From: Planctomonas sp. JC2975
GTDB lineage: Bacteria; Actinomycetota; Actinomycetes; Actinomycetales; Microbacteriaceae
NCBI RefSeq assembly: GCF_012985205.1
Contig: NZ_JABEKS010000001.1
Span: forward strand, 1,488,001 to 1,552,000
Length of the DNA stretch: 64,000 bases
Direction of reading: 5' to 3'
Shown here one piece after another: positions 1 to 64,000 of the stretch. The position numbers and the translations under genes were made by a program. A model generated the notes under the pieces. It was given only the letters and a program-made list of their open reading frames with translations. It did no database searches and was not told the DNA's origin. Position 1 is the first letter of the stretch, and each line of letters begins with the position of its first letter.

Positions 1-58
1 GGGCGCGACCTGGATGCCTTCTTCCGATCGTGGCTCGATTCGAAGGCGCTACCCCCGC

Positions 59-658
59 TTATGCACGCGCTTCCGGCACCTCCCGAGCAACGCTGACGGC
101 CAGGTCAGCACCCAAAGACACGTCCGTCACCTCGAAACGACGCGGCGCGCCGGGCACCATTCCGACCAACGCACCCGTTGTGGTTCGGGTAAAGGACACA
201 GCACCCGGATCGACTCTGAGCCCTCGCCCGTCAGCCTTGAGCACCGCCTCCACCCGAGTCCAGCCCTGGAGCACGTCGTCGCCGCGCAGGAGGTCACGAA
301 CTGCCTCCAGACGAGCTTCTGAAGTGCTTCTCGATTCGGCATCGATACCAACCGCACTCCCCGGCAGAACCGCCATCAGGATGGATGCTCCGGCATACGA
401 GACGGACACGCCCACGGATACAGCTCGTTCGGGTCCGACCACCATCGGTCGACCGTGTGTGTGCTCACCGCAATCCGGGCACCTCGACTCCACGCGCACG
501 GCGTCAGCATTCACCTGTGCGATGTGACCAACCAGCTCTGCGAGTGCAGCACGGCCGGCACCGCGGCACCGCGCCCGGAAGCCGCTCAAGGTCTCAGATG
601 AACGTCTTGGCACTATATCCAGTCGCCGAACGACGGAATCGCCGACCCGCAGATCCAT
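59..658 (-). CDS. 4'-phosphopantetheinyl transferase superfamily protein
   Basis: A 199-residue protein of the phosphopantetheinyl transferase superfamily, which moves the 4'-phosphopantetheine arm of CoA onto a serine of carrier proteins. The sequence shows the family's two hallmarks: VGIDAE (magnesium and CoA site) at about residue 105 and a W-x-R-x-E-A-x-L-K-A-x-G-x-G-L helix near residue 135. A C-P-D-C-G-x-H segment at about residue 55 matches the basic/Cys-rich loop seen in Sfp-like enzymes. Length fits a short Sfp/AcpT-like member. I chose the ATG at 658 because coding signal stops there; upstream frame is a low-complexity shadow. No synthase or carrier protein lies nearby, so the target is unknown. 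Confidence 0.8.
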   Translation of the reverse strand: MDLRVGDSVVRRLDIVPRRSSETLSGFRARCRGAGRAALAELVGHIAQVNADAVRVESRCPDCGEHTHGRPMVVGPERAVSVGVSVSYAGASILMAVLPGSAVGIDAESRSTSEARLEAVRDLLRGDDVLQGWTRVEAVLKADGRGLRVDPGAVSFTRTTTGALVGMVPGAPRRFEVTDVSLGADLAVSVAREVPEARA

Positions 659-758
659 CCAGCCAGTGTCGCATCGCGACTCGGTCGGGATGTGGTGAGG
701 AGGCACGCTCGCTGAGCAAGTCCCATGTTCCCCGCAGCCCGACGGCGGGTGCGACAAT

Positions 759-980
759 GTGCCCATGTCGAAGGGCAAACCCGAGAAGCGCTCGGAAGTC
801 GAAGAGGTCGAAGAGGTCGCCAAACGCCTCACGGCCAAGCATCCAGAGCTGAAGGCCAAGGATGTACGCGAGGTTGTGCAACGCGAATACGAGAAGCTCC
901 AGGAAGCGCGACTCCGCGACTTCATTCCCGTTCTCGTCGAGCACGCCGCGAAGCAGGAACTCAAAACGCGCAAGAAGTAG
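759..980 (+). CDS. Small three-helix-bundle dimerization domain protein
   Basis: A 73-residue charged, helical protein (many Glu/Lys/Arg, no membrane segment). The C-terminal pattern A-R-L-R-D-F-I-P-V-L-V-E resembles the small actinobacterial three-helix-bundle dimerization proteins that occur alone or fused to other domains. The start is GTG at 759 or the ATG two codons later at 765; neither has a convincing Shine-Dalgarno. It stands alone between a phosphopantetheinyl transferase and a methyltransferase, so context gives no role. Family match is from memory of the pattern and is moderate. Confidence 0.65.
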   Translation: MPMSKGKPEKRSEVEEVEEVAKRLTAKHPELKAKDVREVVQREYEKLQEARLRDFIPVLVEHAAKQELKTRKK

Positions 981-1142
981 GCACGATCGGCTCGCCGTTC
1001 ACCACGCGGAAGCTTCAGCGACTTGATCAGCAACCGCCTCGTTGACCGGACTGTAGACAACAACGTGCCAACAGGCGCGCTGCTTGCGAAGAACGCGGAG
1101 TGACGACACCCGAAACTCGTGTCGATGGAGAGGCGGACACCG

Positions 1143-1985
1143 ATGTCTGACAGCGGACACCTGGAAGCGAACCGTGCGAACTGGGATGAGCGCGTCGCGG
1201 GCCACCTGGTCGGTTATGACACGGACGGCTTCGTGGCGGATGCCGCGCGCATCTCGACAGTCGTCCGTGACGATCTCGCGCTGATGGCCGGCCATCTCCC
1301 GAACGGATCGGTACGTGGGCTGTCGTTGGCGCATCTGCAGTGCCACATCGGCACCGACACGCTCAGTTTTGCGCGGCTGGGGGCCCGGGTGACCGGCGTC
1401 GATTTCTCCGGCGCAGCGATCGCAGCCGCACGTTCACTGACCGAGCGTGCCGGCCTTGATGCGTCATTCGTCCAATCGACCGTCGAGGAAGCACCGAGCG
1501 CGGTGCGCGAGCAGTTCGACGTCGTGTACACGAGCATCGGCGTGCTGGGCTGGCTGCCCGACCTCGGTGCGTGGGCACGGAGCATCCGTCGCCTCCTCAA
1601 GCCCGGCGGATTGTTCTACGTGCGCGACGGGCACCCGATGCTGTGGACGATGGATGACGAAACGGACGACGACCTCGTCGTCCGTTATCCGTATTTCGCG
1701 ACGGGAGAGCCACTGCGCGTTGACGAGGCGACCAGCTATATCGGATCAGCGGTCTTGTCGAACACGGTGACGTACGAATGGCCGCACTCTCTATCGGAGA
1801 TCCTCGGCGCCCTGCTGAACGAAGGCCTGCTGATCGAAGCGTACGGCGAGCAAGACACCCTCCCTTGGAAGGCTCTGCCCTTCATGATCGAGACCGACCC
1901 GGGTGGGCCTCAGGACGGCAATTGGGTTCTCCCCAGGGGTCGCGAACGCATGCCGATGACGTTCTCCATCGCCGCACGCGGCTAG
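1143..1985 (+). CDS. Class I SAM-dependent methyltransferase
   Basis: A 280-residue soluble methyltransferase of the Rossmann-fold class I type. Motif I is degenerate (LSLAHLQCHIGTDTL, near residue 62), followed by an acidic V-T-G-V-D-F strand end (motif II), a D-V-V-Y-T-S-I-G motif and L-K-P-G-G-L-F-Y (post-III). This degenerate glycine loop is typical of one actinobacterial subgroup of unknown substrate. I start at ATG 1143 because GGAGAGG lies 8-10 bases upstream; earlier GTG (1119) and ATG (1125) starts lack this. Monocistronic; substrate not inferable from context. Confidence 0.85.
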   Translation: MSDSGHLEANRANWDERVAGHLVGYDTDGFVADAARISTVVRDDLALMAGHLPNGSVRGLSLAHLQCHIGTDTLSFARLGARVTGVDFSGAAIAAARSLTERAGLDASFVQSTVEEAPSAVREQFDVVYTSIGVLGWLPDLGAWARSIRRLLKPGGLFYVRDGHPMLWTMDDETDDDLVVRYPYFATGEPLRVDEATSYIGSAVLSNTVTYEWPHSLSEILGALLNEGLLIEAYGEQDTLPWKALPFMIETDPGGPQDGNWVLPRGRERMPMTFSIAARG

Positions 1986-2104
1986 GAAAGAACCACGCAG
2001 AGCAGTCCTCCACCGTCTCGGACGTGGCCCGCACGACACCCACGTCGACTCTGACGCACCACGTCGATGCGGACGTCACGCCAGCGCCCGGGCTCGCACT
2101 CTTT

Positions 2105-2416
2105 TCACGTCCGAGGCCGCTGCGCGTACCTTGCGAGCAGTGCGACCGCCACGACGAGGACACCAATGCCGGCGACAACCATGCCCATCCATAGGCCCGA
2201 ATAGTCCGGTGCGCTGAAGCCGAGCCCGAGGCACGAAGTACCTTGCGGGCAGGGAGCGGTTGTCAGCCTCAGCCCGTCGGCATGATCTGCCAACGCCTTA
2301 GCGACCAAGCCCCCAGCTAGCCCGCCCAGCGTGAGCAAAGCTCCCACCGCGACAGGGAGCAACCAATACCGGTGATGCTGATGCGCGATGGTTGGCAGGC
2401 GGACATCATCGCTCAT
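2105..2416 (-). CDS. Small membrane protein, two TM segments
   Basis: A 103-residue protein with two predicted membrane helices, one at about residues 18-40 (W-L-L-P-V-A-V-G-A-L-L) and one at 75-96 (G-M-V-V-A-G-I-G-V-L-V-V). Between them is a loop containing two cysteines (A-P-C-P-Q-G-T-S-C) that could form an extracytoplasmic disulfide. ATG start at 2416. I do not recognise the family and the neighbours give no clue. Confidence 0.55.
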   Translation of the reverse strand: MSDDVRLPTIAHQHHRYWLLPVAVGALLTLGGLAGGLVAKALADHADGLRLTTAPCPQGTSCLGLGFSAPDYSGLWMGMVVAGIGVLVVAVALLARYAQRPRT

Positions 2417-2605
2417 GCGCAGAAACTAGACCCGCCGATCCGTGCATCGCGAGAAGGTATCGGTCGCCGGGCCGGCTCTAGCGTCAAGAGCGTGCGGTTC
2501 GATGTCGACGATGGCTACCCGGCACCGGATGGTTCGCCAGAGCTTGCTGGCGGCTTCACGATCGCGCAACACCGCACTCGTGTCCGGACAATTTGGATCA
2601 GTGGC

Positions 2606-3547
2606 TTAGCGCCTGATTCTGAGTTGGCGGGTCGCCCAGCGGAGCATCCAGCGTGCACGCGTGCCCTTCGGTGTCGTCAGCAGCAGAAGTCCCAGCTTGT
2701 CGGCGAAGGAGAGTTCAGACCTGCCGATGCCGAACAGAGTGTGATCGATGTTCGACCCGATCTGATGATCGGTTGGGAAGATCCCGCCGAGCCGGAGAGC
2801 GGCCTGCGTGGAAAGGAAAGGTCCAACCATGGGCGAAAACGTCGAGGCTGACCCGGAGTGCACTCGATAGAACAATTGGCCGTTGCGGGCACGGGTGATG
2901 GGTCCAGCGATTCGGGCGACGTTCAGGTTGAGGAGGTGGTCATCAAGAGCGCGGGCATGCGGTGCACACCCACCCGCCGCGATGGCGAGTTCGCGACGAT
3001 ACATGACAGCTGTCGTGACCATCGCCGCGCCCTTCAACAGGCGTGCCAATGGAATCTCCTCTTCTCCCTCGGCCGGAAGATCCGCCGTCAGGAGTGCATC
3101 CTCGTCATCATCTGCTATCCAGAACTTCGCCCATCCCTCACGACCGTCACCGACGCTTGCGAGTGCTATTCGATCTGAGGCGTACGAGAAGCTCGTCTCT
3201 GTCGTCGCCACCGCGTCCACATGCCGCCTGTGTGCGAGCTCCAGGAGCGCGTCCACGCGTTCCGAATGCCAAAGATCGTCCTGATCGATGAACGCCACCC
3301 AGTCACCACCGGCGGCGGCAAGCCCACGATTTCGTGCCACTGCAACACCACTGTTGTTCTGTTCGAGCACCTGTGGCCGTACCGGGTGGTCGTGTGCCAT
3401 CGCCACGGTGTCATCGGTGGATCCGTCGTCGACGACGATCACCTCAACGTCGGGATATGTCTGTCCGCTCAAACTGTCGAGCGTGTGCCGCAGGTACCGA
3501 ACCCCGTTATGGGTTGGAACAATGACGCTCACCAGTTCGGCGCTCAC
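2606..3547 (-). CDS. Glycosyltransferase family 2
   Basis: A GT-A fold glycosyltransferase of about 313 residues that would transfer a nucleotide-sugar residue to an unknown acceptor. It opens with V-S-V-I-V-P-T-H-N-G, then V-D-D-G-S-T-D-D-T (nucleotide-sugar binding) and F-I-D-Q-D-D-L-W in place of the metal-binding DxD. A variable C-terminal part follows with no membrane helix. I take GTG 3547, which puts the first strand at the N-terminus as is usual; a TTG at 3592 preceded by AAGGAA is the alternative. It is next to a sugar acetyltransferase in the same orientation, hinting at surface-glycan decoration, but no wzx/wzy genes are present. Confidence 0.85.
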   Translation of the reverse strand: MSAELVSVIVPTHNGVRYLRHTLDSLSGQTYPDVEVIVVDDGSTDDTVAMAHDHPVRPQVLEQNNSGVAVARNRGLAAAGGDWVAFIDQDDLWHSERVDALLELAHRRHVDAVATTETSFSYASDRIALASVGDGREGWAKFWIADDDEDALLTADLPAEGEEEIPLARLLKGAAMVTTAVMYRRELAIAAGGCAPHARALDDHLLNLNVARIAGPITRARNGQLFYRVHSGSASTFSPMVGPFLSTQAALRLGGIFPTDHQIGSNIDHTLFGIGRSELSFADKLGLLLLTTPKGTRARWMLRWATRQLRIRR

Positions 3548-3671
3548 GCGGCCGATCGTAGACCGCCGCTCGAACAGCCCGCTCCCCCGCAAACGGGTTC
3601 CTTGGTGTGCAGGCAGCGGCAGCGCGGCGGGAGCGCTCTATGAGTGGCCGATCCCGTGTTGTTTCCTCGGT

Positions 3672-4226
3672 CTATGGCGCGGGTGTGAGGTCTCGGCGTT
3701 TGATGTATCCGTTGCTGCTGACAACGCAGTTGGCTGGGACGTCTTTTGCGACGACGGCTCCCGCGGCGATGACGGATCCAGAACCGATGCGCACGCCGGG
3801 GGCCACCGTTGCGTTCGCGCCGATCCACACGTTGGATCCGATCACGATGGGCGCGACAGTGATGCCGTCGAACCGCTCGGCAGGCTCGACGGGATGCCCG
3901 GCGGTGCAGAGCGTGACGCCCGGTCCGATCATGGTGCGGTCGCCGATGGTGATCCCGCCTATGTCATAGAACGCGCAGTTCTGGTTCACGAACACCCGAT
4001 CGCCGAACTGAAGGTTGAGGCCGTAGTCACAGTAGAACGGCGGGTAAAGGGTGAGCGTCTCGGGCACCGGCCGGCCGAGGATCTCGCTCAGAAGCGCCGC
4101 GCGCCCGTCGATGTCGCTGTGGCGCAGAACGTTGAGCCGCGAGGTCAGGTCCATCACGATCTGAGTCCGTTCGGTGACAGTACGGGACTCCGTGGTTCGT
4201 CTCGGGATCAGACGTTCATTCCGCAT
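3672..4226 (-). CDS. Maltose/galactoside O-acetyltransferase family
   Basis: A 184-residue left-handed beta-helix acetyltransferase, which moves acetyl from CoA to a sugar hydroxyl. It has the maltose-acetyltransferase N-terminal helices (L-N-V-L-R-H-S, about residues 30-60), the signature Y-C-D-Y-G-L-N-L, the catalytic histidine in T-A-G-H-P-V, and C-terminal hexapeptide repeats (I-G-S-N-V-W-I-G, I-G-S-G-S-V-I-A). Length matches Maa/LacA enzymes. A broken LacI-type regulator lies just upstream (4334-4558), consistent with a former sugar-responsive locus. Confidence 0.9.
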   Translation of the reverse strand: MRNERLIPRRTTESRTVTERTQIVMDLTSRLNVLRHSDIDGRAALLSEILGRPVPETLTLYPPFYCDYGLNLQFGDRVFVNQNCAFYDIGGITIGDRTMIGPGVTLCTAGHPVEPAERFDGITVAPIVIGSNVWIGANATVAPGVRIGSGSVIAAGAVVAKDVPANCVVSSNGYIKRRDLTPAP

Positions 4227-4333
4227 GGTCCCTCATCATGACACCGCGATCATCCCCGAACGGCCGCGACGCGAGGCCACCCGTACTCAGTCCCTCGCAC
4301 CGCGCGTCGTGGTCGACACCCTCCAGCGGCTAA

Positions 4334-4558
4334 CCCTTCACACTCCCAGCCCTATCCCGACATCCTGCTCGACCAGGACGTCTACCCGACTGGTCTGCCA
4401 GGGCCCCGCTCACGACTATCCGCCTCAGTCTTGAAGAAGAGGGCCGGGACACGTTCCGCCAGTTGCTGGCCCAGATGACCGGGGAACCCGTCGAACGCCA
4501 TCCGACGCCGGCGAGTGTTGTTCTGCGGCGTTCCACTGCCGCTCCGCCGGCCTCGTGA
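4334..4558 (+). pseudogene. C-terminal remnant of a LacI-family regulator
   Basis: The plus strand encodes an uninterrupted C-terminal tail recognisable as LacI/GalR: D-W-S-A-R-A-P-L-T-T-I-R-L-S-L-E-E-E-G, then R-D-T-F-R-Q-L-L and R-H-P-T-P-A-S-V-V-L-R-R-S-T-A, ending at TGA 4556-4558. LTTIR followed by a hydrophobic helix and a VVLR-ST tail is the standard end of this family. The frame is closed by a stop at 4331 and there is no helix-turn-helix or ligand-binding domain, so only about 75 codons survive. It is too short and without a start, so I call it a gene fossil. Confidence 0.7.
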
Positions 4559-4570
4559 CGCCGGCCCGTG

Positions 4571-4620
4571 AAAAGGGTGCCGGCCGGGTCGTCGAACGGC
4601 GACTCGACCGGCACCCTTTT
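4571..4620. terminator. Bidirectional rho-independent terminator
   Basis: Perfect 13-bp arms AAAAGGGTGCCGG (4571-4583) and CCGGCACCCTTTT (4608-4620) with a 24-nt loop that can itself pair partly. The arms begin and end in A/T runs, so a U-tract forms on either strand. It sits 9 bp past the stop of the minus-strand gene at 4629 and just after the plus-strand LacI fossil, so it probably serves both sides. Confidence 0.85.
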
Positions 4621-4628
4621 CTGCCGGC

Positions 4629-5156
4629 CTATTCGTAGGCGTCCTGCACCTCTTCGTCGAGCTTCTCGTCGTCGACGGCGATCTCCTTGCGCGTGACGCT
4701 CGACGCGTGCGTCAGCAGCTTCTCGACCTCGTCCGCCTCGGCTGGGTCCACCACGACCACGATTCCCGCGCTGCCGGCGTGAAGGGTCTCACTGATCTTC
4801 TTGAGACTCTCCGCCGACGAGTTGTTCGAGATGTGTCCGGCCAGTGCTCCGATGCCGGCCCCGGCACCGCCGCCGGCCAGGAGCGCGCCGCCGAGTGCGA
4901 CGGCCGGGAACAGAGCCACGACGACTCCGCTGGCGAGGCCGATGGCCAGCCCCTTCCGCCCACCGTGGTGCTTCGCCTTGTCGTCGCGCTTCGGAATGGA
5001 CACCTTGCCTTCCAGGTCACGCACCACGACAGCGGCGTCGAATGCGGTGTGCTTGCCCAGACCCTTGTAGAACTCGTGCAGAGCGTCGAAGTCCGTCACC
5101 GCTTCGTCTTCGCTCGCGTATTGCGCGGCAATAGCCGTGTACGGCTGATCAGCCAT
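4629..5156 (-). CDS. DUF1269-like protein with glycine-rich membrane segment
   Basis: A 175-residue protein: a ferredoxin-like N-terminal domain (residues 1-60), a central long Ala/Gly-rich hydrophobic hairpin (about 72-110) and a C-terminal domain of alternating beta strands (I-V-V-V-V-D-P) ending in an acidic tail. This layout is that of the DUF1269/DUF6325-like putative membrane-associated stress proteins of actinobacteria, role unknown. ATG 5156 is preceded by GGGGGAG, which decides the start over upstream in-frame codons. It ends at the strong terminator 4571-4620. Confidence 0.7.
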   Translation of the reverse strand: MADQPYTAIAAQYASEDEAVTDFDALHEFYKGLGKHTAFDAAVVVRDLEGKVSIPKRDDKAKHHGGRKGLAIGLASGVVVALFPAVALGGALLAGGGAGAGIGALAGHISNNSSAESLKKISETLHAGSAGIVVVVDPAEADEVEKLLTHASSVTRKEIAVDDEKLDEEVQDAYE

Positions 5157-5319
5157 GTCGTCTCCCCCATTGTGGCCGCTCACAACGCGGCACCCTGCGG
5201 ATACCGTAAGCCCGCGCACCCACCTCGCACCATGGAAATCCGTGTCGCCCGTCGTCGAAACACCGCGTGGCACGCCACCCGGCTCCGCCGTTGAACGCAG
5301 AAGCGCGGCCCGACGGTGC

Positions 5320-5733
5320 CTACGGTGCGCCGAGGTCCGACGACAACCAGTGCTCTGGCGCGAGCTCGATCCGATACTCGCCCCTGGCGAAGTCGACGTA
5401 CGGCTCGACCCTGTCGGCAGGGAGGTACCGGCTCGCGATGACGCGGAGGTCGTCATCCGTCGCGGGTCGCATCGTCGTGACCGCTCCTTCGACGGAGACG
5501 TACCGCGTCGTCGGTGCGATCCGATGGACGAGCAGCGAGAATCGGCCCGCCGCGGAGATGAGCCGACCCTTTCGGGAGTCGGGACGGGTGGATATCCACA
5601 GCGGACCCCTCGGCACGTAGTGGTACCAGATCGGGACGATCAACGGCCCGCGATCCGGTCCGGCAGCGACGGACACGGCGGCGACATGCGGCTGGGCGAG
5701 GAACTCCTCGCGGTCCGCAACCGAGAGCGGCAT
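5320..5733 (-). CDS. Pyridoxamine 5'-phosphate oxidase-like FMN/F420-binding protein
   Basis: A 137-residue split-barrel flavin-fold protein. It has the family order: helix R-E-E-F-L-A-Q-P, strand H-V-A-A-V-S-V, P-L-I-V-P-I-W-Y, L-W-I-S-T-R-P-D-S-R-K-G and a final P-A-T-D-D-D-L strand region. Such proteins bind FMN, F420 or heme and often reduce small molecules; substrate cannot be told. ATG 5733. It may be co-transcribed with the minus-strand membrane protein upstream (90-bp gap). Confidence 0.8.
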   Translation of the reverse strand: MPLSVADREEFLAQPHVAAVSVAAGPDRGPLIVPIWYHYVPRGPLWISTRPDSRKGRLISAAGRFSLLVHRIAPTTRYVSVEGAVTTMRPATDDDLRVIASRYLPADRVEPYVDFARGEYRIELAPEHWLSSDLGAP

Positions 5734-5823
5734 GACCCCAGCATGTCTGGGACCACCGACGCCGAAGGGCCGCGCCGTGCAGCGCCCACCTCGGAGTGCG
5801 ATGCGCCGGATGCGTGCCGGCGG

Positions 5824-6339
5824 TCAGCCCTGGCCCGGGCGCGCCGCCTTCGCCGAGTCGCGCTCGAGGCGCGTCCAGCCGACGGAGTGCACCGCGATCG
5901 CAGCGGCCGCAGCAACGATCACGACGACCCCGGCGATCCATTCGATGTGCCAGAAGGCCCCGGCCACGCCGATGAAGGCGGCTCCCAGTGCCGCCTGCTG
6001 CGCGACGGTCACCATCATCGATCGTGTGGTGCGGTGGCGGAACGACTCCTGTGCGTTGAGCAGGATCAGCCCGGCCAGGAGGGGGATCGCGACTGCGAAC
6101 CCGATCACGCACACGAGACCCGCGGCATCCAGGCGGGCGGAACCGACGAACGGCTGGATCAGGATGAGACCCGCGCCGACCAGCGCCGCATACGTGCGGT
6201 TGTTCTGTCGGATGAGTTCCTCGCCGTAGGCCGGATCATCGGCGATCTCGGCCATCGCGAGAGCCTCCGCCTCCGCCTCGGCCTCGGCAGCGCTGTCCGA
6301 GTCGTCTGCGGCTGCCTGCGGAGGTTCGTCGTCGGCCAT
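5824..6339 (-). CDS. Four-TM membrane protein with acidic N-terminus
   Basis: A 171-residue protein with a 40-residue acidic, Ala/Glu-rich N-terminus (repeated A-E-A-E-A-E) followed by four hydrophobic stretches at about residues 49-66, 73-95, 110-130 and 133-152. No catalytic motif is seen. It may be co-transcribed with the FMN-binding protein downstream. Hypothetical; function not recognised. Confidence 0.65.
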   Translation of the reverse strand: MADDEPPQAAADDSDSAAEAEAEAEALAMAEIADDPAYGEELIRQNNRTYAALVGAGLILIQPFVGSARLDAAGLVCVIGFAVAIPLLAGLILLNAQESFRHRTTRSMMVTVAQQAALGAAFIGVAGAFWHIEWIAGVVVIVAAAAAIAVHSVGWTRLERDSAKAARPGQG

Positions 6340-6394
6340 GCGCTCATGCTCGCAGGCTCGTGCCGGATTGCGCGACCCCTTTCGGTGGCCGCGC

Positions 6395-7105
6395 TCAGGA
6401 CACCTCGGTGCGACCGTTCATCGGCTTGCGCCAGACGGACACGTGGCTCCGACTCTCGTCGGTGAACGGGCTGCGATCCCAGCCCGCGTACCGCGCCTCG
6501 AGGTGCAGACCGGCGATCCTCGCCATCAGGTCGAGCTCGGCCGGCCAGGCGTACCGGAAGGTGCCGGAGCTGTACCGGAACCGGTCGCCCTCACGGAGAT
6601 GGTGGTGGGAGACGACCTGCTGCTGAACGAGGTCGTAGGTGTCGAAGCCCAGGTGCCGTTCACTCACCTCGAACGGCGCCGCGACGGCGGTCGGCGGGAG
6701 CAGCCTGAGCTCCGGCACCCCCAGCTCGATCACGAAGCGCCCGCCTGGCGCGAGATGGTGGGCCGCGTTGCGAAGCATTCGATCTGCTCGTCTTGCGTCA
6801 GCAGGTTCGAGAGCGTGTTGTAGACGAGGTAGACGAGCGTGAGGCCGCCGACTCCAGGGGCGGTCGCGGTCGCCATGTCGCCCACGACGACCGGGATCGT
6901 GCCCTCGTCGGCCTTCGAGCGCAGCACTGCGAGCATGGGCTCCGACAGTTCGATGCCCGCCACCAGCACGCCCCGCTCGCGCAATGGGACGCCCACCCGT
7001 CCGGTCCCGATCGCGAACTCCAGCGAGGGACCGCCGCCCGGCGGTGAAACGGCGATCGAGACGAGGCGTCGGAGCCTCCGTCGCGACCTCATCCGGAACC
7101 ACGCC
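6395..7105 (-). pseudogene. Frameshifted class I SAM methyltransferase
   Basis: A methyltransferase reading frame is split. Upstream part (frame ending at 6730) carries motif I L-E-F-A-I-G-T-G-R-V and V-V-V-G-D-M-A-T; downstream part (ending at 6395) resumes with R-N-A-A-H-H-L-A-P-G-G-R-F-V-I-E-L and a normal C-terminus. Continuity is lost at about 6770-6773, where one missing base turns the expected C-F-R-N-A-A into C-F-A-T-R. The N-terminal 20-30 residues before motif I also look scrambled (a second shift near 7050 is likely). It is either a decaying gene or a sequencing error at the first point. Confidence 0.75.
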
Positions 7106-7219
7106 GCACGGACGGAGTGAGCTTCGACCGCACCGCCCGGCAGGATGCCGGCGGACGCGCTGCGACCGGATGTCGGCCTGTGGTGATCCCTCGCGCCGCG
7201 ACCGCGGGATCCCGCACGG

Positions 7220-8305
7220 CTAGCCAGCGGTGGCGCGGCGCCGCGCGCTGACCTCGGCCGAGACGACCACGAAGGCCAGAATCGCCGTGGCGCACGCGAC
7301 GGCCGCCGCTGCCGGAATGACGACACCGACGATGATCACGAGAAGGGGGAGCACAACCGCCGGCACCGCCCAACGCAGCACCGACCGCCAGGCATCGCCG
7401 AACCGGCGCGCAATGATCGCGTTCGTGAGGAAGAACAGTGAGATGCCGCCGCCGAGACACACAGCGAGAACGAGAGGCAGCGGTTCGCCAGGATGCGCGA
7501 TCGCCTCGGCGAGCGCGCCGGACAGCGCGGTCACGCCCGCCAACAGCATGAACGGCAGGAAGGCGACGGTGTCACGGATCGTGCGCGCATCGCCTGCCGC
7601 CAGCAGCCGTTCCAATCCGCTGCGCATCACGTCCACCCCGTAGAGGAAGAACGACCACGCGAGCCCCGAGGTGATCATCAGGCCGAGGACCCCGACCAGG
7701 CCGGCCGCGAGCGTCCAGGTCGCGCTGACCGCGGCGACGATGCTGAGCACCGACTCGCCGAGAACGATGATGACCAGAAGCCCGAACCGCTCGGAGAGAT
7801 GTTCGACGTTCAGCCGGTCGAGCGCCAGAGATGACCAACTGCCCGAGGTCAAGGTGAGAAGCAGGATCTCGATCACGATGGCCAGCGCCCACAGGACATA
7901 GTTCGCCGGGGCGGGAAGGACGATCGAGACCAGCCAGAGCACGGCCGTCGCACCGTTGTAGGCCAGGATGCGGATTCGCGAGGCTGTCCCGTTCGCCCAC
8001 GACATCCGGATCCATACCGCGAGGAGCAGGATGCGCAGCAAGGCATTCCCTGCAGCGAACAGCCACGCGCGATCGCCGATCGCCTCCGGCGCCGCGAGTG
8101 CGAGCGCCCCGACGGCGAACATTGCGATCAGCATCAACACAGAGAGCCGTCTACCGCTCAACTCCGGGGACACGTTCACGACGAACGTCAGATTCACCCA
8201 GGACCACCACACCGACGCGAACAGCGCGACGAAGACCAGGTCGAAGAACAGTTCCATCCAGTGCGCGCGCGATGGATCCCGGTCGCCGAAGACAGGTGCC
8301 CTCAT
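7220..8305 (-). CDS. Low temperature requirement protein A (LtrA) family
   Basis: A 361-residue integral membrane protein with about ten hydrophobic segments. The N-terminus H-W-M-E-L-F-F-D-L-V-F-V-A is diagnostic of the LtrA family, and L-G-E-S-V-L-S-I near residue 185 is a second conserved block. The family was first tied to cold growth in Listeria but its biochemical role is unknown. ATG 8305. Stands alone; a decayed methyltransferase follows downstream. Confidence 0.9.
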   Translation of the reverse strand: MRAPVFGDRDPSRAHWMELFFDLVFVALFASVWWSWVNLTFVVNVSPELSGRRLSVLMLIAMFAVGALALAAPEAIGDRAWLFAAGNALLRILLLAVWIRMSWANGTASRIRILAYNGATAVLWLVSIVLPAPANYVLWALAIVIEILLLTLTSGSWSSLALDRLNVEHLSERFGLLVIIVLGESVLSIVAAVSATWTLAAGLVGVLGLMITSGLAWSFFLYGVDVMRSGLERLLAAGDARTIRDTVAFLPFMLLAGVTALSGALAEAIAHPGEPLPLVLAVCLGGGISLFFLTNAIIARRFGDAWRSVLRWAVPAVVLPLLVIIVGVVIPAAAAVACATAILAFVVVSAEVSARRRATAG

Positions 8306-8437
8306 CCGGTCGCCTCACCCCTGGAACCGCGCCACCGTGACGGGCGTCCCGGTGGGCTCATACCGGAGAGTATCCGCTCCCGTGATGCCGCAACAGGATC
8401 GCGGTCACGATCGCGGCGCTGGTGGACCCCGGTCGGA

Positions 8438-8779
8438 TCAGCTGATCACGAGTCGGGAGATGAGGCCATCGCGGATGGTGAACAGGAACGGACCTGTCCC
8501 GTTGAAGCCATCGCCGGTCACGGTCAACGTGACGACGTACTCGCCGTCCTGATCGCCTGGGTGAGCACTCACCGGATCGAAGTGCGCCCGGACGCCGATG
8601 TTGTCCGTCGAATCCCACGAGCGGACCCCGCTTCGGCCCTCGAACTCGCGACCCCAGTCATTCAGGTATGCGTCCTCGGTGAACGACGCGACGAACGCCT
8701 CCGTATCGCCACGATTCGTCGCGTCGATGAACCTCTGAATCGGAGTTGGAAGGACTGCATCGGACACGGCTGACCCCAT
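8438..8779 (-). CDS. SnoaL-like / NTF2-fold protein
   Basis: A 113-residue single-domain cone-fold protein: I-Q-R-F-I-D-A-T-N-R-G-D-T-E-A-F opening helices, then F-T-E-D-A-Y-L-N-D-W-G-R-E-F-E-G and curved strands with V-S-A-H-P-G-D-Q-D-G-E-Y. This is the SnoaL-like polyketide cyclase/isomerase fold, mostly of unknown substrate in single-gene contexts. ATG 8779 is chosen because the fold begins there; longer in-frame starts add 45 residues of non-conserved sequence. Confidence 0.75.
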   Translation of the reverse strand: MGSAVSDAVLPTPIQRFIDATNRGDTEAFVASFTEDAYLNDWGREFEGRSGVRSWDSTDNIGVRAHFDPVSAHPGDQDGEYVVTLTVTGDGFNGTGPFLFTIRDGLISRLVIS

Positions 8780-8935
8780 TCGCCCACTCGACGGTTCCAC
8801 TCCGGCCGCGACATCGACGCCATCCGAGGCGCCATGCGGCGGGTCCTGTGGATCACGGACGATCGGATGATCCCCGTGCGCCCATGACATCACGACGGGT
8901 GGCAAAGCTGCCACTGTTCTCCGTGGACGGTGGCT

Positions 8936-9145
8936 TCAGGCGATGAGGCTGCGCACGACGACGTAGACGGCGAGCACGCCGACAGCTGCCCCGACGATCG
9001 CGTCCGCGATAACCAGGACGAAGTTCCCCACGAAGCCGAGTTTTCTCGGATCCCGCCATGCCCATGACCACCGCCCCCCGGTGTGTGCGATCCGATCCTC
9101 GGGCGAGGGGTCGAGGCAGGGGAATGCGACCTGTTGCACCAGCAT
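8936..9145 (-). CDS. Small single-TM hypothetical protein
   Basis: A 69-residue protein with one hydrophobic helix at its C-terminus (N-F-V-L-V-I-A-D-A-I-V-G-A-A-V-G-V-L-A) and a Trp-rich N-terminal half. ATG 9145 is the more compact start; an earlier one at 9181 adds Arg/Ser-rich sequence. It is adjacent to and divergent from the surface adhesin at 9289. Not recognised; could be non-coding. Confidence 0.4.
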   Translation of the reverse strand: MLVQQVAFPCLDPSPEDRIAHTGGRWSWAWRDPRKLGFVGNFVLVIADAIVGAAVGVLAVYVVVRSLIA

Positions 9146-9185
9146 CCTGTTGCGGCCGGATGACGACCTCGATCGACTCACTACC

Positions 9186-9224
9186 TTTCGAGTTGCGACG
9201 CTGAGCCGTACTATTTTCGCAACT
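9186..9224 (+). promoter_or_regulatory. Promoter overlapped by an inverted repeat, adhesin gene
   Basis: A perfect 8-bp inverted repeat AGTTGCGA (9191-9198) and TCGCAACT (9217-9224), 18 nt apart, brackets a good -10 hexamer TACTAT (9209-9214). A weak -35 TTTCGA (9186-9191) is 17 bp upstream. The start codon of the adhesin lies 65 bp downstream. The arrangement suggests a repressor or activator site on the promoter; the binding protein is unknown. Confidence 0.5.
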
Positions 9225-9288
9225 GCGCCCGATCGATGGACAACGACCGACGTCGGACTGGCACAGCAGGGACGTTTCGGGGGGAAGC

Positions 9289-12240
9289 GTGCGCCGACTC
9301 TGGATCCTCGCCGTCGTCGTGGCGGTTCTCGCCGTCACGGTCGTGCCGATCGCACCTGCAGCGGAGGCCGCGGTGCCTCCCGCCACGGGCAACAACGCCG
9401 TCATCACCGTGAAGGTGGGCTCTGATCGCAGCGGTACGAGCGCCGTGAGCAACCTGGCGGGCGCCGTGCTCGGGTTCTACAGTTCCGCGACCTCGACGAC
9501 GCCTTTGTTCACGTGCACGTCGGATGCCGACGGCGACTGCAGCATCACCGTTCCGAATACTGAGGTCGGCGGAGCGAATCGCGATGTCCGCTACACAGTG
9601 CGGCAGATCAGTGCGCCTACTGGGTACTACATGAATTCCACGCTCGCGATCGGGACGACCCCGGCGTCGTCGAGCTACTCATTCCAGACGGGGACGCAGT
9701 TGCGCGCCGGCACGACGTACACGTCACTGTCCAACTTCATGATCAGCACCGGCAACACGACGGACACCGCATCGGGCGGCATCTGGCAGGACAGCCGCAA
9801 CAACCCGGTGCTCCCGGCTCAGTGCGGCCTCAGCGTCGCCATCATCGCCGACCTCTCCAACTCCGTGACAGCGACAGACCTGGTCAACCTGAAGGGCGCG
9901 GCCACCACTCTGGTCGGGTCGCTCACGGGCACGCCGTCGACGGTGTCGCTCTTCACGTTCGCCACGAACGCTCCAGCCGCGGGTGCCGCGAACGTCAACC
10001 AACCCGGTCTGATGCCCGTCTCGACCCCGGCCGGGGCGGCCACGGTCGACGGCCTGATCAACGGGTGGGCACTTCCAGGGGGCGCAGACGGCGGCACGAA
10101 TTGGGACCAGGCATTCCAGGCCGTCGCGAGCGCCTCGCAGCACTACGACGTCGTCGTGATGATCACCGACGGCAACCCGACATACTACGGGAACCCTGTT
10201 CAGGGACCTGGGAACCGCACCCGCTTCCGTGAGGTCGAGAACGGAATCTTCTCCGCCAATGCCGTCAAGGCGTCAGGAAGCCGCATCGTCGCGATGGGGG
10301 TCGGCGCTGGCGTCTCCGGCTCTCCGGACAACCTCCGCGCCATCTCCGGTCCGACGCTCGACAGCGACTACTACCAGGCAACGGACTACGGCGCTGCGGG
10401 CGCCGCGCTGCGTGCGCTCGCACTGGGCAGCTGCGCGGGCAGCCTGACCATCGTGAAGCAGGTCGTGCCGCCGGGTACTCCGGTGAACTCCATCGCGGGA
10501 GCACAGCCGGCGGGCGGCTGGACGTTCGGCGCCTCGACGACCACGACCGGTGTGACCATCAACCCCGCCAGCGGCGTGACGGCCGACGGCACCGGCGCCG
10601 TGAACTTCGCACTGACCTTCACGGGAACCACGACAGCAGCGGTGAATGTGAGCGAGACCCAGCAGGCCGGATTCTCCTTGCACACCATCAATGGGGACAA
10701 CGCCGTCTGCACCCGAATAGACACCGGCGCCGGCGTGCCCATCACGAACGTGGGCGACGGATTCACGGTGAACGCGGCATCCGACTTCCCGGTCAGTTGC
10801 GTTGTCTACAACCTCGCACCGGTGCCGCCGGCAACGTTGCTCGTGTCGAAACAGTGGGTGGTCGACGGAGTCACGTTCCCCGAGGGACAACAGCCGGCAG
10901 AGCTGACCACGAGCCTGCTCATCGACGGCTCGTCTGCGGATTGGTCGACGGTGCAGACGGGCTTCTCCGCAGGGGATTCCGCGGCGATCACCGAGAATGC
11001 GGCGGTGGCGGAGACCTCGCTCTGCACGATCGACAGCGAATTGTTGACGACGGCGAACGGCATCACGACAAGCGCGGCACTGCCCTTCACCGCGACCTTG
11101 CAGCCGGGTGCCAACACCTACGAGATCACCAACGTCGTGACCTGCCCGGCACACCTCACCCTCTACAAAGATGTTCTCAACGGACCTGCCGCGGCCACCG
11201 ACTGGACGTTGAACGCCGCAGCACCCGACGGCGCGCTCCCCGGCCCGTCGGGTGTCAGCGGTGTCGAAGCAACCGTGACGCCCAGCGCCACGTATGCGCT
11301 CTCCGAGAGCCTCGGCGACCCCCGCTACACACAAGTGGCCGATCCGAATGCGATTCCGGTTCCCGGCTCGACGGTCAGCTGGTTCTGCAATCAGATCGAT
11401 CCCGCCACGGGAGAGATCATCGCAGGCTTCAGCGACGGCCTGAACGGCGGGGTGACGATCCCGCCGGGATTCGACGTGCAATGCCAGGCGCGGAACGAGA
11501 GCGCTCAACTGACCTTGGTCAAGACGGTTCAGAACACCCACGGCGGATCCGCCGCGCCCGGTGACTGGACGCTCACCGCCGACCCGGGCGACAACGACTT
11601 CGGACTGACATCGCAGAGCGTCACCGGCTCCTCCACGGGAGAAGTGGTCTGGCTGCGTCCCGGACAGCCGTACACCCTGAGCGAGTCCGGACCCGACGGA
11701 TACGACCTCTCGGCTCTGGACTGCACCATCGGCACCGATCCGGTCCTGCGCGCACTGCCTGGCGACACGATCACGCTGCAGCAGAACCAGTACGGCGTGT
11801 GCACCTTCGAGAACGTCGACCGGCCGGCCCACCTCACGCTCGTGAAAGAGGTGCACAACGAACACGGTGGGACGGCCACCGCGTCCGACTGGACGCTTTC
11901 GGCCACCGGGCCGTCCACCATCAGCGGCACCACAGGGACGGACGCCGTGACGAATGCTCCCGTGGTCGCCGGAACGTACACGCTCTCGGAGTCCGGCCCT
12001 TCCGGATACTCGGCGTCGGCGTGGACGTGCACCGGCGGCGACATCAGCGGCACCGCGCTCACGATCGCGTACGAGGCGGATGTGACGTGCACGATCACGA
12101 ACACCGACCAGGCGGCGCCTCCCGTCCCGCCGAGCGGAATGCTCCCGAGCACCGGATCCGACGTTCCGTGGATCCCGGCCCTGATCGTCACCCTTGGCGG
12201 ATTGGCGCTCGTCCTGCTGGCTCGCCGCCGACGGACCTGA
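9289..12240 (+). CDS. LPXTG-type surface protein with VWA and repeated prealbumin-like domains
   Basis: A 983-residue wall-anchored protein. Order: signal peptide (residues 1-28, ending A-E-A), prealbumin-like domain (about 34-170), von Willebrand A domain (about 180-378) with metal-site D-L-S-N-S at 188 and M-I-T-D-G-N-P, then tandem Cna/SpaA-like or DUF5979-like domains to 945. Three late domains share H-L-T-L, D-W-T-L and Y-T-L-S-E-S. It ends in the sorting signal LPSTG (952-956), a hydrophobic helix and R-R-R-R-T. This is the build of an actinobacterial pilus tip or adhesin. GTG 9289 follows GGGGGAAGC. No sortase is in the window, so its anchor enzyme lies elsewhere. Confidence 0.9.
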   Translation: MRRLWILAVVVAVLAVTVVPIAPAAEAAVPPATGNNAVITVKVGSDRSGTSAVSNLAGAVLGFYSSATSTTPLFTCTSDADGDCSITVPNTEVGGANRDVRYTVRQISAPTGYYMNSTLAIGTTPASSSYSFQTGTQLRAGTTYTSLSNFMISTGNTTDTASGGIWQDSRNNPVLPAQCGLSVAIIADLSNSVTATDLVNLKGAATTLVGSLTGTPSTVSLFTFATNAPAAGAANVNQPGLMPVSTPAGAATVDGLINGWALPGGADGGTNWDQAFQAVASASQHYDVVVMITDGNPTYYGNPVQGPGNRTRFREVENGIFSANAVKASGSRIVAMGVGAGVSGSPDNLRAISGPTLDSDYYQATDYGAAGAALRALALGSCAGSLTIVKQVVPPGTPVNSIAGAQPAGGWTFGASTTTTGVTINPASGVTADGTGAVNFALTFTGTTTAAVNVSETQQAGFSLHTINGDNAVCTRIDTGAGVPITNVGDGFTVNAASDFPVSCVVYNLAPVPPATLLVSKQWVVDGVTFPEGQQPAELTTSLLIDGSSADWSTVQTGFSAGDSAAITENAAVAETSLCTIDSELLTTANGITTSAALPFTATLQPGANTYEITNVVTCPAHLTLYKDVLNGPAAATDWTLNAAAPDGALPGPSGVSGVEATVTPSATYALSESLGDPRYTQVADPNAIPVPGSTVSWFCNQIDPATGEIIAGFSDGLNGGVTIPPGFDVQCQARNESAQLTLVKTVQNTHGGSAAPGDWTLTADPGDNDFGLTSQSVTGSSTGEVVWLRPGQPYTLSESGPDGYDLSALDCTIGTDPVLRALPGDTITLQQNQYGVCTFENVDRPAHLTLVKEVHNEHGGTATASDWTLSATGPSTISGTTGTDAVTNAPVVAGTYTLSESGPSGYSASAWTCTGGDISGTALTIAYEADVTCTITNTDQAAPPVPPSGMLPSTGSDVPWIPALIVTLGGLALVLLARRRRT

Positions 12241-12265
12241 GGAGTTCGCTCCCGGGGCTTGACGC

Positions 12266-12288
12266 TACACTTCGATTTTGAAAGTGTT
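12266..12288 (+). promoter_or_regulatory. Candidate HxlR operator over a promoter
   Basis: Inverted repeat TACACTT (12266-12272) and AAGTGTT (12282-12288; six of seven positions pair), spaced by 9 nt, immediately before the VOC-HxlR operon. ACACTT/AAGTGT arms are of the type bound by HxlR-family dimers, and TACACT doubles as a -10 hexamer. The site ends 7 bp before the ATG, so the bound regulator would block its own transcription. Inference from position and symmetry. Confidence 0.5.
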
Positions 12289-12294
12289 GCCTCC

Positions 12295-12699
12295 ATGAGC
12301 CTTTTCATCACCTGTCCCGTCGAGAGCGTCGAGCGCGCGACCGCCTTCTACACCGCGCTCGGATGGAGCTTCAACGCGGAAATGTCCGATCACAACGTGT
12401 CGTGCTTCACGATCGCACCCGAGCAGTACGTCATGCTCGGCAGCCGCGCCATGTACGCGAGCGTCGGCGGCGTCGAGGAGCTGGTCGGAGGACCCGACAC
12501 GCCTTCCAAGGTCACGGTTTCCTTCGACCTCGACAGCCGCGAGGCTGTCGACGACCTCGTCGAGCGTGCCGGAGCCGCAGGCGGGCGGATCGGCGACACC
12601 GACGACTACCCCTTCATGTATCAGCGTCAGTTCGACGACCCCGACGGCTACCACTATTCGCCGTTCTGGATGAAGCCGGACGCCGCTCCGACCGCGTGA
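12295..12699 (+). CDS. VOC family (glyoxalase-like) protein
   Basis: A 134-residue vicinal-oxygen-chelate protein with two beta-alpha-beta-beta-beta modules. Visible blocks are F-I-T-C-P-V-E-S-V-E-R-A-T-A-F-Y-T-A-L-G-W, V-T-V-S-F-D-L-D-S-R-E-A-V-D-D-L-V and the C-terminal F-D-D-P-D-G-Y-H-Y-S. Members of this subgroup sit beside stress regulators and detoxify or bind small electrophiles; substrate unknown. ATG 12295. Its stop codon overlaps the GTG start of the HxlR regulator (GTGA), so the two are translationally coupled. Confidence 0.85.
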   Translation: MSLFITCPVESVERATAFYTALGWSFNAEMSDHNVSCFTIAPEQYVMLGSRAMYASVGGVEELVGGPDTPSKVTVSFDLDSREAVDDLVERAGAAGGRIGDTDDYPFMYQRQFDDPDGYHYSPFWMKPDAAPTA

Positions 12700-12977
12700 G
12701 CGACCTCGCCGCAGCCCTCGATATCGTCGGAGCACGGTGGGCGCTGCTCCTGGTAGAGCGGCTGCTCGACGGCCCGCAGCGTTACGGCGACCTGCAGCGC
12801 GACCTCGGCGTGCCGATGAGCGTGCTCGCGACCCGTCTGCGAGAGCTGGAAGAGGCCGGTGTACTGTCTCGCCTGCCGCTCAAGCACAACACCCGCGCCT
12901 ATGCCCTGACGGATCGCGGACTCGCCTTGAGCGAAGCGATCGTCGCGCTCCAACGCTGGGGCGCCGAGCAGGCCTGA
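12696..12977 (+). CDS. HxlR-family winged-helix transcriptional regulator
   Basis: A 93-residue winged-helix repressor. The family core is clear: V-G-A-R-W-A-L-L-L-V-E-R-L-L-D-G-P-Q-R-Y-G-D-L, then P-M-S-V-L-A-T-R-L-R-E-L-E-E-A-G-V-L-S-R and a wing ending T-D-R-G. It lacks the usual N-terminal Cys-P-hairpin of redox-type HxlR (HypR) proteins, starting directly at the first helix. GTG 12696 overlaps the upstream stop. It most likely autoregulates the VOC-HxlR operon through the inverted repeat at 12266-12288. Confidence 0.85.
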   Translation: MSDLAAALDIVGARWALLLVERLLDGPQRYGDLQRDLGVPMSVLATRLRELEEAGVLSRLPLKHNTRAYALTDRGLALSEAIVALQRWGAEQA

Positions 12978-13115
12978 GCCGTGCTGTCGAAGCGGGGTGC
13001 CGTCTGGTGAAGGTCGTGTTCCCGCGCGCGCGACCAGAACAGAGTCAGCAGCTCGGGCGACTAGGGGACTGTCGGATTCCCCGGGTGTGAGACGACCATT
13101 GAGTGGAGGTGTTCC

Positions 13116-13637
13116 ATGACCGAACCCATCACCACCATCGACCGCCGATTCAGCATGCCGCAGGCGCGGCCGACGAGCTGGGCCGACACCGAGCAGATCC
13201 TGCTCGACGCCCAGATGTCGTGGATCTCGACGGTCCGTGCCGACGGCCGCCCCCACGTCACCCCGCTCGTGGCCGTGTGGCTGGACGGCGCCCTGTATTT
13301 CACCACCGGATTCCATGAGCAGAAGTACCGCAACCTGCAGGCGAACCCCTACGTCGTCGTCACGACAGGGAACGCGACCTGGAACGGGGGCGTCGACGCG
13401 ATCGTCGAGGGGAAGGCGGTGCCGCTCCACGACGAGATCGAGCTCACCCGCGTCGCAGCAGCATTCGGCGGCAAGTGGGACGGCGACAGCTGGCACTACT
13501 CCGTCGAGAACGGCCACTTCGCGCAGCACGACGCCGGCAGCAATGACGGCGTCGAGAGCGAGGTGTTCAAGGTGACACCCACCAAGGTGTTTGCGCAGGC
13601 GAAGGGGAACTTCGGGCAGACCCGCCACCGCTTCTGA
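13116..13637 (+). CDS. PNPOx-family FMN/F420-binding protein
   Basis: A 173-residue split-barrel protein of the pyridoxamine phosphate oxidase superfamily. Motifs: W-I-S-T-V-R-A-D-G-R-P-H-V-T-P-L, A-L-Y-F-T-T-G-F-H-E-Q-K-Y-R-N-L and V-V-T-T-G-N-A-T-W-N-G-G. The C-terminal K-V-T-P-T-K-V-F-A is typical of the subgroup with a general-stress or F420-dependent role. ATG 13116 has the strong RBS GGAGGTG. A hypothetical redox function is an inference from the fold. Confidence 0.8.
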   Translation: MTEPITTIDRRFSMPQARPTSWADTEQILLDAQMSWISTVRADGRPHVTPLVAVWLDGALYFTTGFHEQKYRNLQANPYVVVTTGNATWNGGVDAIVEGKAVPLHDEIELTRVAAAFGGKWDGDSWHYSVENGHFAQHDAGSNDGVESEVFKVTPTKVFAQAKGNFGQTRHRF

Positions 13638-13673
13638 GGCATCCGCTCGCGCGACGCGGACGCCGCGTGCGGG

Positions 13674-14936
13674 TCAGATGCCTGCCGGCTGCGCCAGGAA
13701 CACGGATGCCGCCTCGGCGCGCGAGGTGACCCCGAGCTTGCGGTAGATCGCGGCGACGTGGAACTTCACGGTGTTCTCGCTGATGCCGAGTTCGCCGGCG
13801 ATCGCCCTGTTCCGCCTGCCTGCCGCGAGCAGCTTCAGCACGTCCACTTCACGTGGGCGCAGTTGCCACGCTGCGGCGAGCGCCGCCGTCGCGTGCGGTG
13901 GATCCAGCGGGATGACGATCGACACCTCCGTTCCCCAACCCGGAGTCGCCTCGATCTCGAGCTGACCGTTGAGCGCGTGAACGCGCTGGCGCACGAGCTG
14001 CAGCTGCGTCGAGGCGTCGGTGAAGTCGCCCGGCCCGTCGTCGCGCATGTCGATGAGCAGGTTCGTACCGTCGCATCCCCACTGCACCCGAACCCTGCCG
14101 ACCTCTGGCCGGTCGACGAGCGCGAGGATGGACCCGCGAACGACGGCCCGCGCTCCGTGAGCGACCTCGCTCGGCAGCGGGCGCCCATCCGCAGGCGGTT
14201 CCACGAACTGAACGTCGAGCTCTCGGTACTTGACGAGCGGGCGCAGGTCGTCGCGAAGCCGCTCGAACGCCGTCGTCACGGGCTCCTCGGTGAAAGTGCG
14301 CACGCGGTCGCTGGCCGTGCGCAGGTGCACCATCCCCTGCGCGGCGATGCCCGTCGCCGTCGTGCGTGCCGCCTGGTCGTCGAGTGCGGATGACCGCAGT
14401 GCGGCGAGCACGGATTCGAGCGTGGTCGAGTACTCGTCGGCGAGCTCGCTCAGCGCCTCCATGCGCTCGCCGGATGCCGCACGTGCGCGCTGCAGATAGT
14501 CGGGAGGGGCGGCATCCGCGAGTTGCTGAACGCGCATCGCGACCAGGTTCCACGCCTGAAGCACGATCCCATCGGTATCGCGCGGCGGGCCCGGATGCGC
14601 CATCACGAGCAGAGCCCCGTTGCGCGAGAGCGCCTCGAACGTCGGCACGTGCTCGCCGTCGACCTCGAGTTCGCCGCGCCTGGCGGATCCTGGCGGGAGC
14701 ACCCGGCGAAGCTCATCCAGATCGAGGAACGACACGCCGTCGATGAACGCCCGATCACCCGAGCCGCGTCGCGCGGCGCCCGAGGTGTCGGCTGCGAGGA
14801 TCAGGAGCGCATCGTGCGCAACGAACCCGACGAGCGACGACGAGAGCCGGTCGGCCAGCGCGTAAGCGGGCGCGCTGACCACGGTGACGAGATCGCGCAG
14901 CGTCTTTTCGGTGCAGGACCCACCCCCGTCGGTCAC
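13674..14936 (-). CDS. Histidine-kinase-type ATPase domain fused to LuxR helix-turn-helix
   Basis: A 420-residue regulator with an unusual build: N-terminal GAF-like sensor (about 1-150), a helical linker (about 160-225), a degenerate HATPase domain (about 232-348) with D-D-G-P-G and G-W-G-T-E-V-S-I boxes, and a C-terminal LuxR/GerE helix-turn-helix (355-420; L-R-P-R-E-V-D-V-L-K-L-L, N-R-A-I-A, V-K-F-H-V). The linker lacks the E-L-H-D phospho-histidine box of HisKA_3 kinases, so kinase activity is doubtful and ATP may act as an allosteric ligand. GTG 14936. Divergent from a formaldehyde dehydrogenase with a palindrome between them. Confidence 0.8.
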   Translation of the reverse strand: MTDGGGSCTEKTLRDLVTVVSAPAYALADRLSSSLVGFVAHDALLILAADTSGAARRGSGDRAFIDGVSFLDLDELRRVLPPGSARRGELEVDGEHVPTFEALSRNGALLVMAHPGPPRDTDGIVLQAWNLVAMRVQQLADAAPPDYLQRARAASGERMEALSELADEYSTTLESVLAALRSSALDDQAARTTATGIAAQGMVHLRTASDRVRTFTEEPVTTAFERLRDDLRPLVKYRELDVQFVEPPADGRPLPSEVAHGARAVVRGSILALVDRPEVGRVRVQWGCDGTNLLIDMRDDGPGDFTDASTQLQLVRQRVHALNGQLEIEATPGWGTEVSIVIPLDPPHATAALAAAWQLRPREVDVLKLLAAGRRNRAIAGELGISENTVKFHVAAIYRKLGVTSRAEAASVFLAQPAGI

Positions 14937-14971
14937 GATTCCCACCCTAGGCCGTCGCGCTGCACCTGGAT

Positions 14972-14993
14972 CGCCCACCCGTTCGGGTGGGCG
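14972..14993. promoter_or_regulatory. Palindromic candidate operator between divergent genes
   Basis: Perfect 10-bp arms CGCCCACCCG and CGGGTGGGCG separated by TT. It lies 36 bp upstream of the HATPase-LuxR gene and about 107 bp upstream of the formaldehyde dehydrogenase start, with no U-run after it on either strand. A dimeric LuxR-type HTH would fit such symmetry. It could instead be a hairpin in either 5' UTR. Confidence 0.5.
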
Positions 14994-15100
14994 GAACGGT
15001 CCTCAGGAATGGTGGCCGCGCAGCGGCACATCGCAGAAGCTCGATCACAGCGGGCGGCGGCGATGCCGGTCGCGAAGCGGCAGAACGGTGGAGGACGACG

Positions 15101-16321
15101 ATGTCAGGCAATAGGGCCGTCGTGTACAAGGGACCGGGTGTGGTCGAGGTCGAGGACACCCCGTACCCCGAGTTCGAATTGAAGGACGGACCGGGGGTGA
15201 ATCCCGCGAACGTGGGCCGCAAGGTTCCGCACGGAGCCATTCTGCGCACCGTGTCGACGAACATCTGCGGCTCGGATCAGCACATGGTGCGAGGGCGCAC
15301 CACGGCGCCGGCCGGGCTCGTGCTCGGACACGAGATCACCGGCGAGGTCGTCGAGGTCGGTCCCGGCGTGGAATTCATCAAGGTCGGAGACATCTGCTCG
15401 GTGCCGTTCAACATCTCGTGCGGCCGCTGCCGCAACTGCAAGGAAGGCAAGACCGGCATCTGCCTCAACGTCAATCCGGATCGGCCGGGGAGTGCTTACG
15501 GCTACGTCGACATGGGCGGATGGGTCGGAGGACAGGCCGAGTACGTGCTCGTGCCCTACGCCGACTGGAACCTGCTGAAGTTCCCGGACCGCGACCAGGC
15601 ACTGGAGAAGATCCTCGACCTGACGATGCTGTCTGACATCTTCCCCACCGGATTCCATGGCGCGTTCACCGCAGGCGTGCGCCCCGGCTCGAGCGTCTAC
15701 ATCGCCGGCGCCGGGCCGGTCGGGCTCGCCGCAGCGGCCGGAGCCCAGCTCCTGGGAGCTGCCGTCGTGATCGTCGGCGACCTCAACGCCGAACGTCTGG
15801 CGCAGGCGCGCTCATTCGGATGCGAGACCGTCGACGTGTCGAAGGGCGATCCCCGGGATCAGCTCGAGCAGATTCTCGGAGTCCCCGAGGTCGACGCCGG
15901 CGTCGACGCGGTCGGATTCGAGGCGAAGGGTCACGGTGCGGACTCCTCGCACGAGGCGCCGGCGACCGTGCTCAACGACCTCATGGGCCTCACCGCGGCC
16001 GGCGGAGCGCTCGGCATTCCGGGGCTCTACGTCACGGGCGACCCCGGAGGCATCGACGAGGCGGCCAAGACCGGATCCCTGTCGCTGCGACTGGGCCTCG
16101 GCTGGGCGAAGTCGCTGTCGTTCACCACGGGTCAGTGCCCTGTCATGCGATACAACCGGCAGCTCATGGAGGCGATCCTGCACGACAAGGTGCAGATCGC
16201 GAAGGCGGTCAACGCCACGCCCATTCCGCTCGAGCAGGCGCCGCAGGGGTACGCCGACTTCGACAAGGGTGCCGCACGCAAGTACGTGCTCAACCCCAAC
16301 GGCTACATCAAGGCCGCGTAG
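15101..16321 (+). CDS. fdhA: Glutathione-independent formaldehyde dehydrogenase
   Basis: A 406-residue zinc-dependent, NAD-linked dehydrogenase oxidising formaldehyde to formate without glutathione. It carries the catalytic zinc site C-G-S-D-Q-H and G-H-E-I, the structural zinc cysteines C-G-R-C-R-N-C-K-E-G-K-T-G-I-C, and the Rossmann motif A-G-A-G-P-V-G-L-A. D-A-V-G-F-E-A-K-G-H-G and the end I-P-L-E-Q-A-P match Pseudomonas putida PFDH, as does the length (398). ATG 15101 follows GGTGGAGG. The divergent HATPase-LuxR protein may control it. Some members act on other aldehydes as a dismutase. Confidence 0.92.
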   Translation: MSGNRAVVYKGPGVVEVEDTPYPEFELKDGPGVNPANVGRKVPHGAILRTVSTNICGSDQHMVRGRTTAPAGLVLGHEITGEVVEVGPGVEFIKVGDICSVPFNISCGRCRNCKEGKTGICLNVNPDRPGSAYGYVDMGGWVGGQAEYVLVPYADWNLLKFPDRDQALEKILDLTMLSDIFPTGFHGAFTAGVRPGSSVYIAGAGPVGLAAAAGAQLLGAAVVIVGDLNAERLAQARSFGCETVDVSKGDPRDQLEQILGVPEVDAGVDAVGFEAKGHGADSSHEAPATVLNDLMGLTAAGGALGIPGLYVTGDPGGIDEAAKTGSLSLRLGLGWAKSLSFTTGQCPVMRYNRQLMEAILHDKVQIAKAVNATPIPLEQAPQGYADFDKGAARKYVLNPNGYIKAA

Positions 16322-16390
16322 GGATTCGCTGAATCGATTCCGGATGCCCGTGCTCGCGGCATCCGGTCATCCCCGATGAAAGGAACACTC

Positions 16391-16789
16391 ATGTCCGTCA
16401 CTCTGGAAGACGCTCGCCGCGTCATCGCCGCCGCCGAAGCGCGCGCCGACGAGATCGGCCAGCCCATGAACGTCGCCGTCGTGGACGCCGGCGGCAACCT
16501 CGTCGCGCACGAGCGCCAGGACGGCGCGTGGATCGGCAGCGTCGAGATCTCGATCAGCAAAGCGTGGACGTCACGTGCGTTCGACATCTCCACCAAAGAC
16601 CTCGGCGACAACTCGCAGCCCACCCAGCAGTTCTTCGGCATCCACGCCACCAACCACGGCCGCGTCGCCATCTTCGCCGGCGGCGTGCCACTGGTGCGCG
16701 ACGGCCGCGTGGTCGGTGCCGTCGGAGTCAGTGGAGGCTCGGGCGAGCAGGACCAGACGGTCGCCGAAGCCGGGGCCGCCGCGTTCTGA
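16391..16789 (+). CDS. GlcG/HbpS family protein (DUF336)
   Basis: A 132-residue GlcG/HbpS-fold protein: L-E-D-A-R-R-V-I-A-A-A-E at the start, V-A-V-V-D-A-G-G-N-L-V-A-H-E-R, and the conserved end G-R-V-V-G-A-V-G-V-S-G-G-S-G-E-Q-D. Related proteins bind heme (HbpS) or accompany glycolate and diol metabolism. ATG 16391 is preceded by AAAGGAA, which selects it over the ATG at 16376. It follows the formaldehyde dehydrogenase by 69 bp on the same strand, so the two may be co-transcribed in aldehyde metabolism (inference). Confidence 0.88.
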   Translation: MSVTLEDARRVIAAAEARADEIGQPMNVAVVDAGGNLVAHERQDGAWIGSVEISISKAWTSRAFDISTKDLGDNSQPTQQFFGIHATNHGRVAIFAGGVPLVRDGRVVGAVGVSGGSGEQDQTVAEAGAAAF

Positions 16790-16823
16790 GGGCGGCCGCG
16801 CAGTAGCTCGACTGGTGACGTCT

Positions 16824-18008
16824 CTATCCGTTTTGCCGGCCAGCGCGGCGCCGCCGAACTGTTGCTCCGGTGAGAAGGCTCGCTCCAACGGCGACGACGA
16901 GCACCACCGGCCACAGCGGAGGCACCGAACTGCCGGTTGCTGCGAGTTCCGAAGATGCCTCGGCCGGAGTGGGCGTCGGCGCAGTCGTGTCTGCCGCGGG
17001 AGCCGTGAAGCTGACGGTTCCCGTGGCGATGCTCACCGATTGGGCCGTCACGGACACGCTGGTGGCACCGAACGGCACGTCGACGTCCACCGTTGCGGTC
17101 TCGCCGGCCGGGACCGACTGCTGGGTGGTCTGCGTCGTCCCGTCCGGAAGTGCTGCCGTGATCGTGAAGGTGACAGGGCCGGCTGCGACCGATGACGCAT
17201 TGAGCGTCACCACCGCCTGCCCTCCGGTACTGCTGGCCGATCCTTGCTGCACGGATGCCGTCGAGTTCTCCGCGGCGGAGACTTCGAAATCGTAGGAGAA
17301 CGCGGTGGTGCCATGCGTCACCGAAACCGCGTCGGCGTATCCGGTCGCTCCAGGGGCCGCACCACTGCCGAGGCCCACCTGGACCTGACCCCACACGCCG
17401 GTCGGATAGCGGGCCGCGAAATCGCCGAAGGTGCACGGCGTTGCCTGCACGCAGAAGCCTCCGTCCCCCGCATTGGACTGGAACACGATGGAGTCGGCAC
17501 TCAGAGTCCAGGTCTGCCACTGACCGCTGGCGGCGGTGCCGTTACCGGGCTCGCCGAAGCTCACCGTGGTGAACGTTCCAGCCGTCGTGCCCACCTGCCA
17601 CCCAGCGAAACGCATGACGGGGAGGCTGCTTGCGACGCCCGAGGTGGCGAACGTGAACGTGGAGAAGCTCGCGCCCAGCAAGGTGTCCCATGGCGATGGA
17701 ACGGCGCCGGCCGGATTGGTGTAAACCTGGGCGCGGTCAGCCGACGTCGGCGTCGTCAGCTGGAGACTCCCCCGACCGCTCGGCGGGGTCGCGGGTCCCT
17801 CCACCAGCTGCTCGACACCACCGCCGCCAGGATTCGCCGGATCGATCGCCCACCCGTTGCCACTGTCGGCATTCGCCGTCGAGGTCAGCGCATCGATGAC
17901 GTTCGCACCCGGCGCCGCAGTGGCCCCCGGCCCTGAGAAAACGGCGGCGAGAAGAACGATTCCACCGATTGTCAAGACGGCTGCGGCCGCACGAATCCCT
18001 TGGCTCAT
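16824..18008 (-). CDS. Secreted protein with LAATG sortase-type anchor
   Basis: A 394-residue exported protein: signal peptide (1-32, ending A-T-A-A-P), a jelly-roll-like region (about 33-235) with Trp-rich strands (Q-W-Q-T-W-T-L, D-F-A-A-R-Y-P) and two cysteines, a DUF-like Ig domain (about 240-330), a Thr/Pro linker and LAATG at 355-359 followed by a hydrophobic helix and R-R-R-R. LAxTG is the signal of class E actinobacterial sortases, unlike the LPSTG of the adhesin at 9289. ATG 18008 has GGGGGAG 4 bp upstream. Ligand unknown; possibly a carbohydrate-binding surface protein. Confidence 0.8.
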   Translation of the reverse strand: MSQGIRAAAAVLTIGGIVLLAAVFSGPGATAAPGANVIDALTSTANADSGNGWAIDPANPGGGGVEQLVEGPATPPSGRGSLQLTTPTSADRAQVYTNPAGAVPSPWDTLLGASFSTFTFATSGVASSLPVMRFAGWQVGTTAGTFTTVSFGEPGNGTAASGQWQTWTLSADSIVFQSNAGDGGFCVQATPCTFGDFAARYPTGVWGQVQVGLGSGAAPGATGYADAVSVTHGTTAFSYDFEVSAAENSTASVQQGSASSTGGQAVVTLNASSVAAGPVTFTITAALPDGTTQTTQQSVPAGETATVDVDVPFGATSVSVTAQSVSIATGTVSFTAPAADTTAPTPTPAEASSELAATGSSVPPLWPVVLVVAVGASLLTGATVRRRRAGRQNG

Positions 18009-18100
18009 GACTCCCCCGATGTCAGAGGACATGTTACGCGCCTTCAGACAATCCACAGAGAACGCCATTTCAACCTCCTGTGACGCCACTGTCCGCCCGC

Positions 18101-20125
18101 TCATCGGGGGTTCGCCCGCTCCCACAATTCGCTGTCGAGTGGATCCATCCCGTGGCGTTCACGGGTCGGCGGCGGCCCGGTCACCGGCCGGTAGTGGTCG
18201 TGTTCGAGGGCGAGCACGGCCTCGCCGCGCGTCAGGTCGGGGAGCGCGACGGCCAGCGTTCGTGCCATCCGCGCGGGTACCGTGCCGGCCAGCGCGACCC
18301 GGTCGTGCTCGGGTTCCATGGAACGGATGATGCCCTCATTGCGTCGCAGGAGCGCGATGACCGCATCAGCCGCGTCGGCCCCCGTGTCCACGGTGAAGGC
18401 GTCCACCGGCTCGCACACGATGGTGCCCGCCTGTGCGAGCGCCCGATGGATGAGCATGGGCGCGAGCAGGCGGAAGTCCGCGCCCACCGACGACATGCCC
18501 TTGTTGAACTTCTGGTGGGAGTGGCTCTGCCGCGGCGCGTATCCGGTGTGCGTGATGGTGACGTGCGCGTCGGGGATCGGCCATCCGTATCGACCCTGCG
18601 CGAGGCCGGCCTCGATGCCTTCACGTGTCGCAGAGAAGAAGGCCGGCGGCATGGATCCGCGCTCAACGGCCAACTCGACCGTGAGGCCCGTCCCGATCTC
18701 GCCCGGCGCCACGATGAACCCGAGCGTGGCGAGGTATCCGGTGGTGTGCTCGCTCATGATCGCGTGGGCAGACCCGATGTTCGAGATCCGCTCGATCTGG
18801 CGCGTGGTGGTGGGACGGAACACGACGGCGATGCCGAACTGCTCGTCGAGGAGCGCGGCGATGACCTCCTTCTGCACGTCGCCGAACAGGGTGACGGCCA
18901 CTTCAGCGCGATCGTCGTCAACGCGCAGCGCGATCAGGGGATCCTGCTCGGCCAACGTCGACAGCGCTGCGAACATGGCACCGCGTTCCGCGGTATGCAC
19001 GGGATCGACGACGGACTCGAGCGTGGGTGCGGCGAAGCGCACGGACGGCCGCGAAGCGCTCGTGGTTCCCAGCCAGTCGCCGATGCGTGCGCGGGTCAGC
19101 CCGCGCATCCGCACGACGTCTCCCGCCCGTGCAGCCTCTGGCGGGCGGACGCCGGACGGCGCGCTCACCTCGAGCCATGAGACCAATGAGCGCACGCCTT
19201 CGTCGTCCACCCGATCCCGTTCGCGAAGGAGTCCGCCGAACACGCGCGCCCAGACGATGCGACCCCGCTCGTCGTTCTCGATCTTGAACACGCGCGCCGA
19301 CAGCGGATCGGTGTCAGCGTGGGGCGAACCGACGGGGAACTCGGCCATCACCGACATCAGCTCACGGATGCCGGCGCCCGTCATCGCGGAGCCGAAGACG
19401 ACCGGCACCACGTCGCGGGCGGCCCACTCCGATCGGAACGCCGCGCGCGCCCGCTCACGAGACGTCGTCCGCGAGTTCACGAAGTCGTCGAGGAGGGATG
19501 CGTCGTGCTCGGCGAGCCGCTCCCGCACCTCGTCGCGGGACAGCTCGAGCTCTGCGACCGCTGCATCCTTCGTGCCGAGGCCGCCGACCTCCGTGAACGG
19601 CACGACACTGGTGCCATCGCGGTCCGCGAGGCGTCGTCGCAGTTCGCGCACGACGCGATCGGGATCCGCGCCCTGCCTGTCGATCTTGTTGACGAAAACG
19701 GCGACGGGCAGGCGGAGGCGGGTGAGAGCGCGCCACAGCACGACGGTCTGCGGCTGGACTCCCTCGACGGCGCTGACGACGAGCACTGCCGCGTCGAGCA
19801 CCGAGAGACTGCGTTCCACCTCCGCGATGAAGTCGGCATGCCCTGGGGTGTCGATCAGATTGACCTGGGCGGGCGCGTCGCCGTCATGCCGATCGAGCAG
19901 GAATGATGCGACGTTGGTGCGTATCGTGATGCCGCGTCGCCGCTCGATGTCCATCGAGTCGGTCAGCGACGTTCCGGCGTCGACGCTGCCGAGCGCGTCG
20001 ATGGCGCCGGAACTGAACAGGAGCCTTTCGGTCAGGCTCGTCTTGCCGGCATCAACATGCGCGACGATGCCCCAGTTCGCGGTGACCGCGTGCCCCCGAG
20101 GCGTGGGCGAAGAAACAAACGACAC
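18101..20125 (-). CDS. Tetracycline-type ribosomal protection protein (EF-G-like GTPase)
   Basis: A 674-residue translational GTPase of the Tet(M)/OtrA type, which binds the ribosome and ejects tetracycline. G motifs are intact: A-H-V-D-A-G-K-T (G1), R-R-R-G-I-T-I (G2), D-T-P-G-H-A-D-F (G3), N-K-I-D (G4). EF-G-like domains II-V follow, including G-Y-L-A-T-L-G and the C-terminal S-V-G-A-D-F-R-L. I start at GTG 20125, which has GGAG at 7-nt spacing and puts G1 near residue 22. In actinobacteria such genes are often intrinsic (OtrA-like) rather than acquired; base use here matches the neighbours. A leader ORF overlaps the start (20052-20180). Confidence 0.88.
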   Translation of the reverse strand: MSFVSSPTPRGHAVTANWGIVAHVDAGKTSLTERLLFSSGAIDALGSVDAGTSLTDSMDIERRRGITIRTNVASFLLDRHDGDAPAQVNLIDTPGHADFIAEVERSLSVLDAAVLVVSAVEGVQPQTVVLWRALTRLRLPVAVFVNKIDRQGADPDRVVRELRRRLADRDGTSVVPFTEVGGLGTKDAAVAELELSRDEVRERLAEHDASLLDDFVNSRTTSRERARAAFRSEWAARDVVPVVFGSAMTGAGIRELMSVMAEFPVGSPHADTDPLSARVFKIENDERGRIVWARVFGGLLRERDRVDDEGVRSLVSWLEVSAPSGVRPPEAARAGDVVRMRGLTRARIGDWLGTTSASRPSVRFAAPTLESVVDPVHTAERGAMFAALSTLAEQDPLIALRVDDDRAEVAVTLFGDVQKEVIAALLDEQFGIAVVFRPTTTRQIERISNIGSAHAIMSEHTTGYLATLGFIVAPGEIGTGLTVELAVERGSMPPAFFSATREGIEAGLAQGRYGWPIPDAHVTITHTGYAPRQSHSHQKFNKGMSSVGADFRLLAPMLIHRALAQAGTIVCEPVDAFTVDTGADAADAVIALLRRNEGIIRSMEPEHDRVALAGTVPARMARTLAVALPDLTRGEAVLALEHDHYRPVTGPPPTRERHGMDPLDSELWERANPR

Positions 20126-20180
20126 AGGACTGCTCCAGAGAGGTCGAGAAGACGATGGGCTGAGCAGTCGTTCGCCGCAT
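20052..20180 (-). CDS. Leader ORF overlapping the ribosomal protection gene start
   Basis: A 42-codon ORF begins at ATG 20180 behind the strongest ribosome binding site in the area (GGAAAGGAAG, 4 nt before the ATG) and reads out of frame through the RBS and GTG start (20125) of the ribosomal protection gene, stopping at 20052. The peptide starts M-R-R-T-T-A-Q-P and contains S-C-V-V-C-F-F. Having the better RBS on the upstream, overlapping ORF is a common layout for drug-sensing leader peptides. The peptide itself is probably not functional. Confidence 0.5.
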   Translation of the reverse strand: MRRTTAQPIVFSTSLEQSCVVCFFAHASGARGHRELGHRRAC

Positions 20181-20366
20181 GGTTCTTCCTTTCCCGAGTC
20201 GAGTCCTGGTGTCGCGAAGATCCATGCGCCCACGCCCACGCCGACTCGGCAATGAAACCGAGCCTCGTCGTCGGCAACGTCGAGATGGCGGACACCAGTC
20301 CGCGGATTCGAGTCGCACTTCGCGCGTCCGCTTTCGTTGCGCAGCTCGCTCGAAGAGAATCACTGG

Positions 20367-21097
20367 GTGCCGATTTCGCAGGTAGCGCTCCTCTCGGACG
20401 TCCATGGAAACGTGACGGCTTTCGAAGCCGTGCTGGCGGACATCGCTTCCCGCGGCATCCGCTCGGTCTACAACCTGGGCGATGTGGCGGGCAAAGGACC
20501 GCGCGGATCGGAGGCCGTCCGACTCAGTCGCGAGCGGTGCACCGTCACCGTCCGCGGGAACTGGGATGACATGCTCGGCACCCGCGATCTGACAGACCTT
20601 CCAGAAATGCAATGGTGGGCGACGGAGCTCAGCGCCGACGACCGGCACTGGCTGGGATCGCTGCCCGAGTCTCACGACCTCGCGCTCGGCGACCATCGCA
20701 TTCGGATGTTCCACGCCTCGGCCACGAGCGTCTACAGCCGTGGCACACGGATCCCGAATTCGACGCCATGTTCCTGAACACGGAACTGACCGGGGAAGGT
20801 CCTCTCCCGAACGTGGTCTGCTACGGGGATATCCACAGCGCGTACACCAAAACCGTTGACGGCAGAACTCTCATCAACGTCGGCAGCGTCGGCAACGCAC
20901 TGGACGAGACGACCGCCTCCTACGTCATCCTCACGCCCGCGGCGGACCGACCAGAGCTACAGATCGAGTTCGTGCGAGTTCCCTACGACCGGGAAGCGGA
21001 GATCGCGGTCGCCGTCGCCAGCGGGATGCCCGCCACCGAGCCCTACGCCATCGAACTGCGCACCGCCGTCTACCGCGGGCTGCAACCACAGAGGTGA
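20367..21097 (+). pseudogene. Frameshifted calcineurin-like metallophosphoesterase
   Basis: A YfcE/MPE-type phosphodiesterase interrupted once. The first part has A-L-L-S-D-V-H-G-N, N-L-G-D-V-A-G-K-G-P-R-G, R-G-N-W-D-D and F-H-A-S-A-T-S-V-Y; the second resumes H-T-D-P-E-F-D-A-M-F, Y-G-D-I-H-S-A-Y and N-V-G-S-V-G-N-A-L-D to a normal end at 21097. All metal-ligand motifs are present, but one missing base at about 20740 breaks the frame. GTG 20367 start. It is either a recent pseudogene or a sequencing error; the stop overlaps the next gene's upstream GTG/ATG cluster. Confidence 0.8.
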
Positions 21098-21102
21098 TGA
21101 CC

Positions 21103-21897
21103 ATGAGACCCTTCCGATTCGGAGTCGTCGCACCGATACTCACCGACCTGGCGTCGTGGCAGGACAGCGCGCGGCGCATCGCGGATCTCGGCTACTCGAC
21201 CCTGCTCATGCCGGACGTTCCGGGCTTTCAGCCCGCTCCCGGGCCCGCGCTGGCCATCGCCGCTGCGGCCGCGGACCTGCGAGTCGGCAGCTGGGTGTAC
21301 GCCGCCGCCCTGCGGCAGCCATGGAGCACTGCACGAGAAGCGCACTCGCTGACGATGCTCACCGGCGGTCGCTTCGAGATGGGCATCGGGCTCGGCCGTC
21401 CCGGCATAGAGACGGAGCAGGGACTGCCGAAGGTCTCCGGCGCCGAGCGGCTTCGCCGCGTGCAGGAGACCATCTCCGTCCTGCGAGAACTCGACGGACC
21501 GGAGCAACGAACGCCGGTCGTCATGGCGGTGCGCGGACCTCGATCGCGGGAGCTCGCTGCAGAGGTCGCCGACACCGTGACCTTCGTGCTGGACGCGGGC
21601 GACGATCGGGTTCTGATCGAACGGAGTGTGCGTGAGTTCGCCGCCGGCCGGGACATCGAGCTCGCCCAGCATGTCGGTGTCGTCGGCGACGCCAGGGCCG
21701 CGTTCATGGCGGCGCCCGGCACGGACACGGCCGCCCTGCGCGCCGCCGATTCGCTGTTCCGGTTGCCGGACGACCCGTCAGCCGTCGTCGACGAGCTGCA
21801 ACGCAGACGCGAGGAGATCGGCCTCAGCTACTACGTGTTCGGCGCGGCATTCGCCGAACTGCTCGCCCCGGCCGTCGGGCAGCTCGCGGGGCGCTGA
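21103..21897 (+). CDS. LLM-class flavin-dependent oxidoreductase
   Basis: A 264-residue luciferase-like TIM-barrel enzyme using FMN or F420. Typical blocks are R-F-G-V-V-A-P near the N-terminus, the A-R-E-A-H-S-L-T-M-L-T-G-G-R-F-E-M-G-I-G-L-G-R core, and a shortened C-terminal half. It is about 50-60 residues shorter than most members. ATG 21103 is favoured by AGAGG at 21090-21093. It begins six bases past the frameshifted phosphoesterase, suggesting an original two-gene operon. Confidence 0.85.
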   Translation: MRPFRFGVVAPILTDLASWQDSARRIADLGYSTLLMPDVPGFQPAPGPALAIAAAAADLRVGSWVYAAALRQPWSTAREAHSLTMLTGGRFEMGIGLGRPGIETEQGLPKVSGAERLRRVQETISVLRELDGPEQRTPVVMAVRGPRSRELAAEVADTVTFVLDAGDDRVLIERSVREFAAGRDIELAQHVGVVGDARAAFMAAPGTDTAALRAADSLFRLPDDPSAVVDELQRRREEIGLSYYVFGAAFAELLAPAVGQLAGR

Positions 21898-22009
21898 GTA
21901 TCGCCGGTGCTGCGCCCTGGAACACCTGTCAGGCATTCTGGCCAGGGAATCCACCGGCGTGCTGACCCTCCCCAGGGCAGAAACGCGCGTGGGAGCCGGC
22001 ACATCCGCC

Positions 22010-22534
22010 TCAGCGGATCGGTGCGCTACTGCGTCCCTGCGCTCCCCCGCTCAGCTCGGCGTCGAGGGTCTCTTGCGTGACGCGCATCTGCTCGGCATAT
22101 GCCGGATCCTTCAGGCGCTGCCACATAAGGTCCTCTGGAACGTCCTCGACCTGACTGACGACCCACCAGATGTTGCCGAACGGATCCTTGATGCGCCCAC
22201 CGCGTTGTCCGAAGGCACTGTTGGAGAGTCCCGTCACCACTGTGGCACCGCCGGCAACGGCTTTCGCGAATGCCGCGTCGGCATCCGGGACCCACACTCG
22301 CAGCAGGCTCGGCATGACCGGCCATTCCGGACGGCGATCGAAGGCCAGCAGAACGGTGTCGTCCACCTGGATCTCTGCATGACCGATCGCCCCGTCTTCT
22401 GTGGCGACGCGGGCGAGTTCCACCCCGTCGAACACCTGCGCAACGAAGTCGAGGAAGGCTCCCGTGTCATCCGTCACGATCCACGGAGCGACGCTCGTGT
22501 ATCCGGCCGGGGCGGCATTCTGACATTCTGACAT
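22010..22534 (-). CDS. PhnB/VOC-type glyoxalase-like protein
   Basis: A 174-residue VOC protein of the PhnB type. It shows Y-T-S-V-A-P-W-I-V-T-D-D-T-G-A-F-L-D-F-V near the N-terminus, a central D-T-V-L-L-A-F-D, V-P-D-A-D-A-A-F-A-K-A, and I-K-D-P-F-G-N-I-W-W-V-V, the conserved closing motif. Function is probably binding or isomerising a small molecule; substrate unknown. ATG 22534 is preceded by AGGAGAGGG. Last gene of a six-gene minus-strand run from the TetR regulator. Confidence 0.85.
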   Translation of the reverse strand: MSECQNAAPAGYTSVAPWIVTDDTGAFLDFVAQVFDGVELARVATEDGAIGHAEIQVDDTVLLAFDRRPEWPVMPSLLRVWVPDADAAFAKAVAGGATVVTGLSNSAFGQRGGRIKDPFGNIWWVVSQVEDVPEDLMWQRLKDPAYAEQMRVTQETLDAELSGGAQGRSSAPIR

Positions 22535-22723
22535 GTTCGGTCCCTCTCCTGACGGTTCGTGATGTTCGAACAATAGGAGTGATACAGGACGGGATCTGTC
22601 CTCTATTCCTTCTGGCAGATCAGCCTCGAGCTCGAATGCCGCGTCGCCCATCGACCGGCAGGCGGCGCGCTGCCTCCCGCCAGAGTCGCGTTCCGTGCGC
22701 ACCCACGTGATCCCGGGCCGACC

Positions 22724-23188
22724 TCACCTCCGCGCCGAACCGCCGCGCTTCGTGAGGATCCCCGGATTGTTGGGGTCGATCAAGTCCTCGTATTGCGGAT
22801 GCCGGTCGATGAACGTCCGCACGATGGGGCAGAGGTTGGTCACCCTCTTGCCCTGTTCGCGCACGTCGTCCAGCACCTGGCGGATCATCTCCGACGCCAC
22901 GCCTTGTCTGCGGAACTCCGGGTAGACGGCGGCGGCGAGCAGCACGATGCGGTCCGCCATGCGGTTGTAGGTGACGGCGCCGAGCGCGGTGTCACCCACG
23001 ATCGCGGTGTAGACCTGCTCCTTCTCCTCGTTGACGACAGTGATGTCCATGTCCACCCTCTGGTCCGGTTCCAGGAGCTGATCGATGATGGTGACCTGGT
23101 CCTCGGTGAGGGTACCGACCCCGTCCGGGTAGCCGGCCTGGTCCGGGTACTCGAACTGAAGATGCTGATGCGTTGTCCGATCGGTCAT
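22724..23188 (-). CDS. YjdJ-type GNAT N-acetyltransferase, copy A
   Basis: A 154-residue small GNAT protein. The acetyl-CoA site is V-Y-P-E-F-R-R-Q-G-V-A and the C-terminus R-V-T-N-L-C-P-I-V-R-T-F-I-D-R-H-P-Q-Y-E-D-L is the hallmark of the YjdJ subgroup, where the Cys-Pro is conserved. Its 60-residue N-terminal extension is specific. It is 47 bp downstream of a diverged paralogue (23235-23726), a tandem duplication. Substrate unknown. Confidence 0.8.
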   Translation of the reverse strand: MTDRTTHQHLQFEYPDQAGYPDGVGTLTEDQVTIIDQLLEPDQRVDMDITVVNEEKEQVYTAIVGDTALGAVTYNRMADRIVLLAAAVYPEFRRQGVASEMIRQVLDDVREQGKRVTNLCPIVRTFIDRHPQYEDLIDPNNPGILTKRGGSARR

Positions 23189-23234
23189 GTTCGTGCCTTT
23201 CGAGAATCGAGGCGGAGCGGATGGATTCCTGCTG

Positions 23235-23726
23235 TCATCCGACGTCGTGTTCGAAGTCGGCGAGGGTGTCATCCGTAGCAGAAGTGGCATCCTGCCCAGA
23301 CGGGCGGGCGCCGGAGCCGGGACGGGCGCCGGAGCCGGGATGGACGTCGTCGATGAGGTCGGCGTACTCGGGATTCCGCGCGATGAACTCGCCGACCACG
23401 GGACAGATGATCGTGATCTTCTTGCCGGTCTCGCGGATCGCGTCCAGCACTCGCGCGATGAGCTCCGTCGCGACCCGCTGGTGTCGATAGGGATGCGCCA
23501 CCCAGGTGGAGAGCAGGACGACGCGACCTCCGACATACCGGTAGGGCAGTTCCGCGACGGTGTCCTCGTTCAGCACGGCCTCCCAGCGTCCGTGCTCGTC
23601 GTCGTTGATGACGTCGAGCTCCCAGCCGGACCGGATCTCCGCGAGGTCGGTGCGGTCGACGACGGCGATGAGCGACGCGTTCCTCTCGCGCTGCGCATCC
23701 GCCTCGGCCTCCAGATCGATCGCCAT
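23235..23726 (-). CDS. YjdJ-type GNAT N-acetyltransferase, copy B
   Basis: A 163-residue paralogue of the next gene. It keeps V-A-H-P-Y-R-H-Q-R-V-A (the usual glycine of the CoA loop is Arg) and I-T-I-I-C-P-V-V-G-E-F-I-A-R-N-P-E-Y-A-D-L-I. A Gly/Ala/Pro repeat (P-G-S-G-A-R twice) and an acidic tail follow. Loss of the loop glycine suggests altered or lost CoA use. ATG 23726 lies two bases past the stop of the SnoaL gene, so translation is probably coupled. Confidence 0.75.
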   Translation of the reverse strand: MAIDLEAEADAQRERNASLIAVVDRTDLAEIRSGWELDVINDDEHGRWEAVLNEDTVAELPYRYVGGRVVLLSTWVAHPYRHQRVATELIARVLDAIRETGKKITIICPVVGEFIARNPEYADLIDDVHPGSGARPGSGARPSGQDATSATDDTLADFEHDVG

Positions 23727-23727
23727 G

Positions 23728-24111
23728 TCACACCCCTGGCGCAATCGCACAGGCGGCGACACAAAGCCAGCTCCCGTGACGCCTCTGGTACACGTCGGTG
23801 TACAGCGCCTCCTGCACCGAGCCGTCGGCGATCACCGTGTACCTGGCGCGACCGTGGATCACGGCGACGTCTTCGCCGAGGAAGCGCACCCGGGACTCCT
23901 TCAGCGCCAGGTCCTTGAAGGGGCGTGGCCCAGCGATGTATTCCAGGTACTCGTCTCGAGTGCGGGTGACTCCCGGCGTCTGCACGACGAAATCGTCGGA
24001 GAGAAGGGTGCGGAAGCGTTCGGCGTCACTGGCCTGATCGGCGGCGTTGTAGTCGAGGTTGAGCCGCTCGAGGATCGCAAGGTCCTCGGTTCTGTCGGTG
24101 AGGGTTGTCAT
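23728..24111 (-). CDS. SnoaL/NTF2-like protein
   Basis: A 127-residue NTF2-fold protein: I-L-E-R-L-N-L-D-Y-N-A-A-D-Q-A-S-D helix, F-R-T-L-L-S-D-D-F-V-V-Q-T-P-G, and the end G-S-W-L-C-V-A-A-C. This is the nuclear transport factor 2-like group with binding or isomerase roles. It sits between a dehydrogenase and two GNATs in the TetR-controlled run. ATG 24111. Confidence 0.8.
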   Translation of the reverse strand: MTTLTDRTEDLAILERLNLDYNAADQASDAERFRTLLSDDFVVQTPGVTRTRDEYLEYIAGPRPFKDLALKESRVRFLGEDVAVIHGRARYTVIADGSVQEALYTDVYQRRHGSWLCVAACAIAPGV

Positions 24112-24242
24112 GTCTGCTCCTTGGTCGAGGTGTTGGTGGAAGGCAGCCGAGCGATCGGCGCTCCGGACGCGCCGGCGGGTTTGCGGGCGCGACGAATCGC
24201 GCGACGTGCGCACAGCACAGTCGCTCCGGTGTCGCCCTGGAA

Positions 24243-25160
24243 TTACGCCCGAACGGTGATGATCGTCTTGCCCTTGTGCCGCTCCGTCGGGTTCAGTGCC
24301 GCGAGGGCATCGTCGAGGGGCACGATGGTGCCGATGTTCGTTCGGAACCGCCCGTCGCGCACCCGCTGGACGATCTCGGTGAGCTGCGCTCGATCGGACT
24401 CGACCACGAAGTCGACAGCACGCACGTCCTGCGGCTTGTGCTCCGGCGGTCCGACGATGGTCACGAGCACTCCTCCCGCCCGGATGACGTCGGCCGACGC
24501 CTTCTGAATGTCGCCGCCGATGACGTCGAAGACGAGGTCGACCTGACCGACGTCCCGCAGGTCGTCGCTTCCGAGGTCGAGGAACTCGTTGGCTCCGAAG
24601 TCGAGCGCCGCCTGGCGGTCGGCCGCCCGGCCGGTGCCGATCACGTAGGCGCCCGCCTCGCGTGCCAGCTGTGCGACAGCGGATCCGACCGCGCCTGCGG
24701 CTCCGTGGGCGATGACGGTCTGGCCGGACCGAAGATGTCCGTGCTGGAAGAGGCCCTGCCATGCGGTCAGGCCGGAGATGGGCAGGCTCGCGCCTACCGT
24801 GAAGTCCACGTCGCCGGGCAGCGGTGCCAGATTGCGCGACTCGACGGCCGTGTACTCGGCCAACGTGCCGTCGCGGTGCCAGTCGGTGATCCCGAAGACC
24901 CGTTGACCGAGCGAGAGGCCCGTTGTGCCGTATCCCAGTGCTGAGACCACTCCGGCGAACTCGTGACCGATGACCGCCGAGGTGCGGTCGTGACCGGCGC
25001 GGTCCGCCCAGGTCGATGGCCACTCCCACTCTGCGGGCACGAACCCCGACGCGTGCACTTTCACGACGACGTCGTTGATAGCCGGTTTCGGCTCGGGCAG
25101 CTCCGTCAACGTCATACCCGCGCCGTCGGCGGCGCGATCCGTCACGATGATCGCCTTCAT
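24243..25160 (-). CDS. NADP-dependent quinone oxidoreductase-type dehydrogenase (MDR)
   Basis: A 305-residue zinc-less medium-chain dehydrogenase. Features: E-L-P-E-P-K-P near the start, G-H-E-F-A-G-V-V, the Rossmann A-H-G-A-A-G-A-V-G-S-A-V and the C-terminal K-G-K-T-I-I-T-V. No zinc cysteine cluster is present, placing it with NADPH:quinone reductases that act on quinones or enones. Its ATG overlaps the stop of the TetR gene (ATGA), so it is the regulator's most direct target. Confidence 0.9.
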   Translation of the reverse strand: MKAIIVTDRAADGAGMTLTELPEPKPAINDVVVKVHASGFVPAEWEWPSTWADRAGHDRTSAVIGHEFAGVVSALGYGTTGLSLGQRVFGITDWHRDGTLAEYTAVESRNLAPLPGDVDFTVGASLPISGLTAWQGLFQHGHLRSGQTVIAHGAAGAVGSAVAQLAREAGAYVIGTGRAADRQAALDFGANEFLDLGSDDLRDVGQVDLVFDVIGGDIQKASADVIRAGGVLVTIVGPPEHKPQDVRAVDFVVESDRAQLTEIVQRVRDGRFRTNIGTIVPLDDALAALNPTERHKGKTIITVRA

Positions 25161-25831
25161 CGGTTCCTCCTTGTGGCGGTGGTCGTTCCGCTGCTCTCGC
25201 CTGTGTCGGAGAGCAGTTGCAGATGCGCCAGCGCCATGTCGACGGCGGAGGCCATCGGGGCGACGTCACGCGCGGTCTGAGCGAGCAGATAGCCGCCCTG
25301 CACCGCAGCCACGAATCCCGTGGCCAGCTGCACGACATCGGCGTCGGACGGGATCGTCCCGTTGGCCTGGAAGCGACGGAGCATGTCTTCGAACAACTCT
25401 TCCCAGGCTATGAAGAGCGCTTGCAGCTGCGCCCGCGCGACCACGTCGTGATCGGCCACCTCGTTCGCCAACGAGCCCAGCGGGCATCCGTATCGGCCGT
25501 TCTCCAACGCGTTGTGCGCGATGAGTCCGTCGCGCCAGCGCCGCAGACCAGCGAGCGACTTCACCGTTCCGAGGCGTTCGCGCTCACCGCCGACCGTTCG
25601 CTCGCCCACGAATTCGACGACGGCTCGCACGAGCGCCGGCTTGTCGGCGAAATGACGGTACAGCTGCGACTTGCTGACGCTGCTGGCAAGGACGACATCG
25701 TCCAGTGTGACTCCGCCGACGCCACGAACGCGCATCAACTCGGCTGCAGCGAAGACGATCCGAGACCGTGTCTGGGCGCCACGCGCCGTCAATCGCACCG
25801 GTGATGCCACGGTGGTCGTGCTCTCTGCCAT
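25157..25831 (-). CDS. TetR/AcrR-family transcriptional repressor
   Basis: A 224-residue repressor. The N-terminal HTH is typical: T-R-S-R-I-V-F-A-A-A-E-L-M-R-V-R-G, T-L-D-D-V-V-L-A-S-S-V-S-K-S-Q-L-Y-R-H-F. The ligand domain has C-P-L-G-S-L-A-N-E-V, a block shared with YxaF/LmrA-like regulators of quinone or drug response (cysteine at about residue 100). ATG 25831 begins 14 bp from a clean inverted repeat (25846-25874), so autorepression of the whole operon is likely; the inducer could be an electrophile sensed by the cysteine (inference). Confidence 0.88.
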   Translation of the reverse strand: MAESTTTVASPVRLTARGAQTRSRIVFAAAELMRVRGVGGVTLDDVVLASSVSKSQLYRHFADKPALVRAVVEFVGERTVGGERERLGTVKSLAGLRRWRDGLIAHNALENGRYGCPLGSLANEVADHDVVARAQLQALFIAWEELFEDMLRRFQANGTIPSDADVVQLATGFVAAVQGGYLLAQTARDVAPMASAVDMALAHLQLLSDTGESSGTTTATRRNR

Positions 25832-25845
25832 GCATTCATGATAGC

Positions 25846-25874
25846 TCAAACTGGACGAAATGGTCCTGTTTTGA
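25846..25874 (-). promoter_or_regulatory. TetR-family operator
   Basis: Imperfect inverted repeat TCAAACTGGAC (25846-25856) and GTCCTGTTTTGA (25863-25874) with six bases between; GGAC/GTCC cores match exactly and the outer TCAAA/TTTGA arms pair with a one-base offset. It lies 15 bp upstream of the tetR start codon and is AT-rich against the background. GGAC-N6-GTCC symmetry is known for YxaF/LmrA-type TetR regulators. Confidence 0.7.
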
Positions 25875-25983
25875 TGATGGTCGCGCCGGTACACGTAAAA
25901 GGGCGATCAGGGTGCACCAGTTGCCCCGCTCACCTCCCGGCGCCGACCACTTCGACTCCATCCACTGCTTGGAGTGAAAGTTC

Positions 25984-26021
25984 CTCAAGATTCGCTCAAG
26001 ATTTACACCCCTTAAAAGGGG
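25984..26021. repeat. Phased direct repeats and a small hairpin upstream of an orphan gene
   Basis: CTCAAGATT occurs twice (25984-25992, 25995-26003), start to start 11 bp, one helical turn, followed by a CCCCTT-AA-AAGGGG hairpin (26008-26021). The segment is AT-rich for this genome and ends about 37 bp before the gene at 26058. Helically phased repeats suggest cooperative protein binding; the factor is unknown. Confidence 0.45.
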
Positions 26022-26057
26022 GTAGAGACGTGTGTAATCGGGGTACAGACTCGCCCT

Positions 26058-26486
26058 ATGCAAGCGAACGAATGGCCGACCGACCGCTCGAAGAGCTTGG
26101 GTGAGTCGAACGAATTCGAACTGGATTTCACCGACGTGGCTTTCGGAGCCGACCTCCTTGCCGTGAAGCTCCCCAAGACCTGCGACCACGTTGTCGCCGG
26201 CCGCCGACTCATCGTCACGTCGGTGGAGTTCTGGACGACACGAGCGGTGATCCGCTACACCTGGCCCATGTTCGAATCGCACAGAGGGCCTCTCGCAGCA
26301 GGCGTCGACTGGCGCTGGGTCGTCGACCAGGATGGCGTCGACTACGGAATCAGCGGCGGCGGTGCACGCTCAGTCGGGATTGCGAGCGACGCGTTCATCT
26401 CGACCGCCGACCCGGTGCCCGCCGACGTCCAGTGCCTCACCGTCACACTTCCAGAAGGCTCCCTCACCGTGGAGCTGTGCGGCTGA
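26058..26486 (+). CDS. Hypothetical soluble beta-rich protein
   Basis: A 142-residue protein with no signal peptide or membrane segment. Hydrophobic residues alternate as in a beta-sandwich (L-I-V-T-S-V-E-F-W-T-T-R-A-V-I-R-Y-T-W, then W-R-W-V-V-D-Q-D-G), ending L-T-V-E-L-C-G. I do not recognise the family. The start ATG follows a candidate -10 TACAGA by 8 bases, so the transcript may be leaderless. It stands alone between a TetR operon and a flavoprotein, with its own repeat-bearing upstream region. Confidence 0.6.
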   Translation: MQANEWPTDRSKSLGESNEFELDFTDVAFGADLLAVKLPKTCDHVVAGRRLIVTSVEFWTTRAVIRYTWPMFESHRGPLAAGVDWRWVVDQDGVDYGISGGGARSVGIASDAFISTADPVPADVQCLTVTLPEGSLTVELCG

Positions 26487-26544
26487 TCGGCGTCGTGCTC
26501 CGACGTCACGATCCGTCGCCCCGGCGATGCGAGGGTGGCGACGG

Positions 26545-27774
26545 TCAGAGGTCGCCGTACGGAACAGCAGGATCCGTGAGGCGATCGGCATCCACCGCAC
26601 GGCCGCTCGCGATGATCGGCTTCAGCTGGTCGATCACGTCCCAGACATTGACGTTCATCGCCGCGAGCATCCGGCTGTCAGCATCGAGCCAGAACGCCAC
26701 GAACTCGCGCTTCTCCAGGTCTCCGCGCACGAGCACACGAGACTCGACGCCGCGCGGCGCGAACCCGATGTACTCCATGCCGAGGTCGTACTGGTCGGTG
26801 TAGAAATACGGCAGCTCCTCGTACTGCTCGTCGCCGCCCAGAAGCGCGGCGATCGCCGCCTTGGGCTGGTTCAGTGCATTCGCCCAGTGCTCAACCCGCA
26901 CGCGCTGCTTCAGGAGCGGATGCTCGTGGTTGGCTATATCACCGACTGCGTAGACATCGGGGTCGCTGGTGCGCAACGACGCATCGACCAGCACTCCGTT
27001 GTCCACATCCAGTCCGGCTTGCTGGGCGAGCGTCACATCCGGCGCGACGCCCACCCCGATCACCACGGCGTCCGCCTCGATAGTGTCACCGTCTTCCAGG
27101 CGCACACCACTGGCACCGCCATCCGCCGTCACGATCTCGGCGATGCGGGCGTCGAGCCGCAACTCGACGCCGTGCTCGCGATGCAGAGCGACGAACACCC
27201 GAGCAAGCTCCGAGCCGAGCACGGCCAGCAGCGGCAGCTCGGCGGCCTCGATCACCGTCACGTCGGTGCCCGCCGCCCGCGCGGCGGCCGTCACCTCGAG
27301 ACCGATCCAGCCCCCGCCGATGACGGCGAGCTTCTTCCCCTGACCGAACGTCGCCCGGATCGCCTCCGCGTCTTCCACCGTGCGCAGGTAGTGCACGCCG
27401 CTCGCGTCTGCTCCCGGAATCGGCAGGTGCCGAGGAACGGACCCCGTCGCGAGCACCAGCTTGTCGTAGTGCAGCGGGCTGTCGTCATCCAGCAGCACGT
27501 CGTGCCTCTCGCGGTCGATGCTGCCCACCCGGATGCCGAGCCTGAGATCCACACCGTGTTCCGCGTACCACTCCCCAGGATTCACCAGGGCCTCATCGAA
27601 CGACGACTCGCCGGCCAGAAGACTCTTCGACAGCGGCGGTCGTTCGTACGGCAGGTGCGGCTCGGCGGCGACCAGCGTGACACGGCCGCGGAACCCGATG
27701 TCGTGAAGTGCTTCTGCGGCCTTTCCGCCTGCCAGGCCGCCGCCGACGATGACGACGTGCTCGGGACTGCTCAT
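26545..27774 (-). CDS. NAD(P)H-dependent ferredoxin reductase-like flavoprotein (copy 1)
   Basis: A 409-residue FAD/NAD(P) pyridine nucleotide-disulfide-type reductase without a redox disulfide, as in ferredoxin/rubredoxin/putidaredoxin reductases. FAD site V-I-V-G-G-G-L-A-G-G-K at the N-terminus, Y-E-R-P-P-L-S-K, NAD site I-G-G-G-W-I-G-L-E-V and V-Y-A-V-G-D-I-A-N-H; the C-terminal domain ends Y-G-D-L. It would feed electrons to a ferredoxin for an oxygenase, but none is here. A paralogue lies at 59559-60794. Followed after 11 bp upstream by transaldolase on the same strand. Confidence 0.88.
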   Translation of the reverse strand: MSSPEHVVIVGGGLAGGKAAEALHDIGFRGRVTLVAAEPHLPYERPPLSKSLLAGESSFDEALVNPGEWYAEHGVDLRLGIRVGSIDRERHDVLLDDDSPLHYDKLVLATGSVPRHLPIPGADASGVHYLRTVEDAEAIRATFGQGKKLAVIGGGWIGLEVTAAARAAGTDVTVIEAAELPLLAVLGSELARVFVALHREHGVELRLDARIAEIVTADGGASGVRLEDGDTIEADAVVIGVGVAPDVTLAQQAGLDVDNGVLVDASLRTSDPDVYAVGDIANHEHPLLKQRVRVEHWANALNQPKAAIAALLGGDEQYEELPYFYTDQYDLGMEYIGFAPRGVESRVLVRGDLEKREFVAFWLDADSRMLAAMNVNVWDVIDQLKPIIASGRAVDADRLTDPAVPYGDL

Positions 27775-27785
27775 GATGTTCTCCT

Positions 27786-28898
27786 TCAATGGTGTGCGGA
27801 TTCGGACAGCGCCGACGCGAGATCGGCCGCGACCCCGACCCACGCCGCTGTGAATGCGGCGATCGCGTCGCGCTCCAGACCGGTGACGACGTCGTCGTAG
27901 TCGACTCCGACCTCTGCCAACTCCCTCAGCACGGCCTCGGCTTCCTCATATGTGCCATAGATGGAGTCGGCGGGGATGACACCGTGGTCGGCGACCGCGA
28001 GCATCGTCGCTTCCGGCATGGTGTTCACGACTCCGCGCGCGACGAGCTCCGTGACATAACGGGTGTCGGGATACGACCGATCCTTCACCGACGTCGAGGC
28101 CCAGAGCGGGCGCTGCGGCCGAGCACCCGCCGCGGCGAGCGCGCGCCACCTGGGCGAGGCGAGCATCCGCTCGTACGTCCGGTAGGCCAGTCGGGCGTTG
28201 GCGATCGCTGCTCGACCCCTGAGCCGCGCGGCCCGTTCGCCGCCGATGCGATCCAGCCGGGCATCCGTCTCGGTGTCGACGCGCGACACGAAGAAGGATG
28301 CGACGGATTCGAGGCCGCGCAGGTCACGTCCGGCATCCCTCGCCCGCTCCATTCCACTGAGGAAGGCGTCGATCACCTGGTCGTAGCGCTCGAGCGAGAA
28401 GATCAACGTCACGTTGATGCTGATGCCGTCCTCGAGGCAGGCGGCGATGGCGGGAAGCCCCTCGAGCGTTGCCGGGATCTTGATGAAGAGGTTCGGCCGG
28501 TCGACCATCCACCACAGGGCGCGCGCCTCGGCGATCATGCCGACCGCATCGTGCGCAAGTCGGGCTTCGACCTCGATCGACACGCGACCGTCGATACCGT
28601 CGGTGGCGTCGTACGTGGAACGGAGCACGTCGCATGCCGCGCGCACGTCGTGAGCGGTCAACTCGCGCAGCGCCTCTCCCGTGTCCGCACCCCGCGCGGC
28701 CAGTTCGCGCACCTGAGCGTTGTAAACGTTCGAGGACTGGATCGCCTTCGCGAAGATGGAAGGGTTCGTCGTCACCCCTGACACCTGTCGCTCCTGGACA
28801 AGCGTTCGGAGGCTTCCCGAGCTCAGGCGATCGCGACTCAGGTCGTCCAACCAGATGGAAACGCCGGCGTCGGTGAGCTTCAGCAACCGGTCCGTCAT
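27786..28898 (-). CDS. tal: Transaldolase
   Basis: A 370-residue transaldolase of the pentose phosphate pathway, moving a dihydroxyacetone unit from sedoheptulose-7-P to glyceraldehyde-3-P through a lysine Schiff base. Seen: [10 protein letters not shown] near the N-terminus, L-F-I-K-I-P-A-T, and the catalytic segment L-W-A-S-T-S-V-K-D. Length is that of the long actinobacterial TalB-like form. It is not next to tkt/zwf/opcA, as the main actinobacterial tal usually is, so it may be a second copy. 47 bp downstream of folE, same strand. Confidence 0.92.
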
Positions 28899-28945
28899 CG
28901 TCCTTCTCCTCTCATCCGCCGCGACAGCCCACGTACCGCGCTCGA

Positions 28946-29641
28946 CTACACGGTGGCGCCGGCGAGAGCGAGGAACTCCTGACGCGAACGCGGATCCTCG
29001 CGCAATTGGCCGAGCAAGGTGGAAGTGATCGTGCTCGCGCCGATGGCACACGCCCCGCGAAGAGTCATGCACGAGTGTTCCGCCGTGATGACGACCCCGA
29101 CCGCGCGCGGGTCGAGGTTGTCCTGGAGCCAGTCGGCGACCTGCTTCGTCAAACGCTCCTGCGTCTGAGGACGCCTGGCGAAGTGCTCGACGATCCGGGC
29201 GAGCTTCGACAGGCCGACGATGCGCTCCCCCGGCAAGTACCCGACCGATGCGCGACCCACGAAGGGCAGCAGATGATGCTCGCAGATCGAGTGCACCGGC
29301 ACGTCACGCACGACGACCAGCTCGTCGTAGCCTTCGTCGTTGGGAAACGTGGTGAACTCGAAAGGCAGTGGGGTGATCATCTCCGCCCACGCCCTGGCCA
29401 TACGGCCGGGTGTGGCCCTGAGATGCTCCGCATCCAGCGAGATGCCAAGGGCTTCCAGAAAGTCCTCCGCAGCCGCCTCGGCCCGGTCGAGATCGGGCTC
29501 GCTCAACCCGCTGCCCACGTAGGTACGGGCATTGCCCGGCTCAACCGCACGCAGCCGCGAGCCCGACGAGACGGTGGGTACCGGGCGCAGGGATGAACTC
29601 GCCGACAGCGGCTCCGAATCGGTCCAGATCGACTCTGACAT
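28946..29641 (-). CDS. folE: GTP cyclohydrolase I
   Basis: A 231-residue FolE, opening GTP to 7,8-dihydroneopterin triphosphate. The zinc and active-site motifs are intact: [19 protein letters not shown] and H-S-C-M-T-L-R-G. A 45-residue Ser/Pro-rich N-terminal extension precedes the core, as in other actinobacteria. GAGGAG lies 7 bp before ATG 29641. Gene order folE-tal-ferredoxin reductase is not the usual ftsH-folE-folP-folB cluster, so this looks like a second, accessory copy (inference). An ArsR-like regulator is divergent. Confidence 0.9.
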
Positions 29642-29676
29642 GCCGCACTCCTCTATAAGCAACGATGATTACTTTT

Positions 29677-29705
29677 AGAATTCCACCGCGCGGCGCTTTC
29701 GTCAA
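29677..29705 (-). promoter_or_regulatory. Candidate folE promoter
   Basis: On the minus strand TTGACG (29700-29705) is a near-consensus -35, followed after 17 bases by an A/T-rich -10 region (29677-29682). The next bases (29660-29676) are unusually AT-rich (A-A-C-G-A-T-G-A-T-T-A-C) and may hold an operator. A -10-like TAGATT for the divergent regulator lies at 29708-29713. Confidence 0.4.
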
Positions 29706-29737
29706 GGTAGATTGGTGTTAGAAGCGGGGTGCACGGC

Positions 29738-30421
29738 ATGGACAGCTCACACGTGAACACGGATCTCGCCGAGCTCGGTCTGTTGGCCGATGACGCCCGG
29801 CGCCGCCTCTACGACTTCGTCGCCGGTCACGGCGCCCCCGCCACACGCGAGGAGGCCGCCAAGGCCACCGGCATCGGCCGGACTCTCGCCGCCTACCACC
29901 TGGACCGCCTCGCCCAAGCCGGACTTCTCGACGTGAGCTACGCGCGCTCGAACGGACGAACCGGACCCGGCTCCGGCCGACCCGCGAAACGGTATTCCCG
30001 ACCGCAACGCGAAGTGGCCGTGAGCCTGCCACCGCGCAATTACAGCCTCCTGGCCGAGATCCTCGCCACAGCCGCAGAGAGCGCACCATCGGGCGAGTTC
30101 ATGGCGGCTCTCGCGCACGCCGCCGAGCATGAAGGCAAGAACCTCGGCAAAGAGGCCGAATCCATCCCGGCGGCGCTCACCACAGCGGGCTACGAGCCCG
30201 TCGAACGGGACGACGGCACGATCGTGCTGCAGAACTGCCCGTTCCACAGCGTCGTGCAGGATCACACCGACCTGGTTTGCACCCTCAACAGAGCCTTCAT
30301 CCAGGGCACCCTCGAAGGCACGGACAACGATCCCGACCGCGCAGAGCTCTCCCCCTGCGACGGACGATGCTGCGTGATCATCCACGCCGACGGTCACGGG
30401 TCACCACCCGACGCCCCCTGA
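29738..30421 (+). CDS. ArsR-like HTH regulator with C-terminal cysteine cluster
   Basis: A 227-residue regulator: winged helix at 15-75 (A-R-R-R-L-Y-D-F-V, T-L-A-A-Y-H-L-D-R-L), then an effector domain with L-Q-N-C-P-F-H-S-V-V, H-T-D-L-V-C-T-L-N-R-A-F-I-Q-G and P-C-D-G-R-C-C-V-I. The spacing of C-x5-H/C and terminal C-x3-C-C resembles SufR-like or related metal/Fe-S-sensing ArsR-type regulators. ATG 29738 chosen; GTG 29729 is in frame. Divergent from folE-tal-reductase, which it probably controls; redox or metal input is an inference. Confidence 0.8.
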   Translation: MDSSHVNTDLAELGLLADDARRRLYDFVAGHGAPATREEAAKATGIGRTLAAYHLDRLAQAGLLDVSYARSNGRTGPGSGRPAKRYSRPQREVAVSLPPRNYSLLAEILATAAESAPSGEFMAALAHAAEHEGKNLGKEAESIPAALTTAGYEPVERDDGTIVLQNCPFHSVVQDHTDLVCTLNRAFIQGTLEGTDNDPDRAELSPCDGRCCVIIHADGHGSPPDAP

Positions 30422-30676
30422 ACCGCTGTCCGGTCCTCACGACGGCACCGGCACCGCGACCCGCCCGCGTCCCCGCGCTGGAGCTCTAGCCGCGCGAGGG
30501 CCAGGTCTTCCCGCGACTCCGTCCGAACGTCGGATTCATCGACGAAGGTGCCGACCGGCGCAGTACTCCTCGAACCGGCTTCGAGCCTTTCGTTTGATAT
30601 CCGGGCGCCGGTCGATGACAGCGGAAGAACAAGCGCGGTGGCCACGGTCCGGTCGTGCGGACCGTGGCCCGATCCG
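30422..30676. other. Intergenic region with strong hairpin
   Basis: No gene is seen between the convergent regulator and hydrolase genes. It holds a perfect 12-bp inverted repeat GGCCACGGTCCG (30640-30651) / CGGACCGTGGCC (30658-30669) with a 6-nt loop, 8 bp past the hydrolase stop. Without a U-run it may still terminate both transcripts, as high-GC hairpins often do. Confidence 0.6.
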
Positions 30677-31405
30677 TCAGTCGCCTACCGTGGCTGCGGC
30701 CGCGAGGATCGCGTCGATGGCTGCCTGCGGGTGGGACAGCATCGACACGTGCGACCCGTCGACCTCGCTGATGGTCGCGCCGGCACGCTCCGCCATGCTG
30801 CGCTGCGTCGCGGCGGGGATGACCTTGTCGGCCAGACCGATCACCGCCCAACTCGGAATCGTCTTCCAGGCGGTCGCAGCGGTCGGCGCCGTGTTCGCGG
30901 ACAGGGTGATCGGACGCTGTCCTGCCAGGATGAGTCCCCGGTCGACTTCGGAGAGGTCCTGGGCGAAGTAGTCGAACACCGTCTTCCGCTTGAGGAAGGC
31001 GTCCGCGTCTCCTTCGGGAGCTCCCGGATAGCCGGCGATGTCGAACACGACGCTCGGATCGGGGATGTCGAACGCCGAGCCGGAGCCCCCGAGGATCTGG
31101 AAGACAGTCTCACCTTCGTCAGGGATGAACGCGTCCACATAGACGAGCGCACGCACGTCCCCTCCCGCCGCTCCGGCGTTCGTGATCACGACCCCACCGT
31201 ACGAGTGGCCGACCAGCACAACCGGACCGCTGGTCCGCTGGGCGAGGAACGAGGAGACGTAGGCGGCATCGGATGCCACGCCGCGCAATTCGTTCGTCGG
31301 TGCGAGCACCTCGAATCCTTGGCTCTGCAGTTCCGTGATGACGGGATTCCAGCTCGAGGCGTCGGCCCAGGCTCCGTGGACGAGGACGATGGTGGGCTTG
31401 CTCAT
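30677..31405 (-). CDS. Alpha/beta hydrolase (esterase-like)
   Basis: A 242-residue alpha/beta-hydrolase of the short EstC/salicylate-esterase type. V-L-V-H-G-A-W-A-D-A-S-S-W at the N-terminus forms the oxyanion region, V-G-H-S-Y-G-G is the nucleophile elbow (serine at about residue 82), and E-V-D-G-S-H-V-S-M near the end supplies the catalytic histidine. ATG 31405. Alone on its strand; ends at the hairpin 30640-30669. Confidence 0.88.
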   Translation of the reverse strand: MSKPTIVLVHGAWADASSWNPVITELQSQGFEVLAPTNELRGVASDAAYVSSFLAQRTSGPVVLVGHSYGGVVITNAGAAGGDVRALVYVDAFIPDEGETVFQILGGSGSAFDIPDPSVVFDIAGYPGAPEGDADAFLKRKTVFDYFAQDLSEVDRGLILAGQRPITLSANTAPTAATAWKTIPSWAVIGLADKVIPAATQRSMAERAGATISEVDGSHVSMLSHPQAAIDAILAAAATVGD

Positions 31406-31677
31406 GACGCATCCTTTGTTCGATCGGTTCGGTGATCGACGCAGGAGTGGTGCTGGCTGTACTGCGTCGGTTCGGACGGTGCGATTGCACACCAGGAGAC
31501 AGATCAGACCGGTGCGGACCGAGCCTTTCAGGGCTGTGGTGACCCGCTGCCGGTCGTGGCCGTGCGCAGGAGACGCGCGAGAAATCCTCGCTTTTGCAGA
31601 CTATACGGGGCGGCGGAACTGCACCAGGTCGACCTCGGGCATCGGTCGGCGAACGCCGCACAGTCGAGTGGACCCCG

Positions 31678-32523
31678 TCAGTCGCGTGAGGGGTCGTCGA
31701 GGAACGGGTGGTGCTCGTAGCTTCCGTCGTTGAGGATGACGGCGGTGGACTCTGGGACTTCTTTGAAGACTCCCGGGAGGTCGTTCAAGGGTTCCGAGAC
31801 GACGAGTTGGGCCTTGTCGCCGAACTCCTCGAACTGCTTCATGTCCGGATACATCTCACGCACTATCGGTGCGTCGACAGAATGGAAAAGGCTTCGCGAC
31901 CGGCCGGCTGACGAGTAGCGCACGGCCCAGATCGTCGAGCCATCCGAGATCGCCACGGTGCCTTGCATCGGGAAGGCGATGCCGGCCTCGCGGCCCACTT
32001 TCTCGACTGTCTGGATCGCCGCACCGAGGCCGGCGATCGGATCGTCTTGCAGTCCGAGCGAGAGGGCCAGGTAGAAGAGGACCTCGGAGTCAGTGGTGCC
32101 GATGATCTCGGGATACAGCGATGGATCGACGGCGAAGGTCAGATCGCGCTTGATCATGCCGAAGTCCGCGATGGCGCCGTTGTGCATGAAGAGCCAATGC
32201 CCGTACCGGAAGGGATGGCAGTTGGACTGCTGGATGGGAGGCCCGGCCGCCGCGCGTACATGGCTGAAGAACAGCGGGCTGGTGATCGTCGTCGTGAGTT
32301 CGCGGAGATTCGTGTCATTCCACGCCGGCTCCGTGCTGTGGAAGATAGCCGGCTTCGAGCCCATGCCGTCCGTGGGATACCACCCGACTCCGAACCCGTC
32401 GCCGTTGACCGTCTCTGCCCCGAGCGGGGAGTTCAGGGACTGAGCGACGAGTGAATTCTTCGCGTCGAGGATCACGAGCGACGGCTTCAGCGGTTCACCG
32501 GAATATGCCAACCATCTACACAT
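31678..32523 (-). CDS. Class II glutamine amidotransferase
   Basis: A 281-residue stand-alone Ntn-type glutaminase: mature N-terminus C2 (M-C-R-W-L-A-Y-S-G), H-V-R-A-A, N-C-H-P-F-R-Y-G-H-W-L-F-M-H-N-G and D-S-E-V-L-F-Y. It is of the YafJ/EgtC-like group with no synthase domain, so its ammonia acceptor or gamma-glutamyl substrate is unknown. It is divergent from a glutamate-cysteine ligase-like enzyme (32627), suggesting linked gamma-glutamyl chemistry. Candidate promoter TTTCAG-N17-TAGAAT lies upstream on its strand. Confidence 0.88.
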   Translation of the reverse strand: MCRWLAYSGEPLKPSLVILDAKNSLVAQSLNSPLGAETVNGDGFGVGWYPTDGMGSKPAIFHSTEPAWNDTNLRELTTTITSPLFFSHVRAAAGPPIQQSNCHPFRYGHWLFMHNGAIADFGMIKRDLTFAVDPSLYPEIIGTTDSEVLFYLALSLGLQDDPIAGLGAAIQTVEKVGREAGIAFPMQGTVAISDGSTIWAVRYSSAGRSRSLFHSVDAPIVREMYPDMKQFEEFGDKAQLVVSEPLNDLPGVFKEVPESTAVILNDGSYEHHPFLDDPSRD

Positions 32524-32548
32524 GATGGGCTCCTTTGACTGTCGCAAT

Positions 32549-32620
32549 TCTATTGACGCTCAGGTCCGCCTGAAAGGGATCCGACCATTTTGACGAATGC
32601 TCACAGCCGCCGCGCATACT
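32549..32620. promoter_or_regulatory. Divergent promoters, one for a leaderless transcript
   Basis: Plus strand: TTGACG (32590-32595), 19 bp, CATACT (32615-32620), 6 bp before ATG 32627, placing the RNA start at the codon itself, so the ligase mRNA is probably leaderless. Minus strand: TTTCAG, 17 bp, TAGAAT toward the amidotransferase. A TCAGG-N4-CCTGA repeat sits inside the minus promoter spacer and could bind a shared regulator. Confidence 0.5.
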
Positions 32621-32626
32621 TCGTGT

Positions 32627-33817
32627 ATGAGAACGTTCGGGGTTGAGGAGGAGATGCTCCTGGTCGACGTGGACTCCGGTGTGCCGCTTCCGGTCGCCCA
32701 GCTCGCTCTCGCTGCGGCGCACGCTCCGAGCGCGGGACCGAAGGCGGAGACGGAGATCCATCAGGAGATGCTCGAGGTGCAGACGCGGCCGCAAGTGAAC
32801 GCGTCAGGGTTGCTCGCCGACGTGACCGCCGGCCGCGCGATGGCCGATTCCCTCGTCGAGCCGTTCGGGGCACGCGCAGTGGCACTCGGAATGTCGCCGC
32901 TTCCGTGCAAGCCGCATCCGACCAGGAGTCCGCGCTATCAGGAGATGGTCGGCCGGTACGGAGAAGTCGGACGCAACACCCTCGTGTGCGGGCTGCACGT
33001 TCACGTGCGAATCGACTCTCGCGACGAGGGCGTCGCCATCCTGGATCGCATTCGAAATTGGGCGCCCGTCCTGCTGGCGCTCAGCGCCAACTCCCCGTTC
33101 GCGAACGGAATCGATACCGGCTACGCCAGCTACCGCTTCAGCGCCTGGCATCAGTGGCAGAGCGCCGGCCCAGCGGACGTGTTCGGTTCCACCGAGGCGT
33201 ACGACGGGTTCGAGCGCGAAATGCTCGCAACGGACGTGATCATGGACCCCGGGATGCTGTATCTCGACGCCCGCCTGTCGCGAAGGCATCCGACGATCGA
33301 AGTCCGCGTCGCCGACGTTTGTCTCGATGCGCGAGACACGGTCCTCATCGCGGCGCTGGTGCGTGCCCTGGCGGACACGGCGGCCGCAGAATGGCGACGG
33401 GGAATCCCGCCCGTGTCGACCTCGTCGGCAGCTCTGAGGCTCGCCGAGTGGCAGGCGGCACTGACGGGCATCACCGGTCGTCTGCCGAATCCTGAGAGTC
33501 CAGGGTCAGCACCTGGGGCCGATGTCGCCGCTGCGTTGCTGGCACACGTCGAGACCGCTCTGACCGTCAACGGCGACCTCGGCACGGTGCAGGACGGACT
33601 GGCGCGCGTGCTGCACGACGGCGGGGGATTCCAGAAGCAGCGCGCCGTGCACGATCGGGAGGGAAGCTTCGCCGACGTGGTGACCAGAGCCGTCGAGATC
33701 ACTCATGCTGCGAGTCGGCCGAATGACTCGGCCCGCCCGAACCGGGGCCCCACCGGCAGTGTGAACCCGGCCGGGGTACGACGCACCTCCCCCGCTGTCG
33801 TCCGCGGAGTCGAGTAG
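32627..33817 (+). CDS. Carboxylate-amine ligase (GCS2 / YbdK family)
   Basis: A 396-residue ATP-dependent ligase of the glutamate-cysteine ligase 2 type (YbdK). It begins F-G-V-E-E-E-M-L-L-V-D, the metal/ATP segment, then L-V-C-G-L-H-V-H-V-R and a central A-S-Y-R-F-S-A-W-H-Q-W. YbdK has weak gamma-glutamylcysteine synthetase activity; its true role is unclear. The ATG has no RBS and lies just after a -10 box, so translation is leaderless. Pairing with a glutamine amidotransferase recalls EgtA/EgtC, but EgtB and EgtD are absent. Confidence 0.88.
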   Translation: MRTFGVEEEMLLVDVDSGVPLPVAQLALAAAHAPSAGPKAETEIHQEMLEVQTRPQVNASGLLADVTAGRAMADSLVEPFGARAVALGMSPLPCKPHPTRSPRYQEMVGRYGEVGRNTLVCGLHVHVRIDSRDEGVAILDRIRNWAPVLLALSANSPFANGIDTGYASYRFSAWHQWQSAGPADVFGSTEAYDGFEREMLATDVIMDPGMLYLDARLSRRHPTIEVRVADVCLDARDTVLIAALVRALADTAAAEWRRGIPPVSTSSAALRLAEWQAALTGITGRLPNPESPGSAPGADVAAALLAHVETALTVNGDLGTVQDGLARVLHDGGGFQKQRAVHDREGSFADVVTRAVEITHAASRPNDSARPNRGPTGSVNPAGVRRTSPAVVRGVE

Positions 33818-33977
33818 CGCTTACCGCGAGGGCACGATCCGGTCCGAGCAGGTCCAGACGTCACGCCGGGATTGCGATCGGAGCCACGTGATTCGGTCTT
33901 AGTTGAGTTACCCTCATCTCAGACAACCCGAGTACGACCGCCCTGGACGGGGCGATCCGCAGCTTTTGGGGGTCGGA

Positions 33978-34313
33978 GTGGCGGATTCCACGAATGGTCG
34001 TCAGTCGGCCTTGTCGTCGCCGAGCGGAGCCGCTGAGCTGGACGACCGCACTCGCTCGCCGGGTTCCTCCCCGTCGCCGGACGATGGCCCCCTGCAGCGG
34101 CATCGCACACCCCCGCTGTGGCTGGTCTTGGTCGTCGGCGCCATCCTCGCCATCGTGCTCGGACTCTGCGCCGGCTGGTTGAGCGGATGGCTCGGCCAGC
34201 GCGCGACCGCTGCCGGGTGCGACACGGCCGTTGAAGCCTGCGACACGATCCAGCCGGTCCACGAGGTGCCGCCCTCGATTGCGACCATCCAGGACGCCGC
34301 TCTCCGGCGCTGA
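33978..34313 (+). CDS. Hypothetical single-TM protein
   Basis: A 111-residue protein: a Ser/Pro-rich 50-residue cytoplasmic part, one TM helix (about 56-78, L-V-L-V-V-G-A-I-L-A-I-V-L-G-L-C) and a short outer tail with two cysteines (A-G-C-D-T-A-V-E-A-C). GTG 33978 is preceded by GGGGGTCGGA. Not recognised. Upstream 33818-33977 holds nothing else I can identify. Confidence 0.5.
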   Translation: MADSTNGRQSALSSPSGAAELDDRTRSPGSSPSPDDGPLQRHRTPPLWLVLVVGAILAIVLGLCAGWLSGWLGQRATAAGCDTAVEACDTIQPVHEVPPSIATIQDAALRR

Positions 34314-34433
34314 CCGGTCGGGGCGTCACTTCACCATCCCGAATCGCGTACCGCGGCATTCAGATGCCAACTCAACACGAACACGAACACGAACCACAAA
34401 CCGCAACCGTGAACCACGAAAGGACCGCGCACC

Positions 34434-34814
34434 ATGAACTTCTGGGACTTCATCTGGTGGATGCTCTGGGTCTACGTCTTCATCGCGTACCTGTACGCGC
34501 TATTCGCGATCCTGCGCGACATCTTCAGGGATCCGCACCTCAACGGATGGCTCAGGGCCGTGTGGATCATCTTCCTGATCTTCGTCCCGTTCCTCACCGC
34601 CCTCATCTACGTGATCGTGCGCGGGAGGGGTATGGCCGAACGCTCCGCCGCTTCCCAACTGGCCTCGCGACAGGCGAGCGACGCCTACATCCAACAGGTT
34701 GCGGGCACCGGCAAGAGCCCGTCGGAGGAGATAGCGGCCGCCGCGAAGCTCCGAGCCGATGGCACGATCACCCAGGACGAGTACGAGCGGCTCAAGGCCA
34801 GAGCCATCGGCTGA
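34434..34814 (+). CDS. PLDc_N / SHOCT domain membrane protein
   Basis: A 126-residue protein with two N-terminal TM helices (M-L-W-V-Y-V-F-I-A-Y-L-Y and W-I-I-F-L-I-F-V-P-F-L-T-A-L-I-Y) in the PLDc_N arrangement, and a C-terminal SHOCT motif (A-K-L-R-A-D-G-T-I-T-Q-D-E-Y-E-R-L-K). SHOCT motifs are short C-terminal oligomerisation helices. AAAGGA precedes ATG 34434. Common in actinobacteria; role unknown. Confidence 0.85.
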   Translation: MNFWDFIWWMLWVYVFIAYLYALFAILRDIFRDPHLNGWLRAVWIIFLIFVPFLTALIYVIVRGRGMAERSAASQLASRQASDAYIQQVAGTGKSPSEEIAAAAKLRADGTITQDEYERLKARAIG

Positions 34815-35000
34815 TCATTCCACCCGTGTCTTCGGGGTCGTAGCATCGACAGCACATGGTGGCGGTCGCGGGTATCACCGCGGTCGCCACCGGAACGGGC
34901 GCGCTCGCCGGCCCCGCGTGACGCCTCAGAAGGGGCACCGGCTGCGCCAAGGGGCGATCGGGGTGGGCAGATGACGTCTCGGCACACGGTGGGGGACCAG

Positions 35001-35507
35001 ATGACAGCGAACGACACCGCCGAGACCGGCTTCCGCGCCGTCATCATGTCGGAGGACTCGATCTACGGGCTCATCCTGGTGACCGGCATGATCGTGCTGA
35101 GCAACAGCCTCGCCAGCACCTCGCTCAACGCCCTCCTCACGGTGGTGGTGACGGTGATCGTCTTCTTCGCTGCGCATGTCTACTCGCGCACGATCGCCCA
35201 CATGGCCACGAGCCGCGGCCACGGAAACCTCTGGATCAGCTTGGGCGCCGCGGCCGCTGGCACGGTCGGCATGCTCGTCGCCTCCGTGATCCCGCTCGTC
35301 ATCCTGTTGCTCGGGGTGAGTCATTTCATCGACGACGACACGGCGATCTGGACCGCCGTCATCGTCGACACGGTGCTGTTGGGAATCCTCGGATGGTTCG
35401 CCGTCGCGCGCTGGACTCCGCACTTCTGGGCCAGGATCTCCAGTGCCCTCGTCACGGCGGCGTTCGGCGGCGTCCTGGCGCTGCTCAAGGCCGTCGTCCA
35501 TCACTGA
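35001..35507 (+). CDS. Four-TM membrane protein
   Basis: A 168-residue integral membrane protein with hydrophobic helices at about residues 20-38, 42-62, 80-105 and 118-138. I-M-S-E-D-S-I-Y-G-L-I and H-V-Y-S-R-T-I-A-H are conserved-looking blocks of a small actinobacterial family of unknown function. ATG 35001 follows GGTGGGGGA; an ATG 30 bp upstream lacks an RBS. Stands alone before the DUF2252 gene. Confidence 0.65.
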   Translation: MTANDTAETGFRAVIMSEDSIYGLILVTGMIVLSNSLASTSLNALLTVVVTVIVFFAAHVYSRTIAHMATSRGHGNLWISLGAAAAGTVGMLVASVIPLVILLLGVSHFIDDDTAIWTAVIVDTVLLGILGWFAVARWTPHFWARISSALVTAAFGGVLALLKAVVHH

Positions 35508-35632
35508 TCGAACGCCCCGATTTCTGGCGCCGGGCTGCGAGCCGCCGACTGGATGACAACCGAGGGATTCTCATCCGGACCTGTCCCACCGCCACGGCGA
35601 GAGTTACCATGAGCGCGAGCAGGAGGCGGGAT

Positions 35633-36997
35633 ATGACCTCAATCGGGACCCCGCTCAGCGAGGCCGACCTCTTCGAGGCCGGACGCGCAGCGCGGGAACA
35701 GGTACCACGCTCGGCACAGGCGGAGTACCAGCCGCCGCCCGGCCGCGATCCCCTCGGCATTCTGCGGACACAGCACGAGTCCCGATTGCCCTGGCTCGTC
35801 GAACTGCGCATCGAGCGGATGAGTTCCGATCCGTTCGCCTTCTATCGCGGCACTGCGGCGATCCAGGCGGCCGATCTGCACGCCGGGCCGAACTCCGGGG
35901 CCGAGGTGATCATCTGCGGCGACGCCCATCTCAGCAACTTCGGAATCTTCCGGTCGCCGGAACGCGCCATGGTGTTCGACATCAACGACTTCGACGAGGC
36001 CTTCAGCGGACCGTGGGAATGGGACGTCAAGCGCCTGCTCACGAGTGTCGTGCTTGCCGGACGGTCGCTCGGCATGCCGCCTGCCGACCTGAAGGCTGCG
36101 GTCGTCGACGCGGCGCGGATGTATCGGGACGGTCTGCGGAACGCTTTGAACCTCCCCCTTTACGGTCGCTACTTCACCCCGACGGACATGTTCCGCCGGC
36201 AAACGCTCGACCCCGACTTCGAACGGATGGTGAAACGCACTCTGAAGCAATCCGAGAAGCGCACGAGCGCACGAGTGGCCAGCAGGACGCTGGAGGAAGA
36301 CGCCGACGGCTCGCTGCGATTCGTCGAGCAGCCGCCGATCCTCACCAGACTCGAACCCGAGATGCGGCCGCTGATCGACCAGGTCTTCGAGTCGTATCGC
36401 AGATCGTTGCCGCCGAACATCGCGCTCATGCTCTCGCAATACACGGTGGTGGATGTTGCGCGCCGCGTGGTCGGCGTCGGCAGCGTGGGCACGCGGTGCT
36501 TCATCATCGCGCTGGCCGATCCGACGGGTGATGTGCAGATCCTTCAGTTGAAGGAAGCGAACCTCTCCGTCATCGAGGAGTTCGGACACGTCCCGCCGGC
36601 GTTCGGCTATCTCGACGCCGAACTGCAGACAGAGCACCAGGGCTACCGCGTCGTCGGTTGCCAGCGAATCCTGCAGGCGGTCTCCGACCCGTTCCTCGGC
36701 TACCTCAACCTCGAGCAGTACAGCTTCTACATGCGCATGTTCCGCAATCGCAACGCATCCTTCGAGATCGCGGCCATGAACCGCAACCAGTTCACGACCT
36801 ACGCGCAGGCCTGCTCGGTGGTACTCGCGCGCGCCCACGCTCGATCGCCGAAGGCGTCCTACGCCGCCGGGTACATGGGAAAGGGCGACTCCTTCGCGCG
36901 CGCGGTGGCGGAATGGTCGCACGCATACGCCGTCCAGGCGGAGATCGACTACGACCTCTTCGCACAGGCCGCCCGCGACGGCTACTACGCCGCCTAG
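35633..36997 (+). CDS. DUF2252 family protein
   Basis: A 454-residue DUF2252 protein, a distant protein-kinase-like (aminoglycoside phosphotransferase) fold. Landmarks: R-M-S-S-D-P-F-A-F-Y-R-G-T-A near residue 65, C-G-D-A-H-L-S-N-F-G (catalytic-loop-like), F-D-I-N-D-F-D-E-A, and V-G-S-V-G-T-R-C-F. Biochemical function unknown. ATG 35633 has a perfect AGGAGG at 6-nt spacing, better than ATG 35609. It often neighbours trehalose or glucan genes; here a GH15 enzyme is convergent. Confidence 0.9.
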   Translation: MTSIGTPLSEADLFEAGRAAREQVPRSAQAEYQPPPGRDPLGILRTQHESRLPWLVELRIERMSSDPFAFYRGTAAIQAADLHAGPNSGAEVIICGDAHLSNFGIFRSPERAMVFDINDFDEAFSGPWEWDVKRLLTSVVLAGRSLGMPPADLKAAVVDAARMYRDGLRNALNLPLYGRYFTPTDMFRRQTLDPDFERMVKRTLKQSEKRTSARVASRTLEEDADGSLRFVEQPPILTRLEPEMRPLIDQVFESYRRSLPPNIALMLSQYTVVDVARRVVGVGSVGTRCFIIALADPTGDVQILQLKEANLSVIEEFGHVPPAFGYLDAELQTEHQGYRVVGCQRILQAVSDPFLGYLNLEQYSFYMRMFRNRNASFEIAAMNRNQFTTYAQACSVVLARAHARSPKASYAAGYMGKGDSFARAVAEWSHAYAVQAEIDYDLFAQAARDGYYAA

Positions 36998-37032
36998 GAG
37001 GCCGGACCCGAATCAGACCATGAACTGCTCGA

Positions 37033-38847
37033 TCAACGCGTTCCACGGGCGGTCAGGGCCTTGTCAAGGCTCAGTGCCGCCCTGATCAGCGCGAGATGCG
37101 TGAACGCTTGGGGGAAGTTGCCGAGCTGCAGCCCGGTCGGATCGATCTCCTCGGCATATAGCCCGACGTGATTGCCGTAGGTGAGCATCTTCTCGAACGC
37201 ATACTGTGCCTCGTCGAGCTTGCCCGCGTCGGTCAGCGCGCACACGTAGAAGAACGAGCACAACGAGAACGTGCCCTCCTCACCAGGCAATCCATCGGGT
37301 GAAGCCGACGGGTTGTAGCGGTATACGAGGCTATCGGTCACCAGCTCCTCGCCGATCGCGCCGAGCGTCGACAGCCACATCGGATCCTGTGGCGAGATCA
37401 TCCCGACGAGCGGCATGAGCAGCGTGATGGCATCGACGACGTCGGTGCCCGGATGCTGAGTGAACGTCTTGCGCTCCGGATTCCAGCACTGCGTGAACAC
37501 CTGTTCGTATATCGCGTCGCGAGCCGAGATCCACCGCTCCAACGGCGCCGGCCGTCCCCGGTCGCGGGCGAGCTTGATCGCCCGATCGAACGCCACCCAG
37601 CACATGATGCGTCCGTACGTGAAGTCCTTGCGGCCTCCGCGCGTCTCCCAGACGCCCTCGTCCGGCTGGTTCCAGTTGTCGGCGAGCCAGTCCATGATGC
37701 CGACGAGTTTGGTCCATCCCGGATGCCCGATCGGTCGATACCGCTCGGCGATCCAGAGAGCGTCCATCATCTCGCCGTAGATGTCCAGCTGCAGCTGATC
37801 GGCCGCCCCGTTGCCGATGTTCACCGGTGTGGAGCCCGCGTACCCTTCGAAGCCGTCGAGCTTCAGCTCCTCCAGCTCGGAGGAGCCGTCGATCCGGTAC
37901 ATGATCTTGAGCGGTCCGGATCCCTCCCCCGCCTGCTCCGCGACCCGGTCGGAAGCCCACAGCGAGAACGCGATCGCCTCCTCCTTGTATCCGAGGGCGA
38001 GCAGCGAATACACGGAGAACGAGGCGTCGCGGATCCACGTGTATCGGTAGTCCCAGTTGCGGACGCCGCCGAGTTGCTCGGGGAGCGCGGCTGTCGGAGC
38101 GGCGACCAGTGCACCTGATGGTGCGTACTGAAGCAGCTTGAGAACCATGGCCGACCGTTCGACGTCCTCTCGCCAGCGCCCTGAATAGTCCATGCGTGAG
38201 AGCCAATCCCGCCAGAACGCGACCGTCTCATCGAACAGTCCTCTGCCGAGGTCCTCCTCGAAGTCGCTCGGGTAGTCGGGCTCGGTCTCGAAGGCGACGA
38301 CCCGCAGATCTCCCTCCCGCAACGTGAACTCCGTGTCGACATCGTCGTCGCGAAGGCCCTCCGAACCGACGCCGTAGAGGACTGCGCTCGTGGACTCGTC
38401 GGCGAAGCGCACGGTGCGCTCCGACGCCACGGCCGTGTGCCGGCTGCGCCCGTAGTCGAATCGCGGCCTGCACTCCAGTCGGAAGGTGAGTGATCCGCGG
38501 ACGACTCGTATGCCGCGCACGATCATGCGGCGCGAGGTCGCCACAGTGGGTTCATCGCTGACCGGCATGAAGTCGATCACCTCGCCAACGCCGTCCTCAC
38601 TCATGAAGCGAGTGATCAGCACGGCGGTCTGCGGGAAGTACATCTGCCTCACTCGCACCGTCTCGCCGAGGGCGTGTATGCGGAAGAAGCCGCCTTTCTC
38701 CCGATCGAGCAGGGAGGCAAAGATCGAAGGGGAATCGAAACGTGGCGCGCAGAACCAGTCGATCGCACCCGCCGTCGAGACCAGTGCCACCGACTGCAGA
38801 TCTCCGATCAGGCCATGGTCGGCGATGTCGGGAAATGGATCAACCAT
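37033..38847 (-). CDS. Glycoside hydrolase family 15 protein (glucoamylase/trehalase-like)
   Basis: A 604-residue GH15 enzyme. N-terminal beta-sandwich (about 1-230) begins I-A-D-H-G-L-I-G-D-L-Q-S-V-A-L-V; the (alpha/alpha)6 catalytic domain has W-D-Y-R-Y-T-W-I-R-D-A-S-F, G-V-W-E-T-R-G-G-R and E-E-G-T-F-S-L-C-S-F. No signal peptide, so it is cytosolic; characterised mycobacterial relatives hydrolyse trehalose, others alpha-glucans or isomaltose. ATG 38847 is tight to the conserved start. Convergent with DUF2252. Confidence 0.9.
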   Translation of the reverse strand: MVDPFPDIADHGLIGDLQSVALVSTAGAIDWFCAPRFDSPSIFASLLDREKGGFFRIHALGETVRVRQMYFPQTAVLITRFMSEDGVGEVIDFMPVSDEPTVATSRRMIVRGIRVVRGSLTFRLECRPRFDYGRSRHTAVASERTVRFADESTSAVLYGVGSEGLRDDDVDTEFTLREGDLRVVAFETEPDYPSDFEEDLGRGLFDETVAFWRDWLSRMDYSGRWREDVERSAMVLKLLQYAPSGALVAAPTAALPEQLGGVRNWDYRYTWIRDASFSVYSLLALGYKEEAIAFSLWASDRVAEQAGEGSGPLKIMYRIDGSSELEELKLDGFEGYAGSTPVNIGNGAADQLQLDIYGEMMDALWIAERYRPIGHPGWTKLVGIMDWLADNWNQPDEGVWETRGGRKDFTYGRIMCWVAFDRAIKLARDRGRPAPLERWISARDAIYEQVFTQCWNPERKTFTQHPGTDVVDAITLLMPLVGMISPQDPMWLSTLGAIGEELVTDSLVYRYNPSASPDGLPGEEGTFSLCSFFYVCALTDAGKLDEAQYAFEKMLTYGNHVGLYAEEIDPTGLQLGNFPQAFTHLALIRAALSLDKALTARGTR

Positions 38848-38927
38848 GATGCGTCTTCCTTCTCCCGGGCTCCAGCCCGGCGTTCAGCCGTTGACGTCGC
38901 GACGAACGTTGCCGACGCGCTGGTCGT

Positions 38928-39131
38928 CTACTCGTTGAAGGTCGAAGTCTTCGTGATCTTCGACCGGCGCTTGCGGACCATGAGCGCGATTCCGATGACC
39001 ACCATGACCGCCCCGGCGCCCATCAGGATGTAGCCGACGAGCTGAAGGTCGATCCAGGTCGGAGTCACACGAAGCGCAAAGGCCAATATGGCGCCGATCA
39101 CGATCAGGAATATCCCACCGCCCACACTCAT
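38928..39131 (-). CDS. DUF6458 family small membrane protein
   Basis: A 67-residue protein with two TM helices: G-G-G-I-F-L-I-V-I-G-A-I-L-A-F-A-L-R-V at the N-terminus and L-V-G-Y-I-L-M-G-A-G-A-V-M-V-V-I, ending in a basic R-K-R-R. This matches the DUF6458 family, common in Microbacteriaceae. GAGAGAGGAG precedes ATG 39131. Function unknown. Confidence 0.8.
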   Translation of the reverse strand: MSVGGGIFLIVIGAILAFALRVTPTWIDLQLVGYILMGAGAVMVVIGIALMVRKRRSKITKTSTFNE

Positions 39132-39813
39132 TCTTGTCTCCTCTCTCCCATGGAGCAAGAGATATCCCCGCGAAGTTCTACCCGAATCCAGATGCGCTCG
39201 AACAATGCGCGATATTCCGAAAACCGCGCATCCATCGCCCGTTCACCGGGACTATTCTCCGTTGCTCAACGCCAATGCAGGAATTCACACACGGAAAAGT
39301 GAGCGATGCCCCTGAGCAATCACTGGTCTGTGCATGATCCGAACAATGCGCAATTGTCGGAAAGAGGCGACGGTCATCACGACTCAAGAGCGGACGCCAA
39401 TGCACGCCAGCCGTATCGTGAATGCCCGGGCAAGCTCTTCGCCTTGCTACCGAACTCCCCCCGTACTTCGGGTTGTCAGTTGGTGTGCCGCTCACGCGCC
39501 GCGAACGCCAGGAGAGTTCCATCGCGTCAGCGGTGCCCCACTCATCGCTGCAGTTTCACGATGAGGAAGTACCGAGCGAAGCCTGCCCCCCAACGCGAAG
39601 TGTAGGACGAGCTGATTCTTCGGACAAGAGCAATCCTCGTCACTGCACTGGACCTGATTGCGTCACGCCGCCTCCGCTCGCCTGATCGAGAACATCGCGG
39701 GTTCGATGAAGGGGAGGGCGGGGTGCTCGTCCCAGCTGCCGCCGACTACCCCGTCCTCCCCTGGTCTCACCTCCGACCGACCTGGCATCGCCCGGGCCGC
39801 CCGTCGCGCCGGC
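39132..39813. other. Gene-poor, AT-richer region with a 12-bp direct repeat
   Basis: No reading frame here has convincing coding bias or homology. The block is visibly less GC-rich than its surroundings. It contains CGAACAATGCGC twice (39199-39210 and 39340-39351, 141 bp apart), each followed by a weakly similar segment. Possible uses are a regulatory region or an unannotated RNA; it could also be degraded sequence. Confidence 0.5.
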
Positions 39814-41166
39814 TCACATGGTGGACGCCACATGCCGCACGAAGAGCGTCTGAGCGGCGATCATCCGCTTGATCTCCGCCGGATCGACGGACTCATCGGA
39901 AGCGTGTATGCGGGACTGCTTGGTGTCTTCCGCGCCCCAGAGCACGATCGCCGCGCCGGGGGCGGCCTTCTGCAGAGAGGCGACGAGGGGAATGGACGCT
40001 CCGCTCCCGATCGATTCCACCGGCCCGCCGTACGCCTCTCCCATCGCAGCCTTCGCCGCCTGGATGGCCGGATGGCTGGAGTCCACGCTGAACGCGTGTC
40101 CGACCTTCACCTTCTCCACCTCGACAACACAGTTCCATGGACGTTGCGCCCGCAGGTGAGCCATCAGCGCCTCCAGCTGGGCATCGCCATCCGAGCCGGG
40201 AATGACGCGCATGGAGAGCTTCGCGGTGACCGAAGGCAACAGCACGTTCGAGGCCTCAGCGGTGTTCGGCAGGTCCATGCCTAGCACGGTCACCGAAGGT
40301 TTCATCCAGATGCGGTCGGCGAGCGAACCCGTTCCCAGATAGTCGACCCCCGGCAGGATCGATGACCCCTCGCGGTAGACCGGCTCATCCATCGCGGCGC
40401 CGTCCCAACTGCCGCTGTCCACACCGTCGATGACCGTGTTCCCGTCGTCGTCGTGCAGAGTGTCCAGGATGCGGATCATGGCGGTCATCGCGTCGGGAGC
40501 TGCCCCGCCGAACATCCCGGAATGCACCGGATTGGCCAGTGTGCGCACCGTGAGCGTGCAGGCGACGTCGCCGCGCAAGGCCGTCGTCAGTCCGGCTCGG
40601 CCGACCTCCTGACCGCCGATGTCGGCGATCACCGCGGCATCGCACTCGAACAACTCGGGATTCGCCTCCACGAACGCCTCCAAGTGCGAGATCGTCTCCT
40701 CTTCGCCTTCGACGAGGATCTTGATCCGGCAGGGTCGATCGGCCCCGAGAAGCTTGAGCGTGCCGTAGTGGATGACCAGCCCTGATTTGTCGTCCGCGGC
40801 CCCGCGGCCGTAGATCCTGCCGTCGTCCTTCTTCGTCGGCACGAAGGGCTCGCTCGTCCATCCCTGGCTCTCCGGAGCGGGTTGCACGTCGTAGTGCGCA
40901 TAGAGCAGAACGGTCGGCGATCCTTCCGGTCCCGGCAGATCCGCGTAGGCACAGGGATAGCCTCCTGGAACCTCGAGCAGACGCACGCCGTCGGCACCGG
41001 CGGCCTGGAAGAGCTCCACGACCGCCTCGCCCATGCGGTGCACAGGATCGGGATCGAATCCGGGGAATGCGATCGAAGGGATCCGCACGAGCCGGTCGAG
41101 CAGATCGAGGACTTCGGGAATCAATGCCTCGGCTTGCGCGGTGATGTCTTCCGTGGACTCAGTCAT
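39814..41166 (-). CDS. M20-family dipeptidase
   Basis: A 450-residue dinuclear-zinc M20 peptidase (PepV/CNDP-like). Metal and catalytic residues are visible: L-Y-A-H-Y-D-V-Q-P, G-R-G-A-A-D-D-K-S-G, V-E-G-E-E-E and a C-terminal S-R-I-H-A-S-D-E. A dimerisation lid with N-P-V-H-S-G-M-F-G-G lies at about 205-215. It hydrolyses dipeptides or N-acyl amino acids in the cytosol. 33 bp downstream of a DcuA/B-type transporter, likely one operon. Confidence 0.9.
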   Translation of the reverse strand: MTESTEDITAQAEALIPEVLDLLDRLVRIPSIAFPGFDPDPVHRMGEAVVELFQAAGADGVRLLEVPGGYPCAYADLPGPEGSPTVLLYAHYDVQPAPESQGWTSEPFVPTKKDDGRIYGRGAADDKSGLVIHYGTLKLLGADRPCRIKILVEGEEETISHLEAFVEANPELFECDAAVIADIGGQEVGRAGLTTALRGDVACTLTVRTLANPVHSGMFGGAAPDAMTAMIRILDTLHDDDGNTVIDGVDSGSWDGAAMDEPVYREGSSILPGVDYLGTGSLADRIWMKPSVTVLGMDLPNTAEASNVLLPSVTAKLSMRVIPGSDGDAQLEALMAHLRAQRPWNCVVEVEKVKVGHAFSVDSSHPAIQAAKAAMGEAYGGPVESIGSGASIPLVASLQKAAPGAAIVLWGAEDTKQSRIHASDESVDPAEIKRMIAAQTLFVRHVASTM

Positions 41167-41199
41167 CGGAATCCTCCTTGGACCAGTGACTCCCCGCGC

Positions 41200-42642
41200 T
41201 CAAGCGGGAATGACGAGTTGGATGAGCAGGCCCGACACGACGACCGCTACCCACGAGACGAGCATCGGTATCGTGAACGAGTGCCAGATCGGCACCTGCG
41301 TGAGCTTGGTCGAGCCGGTCAAGTCGGTCTCCACGGACGCGATCTGACCGCCGTTCGCCGGGAACAGCCAGACGCCGATCAGCGACGGCCACATCGCCGT
41401 GATCACACCGGGAGCCAGACCGGCCGCGATGGCGATCGGAATGAGCGTGTTGGTCGTCGCCGACTGACTGGTGGTGAGCCCGCAGACGATGAAGAGCGCG
41501 ACGGCCAAGAGCAGCGGATTCGCCTGGATGAGTTCGCCGAGCGGCTTGATGATGGTCTCTTCGTTGGCCGAGATGAACGTGTCGGCCATCCACGCGATAC
41601 CGAAGAGGGCCACAGCAGCGACGAAGCCTGCGCGCAGCAGTGGCTGCTCGACCACTGCCGACGGCTTGACCCGGCGAACCAGGATGATCACCAGAGCCGC
41701 AGTGAACATCACCATCTCGATCACGATCGACATAGACAACGGCACCGGCTTGCCCTCTGCATCCGGGAATGCCGGGCGCAGCGCGGGGAACAACCCGACG
41801 ATGACCACCAGCAGAGTGCCCACCATGAAGATCCACGCGGCCGTGCGTCCGCCTGGCGGCACCTCGTGCACGATCGGCGTCGGCGCATCCCGTCCCGACC
41901 GCCCTCCGCCGCGCTTCTCAGCGACGGCGACGGGTATTGCAGCCCCCGTCGCCCCATCGGTGCCGACAGCGGTGAGGGACTCCTGCAACGCGGCGGGAAC
42001 CTTCACCACGCCCTCCTCGACGCGCTTCCGGAACACCGGGTCGTCCTTGAGTTCCTTGCCGACGCGCTGCTGCACGAACGATGTCACCAGGCAGGCGATG
42101 ATCGCGGATGGAATCGTGATCAGCAAGACGTGCGGAAGGGTGAAGCCCTTCGCCTCGATCAGCACGAGGTAGGCCGCCATCGCCGCCGACACCGGGCTTG
42201 CCGTGATGCCGAGACCGGACGTCACTGTCGCCGCCGCGAGCGCTCGTTCAGGGCGCTGTCCGTTGCGGTACGCCGTTTCGTAGATCACGGGGATCAAGGC
42301 GATGAAGATGTTGGACGTGCCGGAGAGCACCGTGAACACGAACGCGACGAGCGGTGCCACGTACGTCAAGCGTTTCGGGTTGCGCTGGATGATCTTCGAC
42401 GCGATCGATACGAGGTAGTCGATCCCGCCGGCAGCCTGCATCGCACTCGACGCCGTGATGACCGCGATGATGATGAAGAAGGCGTCGATCGGCGGTGATC
42501 CCGGTGGCAGTCGGAAGACGAACACCAAGATGAGCGTGCCCACGACGCCCCAGAGGCCCAACCCGATCCCGCCGGTGCGCACACCGAGCACGATTGCGCC
42601 GATGACAATGCACGCCTCGACGATGACTACAACGATTTCCAT
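41200..42642 (-). CDS. Anaerobic C4-dicarboxylate transporter (DcuA/DcuB type)
   Basis: A 480-residue polytopic protein (12 or more hydrophobic segments) resembling DcuA/DcuB exchangers of fumarate, malate, succinate or aspartate. Blocks: G-G-I-G-L-G-L-W-G, P-P-I-D-A-F-F-I-I-I-A-V, F-T-V-L-S-G-T-S-N-I-F-I-A-L-I-P-V-I-Y and T-T-S-Q-S-A-T-T-N-T. A hydrophilic loop of about 70 residues (E-E-G-V to G-R-T-A-A-W) is larger than in E. coli DcuB. With the M20 peptidase it could export or import the acidic product of peptide cleavage (inference). Confidence 0.88.
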   Translation of the reverse strand: MEIVVVIVEACIVIGAIVLGVRTGGIGLGLWGVVGTLILVFVFRLPPGSPPIDAFFIIIAVITASSAMQAAGGIDYLVSIASKIIQRNPKRLTYVAPLVAFVFTVLSGTSNIFIALIPVIYETAYRNGQRPERALAAATVTSGLGITASPVSAAMAAYLVLIEAKGFTLPHVLLITIPSAIIACLVTSFVQQRVGKELKDDPVFRKRVEEGVVKVPAALQESLTAVGTDGATGAAIPVAVAEKRGGGRSGRDAPTPIVHEVPPGGRTAAWIFMVGTLLVVIVGLFPALRPAFPDAEGKPVPLSMSIVIEMVMFTAALVIILVRRVKPSAVVEQPLLRAGFVAAVALFGIAWMADTFISANEETIIKPLGELIQANPLLLAVALFIVCGLTTSQSATTNTLIPIAIAAGLAPGVITAMWPSLIGVWLFPANGGQIASVETDLTGSTKLTQVPIWHSFTIPMLVSWVAVVVSGLLIQLVIPA

Positions 42643-43069
42643 GACTCAAATCCCCCTTCGAGCCCAGAATCATCCGCGATTCGTTCCGTGGATATCCGTC
42701 GATCCGACGAGGTTCCCGCATTCGAGTCCGGCGTAGCCAGTGCGGCCGGTCGGAATTGCTGTTCTCTGCCCGGACGATACTGAGACGACAGGAAGAACCG
42801 GCAAATCGAGCCGACTAATGACTCGACCGCCAGTTGGAATCCTTAACGCATTACGCCATTGAATGCGTGAATTCTCGCGCTAATCTGGATCATATGCGCG
42901 ACGAATTGCGTACACAAGATCGATCGGCCCCAATCCGGGGGGTGAGTGCCGATCGTGACCGTTGCAGCATTCCAGCCGATGGCCTTCGGCGACCGTCCGT
43001 TGACGAACGCATGTCAACGCTCCGCGATGGAGGCGCACACCTGGCGATCAGCGCATCGGGGAACGTGCC
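42643..43069. promoter_or_regulatory. Divergent regulatory region with inverted repeat
   Basis: This 427-bp gap separates the Dcu and APC-permease genes. No gene is supported. It becomes AT-rich at 42780-42900 and holds the inverted repeat ACGCATT (42846-42852) / AATGCGT (42862-42868), 9-nt spacer, a candidate operator controlling one or both divergent transport operons. No regulator gene is adjacent. Confidence 0.5.
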
Positions 43070-44380
43070 GTGACCGTGCAGCAGCCCGTCAAGCAGATGA
43101 CCGTTCTGCAGGCGACCTACATCGGCGTCGGGTCGATGGTGGGCGCCGGCATCTTCGCGCTCCTCGGTGCGGCAGGAGCGGTCGCCGGCCCGGCCGTGTG
43201 GCTGTCGTTCCTCATCGCCGGCATCATCGCGGGTCTTCAGGGCTACTCCTTCGCCAAGTTGGGCTCGAAGTACCCGTCCGGCGGTGGCATCCTGACCTTC
43301 TTGTCCAAGGGTTTCGGAGAGGGTCATCTGGCCGGCATCGGAGCCTGGCTGTTCTTCACCGCCGGTTCCATCGTCGTCGCCATGATCGCGACGTCCTTCG
43401 GCGGCTACGCGAGCTCGGTGGTGGCGCACGGTGACCCGTTCTGGGCAAAGGTGTGCGCCGTGCTGCTGATCCTGACGATGACCTGCCTCAACGCCATCGG
43501 CGCGAAGGCGGTGGCCAGGGTCCAGTCCGTCATCGTGACCGTCGTGCTCATCATTCTCGTGGTGTTCGCCATCGTCACCATCGCGTCGTGGAACCCGACG
43601 CTCCTCGCACCCTCCGGATACCCGGGATGGCGCGACATCATCTCGAGCGTGGCACTGACGTTCTTCGCGTTCCTCGGCTTCGGCGTCATCACGTTCACAG
43701 CGAGGGACCTGCCGAATCCGAGGAAGCAGCTGCCCAAGGCGATCTACTTCGCCTTGCTCATCGCCACCGTCGTCTACGTCGCGGTGTCGCTCGGAGTGTT
43801 CGGCACGCTGACGGCGGGCGAGGTGGTCAAGTACGGCACGACCGCACTCGCTGAAGCGGCCAAGCCGACGCTCGGCAACGCGGGATTCGTGCTGATGGTG
43901 ATCACGGCGCTCTTCTCGACGACGGGCGCGGTCAATGCCGGACTGTACCCGTCGATCGGCATGACCCAGCATCTGGCGTCGGTCGGCCAATTTCCGCGCT
44001 TCTTCGGTCGAACAGCCGGTCGATTTCCGGCCGGGCTGCTCGTGATGGCGGCGCTCGCCATCGTGCTCGTCGCCTTCTTCAACCTCAACGCGATCGCATC
44101 CATCGGAAGCGCCGTCGCACTGCTCGTCTTCTCCTCCGTGAGCGTCGCGCACCTGCGCATCAGGAAAGAGACCGGCGCCTCGATAATCATGCTGCTCATC
44201 GGGTTGGTCGCGACCCTCGGGACCTTCGTCATCTTCTGCACGACGACACTGGTCTCGGAGCCTGCGACAGCCTGGGCACTGATCGCGATCATCGCGCTCG
44301 CGGTGCTGATCGACTTCGGATGGAAGGCCGCCGCGCGGCACGCACCTGCTCCCGTCGACGAACAGAAGGGTCGAACATGA
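43070..44380 (+). CDS. APC-family amino acid permease
   Basis: A 436-residue APC superfamily transporter with about 12 TM helices. N-terminal G-V-G-S-M-V-G-A-G-I-F-A-L-L-G is the TM1 substrate-binding break motif; S-V-A-L-T-F-F-A-F-L-G-F-G-V and a conserved A-R-D-L-P-N-P-R-K-Q-L-P-K-A-I follow. Substrate is an amino acid or polyamine. GTG 43070. Its TGA overlaps the ATG of the MFS gene, so they are translationally coupled. Confidence 0.9.
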   Translation: MTVQQPVKQMTVLQATYIGVGSMVGAGIFALLGAAGAVAGPAVWLSFLIAGIIAGLQGYSFAKLGSKYPSGGGILTFLSKGFGEGHLAGIGAWLFFTAGSIVVAMIATSFGGYASSVVAHGDPFWAKVCAVLLILTMTCLNAIGAKAVARVQSVIVTVVLIILVVFAIVTIASWNPTLLAPSGYPGWRDIISSVALTFFAFLGFGVITFTARDLPNPRKQLPKAIYFALLIATVVYVAVSLGVFGTLTAGEVVKYGTTALAEAAKPTLGNAGFVLMVITALFSTTGAVNAGLYPSIGMTQHLASVGQFPRFFGRTAGRFPAGLLVMAALAIVLVAFFNLNAIASIGSAVALLVFSSVSVAHLRIRKETGASIIMLLIGLVATLGTFVIFCTTTLVSEPATAWALIAIIALAVLIDFGWKAAARHAPAPVDEQKGRT

Positions 44381-45780
44381 GCACGACCTCCAACCGCGTC
44401 GTCGTCGCAGGATGGACGCTGGTGCCGTTGGCGCTTGCACAGTTCATCTGCTCGTTCGCGGGTTCCAACATGAACGTCATGCTCAACGACATGAGCAAAG
44501 ATCTGGGGACCACCGTCGCCGGCATCCAGTTGTCGATCACGCTGTTCCTGCTCACGATGGCCGCCCTGATGGTTCCGTTCGGAAAGCTGACGGACCTCCT
44601 GGGACGCAAAACCTGCTTGTTGCTCGGGCTCGGGGTGTACGGCGTCGGTGCCGTGATCAGCGCGCTGTCGCCAGGACTCGGTCTGCTGATTCTGGGGAAC
44701 TCGATCCTGGAGGGCGCAGGAACCGCGCTCCTGATCCCTCCCGTCTACATTCTGGTGACCCTGTACTGGAAGGACCTGCAGGGCAGGGCCCGATCGTTCG
44801 GACTCGTCAGCGCCGCCGGCGGCATCGGCGCGGCGACAGGACCGCTCATCGGCGGTTGGATCTGCAGCGCGATCAGCTGGCGTGCGGCCTTCGTGTTCCA
44901 GGCGATCATCATCGTCGTCATCATCCTGTTCGCGGTGGCGCTGAAGGACCCGCTGCCTGCGGATCCGTCTCGTCCATACGACACCATCGGCGCCGTGCTG
45001 TCCGGAGGCGGGTTGGTGGTCTTCGTCGCAGGCATCCTCGCAATCGACACCGCGCCGATACTCGGCTTCGTGCTGCTGGTGGTGGGCGCTGCACTCATCG
45101 CGGCGTTCTTCGCCTGGATCAGACGCCTGGAACGGCACGGCCGTGAGCCGTTGCTCGCCACCTCCTTGTTCCGCAATCGCCTCTCGAATCTCGGACTGGT
45201 GACGCAGAACTTCCAGTGGCTTCTGCTGATGGGCATCTCGTTCCTGGTCTCGAGCCATCTCCAGGTGGTGCGCAACTACAACGCGATCGAGACCGGGGTG
45301 ATCTTCACCGCCGCCACCCTCGGCATCCTGGTGTCATCGCTGGCGGCCGGACGCCTCGTCAAGCACATCGCTCAGCGCACCCTGATCGTCGCCGGATTCC
45401 TCATCACCGCCGTCGGCACGCTCGCACTTCTCCTCGTCGGCGCCGTACCGGGCGCGTGGCCGTTCGCGCCGGGCCTGCTCATCATCGGCCTTGGCATCGG
45501 AGTCATGCTGACGCCGAGCGTGAACATCGTGCAGTCGGCCTTCGACGAAGACCGGCAGGGCGAGATCTCGGGATTGTCACGGAGCATCTCGAATCTCGGC
45601 TCGAGTTTCGGAACCGCGATCGTGGCCACGGTTCTCGGATTCGGCATCGGGCAGCGGGCCGACGGATACGTGCTCGCCATGGTCGTGCTCGTCGTCGTGG
45701 CGATCGGCGGGTCCATCGTGTCCGGGTTCCTTCCCGGGCGTGCGAAGGTGGCGGGCACCGCCACCGTGACGAATGGCTAG
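44377..45780 (+). CDS. MFS transporter, DHA2-like
   Basis: A 467-residue major facilitator with about 14 TM helices, resembling DHA2 drug:proton antiporters. Motif A appears as G-K-L-T-D-L-L-G-R-K, and motif C-like G-P-L-I-G-G-W-I follows. It may export amino acid derivatives or drugs. ATG 44377 overlaps the permease stop (ATGA); the following membrane protein starts inside its 3' end. Confidence 0.9.
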   Translation: MSTTSNRVVVAGWTLVPLALAQFICSFAGSNMNVMLNDMSKDLGTTVAGIQLSITLFLLTMAALMVPFGKLTDLLGRKTCLLLGLGVYGVGAVISALSPGLGLLILGNSILEGAGTALLIPPVYILVTLYWKDLQGRARSFGLVSAAGGIGAATGPLIGGWICSAISWRAAFVFQAIIIVVIILFAVALKDPLPADPSRPYDTIGAVLSGGGLVVFVAGILAIDTAPILGFVLLVVGAALIAAFFAWIRRLERHGREPLLATSLFRNRLSNLGLVTQNFQWLLLMGISFLVSSHLQVVRNYNAIETGVIFTAATLGILVSSLAAGRLVKHIAQRTLIVAGFLITAVGTLALLLVGAVPGAWPFAPGLLIIGLGIGVMLTPSVNIVQSAFDEDRQGEISGLSRSISNLGSSFGTAIVATVLGFGIGQRADGYVLAMVVLVVVAIGGSIVSGFLPGRAKVAGTATVTNG

Positions 45781-46858
45781 GGCAGAGATGATCGCAGAAG
45801 AGCAAGATCGACCGGGCCGGATCGCTCGGCCGGCAACCGCCCTCGACGCGGAGGGCGCAGCGATCGTCGTGGCGGCCATCGCCTTCGTGATCGGCGCCCT
45901 CATTTTCCTGCCGTTCTTCTGGAGGCAGGAACTCGCGATCGCGGGGCCGTCGTCGCTCTCGCAATACACCGCCATCGTGGCGGGTGTCGTCGCCTTCGCT
46001 GCCTACATCGCTGGCCGGCTCATCCACCGGCGGTCACTGAGTCCGTTCGGCACGGCGGCACGCCCTGTCGGGCAGAAGACGTCCTGGGTCGACATCTTCG
46101 ACACGATCGTGATCGCCATCGCGCACGGGATCATCGCCCTCCTCGGCTGGCTGGTGCTCGGCGCACTCCTGGCTGCCAGCTTCAAGGATGCGACGGTCTA
46201 TTTCCTTTCGGCGACGGCGTTGGCTGGAGTCGCGATCGCCGTCACTGCGTACGCCGTCTTCCTCTCGGCGACCCACATGGGACTCATGCGACTGTCGACG
46301 GTGCTCGCCGGGTTCGCGATCATCGGTCTCCTCACCTCGATGCTCAGCGCACCCGACCCGCACTGGTGGAAACTGCACCTCAGCGCCCTGGGGATGTCGA
46401 ACAGCATCTCGTCGCTGACCTTCAACATCACACTGATCGTGGCCGGGCTGATGATGGCCGCCATCTCCCGCTATGCCACGGATGTGCGCACCATCGACGA
46501 CCCGGCGACGAAGTCTGCGGCCATGCGTCTGCGCGTCGGGCTGATCCTGATCGGCCTGTTGCTGGCGTGCGTCGGGATCTTTCCGCTCGATGTGTCGCGC
46601 ATCCTGCACAACGTCTCAGCTGTGGGCATGCTGATCACCTTCACGCTTGTGGTGTTCTGGGTGCGCAAGGCCCTTCCGACCGCCCCGCGATCGTTCTTCG
46701 TCTTCGGCTACGTCTCGTTCGCCGTGATCGTGGTGATGGCCGTGTTCTACGTCGTCGGATACTACGTGCTCACGGCCACCGAACTGGTGGCCGGAGCAGT
46801 GGTCTTCGGCTGGCTCCTCGTGTACCTGCGCGTCAGCGGCGCGGCTCAGCGCGATTGA
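45773..46858 (+). CDS. Polytopic membrane protein, third gene of transporter operon
   Basis: A 361-residue protein with 9-10 TM helices and no solute-binding motif that I can name; the layout resembles DUF998-like or other multi-span proteins of unknown function. The ATG at 45773 overlaps the MFS stop by 8 bp; ATG 45788 behind AGGGCAG is an alternative start. Tight coupling to the APC and MFS genes suggests a part in the same transport task. Confidence 0.75.
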   Translation: MARAEMIAEEQDRPGRIARPATALDAEGAAIVVAAIAFVIGALIFLPFFWRQELAIAGPSSLSQYTAIVAGVVAFAAYIAGRLIHRRSLSPFGTAARPVGQKTSWVDIFDTIVIAIAHGIIALLGWLVLGALLAASFKDATVYFLSATALAGVAIAVTAYAVFLSATHMGLMRLSTVLAGFAIIGLLTSMLSAPDPHWWKLHLSALGMSNSISSLTFNITLIVAGLMMAAISRYATDVRTIDDPATKSAAMRLRVGLILIGLLLACVGIFPLDVSRILHNVSAVGMLITFTLVVFWVRKALPTAPRSFFVFGYVSFAVIVVMAVFYVVGYYVLTATELVAGAVVFGWLLVYLRVSGAAQRD

Positions 46859-46951
46859 GGACCCCGGTTCGCCGGCCGACGACCGCCGCGCTGTTCGGCG
46901 TTCCGCAGAGTGACGCCTCTCCTCGAGTGCGACGAGACGGCGCCTGGACGA

Positions 46952-48040
46952 TCACACGGACGGCTCGACGGCCAGATCGCTGCCGCCCTCTGCCGTCAGT
47001 CTCCTGCGGACACGCACGAGTTGGGCCTCCTCCGAGAACGCCCCGGCCAGGAGCACCTCGCCCTTGGCGAACGACGACGACTGCTCCAGAAGCTGCTGCG
47101 GGACGAAACCGAACACGTGCGCGAGCTCAGCAAGATCCCGTGGCGAGTTCATGCGCATCAGCCCCAGGTTGTCGCACTGCGAGAGCACGTTCGGATGGAT
47201 CTTGGTCGGCCGCTGCGTGGACAGGAACAGCCACAGTCCGAACTTGCGTCCCTCCGCTGCGATCTGGATCAGCTGCTCCGTCAACTGCTCCTCGACGCTG
47301 TTCCTGGCCTCGGGCGGGCAGAAGTTGTGCGCCTCATCGAGCACGATGAGCACCGGCTTGCGATCCATGCGCCGCTCCCACAGATGCTCGAGCACGGCGA
47401 GCGCGGCCGTCTGAAGTTCGGCCGGGTGCGGGAAGCCGCTCACGTCGAGAATGGTCACGCGCGGTCGTTCGTCGATCGTCTCCAGGACCGAATCGCCCCC
47501 GAATGCCCAGAGCGGCCAGTCGAGGATCTGAAGGTTGTCGATGCGCATGCCGAGCTGACGTCGTGCCTCATCGCCGGAGCTGAACAGGGTGTCGAGGAGT
47601 GTGCCGCGCTGGTAGTGCGACAGCGAGTCGTCCAAGTGCAGGAGAGCGTTGTACTCCTCTCCGTCCCGGATCGGATCGAGCATGGCGACCGCGGCCTGCG
47701 AACGCACACTGAGGTCGACGAACCGAGCGTGAAGCTGCGGCTCCTCGGACGTGCTGGAATGGAAGACCCGCACATCGAAAGCGTCGAATCGCTCGCGCAT
47801 GGCTGCCTCGGTGTCCTCACGCATATCCCGCATGTGCGCGTAGTCCGCATTCGGATCGAACACGACCATCGGCAGAGACGTCTCCAAGAGCAGCTGCTCC
47901 AGCACGACGCCGAGCGCGTAGGTCTTGCCAGACCCACTCTGGCCGCACCAGAACGTGTGCCTGTTGAAGCGGGAGGCATCGATGACCGCCGGGCGATCAG
48001 GGTCGTCGACGGCGGTTCCAACGGTCAGCGGGATCATCAT
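46952..48040 (-). CDS. HerA-like / DUF87 ATP-binding protein
   Basis: A 362-residue ATPase of the HerA-FtsK superfamily. Walker A is G-Q-S-G-S-G-K-T at about residue 35; Walker B V-L-I-V-L-D-E-A-H at about 250; a conserved S-T-Q-R-P-T-K-I motif follows, with R-x-x-x arginine finger candidates after. HerA-like proteins pump or resect DNA with NurA nuclease; this short form lacks the HAS-barrel start and has no NurA nearby. ATG 48040 (or 48037) follows GAGGAG. Confidence 0.85.
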   Translation of the reverse strand: MMIPLTVGTAVDDPDRPAVIDASRFNRHTFWCGQSGSGKTYALGVVLEQLLLETSLPMVVFDPNADYAHMRDMREDTEAAMRERFDAFDVRVFHSSTSEEPQLHARFVDLSVRSQAAVAMLDPIRDGEEYNALLHLDDSLSHYQRGTLLDTLFSSGDEARRQLGMRIDNLQILDWPLWAFGGDSVLETIDERPRVTILDVSGFPHPAELQTAALAVLEHLWERRMDRKPVLIVLDEAHNFCPPEARNSVEEQLTEQLIQIAAEGRKFGLWLFLSTQRPTKIHPNVLSQCDNLGLMRMNSPRDLAELAHVFGFVPQQLLEQSSSFAKGEVLLAGAFSEEAQLVRVRRRLTAEGGSDLAVEPSV

Positions 48041-48230
48041 GCTCCTCGGGAGGTGCGGCCGCGTCCACGCCGGCCCGGTCGTCGAACATAAAAGTGAGGT
48101 GGGGTCAGCAGGGCCCACACTACCTCGGACCCATCGCGCACCGCCGTAGGTGGACGGTGCCGAACAGTCGGAGCCACGAACGGCGCTCGAGCGGACGAGG
48201 TCGACGGCTGGGCTGCGCGCGTGCGGCGCC

Positions 48231-48728
48231 TCATGCGGCGGAGACCAGGTACCCCTGCCATTCGGGCAGGGCGTGCTCGACACCTCGCACCATCCAGGCC
48301 GGATCGTGCGGCATCCGCGGGATGACCGACAGCGCCCATCCCATCTCGATGGCCGTCCTGTCGCCCTTCACGTTGTTGCAGCGCAGGCAGCACGCGACGA
48401 GGTTGTCCCAGGAATCCGCTCCGCCGCGTGATTTCGGCATCACGTGATCGATCGTCGTCGCCGACTTGCCGCAATATGCGCAACGATGCCCGTCGCGACG
48501 CAGCACGCCGCGACGCGAGACCGGAACCGCCCGGCCGTGGGGCAGGTGCACGTAGCGGGTGAGCAGGATGACCGACGGTCTGTCGTAAACCGCATCCACG
48601 GCCCAGACCGGGTGATCGAGATCCACTTCGATGACCGTCGCCTTCGCGCTCATGACGAGTGCGAGGGCTCGCTTGAAGCTCACGACGGCCAGCGGCTCAT
48701 ATCCCGCGTTCAGCACCAGTGTGCGCAT
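48231..48728 (-). CDS. HNH endonuclease domain protein
   Basis: A 165-residue actinobacterial HNH protein. An N-terminal 70-residue beta-rich part (T-L-V-L-N-A-G-Y-E-P-L-A-V-V-S) precedes the HNH core: C-A-Y-C-G, T-I-D-H-V-M-P-K-S-R-G-G, W-D-N-L-V-A-C-C-L-R-C-N-N-V-K-G-D-R. Two C-x2-C pairs hold a structural zinc. Nearly universal in actinobacteria, physiological role unknown. AAAGGA precedes ATG 48728. A His-rich leader peptide and terminator lie upstream on the same strand (48832-48922), possibly controlling it. Confidence 0.9.
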   Translation of the reverse strand: MRTLVLNAGYEPLAVVSFKRALALVMSAKATVIEVDLDHPVWAVDAVYDRPSVILLTRYVHLPHGRAVPVSRRGVLRRDGHRCAYCGKSATTIDHVMPKSRGGADSWDNLVACCLRCNNVKGDRTAIEMGWALSVIPRMPHDPAWMVRGVEHALPEWQGYLVSAA

Positions 48729-48792
48729 CGGTGTCCTTTCGATAGACCGGAATGGCTTTCCGGGTTCTCGTGTTCGTCCGCGTGACGTTCTC

Positions 48793-48815
48793 GGAGATCT
48801 CGTACGGAGATCTCC
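48793..48815. repeat. Perfect inverted repeat between terminator and HNH gene
   Basis: GGAGATCTC (48793-48801) and GAGATCTCC (48807-48815) form 9-bp arms with a 5-nt loop (GTACG). It sits 65 bp upstream of the HNH start and 17 bp past the leader terminator, so it is in the leader RNA on the minus strand. It could be an operator or part of an RNA switch. Confidence 0.6.
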
Positions 48816-48831
48816 GGCATCCTCAGGCAAC

Positions 48832-48860
48832 AAAAAAGGCGCCGTCATGAAGACGACGCC
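48832..48860 (-). terminator. Intrinsic terminator directly after the His-rich leader ORF
   Basis: Minus strand: GGCGTCGTC, loop TTCAT, GACGGCGCC (one mismatch), then six U residues. The 5' arm begins on the last base of the leader ORF's TAG stop, the standard geometry of a transcription attenuator. It lies 104 bp before the HNH gene. Confidence 0.85.
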
Positions 48861-48922
48861 TAGTGATTCCACGCACAGTGGTGGTGGAAGCAGTAGTGGC
48901 TGTGATGCCGCATGGTTCGCAT
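48860..48922 (-). CDS. Histidine-rich leader peptide (20 aa)
   Basis: ATG 48922 has GGAGG eight bases upstream. The 20-residue product starts M-R-T-M-R and continues H-H-S-H-Y-C-F-H-H-H-C-A-W-N-H, with seven histidines and two cysteines, then stops at TAG (48860-48862). The intrinsic terminator begins at that stop. This is the layout of an amino-acid attenuator, with histidine codons at 6, 7, 9, 13, 14, 15 and 20. The next gene is the HNH protein, not a histidine enzyme. A metal-binding micropeptide is the alternative reading. Confidence 0.7.
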   Translation of the reverse strand: MRTMRHHSHYCFHHHCAWNH

Positions 48923-48982
48923 GCGGGGATCCTCCGGGTCGGTGAAGCGAACGAACGATGTCAGGGCATCAGGCTAACGCAG

Positions 48983-49016
48983 GATCGGCGTGTCACGCCT
49001 TTGTGGCACGCCGATC
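48983..49016. terminator. Hairpin terminator of the NlpC/P60 gene
   Basis: Arms GATCGGCGTG (48983-48992) and CACGCCGATC (49007-49016) pair perfectly, extended inward by CAC/GTG past one mismatch, with a 6-nt loop. It is 73 bp past the stop of the NlpC/P60 gene on the minus strand and before the His-rich leader. It lacks a U-run. Confidence 0.6.
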
Positions 49017-49088
49017 GCTGGGCTGCGGCCACCCACTGTTCACGCCGGAGTCACGTGTCGCGGGTGTGCGTTCACTCACGCTCCGGGA

Positions 49089-50033
49089 TCAGATGCCGAA
49101 CCGCACGATGTAGTAGTCGCTCGTCCAGATCGGTCTGATCGAGACGCTGCGGCCCACGTCGGGGGCATCGAGGATGTTGCCGTTGCCCGCGTAGAAGCCG
49201 TCATGAGCGCCACCAAGCATGATGACGACGTCACCGGGCTGCGCATCCTGGATCGAGATTCTCTTTCCGATGGCGCCCTGTTGTGCGGCGGAGTGCGGGA
49301 GCGAGATGCCGAACTGCGAATACACAAACATGACGTAGCCCGAGCAGTCGAATCCTGCCGGCGTATCGCCACCGTAGACGTACGGGGTTCCGATGTACTG
49401 CTGCGCCACGGAGAACACCTGCGCAAGGCTGAAGTTCGGGTACGGCGGGTTCGCGAGATAGTCGGATGCCGATGGGCCGCTGTACGCCGCCGCATACGCC
49501 TGCATCTGTGCTGCCGCAGCCGCGCGCTCCGTCGCAGCCTTCTGATCCGCGAGCTGCTGCTCGCTCGTTGCACTGAACGTGTCACCGGCGGCGGCTGGGC
49601 CATCGATGGCGCCCGAGACCCGCACGGACTGCGAGTGCGCCTTCTTCATGCTGTCGAGTGCGTTGGTGCCGAAGGACGCCTGGTTCGACGTGGCCGGATT
49701 GAACGCGTACGCGGGGATGGCGATGGTGGCGACGATGCCACCCGCGAAGAGCATCACGGCGAGGTTCACGAGCGGCCGCATGCGTCGCTTGCGCTTCGCC
49801 ATGCCCGAGGTCGCCGGAACCGGCGAGGTGGACGGCGAACGCTTCTCGGCACTCGTTCCCGCTGTCGCGCCGCTGCGGCTGTAGCGGCGACCGCCGGCGT
49901 CGGCGGCCCGGCGATCGGATTCCCTCAGGCTCCGCCGCGACATCGTCGTCGTCTCGCCCAGAGAATCGATCGCCTTGCTCGTAGTACTCGGGTCGCGGTC
50001 CTCGGGTGGACCGCTCGTACCTAATGTTGCCAA
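49089..50033 (-). CDS. NlpC/P60 (C40) cell-wall hydrolase
   Basis: A 314-residue exported peptidoglycan endopeptidase. A long Arg/Ser-rich cytoplasmic N-terminus (1-77) precedes a TM/signal segment (about 85-107, ending A-Y-A), a coiled-coil Ala/Gln region (about 140-175) and the C40 domain with catalytic G-F-D-C-S-G-Y, G-A-H-D-G-F-Y and, at the third position, Asp in I-L-D-A-P. TTG 50033 is the best start (GGAGG 9 bp before it); it follows a long structured leader with promoter at 50181-50209. It probably trims septal peptidoglycan. Confidence 0.85.
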   Translation of the reverse strand: MATLGTSGPPEDRDPSTTSKAIDSLGETTTMSRRSLRESDRRAADAGGRRYSRSGATAGTSAEKRSPSTSPVPATSGMAKRKRRMRPLVNLAVMLFAGGIVATIAIPAYAFNPATSNQASFGTNALDSMKKAHSQSVRVSGAIDGPAAAGDTFSATSEQQLADQKAATERAAAAAQMQAYAAAYSGPSASDYLANPPYPNFSLAQVFSVAQQYIGTPYVYGGDTPAGFDCSGYVMFVYSQFGISLPHSAAQQGAIGKRISIQDAQPGDVVIMLGGAHDGFYAGNGNILDAPDVGRSVSIRPIWTSDYYIVRFGI

Positions 50034-50174
50034 GGTGTGAACCTCCGGCGCTCCGCTGGCACTAGGTAGCCACCCCGTCCGAAATCTCTTGCGAGTTCGA
50101 CTTCGCAGGCTCAAGAGACGGGCTGAGGGAGCGTCTTGGGCCGGGTCCGTCGGTCGGGTTCCGGCCTGTGGACT
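50034..50174 (-). ncRNA. Structured 5' leader of the NlpC/P60 mRNA
   Basis: About 140 nt lie between the predicted RNA start (near 50174) and TTG 50033. Helices visible on the minus strand: CAGGC...GCCTG closing GGCCGG...CCGGCC and AGACG...GTCT arms (a three-way junction), then CGAA-CTC-GCAA-GAG-TTCG with a GNRA tetraloop. Actinobacterial NlpC/P60 genes are often under the c-di-AMP (ydaO) riboswitch, but its conserved GGGGUGAAUC and CAGCUAAC strings are absent. A different regulatory RNA is possible. Confidence 0.4.
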
Positions 50175-50180
50175 CGTACG

Positions 50181-50209
50181 AGAATACGGGACCCTCACTC
50201 GTTTGTCAC
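50181..50209 (-). promoter_or_regulatory. Promoter of the NlpC/P60 gene
   Basis: On the minus strand GTGACA (50204-50209) and TATTCT (50181-50186) are 17 bp apart, the ideal sigma-70-type spacing, giving an RNA start near 50174. This places the long leader (50034-50174) in the transcript. Confidence 0.6.
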
Positions 50210-50349
50210 ATCGTTTTCGGGGGGTTTCGCGCCACAGGAAAGCGAGTTCCGGCTGTGGAGGGAGAGTGGTGCGGACGCGTTATGCGCGGCATCCGTGCGG
50301 GTCGACAGGGCGGTCGCGATGGTCATGGCGAGGACCGCCATGGCGACCG

Positions 50350-51042
50350 TCAGGCCGTGACGAAGATGTGGCTGGCGACCTCGTTGGGCAGTTCGAGAGC
50401 GTCCGTGTAACCGTCGATCTGCATGGCGACGTACGACCCGGCACGGGAGAAGGTGCCCGTCGATCCGGGGAAGATGCCCGCCTGCCGCAGTTGCGCGAGA
50501 AGCTCCGGCTCGAACTGAACCGGCTCACCGAGGCGTCGGATGGTGGCCGTGACGGGTGCGTCGGATGCCGCTGTCGCATCGACCACGCTGCGCACGCCGT
50601 CGAGGAACACCCGGTGCAGCCCGATGCCCTCGTCTTCGATCCTCGGGATGGGCGTGCCGTACGGCGTCTCGGTCGGGTGTCCGAGGATGTCGAGGATCTT
50701 GTGCTCCACCTGCTCGCTCATGACGTGCTCCCAGCGGCACGCCTCCTCGTGCACGAACTCCCATTCGAGCCCGATCACATCGGAGAGCAGGCGCTCGGCG
50801 AGGCGGTGCTTGCGCATGACGTGCACGGCGCGACGACGGCCCTCGGGAGTCAGCTCAAGGTGGCGGTCGTCTGAGACGACGACCAGGCCGTCCCGTTCCA
50901 TGCGCGCGACGGTCTGCGACACCGTGGGGCCGGAGTGCCCGAGGCGCTCCGAGATGCGAGCACGAAGCGGCACGATGTTCTCCTCTTCGAGGTCGAGAAT
51001 CGTGCGCAGATACATCTCGGTGGTGTCGACGAGATCGGTCAT
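50350..51042 (-). CDS. Iron-dependent repressor, DtxR/IdeR family
   Basis: A 230-residue metal-activated repressor of iron or manganese genes. HTH: L-R-A-R-I-S-E-R-L-G-H-S-G-P-T-V-S-Q-T-V-A-R-M. Metal ligands are in H-R-L-A-E-R-L-L and E-E-A-C-R-W-E-H-V-M-S (C, E, H). A C-terminal SH3-like FeoA domain (about 150-225) completes the IdeR layout. Clear IdeR type. ATG 51042. Monocistronic; divergent from serC. Confidence 0.92.
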   Translation of the reverse strand: MTDLVDTTEMYLRTILDLEEENIVPLRARISERLGHSGPTVSQTVARMERDGLVVVSDDRHLELTPEGRRRAVHVMRKHRLAERLLSDVIGLEWEFVHEEACRWEHVMSEQVEHKILDILGHPTETPYGTPIPRIEDEGIGLHRVFLDGVRSVVDATAASDAPVTATIRRLGEPVQFEPELLAQLRQAGIFPGSTGTFSRAGSYVAMQIDGYTDALELPNEVASHIFVTA

Positions 51043-51118
51043 CGCTTCCCCTCGTAGTGTTCTGCTCGCCGCCGATGGCGCGGATTCCAGCCTACCGGCG
51101 CGCGCCGACGGACATTGA

Positions 51119-52333
<1,215 letters not shown>

Positions 52334-52348
52334 CAACGGAAGATCGTC

Positions 52349-52633
52349 ATGCGACTGTGGCTGAAGGACAGCGAGCGGCTCCCTGATCCGCCGCCCATGA
52401 AGACGGACGACCACGCGGCCATTCTCACGGGCACGGTCGCCTGGGTCGTGGCCGCGATCGTCGCGTGGATCTTCGCGCCCGAACTGAGGGCGTCAGGATT
52501 CGGCTGGGTGGTTGCCGCGACGATCGTCGGCATCGTCCTCGGCGTCATCGGACTCGTCTACACCTTCGTCTCGAGACGCCGCGGACGATCCGCCGATCGG
52601 ATCGTCGTCGCTCCCGGAGACGAGCGCCGCTGA
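52349..52633 (+). CDS. DUF2530 membrane protein
   Basis: A 94-residue protein with two TM helices (A-W-V-V-A-A-I-V-A-W-I-F and W-V-V-A-A-T-I-V-G-I-V-L-G-V-I-G) after the family's N-terminal L-P-D-P-P-P-M motif, ending R-R-R-G. DUF2530 occurs only in actinobacteria and follows serC in many of them. Its 3' part overlaps the tail of the opposite-strand DUF3027 gene by 141 bp. Function unknown. Confidence 0.85.
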   Translation: MRLWLKDSERLPDPPPMKTDDHAAILTGTVAWVVAAIVAWIFAPELRASGFGWVVAATIVGIVLGVIGLVYTFVSRRRGRSADRIVVAPGDERR

Positions 52634-53404
52634 TTCGGCGCCGATGATGTCGTCGGCCTCGAGGTCGATGTCGTCGTCGGAATCGTCGTCGTCCTCGTCG
52701 GAATAGTCGTCGGAATCGTCGTCCTCGTCGGCATCGTCCTCCGACCCGTCATCCGGCTCGGACTCGTCGTCGAGCTCGATGCGGTCGAGCTCGATCCGGT
52801 CGATGTCGATGCCGTCGATGTCGTCGTCATGGTCGAGCTCGTCGTCATCGTCGAGCTCGTCGCCGTCTTCGAGCTCTTCGTCGGAGCCCTCGTCTGCGGA
52901 CGCCTCGTCTTCCGTGTCGTCGTCGGACGCCTCAGCGCCCGCCGCCCGCGCGGCCTCCTGCGCGGCCTGATACTCCGCGAGGCGTTCCGACCACGGCACC
53001 CAGTCCGGCGCCAGCAGCGCTTCGGCACCGGGCAGCAGCTCGGCCTCGAGGACGACGGGATCCGTCTCCTCGTCGATACGGGCGAGCGTCACGGTCCAAT
53101 GCCATCCCGGATATCCGAGCAGCGTGCATTCGAAGAGAAGGGACAACACGTGATCGCCCTCGACGATGTGCCCAGCAACGGCTCCGACGCTGGACTCCGT
53201 CGTGATCTCCAGCAGGGCTGCCCGCGCCAGGTCGTGCGCGCCGAGCAGGGTTTCGTCGGCGAGCGCAGGAGCAGGCGGCTCGCTCGGTTCCGTCGCGGCC
53301 GCCTCCTCGGCGGCCTCCGTCGCTTCGGTCACGTCGGCAACCGCCGTCGCCTCGTCCACGCCGGCCGTGTCCCGATCGGTGCCGTCCGCGCGCTGCTCAG
53401 GCAT
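52493..53404 (-). CDS. DUF3027 protein with long acidic tail
   Basis: A 303-residue protein. The DUF3027 core (about 55-135) has A-R-A-A-L-L-E-I-T, V-L-S-L-L-F-E-C-T-L-L-G-Y-P-G-W-H-W-T-V-T-L and L-L-A-P-D-W-V-P-W. Residues 155-300 are almost all Asp/Glu/Ser, a low-complexity tail coded by repeated GAC/GAG and open on the DUF2530 strand as well. Family function unknown. Its start overlaps the Csp stop by 8 bp, so the two are coupled. Confidence 0.85.
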   Translation of the reverse strand: MPEQRADGTDRDTAGVDEATAVADVTEATEAAEEAAATEPSEPPAPALADETLLGAHDLARAALLEITTESSVGAVAGHIVEGDHVLSLLFECTLLGYPGWHWTVTLARIDEETDPVVLEAELLPGAEALLAPDWVPWSERLAEYQAAQEAARAAGAEASDDDTEDEASADEGSDEELEDGDELDDDDELDHDDDIDGIDIDRIELDRIELDDESEPDDGSEDDADEDDDSDDYSDEDDDDSDDDIDLEADDIIGAESAALVSGSDDDPIGGSSAASRDEGVDESDDAEDDADDRRGNHPAES

Positions 53405-53777
53405 CCAGATCGTCCGCCACGCGTCGCAGCACGGCAGCGATCTTGCGGCCGTGCGCGGCGTCCGGATACCGACCCCGCTTGAGCCCGGATCCGATGCCGT
53501 CGAGGAGTTTCACGAGGTCTTCGATGATCACCGCCATGTCGTCCGCCGACTTGCGGTTGATCTTCGTCAGGCTGGGACGAGATTCGATGACGCGCACCGA
53601 CAGCGCCTGCGCGCCGCGCTTGCCGTCGGCGACCCCGAATTCGAGGCGGGCGCCGGCCTTGACGACGGCACCGGCGGGGAGCGCCGACGCGTGGAGGAAG
53701 ACCTCGCCACCGCCGTCCTGGGCGATGAAACCGAAGCCCTTCTCCTCGTCGTAGAACTTGACCTTGCCGGTCGGCAT
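53397..53777 (-). CDS. Cold-shock domain protein with C-terminal extension
   Basis: A 126-residue CspA-type protein: the OB-fold (1-66) has T-G-K-V-K-F-Y-D-E-E-K-G-F-G-F-I and V-F-L-H-A-S-A-L, RNP1/RNP2-like. The extra 60-residue helical C-terminus (S-A-D-D-M-A-V-I-I-E-D-L-V-K-L-L-D) is an actinobacterial addition. It probably binds RNA or single-stranded DNA. ATG 53777. Coupled to DUF3027. Confidence 0.9.
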   Translation of the reverse strand: MPTGKVKFYDEEKGFGFIAQDGGGEVFLHASALPAGAVVKAGARLEFGVADGKRGAQALSVRVIESRPSLTKINRKSADDMAVIIEDLVKLLDGIGSGLKRGRYPDAAHGRKIAAVLRRVADDLDA

Positions 53778-53835
53778 GGGTGACCTCTTTCGGGGTGGGG
53801 GAAGTGCTGTACGCAACGTCAATTATCCTTGATTC

Positions 53836-54111
53836 GTGACCGAAGAGACGTCCCAGCCCGTATCGCGCGCACAACGCACACTGGCATTCATCGGCGCGGG
53901 CCTCGTGATCCTCTCGATCGTCTGCTTCCTGGTGCTGATGATCGGAACCTGGTTGGGTGCCGGACCCGACCAGGGATCGGGAAAGGGAATCTGGCCGACC
54001 GTCGAGCTTCTCCCGCTCGTGGCTCTCCCGCTGGCCTTCCTGTGCATCGTCGCGGTACTGATCGTGAGCCTCGTCACCCGCAGTCGGCAGAACCGGAAGT
54101 CCGGCCGGTAG
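53836..54111 (+). CDS. Small two-TM membrane protein
   Basis: A 91-residue protein with TM helices at about 17-42 and 59-80, ending in a basic tail (R-S-R-Q-N-R-K-S-G-R). GTG 53836 is six bases after a -10-like TATCCT (53824-53829), so the transcript is likely leaderless. Precedes the helicase-associated gene. Not recognised. Confidence 0.65.
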   Translation: MTEETSQPVSRAQRTLAFIGAGLVILSIVCFLVLMIGTWLGAGPDQGSGKGIWPTVELLPLVALPLAFLCIVAVLIVSLVTRSRQNRKSGR

Positions 54112-54148
54112 GGCAACGGAGCACTCGCGTGGCGGAGTCTGACCCCCG

Positions 54149-56053
54149 ATGAGCAGCACACTCACGCTGGCGGAGCGGTTGGGCGGGCTGGGCGATGCCG
54201 AGCTCCGGGAACTGATCCGCGCTCGGGGCATGGGTCGCTCACGAGTCGAGGACTTCTTCGACCTGGCCGACGCCCTTCTCGAGCCCGTCTCGGTGCAGCA
54301 CGCCATCGCCCCGCTTCCCCGTCCCGTTCTCGCCGTCCTCGCCGCATTGGTCGACGAGGACGGATCCGCATCCGCCGCACGCATCGCGTCCGTCCTCACC
54401 GACTGGGGCGAAGCGAACGTCTCCCCCGCCTCCGCGCGCACCTCGCTCGACGCCCTGGTCGTCGCATTCCTGGCCGAGGAGGCACCCGCTCCGGACCCGG
54501 CGGTGCTCGGCGAGGAGACCGCGACCCGGATCGATGACGGGGCAGCGGATGCGGTCGTCGCGCTGTACCCGGGTGTCGCCGCGCGCTTCACCGCGTGGGC
54601 CGACGGGGAAGGGCTCTCGGGGCGCAAGCTCGCGGCATCCGGAAAGCCCGCGGCACTGGCCTCGGTGCCGGGCGTGGACAGGCGCTTCGTCGACCGCCTC
54701 GCCGCCGAGCGGGCCTTTCTCGCCGCCGGAGCCGTCTCGGAGTTCGTCTACGAGCTCGAACACGAACCGGCCCGCGAGCTGCAGAAGGGCGGACTCGCGC
54801 TGCCCGACGCGCGAAGGATCGCATCAGCCCTCGGCATCGAGGTCGGATCCGTGCCGACCGTGCACTGGCTGGCCCGCAGCGCTGGGCTGGTCGCCCGCGA
54901 AGGCGCAGTCTGGTTGCCGACCGACGCTGCGGAGCCATGGGCATCCCTCACGACGCCCGAGCGTTGGGGACGCCTGGCTGCAACGTGGCTGGAGTCGGTG
55001 CCGGAGGACATCCATCCGCTCATGGTCGAGCGCTCGCAGGCCGCGTGGGGCGAGGCACTGCGTGGGTACGCGCGGTGGCGTTACCCCGCAGCTGACGCCT
55101 CCCTCGACCGTCGGGTGAACGATGTCGAGACGCACGCGGAGTTCCTCGGAATCACCGCGAGCACGGCTCCGAGCACCGCAGGTATCACCCTCCTCGACCG
55201 CGGACCGGATGCCGCCACCGACGTCATGCGCGCCGCGTTCCCCGCCGAGGTGGACCGCGTCTACGTGCAGCACGACCTCTCGATCGTGGCGCCTGGTCCG
55301 CTGCTGCCGGCACTGGACGCCAGGCTTCGCACCCTCGCGGATGTCGAGGGAACGGGCCTCGCCGCGAGTTTCCGCATCTCGCCGTCGTCCCTGCACCGCG
55401 CGATCGCAGCGGGAGAGACGGCGGAGTCGTTGCGTGAGTTCATCGGATCCATCTCGCTCACCGGTCTGCCGCAACCGGTCGCTTACCTCATCGACGAGGC
55501 TGCCGGCCGATTCGGACGGGTGCGGGTGAGGGCACGTGAGACCGGCGCTGTCGTCCGCTCCCCCGACGACCAGCTGCTGAGGACGATCGCGGTGGATCAG
55601 ACGGTCTCCGCGCTCGGGCTGCGAACCGGATCCGATGACGGCCTCGTCAGCCGGTTCCCGCTCGACGTCGTGTACTGGGCGCTCGTCGACGCGCACTACC
55701 CGGTGGTCGCCGAGGACGCAGAAGGACAGCAGCTTCGGGTCAGGCGCAGGCTCGGGCATCCCGAGCCGCGGGAGGACACCGACACGGCGGAGATTCTGGT
55801 GCAGCGCCTGCGATCGGCCGAGCGCACGGACGGCCCTGAGGGTGCGGAGGCGTGGCTCAACAGGCAGTTGGAGTCCGCTGTGCGCTCGCGCACCGTCGTC
55901 ACCGTGACCGTGGCGCTCCCGGACGGCCGGGAGCTGGAGTACACGCTCGAGCCGACTGGCCTCGGCGGGGGCCGGCTGCGCGGCCGCGACCGGGCCAGCG
56001 ACATCGAGCGCACGCTGCCGGTCGCGAGCATCCGCGCGGTGACGACACCGTAG
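54149..56053 (+). CDS. Helicase-associated (Helicase_C_3) protein
   Basis: A 634-residue protein of the XPB/Ssl2-like Helicase_C_3 group that precedes XPB in actinobacteria. N-terminal helical part L-A-E-R-L-G-G-L-G-D-A-E-L-R-E-L-I; the C-terminal domain has V-Y-V-Q-H-D-L-S-I-V-A-P-G-P-L (about residue 370) and a final W-Y-like regulatory segment. It lacks Walker motifs so it is not a helicase itself. Likely partner of the downstream XPB in DNA repair (inference from constant pairing). Confidence 0.85.
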   Translation: MSSTLTLAERLGGLGDAELRELIRARGMGRSRVEDFFDLADALLEPVSVQHAIAPLPRPVLAVLAALVDEDGSASAARIASVLTDWGEANVSPASARTSLDALVVAFLAEEAPAPDPAVLGEETATRIDDGAADAVVALYPGVAARFTAWADGEGLSGRKLAASGKPAALASVPGVDRRFVDRLAAERAFLAAGAVSEFVYELEHEPARELQKGGLALPDARRIASALGIEVGSVPTVHWLARSAGLVAREGAVWLPTDAAEPWASLTTPERWGRLAATWLESVPEDIHPLMVERSQAAWGEALRGYARWRYPAADASLDRRVNDVETHAEFLGITASTAPSTAGITLLDRGPDAATDVMRAAFPAEVDRVYVQHDLSIVAPGPLLPALDARLRTLADVEGTGLAASFRISPSSLHRAIAAGETAESLREFIGSISLTGLPQPVAYLIDEAAGRFGRVRVRARETGAVVRSPDDQLLRTIAVDQTVSALGLRTGSDDGLVSRFPLDVVYWALVDAHYPVVAEDAEGQQLRVRRRLGHPEPREDTDTAEILVQRLRSAERTDGPEGAEAWLNRQLESAVRSRTVVTVTVALPDGRELEYTLEPTGLGGGRLRGRDRASDIERTLPVASIRAVTTP

Positions 56054-56163
56054 CCCGACGCGCGTGCTCGACGTCGTCAGCACCCGGTAGAGCGCGCGAA
56101 GCACGTCAGGGAGCTGTGCACGCGCTGCACGCGATCCAGGCGACCCGCATAAACTGAATTCTT

Positions 56164-57804
56164 ATGTCTGACGGCCCCTTGATCGTGCAGAGCGACCGCA
56201 CCGTGCTGCTCGAGGTGGCGCATCCCCAGGCGGAGGATGCCCGCCACGACCTGGCCATCTTCGCCGAGCTCGAGCGCGCGCCGGAGCACATCCACACGTA
56301 CCGCATCACGCGGCTGGGGCTGTGGAACGCACGCGCGGCCGGACATCAGGCATCCGACATGCTGGGCACGCTCGAGCGGTATTCGAAGTTCCCGATCCCG
56401 CAGACCGTCAGCGTCGACATCCAGGAGACGGTCGCCCGCTACGGACGTCTGGTGATCGAGCGCGACGACGAGGGCGTGCTCGTTCTGCGCAGCTCGGACG
56501 AGGCGGTGCTCCGCGAGGTATCGGGCGCGAAACGCGTTGCACCGCTCCTGCTCGAGCATCGGACGGATGGCGCTTACGTGGTCGCAGCATGGGCCAGGGG
56601 CCACCTGAAGCAGGAGCTCGTCAAACTGGGCTGGCCGGCTGAGGACCTCGCCGGATACTCGCCGGGCACACCGCACGAGATCGACCTCGATGAGTCCGGA
56701 TGGCATCTCCGCGACTACCAGACGAAGGCGGTCGAGAACTTCTTCGACGGCGGTTCAGGGGTGGTCGTGCTCCCCTGCGGCGCCGGCAAGACCCTCGTCG
56801 GCGCAGGGGCGATGGCCACGGCGAAGACGACGACGCTCATCCTCGTCACCAACACCGTGTCCGCCAGGCAGTGGCGCGATGAACTGCTGCGCCGCACGAG
56901 CCTCACAGCCGAAGAGATCGGCGAATACTCCGGCCAGGTGAAGGAGGTCAAGCCGGTCACCATCGCGACGTACCAGATCCTCACGTCGAAGCGGAAGGGC
57001 GAATACGCGCACCTGAGCCTGCTCGACGCACTCGACTGGGGCCTGATCATCTACGACGAGGTCCACCTGCTGCCGGCTCCCGTCTTCAAGCTCACGGCAG
57101 AGCTGCAGGCGCGGCGCAGGCTCGGGCTCACCGCCACGCTGGTACGCGAGGACGGCCGCGAGGGCGACGTCTTCTCCCTCATCGGTCCCAAACGATTCGA
57201 CGCGCCGTGGAAGGAGATCGAGTCGCAAGGCTTCATCTCTCCGGCAGCCTGTTACGAGGTGCGCATCGACCTGCCGGCATCCGACCGCCTCTCGTATGCT
57301 GCGGCCGCCGACGACGAGCGATATCGGCTCGCGGCGACCGCGCCGGCCAAGCTCGGCGTGGTCAAGTCGCTTGTCGATCGGCACGCGGGCGAGCGCATCC
57401 TCGTCATCGGGCAGTACCTCGACCAGATCGACGAGCTCGCGGATGCCCTCGACGCACCGTCCCTGACCGGCGCAACCCCCGTGGACGAGCGCGAGCGCCT
57501 CTACCAGGAGTTCCGCGAGGGCAAGACCCCGGTTCTTGTCGTCAGCAAGGTCGCGAACTTCTCCGTTGATCTGCCGGAGGCGACGGTCGCCATCCAGGTG
57601 AGCGGCTCCTTCGGATCCCGCCAGGAGGAGGCGCAGCGCCTCGGTCGCTTGCTGCGTCCGAAGGAGTCCGGGCTGTCCGCGAACTTCTACACGCTCGTCG
57701 CGCGCGACACCGTCGACCAGGATTTCGCGCAGAACCGGCAGCGCTTCCTGGCGGAGCAGGGGTACTCGTACACGATCCTCGATGCCGGCGCCATCGCCGC
57801 CTGA
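56164..57804 (+). CDS. XPB-type DNA repair helicase
   Basis: A 546-residue superfamily 2 helicase (XPB). Walker A P-C-G-A-G-K-T (about residue 204), DEVH box Y-D-E-V-H (about 298), motif III T-A-T-L-V-R-E-D, and motif VI Q-R-L-G-R-L-L-R-P. An N-terminal damage-recognition domain (1-170) precedes. Mycobacterial XPB unwinds 3'-to-5' in repair. ATG 56164 lies eight bases after a TAAACT -10, so leaderless. Downstream of its probable partner. Confidence 0.93.
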   Translation: MSDGPLIVQSDRTVLLEVAHPQAEDARHDLAIFAELERAPEHIHTYRITRLGLWNARAAGHQASDMLGTLERYSKFPIPQTVSVDIQETVARYGRLVIERDDEGVLVLRSSDEAVLREVSGAKRVAPLLLEHRTDGAYVVAAWARGHLKQELVKLGWPAEDLAGYSPGTPHEIDLDESGWHLRDYQTKAVENFFDGGSGVVVLPCGAGKTLVGAGAMATAKTTTLILVTNTVSARQWRDELLRRTSLTAEEIGEYSGQVKEVKPVTIATYQILTSKRKGEYAHLSLLDALDWGLIIYDEVHLLPAPVFKLTAELQARRRLGLTATLVREDGREGDVFSLIGPKRFDAPWKEIESQGFISPAACYEVRIDLPASDRLSYAAAADDERYRLAATAPAKLGVVKSLVDRHAGERILVIGQYLDQIDELADALDAPSLTGATPVDERERLYQEFREGKTPVLVVSKVANFSVDLPEATVAIQVSGSFGSRQEEAQRLGRLLRPKESGLSANFYTLVARDTVDQDFAQNRQRFLAEQGYSYTILDAGAIAA

Positions 57805-57834
57805 TCACCGGGAGACGAACGGCGGCGCGACCGT

Positions 57835-58590
57835 TCAGTCTGCGCGAACGTAACGCAGCAGAAGCGTGTCGTCCGACCGGAGCACCTGCCCGACCCGCAG
57901 CGACCTGTCCGTCTCCGAGCCCGTCGCGATCCGCGGTCCGTTTCCGCCGACCAGCACGGGGCTGACGGTCAGGCACAACTCGTCGACGGCATCCGCCGCG
58001 GTGAGGGCCCCGAGCAGGTGTGGACCGCCTTCGCACTGCACTCGTCGCAGCCCGCGCTCGGCGAGCGCGTCGAGCGCCTGACGCAGGTCGACGGATGTTC
58101 CGCCGCACTCCACCACGTCTGCCACCGCCGTCAACGCCGCCACTCTGTCCCGGTCGGCAGAGACCCGAGTGATGACGATCGGTCGAACGGGCGACCGCCT
58201 GAACAGCTCTGACCCGGGATCCAGCGCGGCCTCCCCCGTGACGATCGCCAGCGTCGGATGCGCTGCGAAACCGTGCGCCTCGCGCCAGCGCCGCGCCTCG
58301 GCATCCACGAGCTCTCCCGAGTAGCCCTCGGCCCGCACGGTGCCTGCACCGACGAGGACCACGTCGCACACGTGTCGCAGGAGGGTGAAGACGCGCTTGT
58401 CCGCAGCATCCGAGAGCGCGCCGGATCGTCCGGCCAGCGTCGCCGACCCGTCCACCGACGAGACGAAGTTCACGCGCACCCACCGTGATGCCACGCCGTG
58501 CTCGTAACCGGCGATGACGGCATCGTCGTCCAGAGCGGTCGCGGCGTGCGGCCAGATGGCGTCGATCACCCCGTCTCCGTCAGAGCTCAA
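57835..58590 (-). CDS. RibD C-terminal-type reductase
   Basis: A 251-residue dihydrofolate-reductase-fold protein like the RibD C-terminal domain (pyrimidine reductase). Blocks: V-R-V-N-F-V-S-S-V-D-G-S-A-T, V-L-V-G-A-G-T-V-R-A-E, and C-E-G-G-P-H-L-L-G near 190. It lacks the deaminase half, so it is a stand-alone reductase of unknown substrate. TTG 58590 has GGGGGA upstream. Followed by the FolP2-like gene on its strand (upstream), a pairing that hints at pterin chemistry. Confidence 0.85.
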   Translation of the reverse strand: MSSDGDGVIDAIWPHAATALDDDAVIAGYEHGVASRWVRVNFVSSVDGSATLAGRSGALSDAADKRVFTLLRHVCDVVLVGAGTVRAEGYSGELVDAEARRWREAHGFAAHPTLAIVTGEAALDPGSELFRRSPVRPIVITRVSADRDRVAALTAVADVVECGGTSVDLRQALDALAERGLRRVQCEGGPHLLGALTAADAVDELCLTVSPVLVGGNGPRIATGSETDRSLRVGQVLRSDDTLLLRYVRAD

Positions 58591-58650
58591 CTCAGTTCCC
58601 CCTTCATCGTCAGCACGCGGAACGGTCCATCTTCGTGCGCGTCATCCTCG

Positions 58651-59562
58651 CTACAGCGCCTCCTCGTTGAAGTCGCCCATGTTGTGCTTGAGAAACGCGG
58701 GCTCCCGCAGGCCGAGGATCGCCTCGGTCATGCGCACGGCGGCGACCGATTCCCGCACGTTGTGCATGCGGACCACGCGCGCACCCTGCGTGACGCAGAA
58801 CACGGCGGCCGCGAGCGATCCCTCGAGCCTGTCGGCGCGGTCCACGTCGAGGGTCTCGCCGATGAAGTCCTTGTTCGACACCGCGGCGAGCGCCGGCAGC
58901 CCGATGGCGGCGATCTCGTCGAACCGACGCGTGAGCTCGAGCGTGTGCAGGGTGTTCTTGTTCAGGTCGTGGCCAGGGTCGATCACGATCCGGTTCTCCG
59001 GCACGCCGAGAGACACGGCGAGGTCCACACGCTCGCCGAGGAACGCTGCAACCTCCGTCACCACGTCGTCGTACTGCGGACGTGGATACACGGTGCGGGG
59101 CGCCGCCAGGCTATGGGTGATGACGAGCGTCGCGTCGCTGTCGGCGACCACCTCGGCGAGCCGCCGATCATGGATGCCCGTGGTGTCGTTGATCACGTCG
59201 GCTCCGGCCGCGATCGCGTGCAGCGCCACCTCCGACTCGAACGTGTCGACGGAGAGGACGACGTCCGACTCGCGCCGCAACGCCTCGACGACGGGAACGA
59301 CTCTCGCGATCTCCTCGTCCACGGGAAGCGCTGGTCCCGGTTTGAAGGGCACGCCTCCGATGTCGATCCAGTCGGCGCCGTGCTCGACGGCGGCGAGGCA
59401 GGCGTGCACCGCGGCATCCAGGGAGAAGGTGGCGCCGCGGTCGTAGAACGAGTCGGGGGTGCGGTTCACGACGGCCATCACGGCCACTCGCGCTGAGAAG
59501 TCGAAGGTGTGGGCCCCGATGGTGCGCACCGGGGTGCGAAGCGGAGGCAGGTAGACGCTCAT
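58651..59562 (-). CDS. Dihydropteroate synthase paralogue (FolP2-like)
   Basis: A 303-residue DHPS-fold TIM barrel: A-V-V-N-R-T-P-D-S-F-Y-D-R-G, V-I-N-D-T-T-G, and V-V-R-M-H-N-V-R at the end. The DHPS signature D-x-G-x-E-S-T/S-R-P-G for pABA/pterin pyrophosphate is replaced by D-I-G-G-V-P-F-K-P-G-P. Mycobacterium FolP2 shares this loss and has no DHPS activity, so I call it FolP2-like rather than folP. ATG 59562 overlaps the stop of the flavoprotein gene (ATGA). Confidence 0.88.
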   Translation of the reverse strand: MSVYLPPLRTPVRTIGAHTFDFSARVAVMAVVNRTPDSFYDRGATFSLDAAVHACLAAVEHGADWIDIGGVPFKPGPALPVDEEIARVVPVVEALRRESDVVLSVDTFESEVALHAIAAGADVINDTTGIHDRRLAEVVADSDATLVITHSLAAPRTVYPRPQYDDVVTEVAAFLGERVDLAVSLGVPENRIVIDPGHDLNKNTLHTLELTRRFDEIAAIGLPALAAVSNKDFIGETLDVDRADRLEGSLAAAVFCVTQGARVVRMHNVRESVAAVRMTEAILGLREPAFLKHNMGDFNEEAL

Positions 59563-60794
59563 GCGTCCGCCACGAGGTCGCCGAGCGGCACGGTCGGATC
59601 CGCCAGCCGAGCCTCGTCCACCGGTCGTGCGGAACGGATGAGTCCCTGAACCTGCTCGTTCACATCCCACACGTTCACGTTCATGCCGGCCACCACACGT
59701 CCCTCGCCGGTCACCCAGAAGGAGACGAACTCGCGCGCCGCCAGGTCTCCGCGGTACACGACATGGGTCCCGGGCATCAGCGGGGCGTATCCCGAGAACT
59801 CCATGCCGAGGTCGAATTGGTCCGTATAGAAATAGGGGATGTCGTCGTACTCGACGCCGCGATCGAGCATGTTGAGTGCAGCGGTGCGGCCCGTGCCGAT
59901 CGCATTCGCCCAGTGCTCGCTGCGCAGCTGCCGCCCGAGCACCGGATGGAACGGGTCGGCCGCGTCTCCGGCGGCGAAAACGTCGGAGAATCCGGCGTGC
60001 ATCCCGGCGTCGACCAGGATGCCGTTCTCCACCTCGAATCCCGCATCCTCCGCGATGCCCACGAGCGGAACGGCTCCGATCCCGACGACCACCAGGTCGG
60101 CGTCGACCTCGCCTGCGCTGTGCACGACACCTGTCACGCGCCCATCCGCGACGCGGAACGCCTGCACGTCCGCACCGCGCACGAGCCTTACGCCGTGATC
60201 CAGGTGGAGCCCGGCGAACACCTCGCCCAGCTCGTCGTCCAGGGCCGCCGACAACGGGACCTCCGAGTGCGACACCACGGTCACCTCGTTGCCGAAGCCT
60301 CGCACGGTGGCGGCCACCTCCATGCCGATCCAGCCCGAACCGACCACGACGACGCGCTTGTCCCCGGCCTCCGTGGCCTCTCTGATACCGCGGGAGTCTT
60401 CGAGTGTTCGCAGGTAGTGGATGCCCTCCGCATCCGCTCCCGGGACGTCCAGCCTGCGCGGCGCGGCGCCCGTGGCGAGCAGCAGGCGATCAAACGGCAC
60501 CGTCGCGCCACCCTCCAGCACCACCTTGCGGCCGTCGGTGTCCAGCGAGCGCGCGTGCTGTCCGGAACGCACGTCGACGTCGTGCTCGTGCCACCAGGCA
60601 TCCGGCTGCACCCACAGTTCGGACTCGTCGAGCCGCGCGAGGAAGGCCTTGGAGAGCGGCGGCCGGATGTACGGCTTGTGCGCCTCTCCGGCGATCAGCG
60701 TGATGTGTCCGTCGAAGCCCTCGTCCCTCAGTGTGGATGCCGCTGTGCCGGCCGCGAGACCGCCTCCGACGATGACGAATTCCGAAGCTGACAT
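59559..60794 (-). CDS. NAD(P)H-dependent ferredoxin reductase-like flavoprotein (copy 2)
   Basis: A 411-residue paralogue of the flavoprotein at 26545-27774. FAD motif V-I-V-G-G-G-L-A-A-G-T, Y-I-R-P-P-L-S-K-A-F-L, NAD motif V-G-S-G-W-I-G-M-E-V, and V-F-A-A-G-D-A-A-D. No redox disulfide, so it is an oxygenase-type ferredoxin reductase. No oxygenase is present in the window. Coupled to FolP2-like and RibD-like genes. Confidence 0.88.
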   Translation of the reverse strand: MSASEFVIVGGGLAAGTAASTLRDEGFDGHITLIAGEAHKPYIRPPLSKAFLARLDESELWVQPDAWWHEHDVDVRSGQHARSLDTDGRKVVLEGGATVPFDRLLLATGAAPRRLDVPGADAEGIHYLRTLEDSRGIREATEAGDKRVVVVGSGWIGMEVAATVRGFGNEVTVVSHSEVPLSAALDDELGEVFAGLHLDHGVRLVRGADVQAFRVADGRVTGVVHSAGEVDADLVVVGIGAVPLVGIAEDAGFEVENGILVDAGMHAGFSDVFAAGDAADPFHPVLGRQLRSEHWANAIGTGRTAALNMLDRGVEYDDIPYFYTDQFDLGMEFSGYAPLMPGTHVVYRGDLAAREFVSFWVTGEGRVVAGMNVNVWDVNEQVQGLIRSARPVDEARLADPTVPLGDLVADA

Positions 60795-61021
60795 CTGGTT
60801 CCTCCCTGCACTGCTGTCGATTCGGCGCCGACGACGCCGTGCTCGTGAACACGCCGACACGGCGCCCGCGTGCATCCGATTCTTCAGTAATCGGCGCCCG
60901 AGTGTGCACAGCGCACACTGTTCGCGCCTCAAGCCGATCCCCGGCTCGCACACGTCACTCCACGGGATGTCGCACGACAGACTCACAGGAAGATTCCAGC
61001 CCACGCGCAGAGACTGAGCGC
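60795..61021. other. Divergent intergenic region
   Basis: This 227-bp gap separates the divergent flavoprotein and two-component system. No gene is supported; no clear promoter hexamers or palindromes are seen. Confidence 0.5.
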
Positions 61022-61714
61022 ATGAGCACCGGACCCCGAATCCTCATCGTCGACGACGAGCCCAACATCCGCGACCTCCTCACCACGAGCCTCCGGTTCG
61101 CCGGATTCGCCGTGCGTGCCGTCGGCAACGGCGCCCAGGCCATCAGCGCGGTGCTCGAGGAGGAGCCCGACCTCATCATCCTCGATGTGATGCTGCCGGA
61201 CATGAACGGTTTCGGCGTCACGAAGCGTCTGCGGGGCGCGGGATACACGGCGCCGATCCTGTTCCTCACCGCCAAAGACGACACCGAGGACAAGATCACC
61301 GGTCTCACCGTCGGCGGCGACGACTACGTGACCAAGCCGTTCAGCCTCGACGAGATCGTCGCGCGCATCAAGGCCATCCTCCGCCGCACGATGCAGGCGG
61401 ACGACGACGCGATCATCCGCGCGGGCGAGCTCACCATGGACCAGGACACGCACGAGGTCTTCGTCGGCGACACCCCCATCGAGCTCTCCCCCACCGAGTT
61501 CAAGTTGCTGCGCTACCTCATGCTCAACCCGAACCGCGTGCTGTCGAAGGCTCAGATCCTCGACCACGTGTGGGAGTACGACTTCAACGGCGACGCCGGC
61601 ATCGTCGAGAGCTACATCTCCTACCTGCGCCGAAAGGTGGATGCGCACTCCAGCGAGCCGCTCATCCAGACCAAACGCGGCTTCGGCTACATGCTGAAGG
61701 CCGCGAAGTCCTAG
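61022..61714 (+). CDS. OmpR/PhoB-family response regulator
   Basis: A 230-residue response regulator. The receiver has acidic D-D-E at 11-13, phospho-acceptor D55 in L-I-I-L-D-V-M-L-P-D, and K in V-T-K-P-F-S. The C-terminal winged helix (about 135-228) has E-F-K-L-L-R-Y-L-M and V-D-A-H-S-S-E-P-L-I-Q-T-K-R-G-F-G-Y. It is the partner of the kinase 138 bp downstream. Resembles the TcrX/TrcR type of actinobacteria. Regulon unknown. Confidence 0.92.
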   Translation: MSTGPRILIVDDEPNIRDLLTTSLRFAGFAVRAVGNGAQAISAVLEEEPDLIILDVMLPDMNGFGVTKRLRGAGYTAPILFLTAKDDTEDKITGLTVGGDDYVTKPFSLDEIVARIKAILRRTMQADDDAIIRAGELTMDQDTHEVFVGDTPIELSPTEFKLLRYLMLNPNRVLSKAQILDHVWEYDFNGDAGIVESYISYLRRKVDAHSSEPLIQTKRGFGYMLKAAKS

Positions 61715-61852
61715 GTCGTGTCGGCCAACTCGTGGCGGCCCTATTCCACTCTGCGGTGACAAGCCGTTCTCCCAGCCCGGGCCGCTTAGGCTCCTACGTG
61801 TGAGGCAGGCTGCAATCTCGACGACGCGATTCGCTCTGCGACGCGGCGCCGC

Positions 61853-63655
61853 GTGCGCCGCTGGAACAAGGTACGCGTCGGCCCAGCCGCGCCGCGCCCG
61901 GCAGGGACGAGAGCCGAAGTGATACTCGATCACTGGAATTCGATCTCGCTCCGTACGAAGATCACGGGCGTCACGGTGCTCGTGCTCACGTTCGGCCTGC
62001 TCGTCGCCGGCCTCGGCACGATGCTCCTGTTCAAACCGGTGCTGATCAACCTCTTCGACCAGCAGCTCAAGGCGATCGCCGCCCAGCCGGACAGCATCAA
62101 CGCCATCCTCCCCGACCAGGCCAAGTCCTCCAGCGGCCCGGTGTTGGGACAGGCGGGCACCGCGAGCTACTACGTCGCCCTGTACGGCTCAGACGGTCAG
62201 CTCATGCAGGAGAACTGGACCGCGGTTCCGGACGGCAAGAAGCCCGCCGTGCCCAGCTCCTTATCGCTCGAGCAGGGAGCCGCATGCGCGAACGAGGGCG
62301 CCGGCTGGGTGCAGAGCCGTGACGGATCCGGATCCTTCCGCAGCGTGTGCGCCGTCGTCCAGCTGCGCGGACAGACGCCGACCTACGGAACGGCGATCAT
62401 CGCCATCTCGACCGCGCCCCTCGACAACACGCTGGCGAGCTACCTCTCCATCTTCTTCAGCTTCGGTGTCATCGTCGTCATCATCGGCGCGTTCCTCACC
62501 CGTGCCCTCGTGACGACCACCTTCCGGCCACTCCGCGAGGTGGAGCGCACGGCAGCCGAGATCGCCGACGGCGACTTCAGTCAGCGCCTCGGCGGCGCGA
62601 CGCCCAACACCGAAGTCGGCCGGCTGAACCGCTCGCTGAACACCATGCTGAACCGCATCGACCGGGCCTTCAAAGACCGGGCGCGCAGCATCGAGCAGAT
62701 GCGACGGTTCGTCGGTGATGCCAGTCACGAGCTGCGCACCCCCCTCGTCTCCGTGCGCGGCTACGCAGAGCTCTACCGCATGGGTGCACTGCAGACGCCG
62801 GAAGAGGTCGCTCAGGCCATGGAGCGCATCGAGAAGGAGGCCGTGCGCATGGGCCTCCTCGTGGAGGACCTCCTGGAGCTCGCCCGCCTCGACGAGACGA
62901 AGCCGCTCAACCTCGGCATCGTCGATCTCGTTCCGCTCGCACACGACGCCGCGCTCGACGCGAACGCGGGCAACCCCGATCGCGCCGTCTCCGTGCAGTT
63001 GTCACTGCCGCCCCTGCCTCCGCCCCCGCCGGGGCCGTCGATCGCAGGAGCAGCGGATGCCCACCAGGAGGAGAGCGCAGCGGAACCGGCCCCCACGCGT
63101 TCCGCTGGCGGCGAGTCGTCCCGGAACACGGGATCGCAGGGTCCCATCGGGTTCGCCGGCGCGACCCTGGCCCGCCTGCGGCGCCGGCCGCGCAAGGCGG
63201 ATCCGGGCGTGGAGACGGCTCCGCTCGAGCTGGCAGACATCCCGGAACCGCCGCGCGTACGCGCACTGGTGATGGCCGAGGAGAACAAGCTCAGGCAGGT
63301 CATCGCGAACCTGATCGGCAACGCGGTGCGATACACCCCGTCTGGCAGCCCGATCGAGATCGGTGTCTCGGTCGATCGAGACCGCGATGTCGCGGTCCTC
63401 TCGGTGATCGACCACGGCGAGGGCATCCCGCCGCAGATCAGGGAGAAGATCTTCCAGCGCTTCTGGCGGGCCGACACCTCGCGCACCCGCGAGACCGGCG
63501 GCAGCGGTCTCGGCCTGGCTATCGTCGCCTCGATCGTCGGCGCCCACCACGGCACCGTGGAGGCCGTCGAGACCCCCGGCGGCGGTGCGACCTTCCAGGT
63601 GACCCTCCCGCTGGTCGATTCGCCGCATGCACCGAAGACCGCCGCAACGGCCTGA
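61853..63655 (+). CDS. Sensor histidine kinase with proline-rich insert
   Basis: A 600-residue membrane kinase: TM1 (about 36-58), extracytoplasmic sensor (about 60-190), TM2 (about 195-217), HAMP, and HisKA with phospho-acceptor H292 (A-S-H-E-L-R-T-P-L). The ATPase domain has the N box L-I-G-N-A-V-R-Y-T-P, D-H-G-E-G-I, F-Q-R-F-W and G-G-S-G-L-G-L-A-I-V. An 83-residue Pro/Ala/Arg-rich insert (about 385-467) interrupts the start of the ATPase domain, unusual for this family. GTG 61853 (a GTG at 61919 is the alternative). Confidence 0.9.
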   Translation: MRRWNKVRVGPAAPRPAGTRAEVILDHWNSISLRTKITGVTVLVLTFGLLVAGLGTMLLFKPVLINLFDQQLKAIAAQPDSINAILPDQAKSSSGPVLGQAGTASYYVALYGSDGQLMQENWTAVPDGKKPAVPSSLSLEQGAACANEGAGWVQSRDGSGSFRSVCAVVQLRGQTPTYGTAIIAISTAPLDNTLASYLSIFFSFGVIVVIIGAFLTRALVTTTFRPLREVERTAAEIADGDFSQRLGGATPNTEVGRLNRSLNTMLNRIDRAFKDRARSIEQMRRFVGDASHELRTPLVSVRGYAELYRMGALQTPEEVAQAMERIEKEAVRMGLLVEDLLELARLDETKPLNLGIVDLVPLAHDAALDANAGNPDRAVSVQLSLPPLPPPPPGPSIAGAADAHQEESAAEPAPTRSAGGESSRNTGSQGPIGFAGATLARLRRRPRKADPGVETAPLELADIPEPPRVRALVMAEENKLRQVIANLIGNAVRYTPSGSPIEIGVSVDRDRDVAVLSVIDHGEGIPPQIREKIFQRFWRADTSRTRETGGSGLGLAIVASIVGAHHGTVEAVETPGGGATFQVTLPLVDSPHAPKTAATA

Positions 63656-63886
63656 CCGCCCGCCGCTCAACGCCCGATCCCGACTCCCACCGTGACGCTC
63701 TCCGCGCGTCGACCGATCGGACGCCCGCCGCCGCGTCCGCCGTGATTGTGCCTGCGCCGGCTCTCACATCGGCTCCGATCATCTGCATCCGAATTCGCGA
63801 CGCAGAGGCGAACGCGCGCGTAATTGCGAGGTCGGCGCCACGGCCGACAGATCCGCGGCACCGCATTGCGGACAGGAATGCAGGAA
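63656..63886. other. Intergenic region, no gene seen
   Basis: Follows the kinase stop. Only short frames with poor codon use are present and I see no RNA gene. It leads into the 34-bp repeat array at 63887. Confidence 0.5.
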
Positions 63887-64000
63887 TACCCCTCCCCATC
63901 TGGTAAGGGCAATAGGGCTGTACCCCTCCCCATTCGGCAAACATCAATAGCGAATACCCCTCCCCTTCTGGTACTCGACTATTGCTCGGACCCCTCCCCC
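63887..64000. repeat. 34-bp-period tandem array of TACCCCTCCCC
   Basis: TACCCCTCCCC begins at exactly 63887, 63921 and 63955, and GACCCCTCCCC at 63989, a perfect 34-bp period running to the window end. The next bases are partly conserved (TCTGG or TTCGG), and each unit holds CAATAG or CTATTG about 10 bp before the next core. The rest varies. On the opposite strand each core is GGGGAGGGG, so neighbouring units could form G-quadruplexes. The period is not a multiple of 3, so it is not coding. Confidence 0.85.

Follow-up and report, generated by a model that had tools for sequence, protein, structure and literature searches.

In the rph-pyrE attenuator of E. coli a leader open reading frame (ORF) lies at an intrinsic terminator, which is suppressed, with no need of an antiterminator, when a ribosome follows RNA polymerase closely. 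In E. coli pyrBI, too, the leader ORF overlaps the terminator, a close ribosome suppresses it and no antiterminator is needed: the terminator is located within the leader gene, and tight coupling keeps it from acting (PMC4824070, PMC5021804). The pyrL terminator is prevented by ribosomes (PMC5021804). A stop codon placed a few nucleotides before a terminator cuts termination in E. coli from about 90% to less than 10%, removing translation restores it, and the terminator recovers by about 27-30 nt after the stop codon (PMC4824070).

The his/trp-type attenuators also consist of a short leader peptide and then a terminator. Leader ORFs are used for control in actinobacteria as well, for example in the Cys-rich leader attenuators of mycobacteria. 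Another such attenuator is that of the Corynebacterium ilvBNC operon (PMC10272879 and PMC11857589). The mycobacterial and ilvBNC attenuators respond to the amino acid that their operon produces, unlike the leader described here, which precedes a gene for an HNH protein (hnh).

On the protein side, IshB proteins are recognized by an N-terminal PLMP domain and an HNH domain, and IsrB is without HNH. IshB is mentioned in passing in PMC12477157. As in the original prediction, no attenuator is known to have been described for this HNH family: the titles and abstract openings of the open-access papers searched describe no leader, attenuator or hairpin for it, and a search of PMC2965389 gave no mention of HNH.

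The leader and the hnh locus

The window, that is, the whole 64,000-nucleotide stretch of DNA that was analysed, carries dtxR, nlpC/P60, the leader, hnh and a gene for a HerA-like ATPase in this order on its minus strand. The elements around the leader are the following.

48983..49016, minus strand: P0 hairpin, GATCGGCGTGCCAC..GTGACACGCCGATC, directly upstream of the leader -10; a folded hairpin, kept in five Humibacter
48971..48976, minus strand: putative leader promoter -10, TAGCCT, picked by eye; a TTAnnCTGA-like block stands at the equivalent position in most aligned rows
48931..48935, minus strand: leader Shine-Dalgarno (SD) sequence GGAGG, 8 nt 5' of the ATG
48860..48922, minus strand: leader ORF of 20 codons, MRTMRHHSHYCFHHHCAWNH and stop, with seven His and two Cys
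48867..48889, minus strand: P2 hairpin, TTCCAC-CACCACTGTGC-GTGGAA, within the leader ORF; contains His codons 13-15
48832..48861, minus strand: intrinsic terminator T, a 10-pair stem (48861-48837), then TTTTTGTTG; U tract to 48832
48747..48763, minus strand: P3 hairpin, CCGGAA-AGCCA-TTCCGG, 5' of the hnh ribosome-binding site
48734..48740, minus strand: hnh SD, GAAAGGA
48231..48728, minus strand: hnh, encoding a 165-aa protein with a PLMP-like N-terminal domain and HNH
46952..48085, minus strand: HerA-like/DUF87 ATPase gene, downstream of hnh

The original prediction had described a well-initiated, His- and Cys-containing ORF whose stop codon touches the 5' arm of a U-tailed terminator, the next gene being an HNH gene rather than one of a his operon, and all of this holds. 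The TAG stop overlaps the first nucleotides of T (its end lies at +2 relative to the stem start), and the product of the downstream gene matches the Pfam families HNH_5 and HNH. The leader RNA folds better than 200 of 200 dinucleotide shuffles (z -4.07). Among 642 window ORFs of 12-40 aa, the leader ORF alone has at least four His and a His content of at least 25%, and none of the other seven U-tailed hairpins detected in the 64 kb equals T in stem length or in the number of T's in its tail. A consensus promoter scan of the window did not call the leader -10, and predicted no promoter between T and hnh, but it is a weak test here. Searching Rfam with positions 46500-51500 gave no match at E <= 1, including to OMEGA wRNA (HEARO).

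P0 is probably the terminator of nlpC/P60; being palindromic and abutting the leader -10, it could alternatively be an operator. P0-like hairpins precede the -10 in several other genera. A perfect inverted repeat, CGGAGATCTC-CGTAC-GAGATCTCCG, lies at 48792-48816 between T and P3, in a stretch that the other four Humibacter lack or have in another form. As for the neighbouring genes (flanks of up to 3 kb in 80 named relatives), dtxR shares the strand of hnh in 73, and so does the C-terminal part of nlpC in 62 (in 6 it is on the opposite strand); none of the 80 loci has a protein similar to the downstream HerA-like ATPase, which gives partial HerA matches to defence-system HMMs.

Conservation of the leader ahead of hnh

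The combination of a leader ORF and an intrinsic terminator 5' of hnh is supported, and its conservation reaches far past the genus. At the equivalent position other genera carry a -10-like block, an ORF with its SD and a U-tailed terminator, and a U-tailed hairpin lies 40-260 nt 5' of hnh in 101 of 110 loci (duplicates counted). The stem sequence of T is itself conserved, (A)GGCG/A-Y-Y-GUC..., and this signature occurs in 129/213 upstream regions versus 10/185 control stretches taken from farther 5'; searching with the reverse complement (94/213) is uninformative as a control because the T hairpin is palindromic. Several other families of the order have the signature as well, but 0/38 regions from outside the order do (L152-L169, L209-L228).

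We built a covariance model, R2, from 30 leaders without any Humibacter row; it detects the leader of the window at E 1.8e-8 and has matches at E <= 0.1 in 93 of 120 family genomes. Every one of the 82 matches with E <= 1.1e-5 (some from genomes that also supplied R2 rows) lies on the same strand as hnh and 25-116 nt (median 80.5) 5' of it. The next match, at E 1.3e-5, is not near hnh, and many matches in the weak tail are partial or on the opposite strand. None of the 17 family genomes that lack hnh has a match at E <= 1.1e-5, so the strong matches pair exclusively with hnh. The HNH family itself is found in most actinobacterial genomes sampled: 103/120 in the family (one strong copy each, unlike IshB/IscB), 99/198 in the order and 154/197 in a class draw.

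For the alignment, 109 family loci were reduced to 90 by removing near-duplicates and then, without 12 non-alignable loci and the five Humibacter, to 73 leaders. In these, T is paired in 729/730 cells (shuffle maximum 683) and P1, a hairpin within the leader ORF, in 429/511 (shuffle maximum 416). Since T had been located as a hairpin, its pairing alone is expected, and the evidence lies in compensatory changes. On the 30 leaders, P1 and T together are 95.8% paired, versus 34-56% in sliding controls, with changes on both sides of nine pairs (38 cells) that 0/500 shuffles reach. A scan of all column pairs found strong covariation for T and P1 only; P2 cannot be column-aligned across genera. The 44 nt 5' of T fold somewhat better than shuffles, a modest effect (mean z -1.09, n 77, with 25 below -1.5; control stretch -0.19). 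Rfam gave no match at the leader or P3 in 17 loci. Two matches to the c-di-AMP riboswitch that exceed the gathering score of Rfam lie upstream, at L136:169-338 (about 1 kb or more away) and L145:4-150.

Stop placement follows the same pattern. With the frame anchored on P1 and the start chosen by the best SD, the first in-frame stop falls at T in 56 of the 73 leaders (19 overlap its first bases, 29 lie inside it and 8 lie 1-6 nt before it) and never earlier than 6 nt 5' of T; of the remaining 17, 8 stop beyond T and 9 enter hnh out of frame. In the two shifted frames the stop is at T in only 7/73 and 6/73 (13/146; p 2e-24) and before it in 39 and 28. Start codons are ATG (62) or GTG (11), and 69/73 leaders have an SD core. 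Family leaders share a recognisable peptide block, S-I-x-T-x-D-A-R..R-H-S-S; its codon-position entropies (13.0, 16.1, 15.4) have no coding pattern, so the case for leader translation rests on the frame and on where the stop is placed. In 12 more distant loci outside the main set, with ORF starts picked by eye, eight ORFs run through T and overlap the start codon of hnh with their stop, as ATGA, GTGA or TGATG (L034, L036, L136, L139, L192, L193, L194, L196), and four (L195, L145, L019 and L170) do not end there. The rare Ile codon ATA stands at codon 11 of the P1-anchored block in 24/69 leaders, possibly as a pause codon.

Comparing the regions upstream of HNH orthologues, the check that the original prediction had called for, thus gave a divided answer. 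The ORF, T and the stop-to-stem placement are kept, but the His codons are kept in Humibacter only; of the losses named there as damaging, that of the His codons is seen outside the genus and that of the ORF is not.

A terminator probably governed by the leader ribosome

We consider it likely that the leader is a translation-coupled attenuator like those of pyrBI and pyrE, in which a close-following ribosome would keep T open and let hnh be transcribed. What we infer from the sequences is as follows. The transcript would begin just 3' of the -10 block and its short ORF would be translated. A ribosome close behind RNA polymerase would cover the 5' arm of T, either because the stop lies at or in the hairpin or because the ORF runs through T; the hairpin would then not form, and hnh would be read. 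Conversely, poor initiation, or a ribosome that lags or has stalled earlier, would let T fold and stop transcription. P1 (in most genera) and P2 would probably time the ribosome relative to the polymerase.

The leader agrees with pyrBI/pyrE in having an SD-equipped ORF that reaches or crosses T and an intrinsic terminator before the target gene. Unlike them, its target is an HNH gene, a covarying hairpin lies within the leader ORF, and the ORF may end on the start codon of the target. The idea in the original prediction that leader and terminator are coupled as an attenuator therefore survives for the coupling ahead of hnh, conserved beyond the genus, but not for histidine specificity: whether hnh is transcribed is most likely decided by where the ribosome stands and not by how much histidine is available. 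If this reading is true, hnh expression hinges on how well ribosomes keep up with RNA polymerase, and the leader offers a testable handle both on hnh and on coupling in high-GC Gram-positives.

The P3 hairpin and the HNH protein

P3 is a separate element in the alignments. A hairpin with an AGCC(A/G) loop lies just 5' of the hnh SD in 98/202 distinct regions, including most family members, versus 6-19 for nine control tetramers. Taking the last AGCCR regardless of any stem, 302/384 flanking cells are paired (shuffle maximum 222). Stems of at least 4 pairs occur in 69/104 family, 10/62 order and 8/36 class regions, and in 3/712 control windows. P3 thus extends outside the order. In 40 further class-level regions (one of which, L229, shares a genome with the earlier-sampled L162), AGCCA is the loop of a hairpin of at least 6 pairs in 16, from six families, and 24 are without it; it accounts for 16 of 27 pentaloop hairpins, and every other pentaloop occurs once. 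Its presence in class-level regions marks P3 as older than the leader element. A further level of control, at the ribosome-binding site of hnh, is probably exerted by P3.

The HNH protein has C83, C86, D94, H95, N109, C114 and C117 invariant in 47 sequences. Its AlphaFold2 model (pLDDT 86.8, pTM 0.60) combines a beta-beta-alpha-beta-beta N-terminal part with an HNH fold, and its sequence/fold matches in the PDB are mainly the HNH domains of Cas9, IscB and McrA. Defence-system HMMs match within the HNH domain alone (PtuB, Cas9, PDC-M01B). Aligned by hhalign with the PLMP region of eight IscB, the N-terminus gives 33 ungapped columns at 33% identity (E 1.7e-4, probability 49%), and Foldseek returns a weak match to IsrB 8dmb_P (E 0.041, TM 0.23). 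A PLMP assignment of the N-terminus is plausible and would make the protein similar to IshB and IscB; unlike IscB it lacks RuvC.

A possible but doubtful alternative to the translation-coupled attenuator is autogenous control, in which the HNH protein or another RNA-binding protein would bind the hairpins P1 and P3 with their related loops ([CA]ACC[AG] and AGCC[AG], respectively); at P1 it would halt the leader ribosome, so that transcription terminates, and at P3 it would obstruct the hnh start. The P3 loop is kept while its stem changes, P3 adjoins the hnh SD and the N-terminal domain resembles PLMP, which in IscB contacts the terminal hairpins of wRNA. This contact is, however, described as mainly sequence-independent (PMC9640706), P1 is absent from Humibacter, and the likeness between the P1 and P3 loops is only partial. 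More speculative still, and improbable in our estimation, is that a free-standing PLMP-HNH protein has P3, at its own ribosome-binding site, as its RNA ligand, the two sharing an origin with the pair of IscB and wRNA and serving autogenous control, to which the order would have added a ribosome-gated terminator with a P1 of related loop. The AGCC(A/G) hairpin offers a well-defined candidate RNA site for a small protein related to the presumed ancestors of IscB and Cas9.

Histidine codons of the Humibacter leader

The comparison within the genus covers five Humibacter genomes (relatives of the window include Humibacter albus and Humibacter sp. RRB41). All five have the leader ORF and T with identical +2 geometry. 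Of the 20 leader residues 12 are invariant, including H6, H7, H9, H13, H14 and H15; codon 20 is His in three species and R or C in the other two. The same P2, formed by TTCCACCACCACTGTGYGTGGAA, is present in 5/5, and these leaders are without P1. Among two-fold codons of invariant amino acids, 7 of 8 in the leader (counted by eye on the alignment) never change, versus 9/27 in hnh (p 0.013). The codon of Cys 16 is TGT in all five leaders; the hnh genes of the same genomes use TGC 24 times and TGT once. The unchanged codons, the TGT and the conserved P2 together point to a constraint at the RNA level: the His codons of P2 look constrained as RNA, with a peptide constraint also possible.

The rest of the family has no such leader. 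A profile of the His-leader peptide gave 13 matches at E <= 1 in 150 family genomes, of which the strong ones are in three genomes, all Humibacter (next E 0.023), and a simple His filter found no leaders in other genera, except two ORFs of a different kind (L013, L083). Aligned by eye, Humibacter MRTMRHHSH matches the F-x-I-R-H-S-S portion of the family peptide block, and the Humibacter leader therefore looks shortened. This suggests a shortened version of the family leader in which P2 incidentally codes for a run of His, and warns that a His-rich leader peptide can arise as a by-product of RNA structure.

Histidine attenuation, the mechanism first envisaged, would have a shortage of His-tRNA stall the ribosome on the His codons of Humibacter, leave T open and raise HNH; we hold it to be quite unlikely. 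Seven of the 20 codons are His, six of these positions are invariant in the genus, and a ribosome stalled at codon 20 would sit on the T stem, as would one at the stop (0-1 nt away). This part of the proposed stall stands, and a long-lived stall at codon 20 could help read-through, but that codon is not His in every species. The part that invoked His 13-15 does not stand: a ribosome there is 16-22 nt 5' of the stem, in the intermediate range by the tR2 measurements (PMC4824070), and would protect less than one at the stop, so that histidine starvation would more likely lower hnh than raise it. In addition, no conserved antiterminator was found. The best upstream partner of the 5' arm of T, in a scan of the columns outside the gapped P2 region, is paired in 79% of cells without comparable covariation, and folding without the 3' arm of T gave scattered partners only. 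Compared with his/trp-type attenuators, none of three hallmarks is present across the family: a conserved codon run (Humibacter 5/5 only), an antiterminator and a downstream gene for synthesis, tRNA charging or uptake of the amino acid that is sensed, hnh being neither biosynthetic nor a his gene. As a general principle we reject histidine attenuation on the absence of a His run outside Humibacter, the geometry, the missing antiterminator and the RNA-level constraint.

The remaining suggestion, that the His string binds a metal in a small peptide acting on its own, with T merely ending its gene, fits the His- and Cys-rich Humibacter ORF with its own SD and terminator but is very improbable, as other genera have peptides that are not rich in His, the conserved block has no coding pattern, the stop falls at T or within it, strong R2 matches are always 5' of hnh and in several lineages the stop of the ORF overlaps the start codon of hnh. 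The Leifsonia leaders L034 and L036 have a repeated Cys-x-His-His pattern (CRHHVEACHRHHVVCRHH), a His/Cys-rich variant that comes from tandem CGCCACCATG-like DNA.
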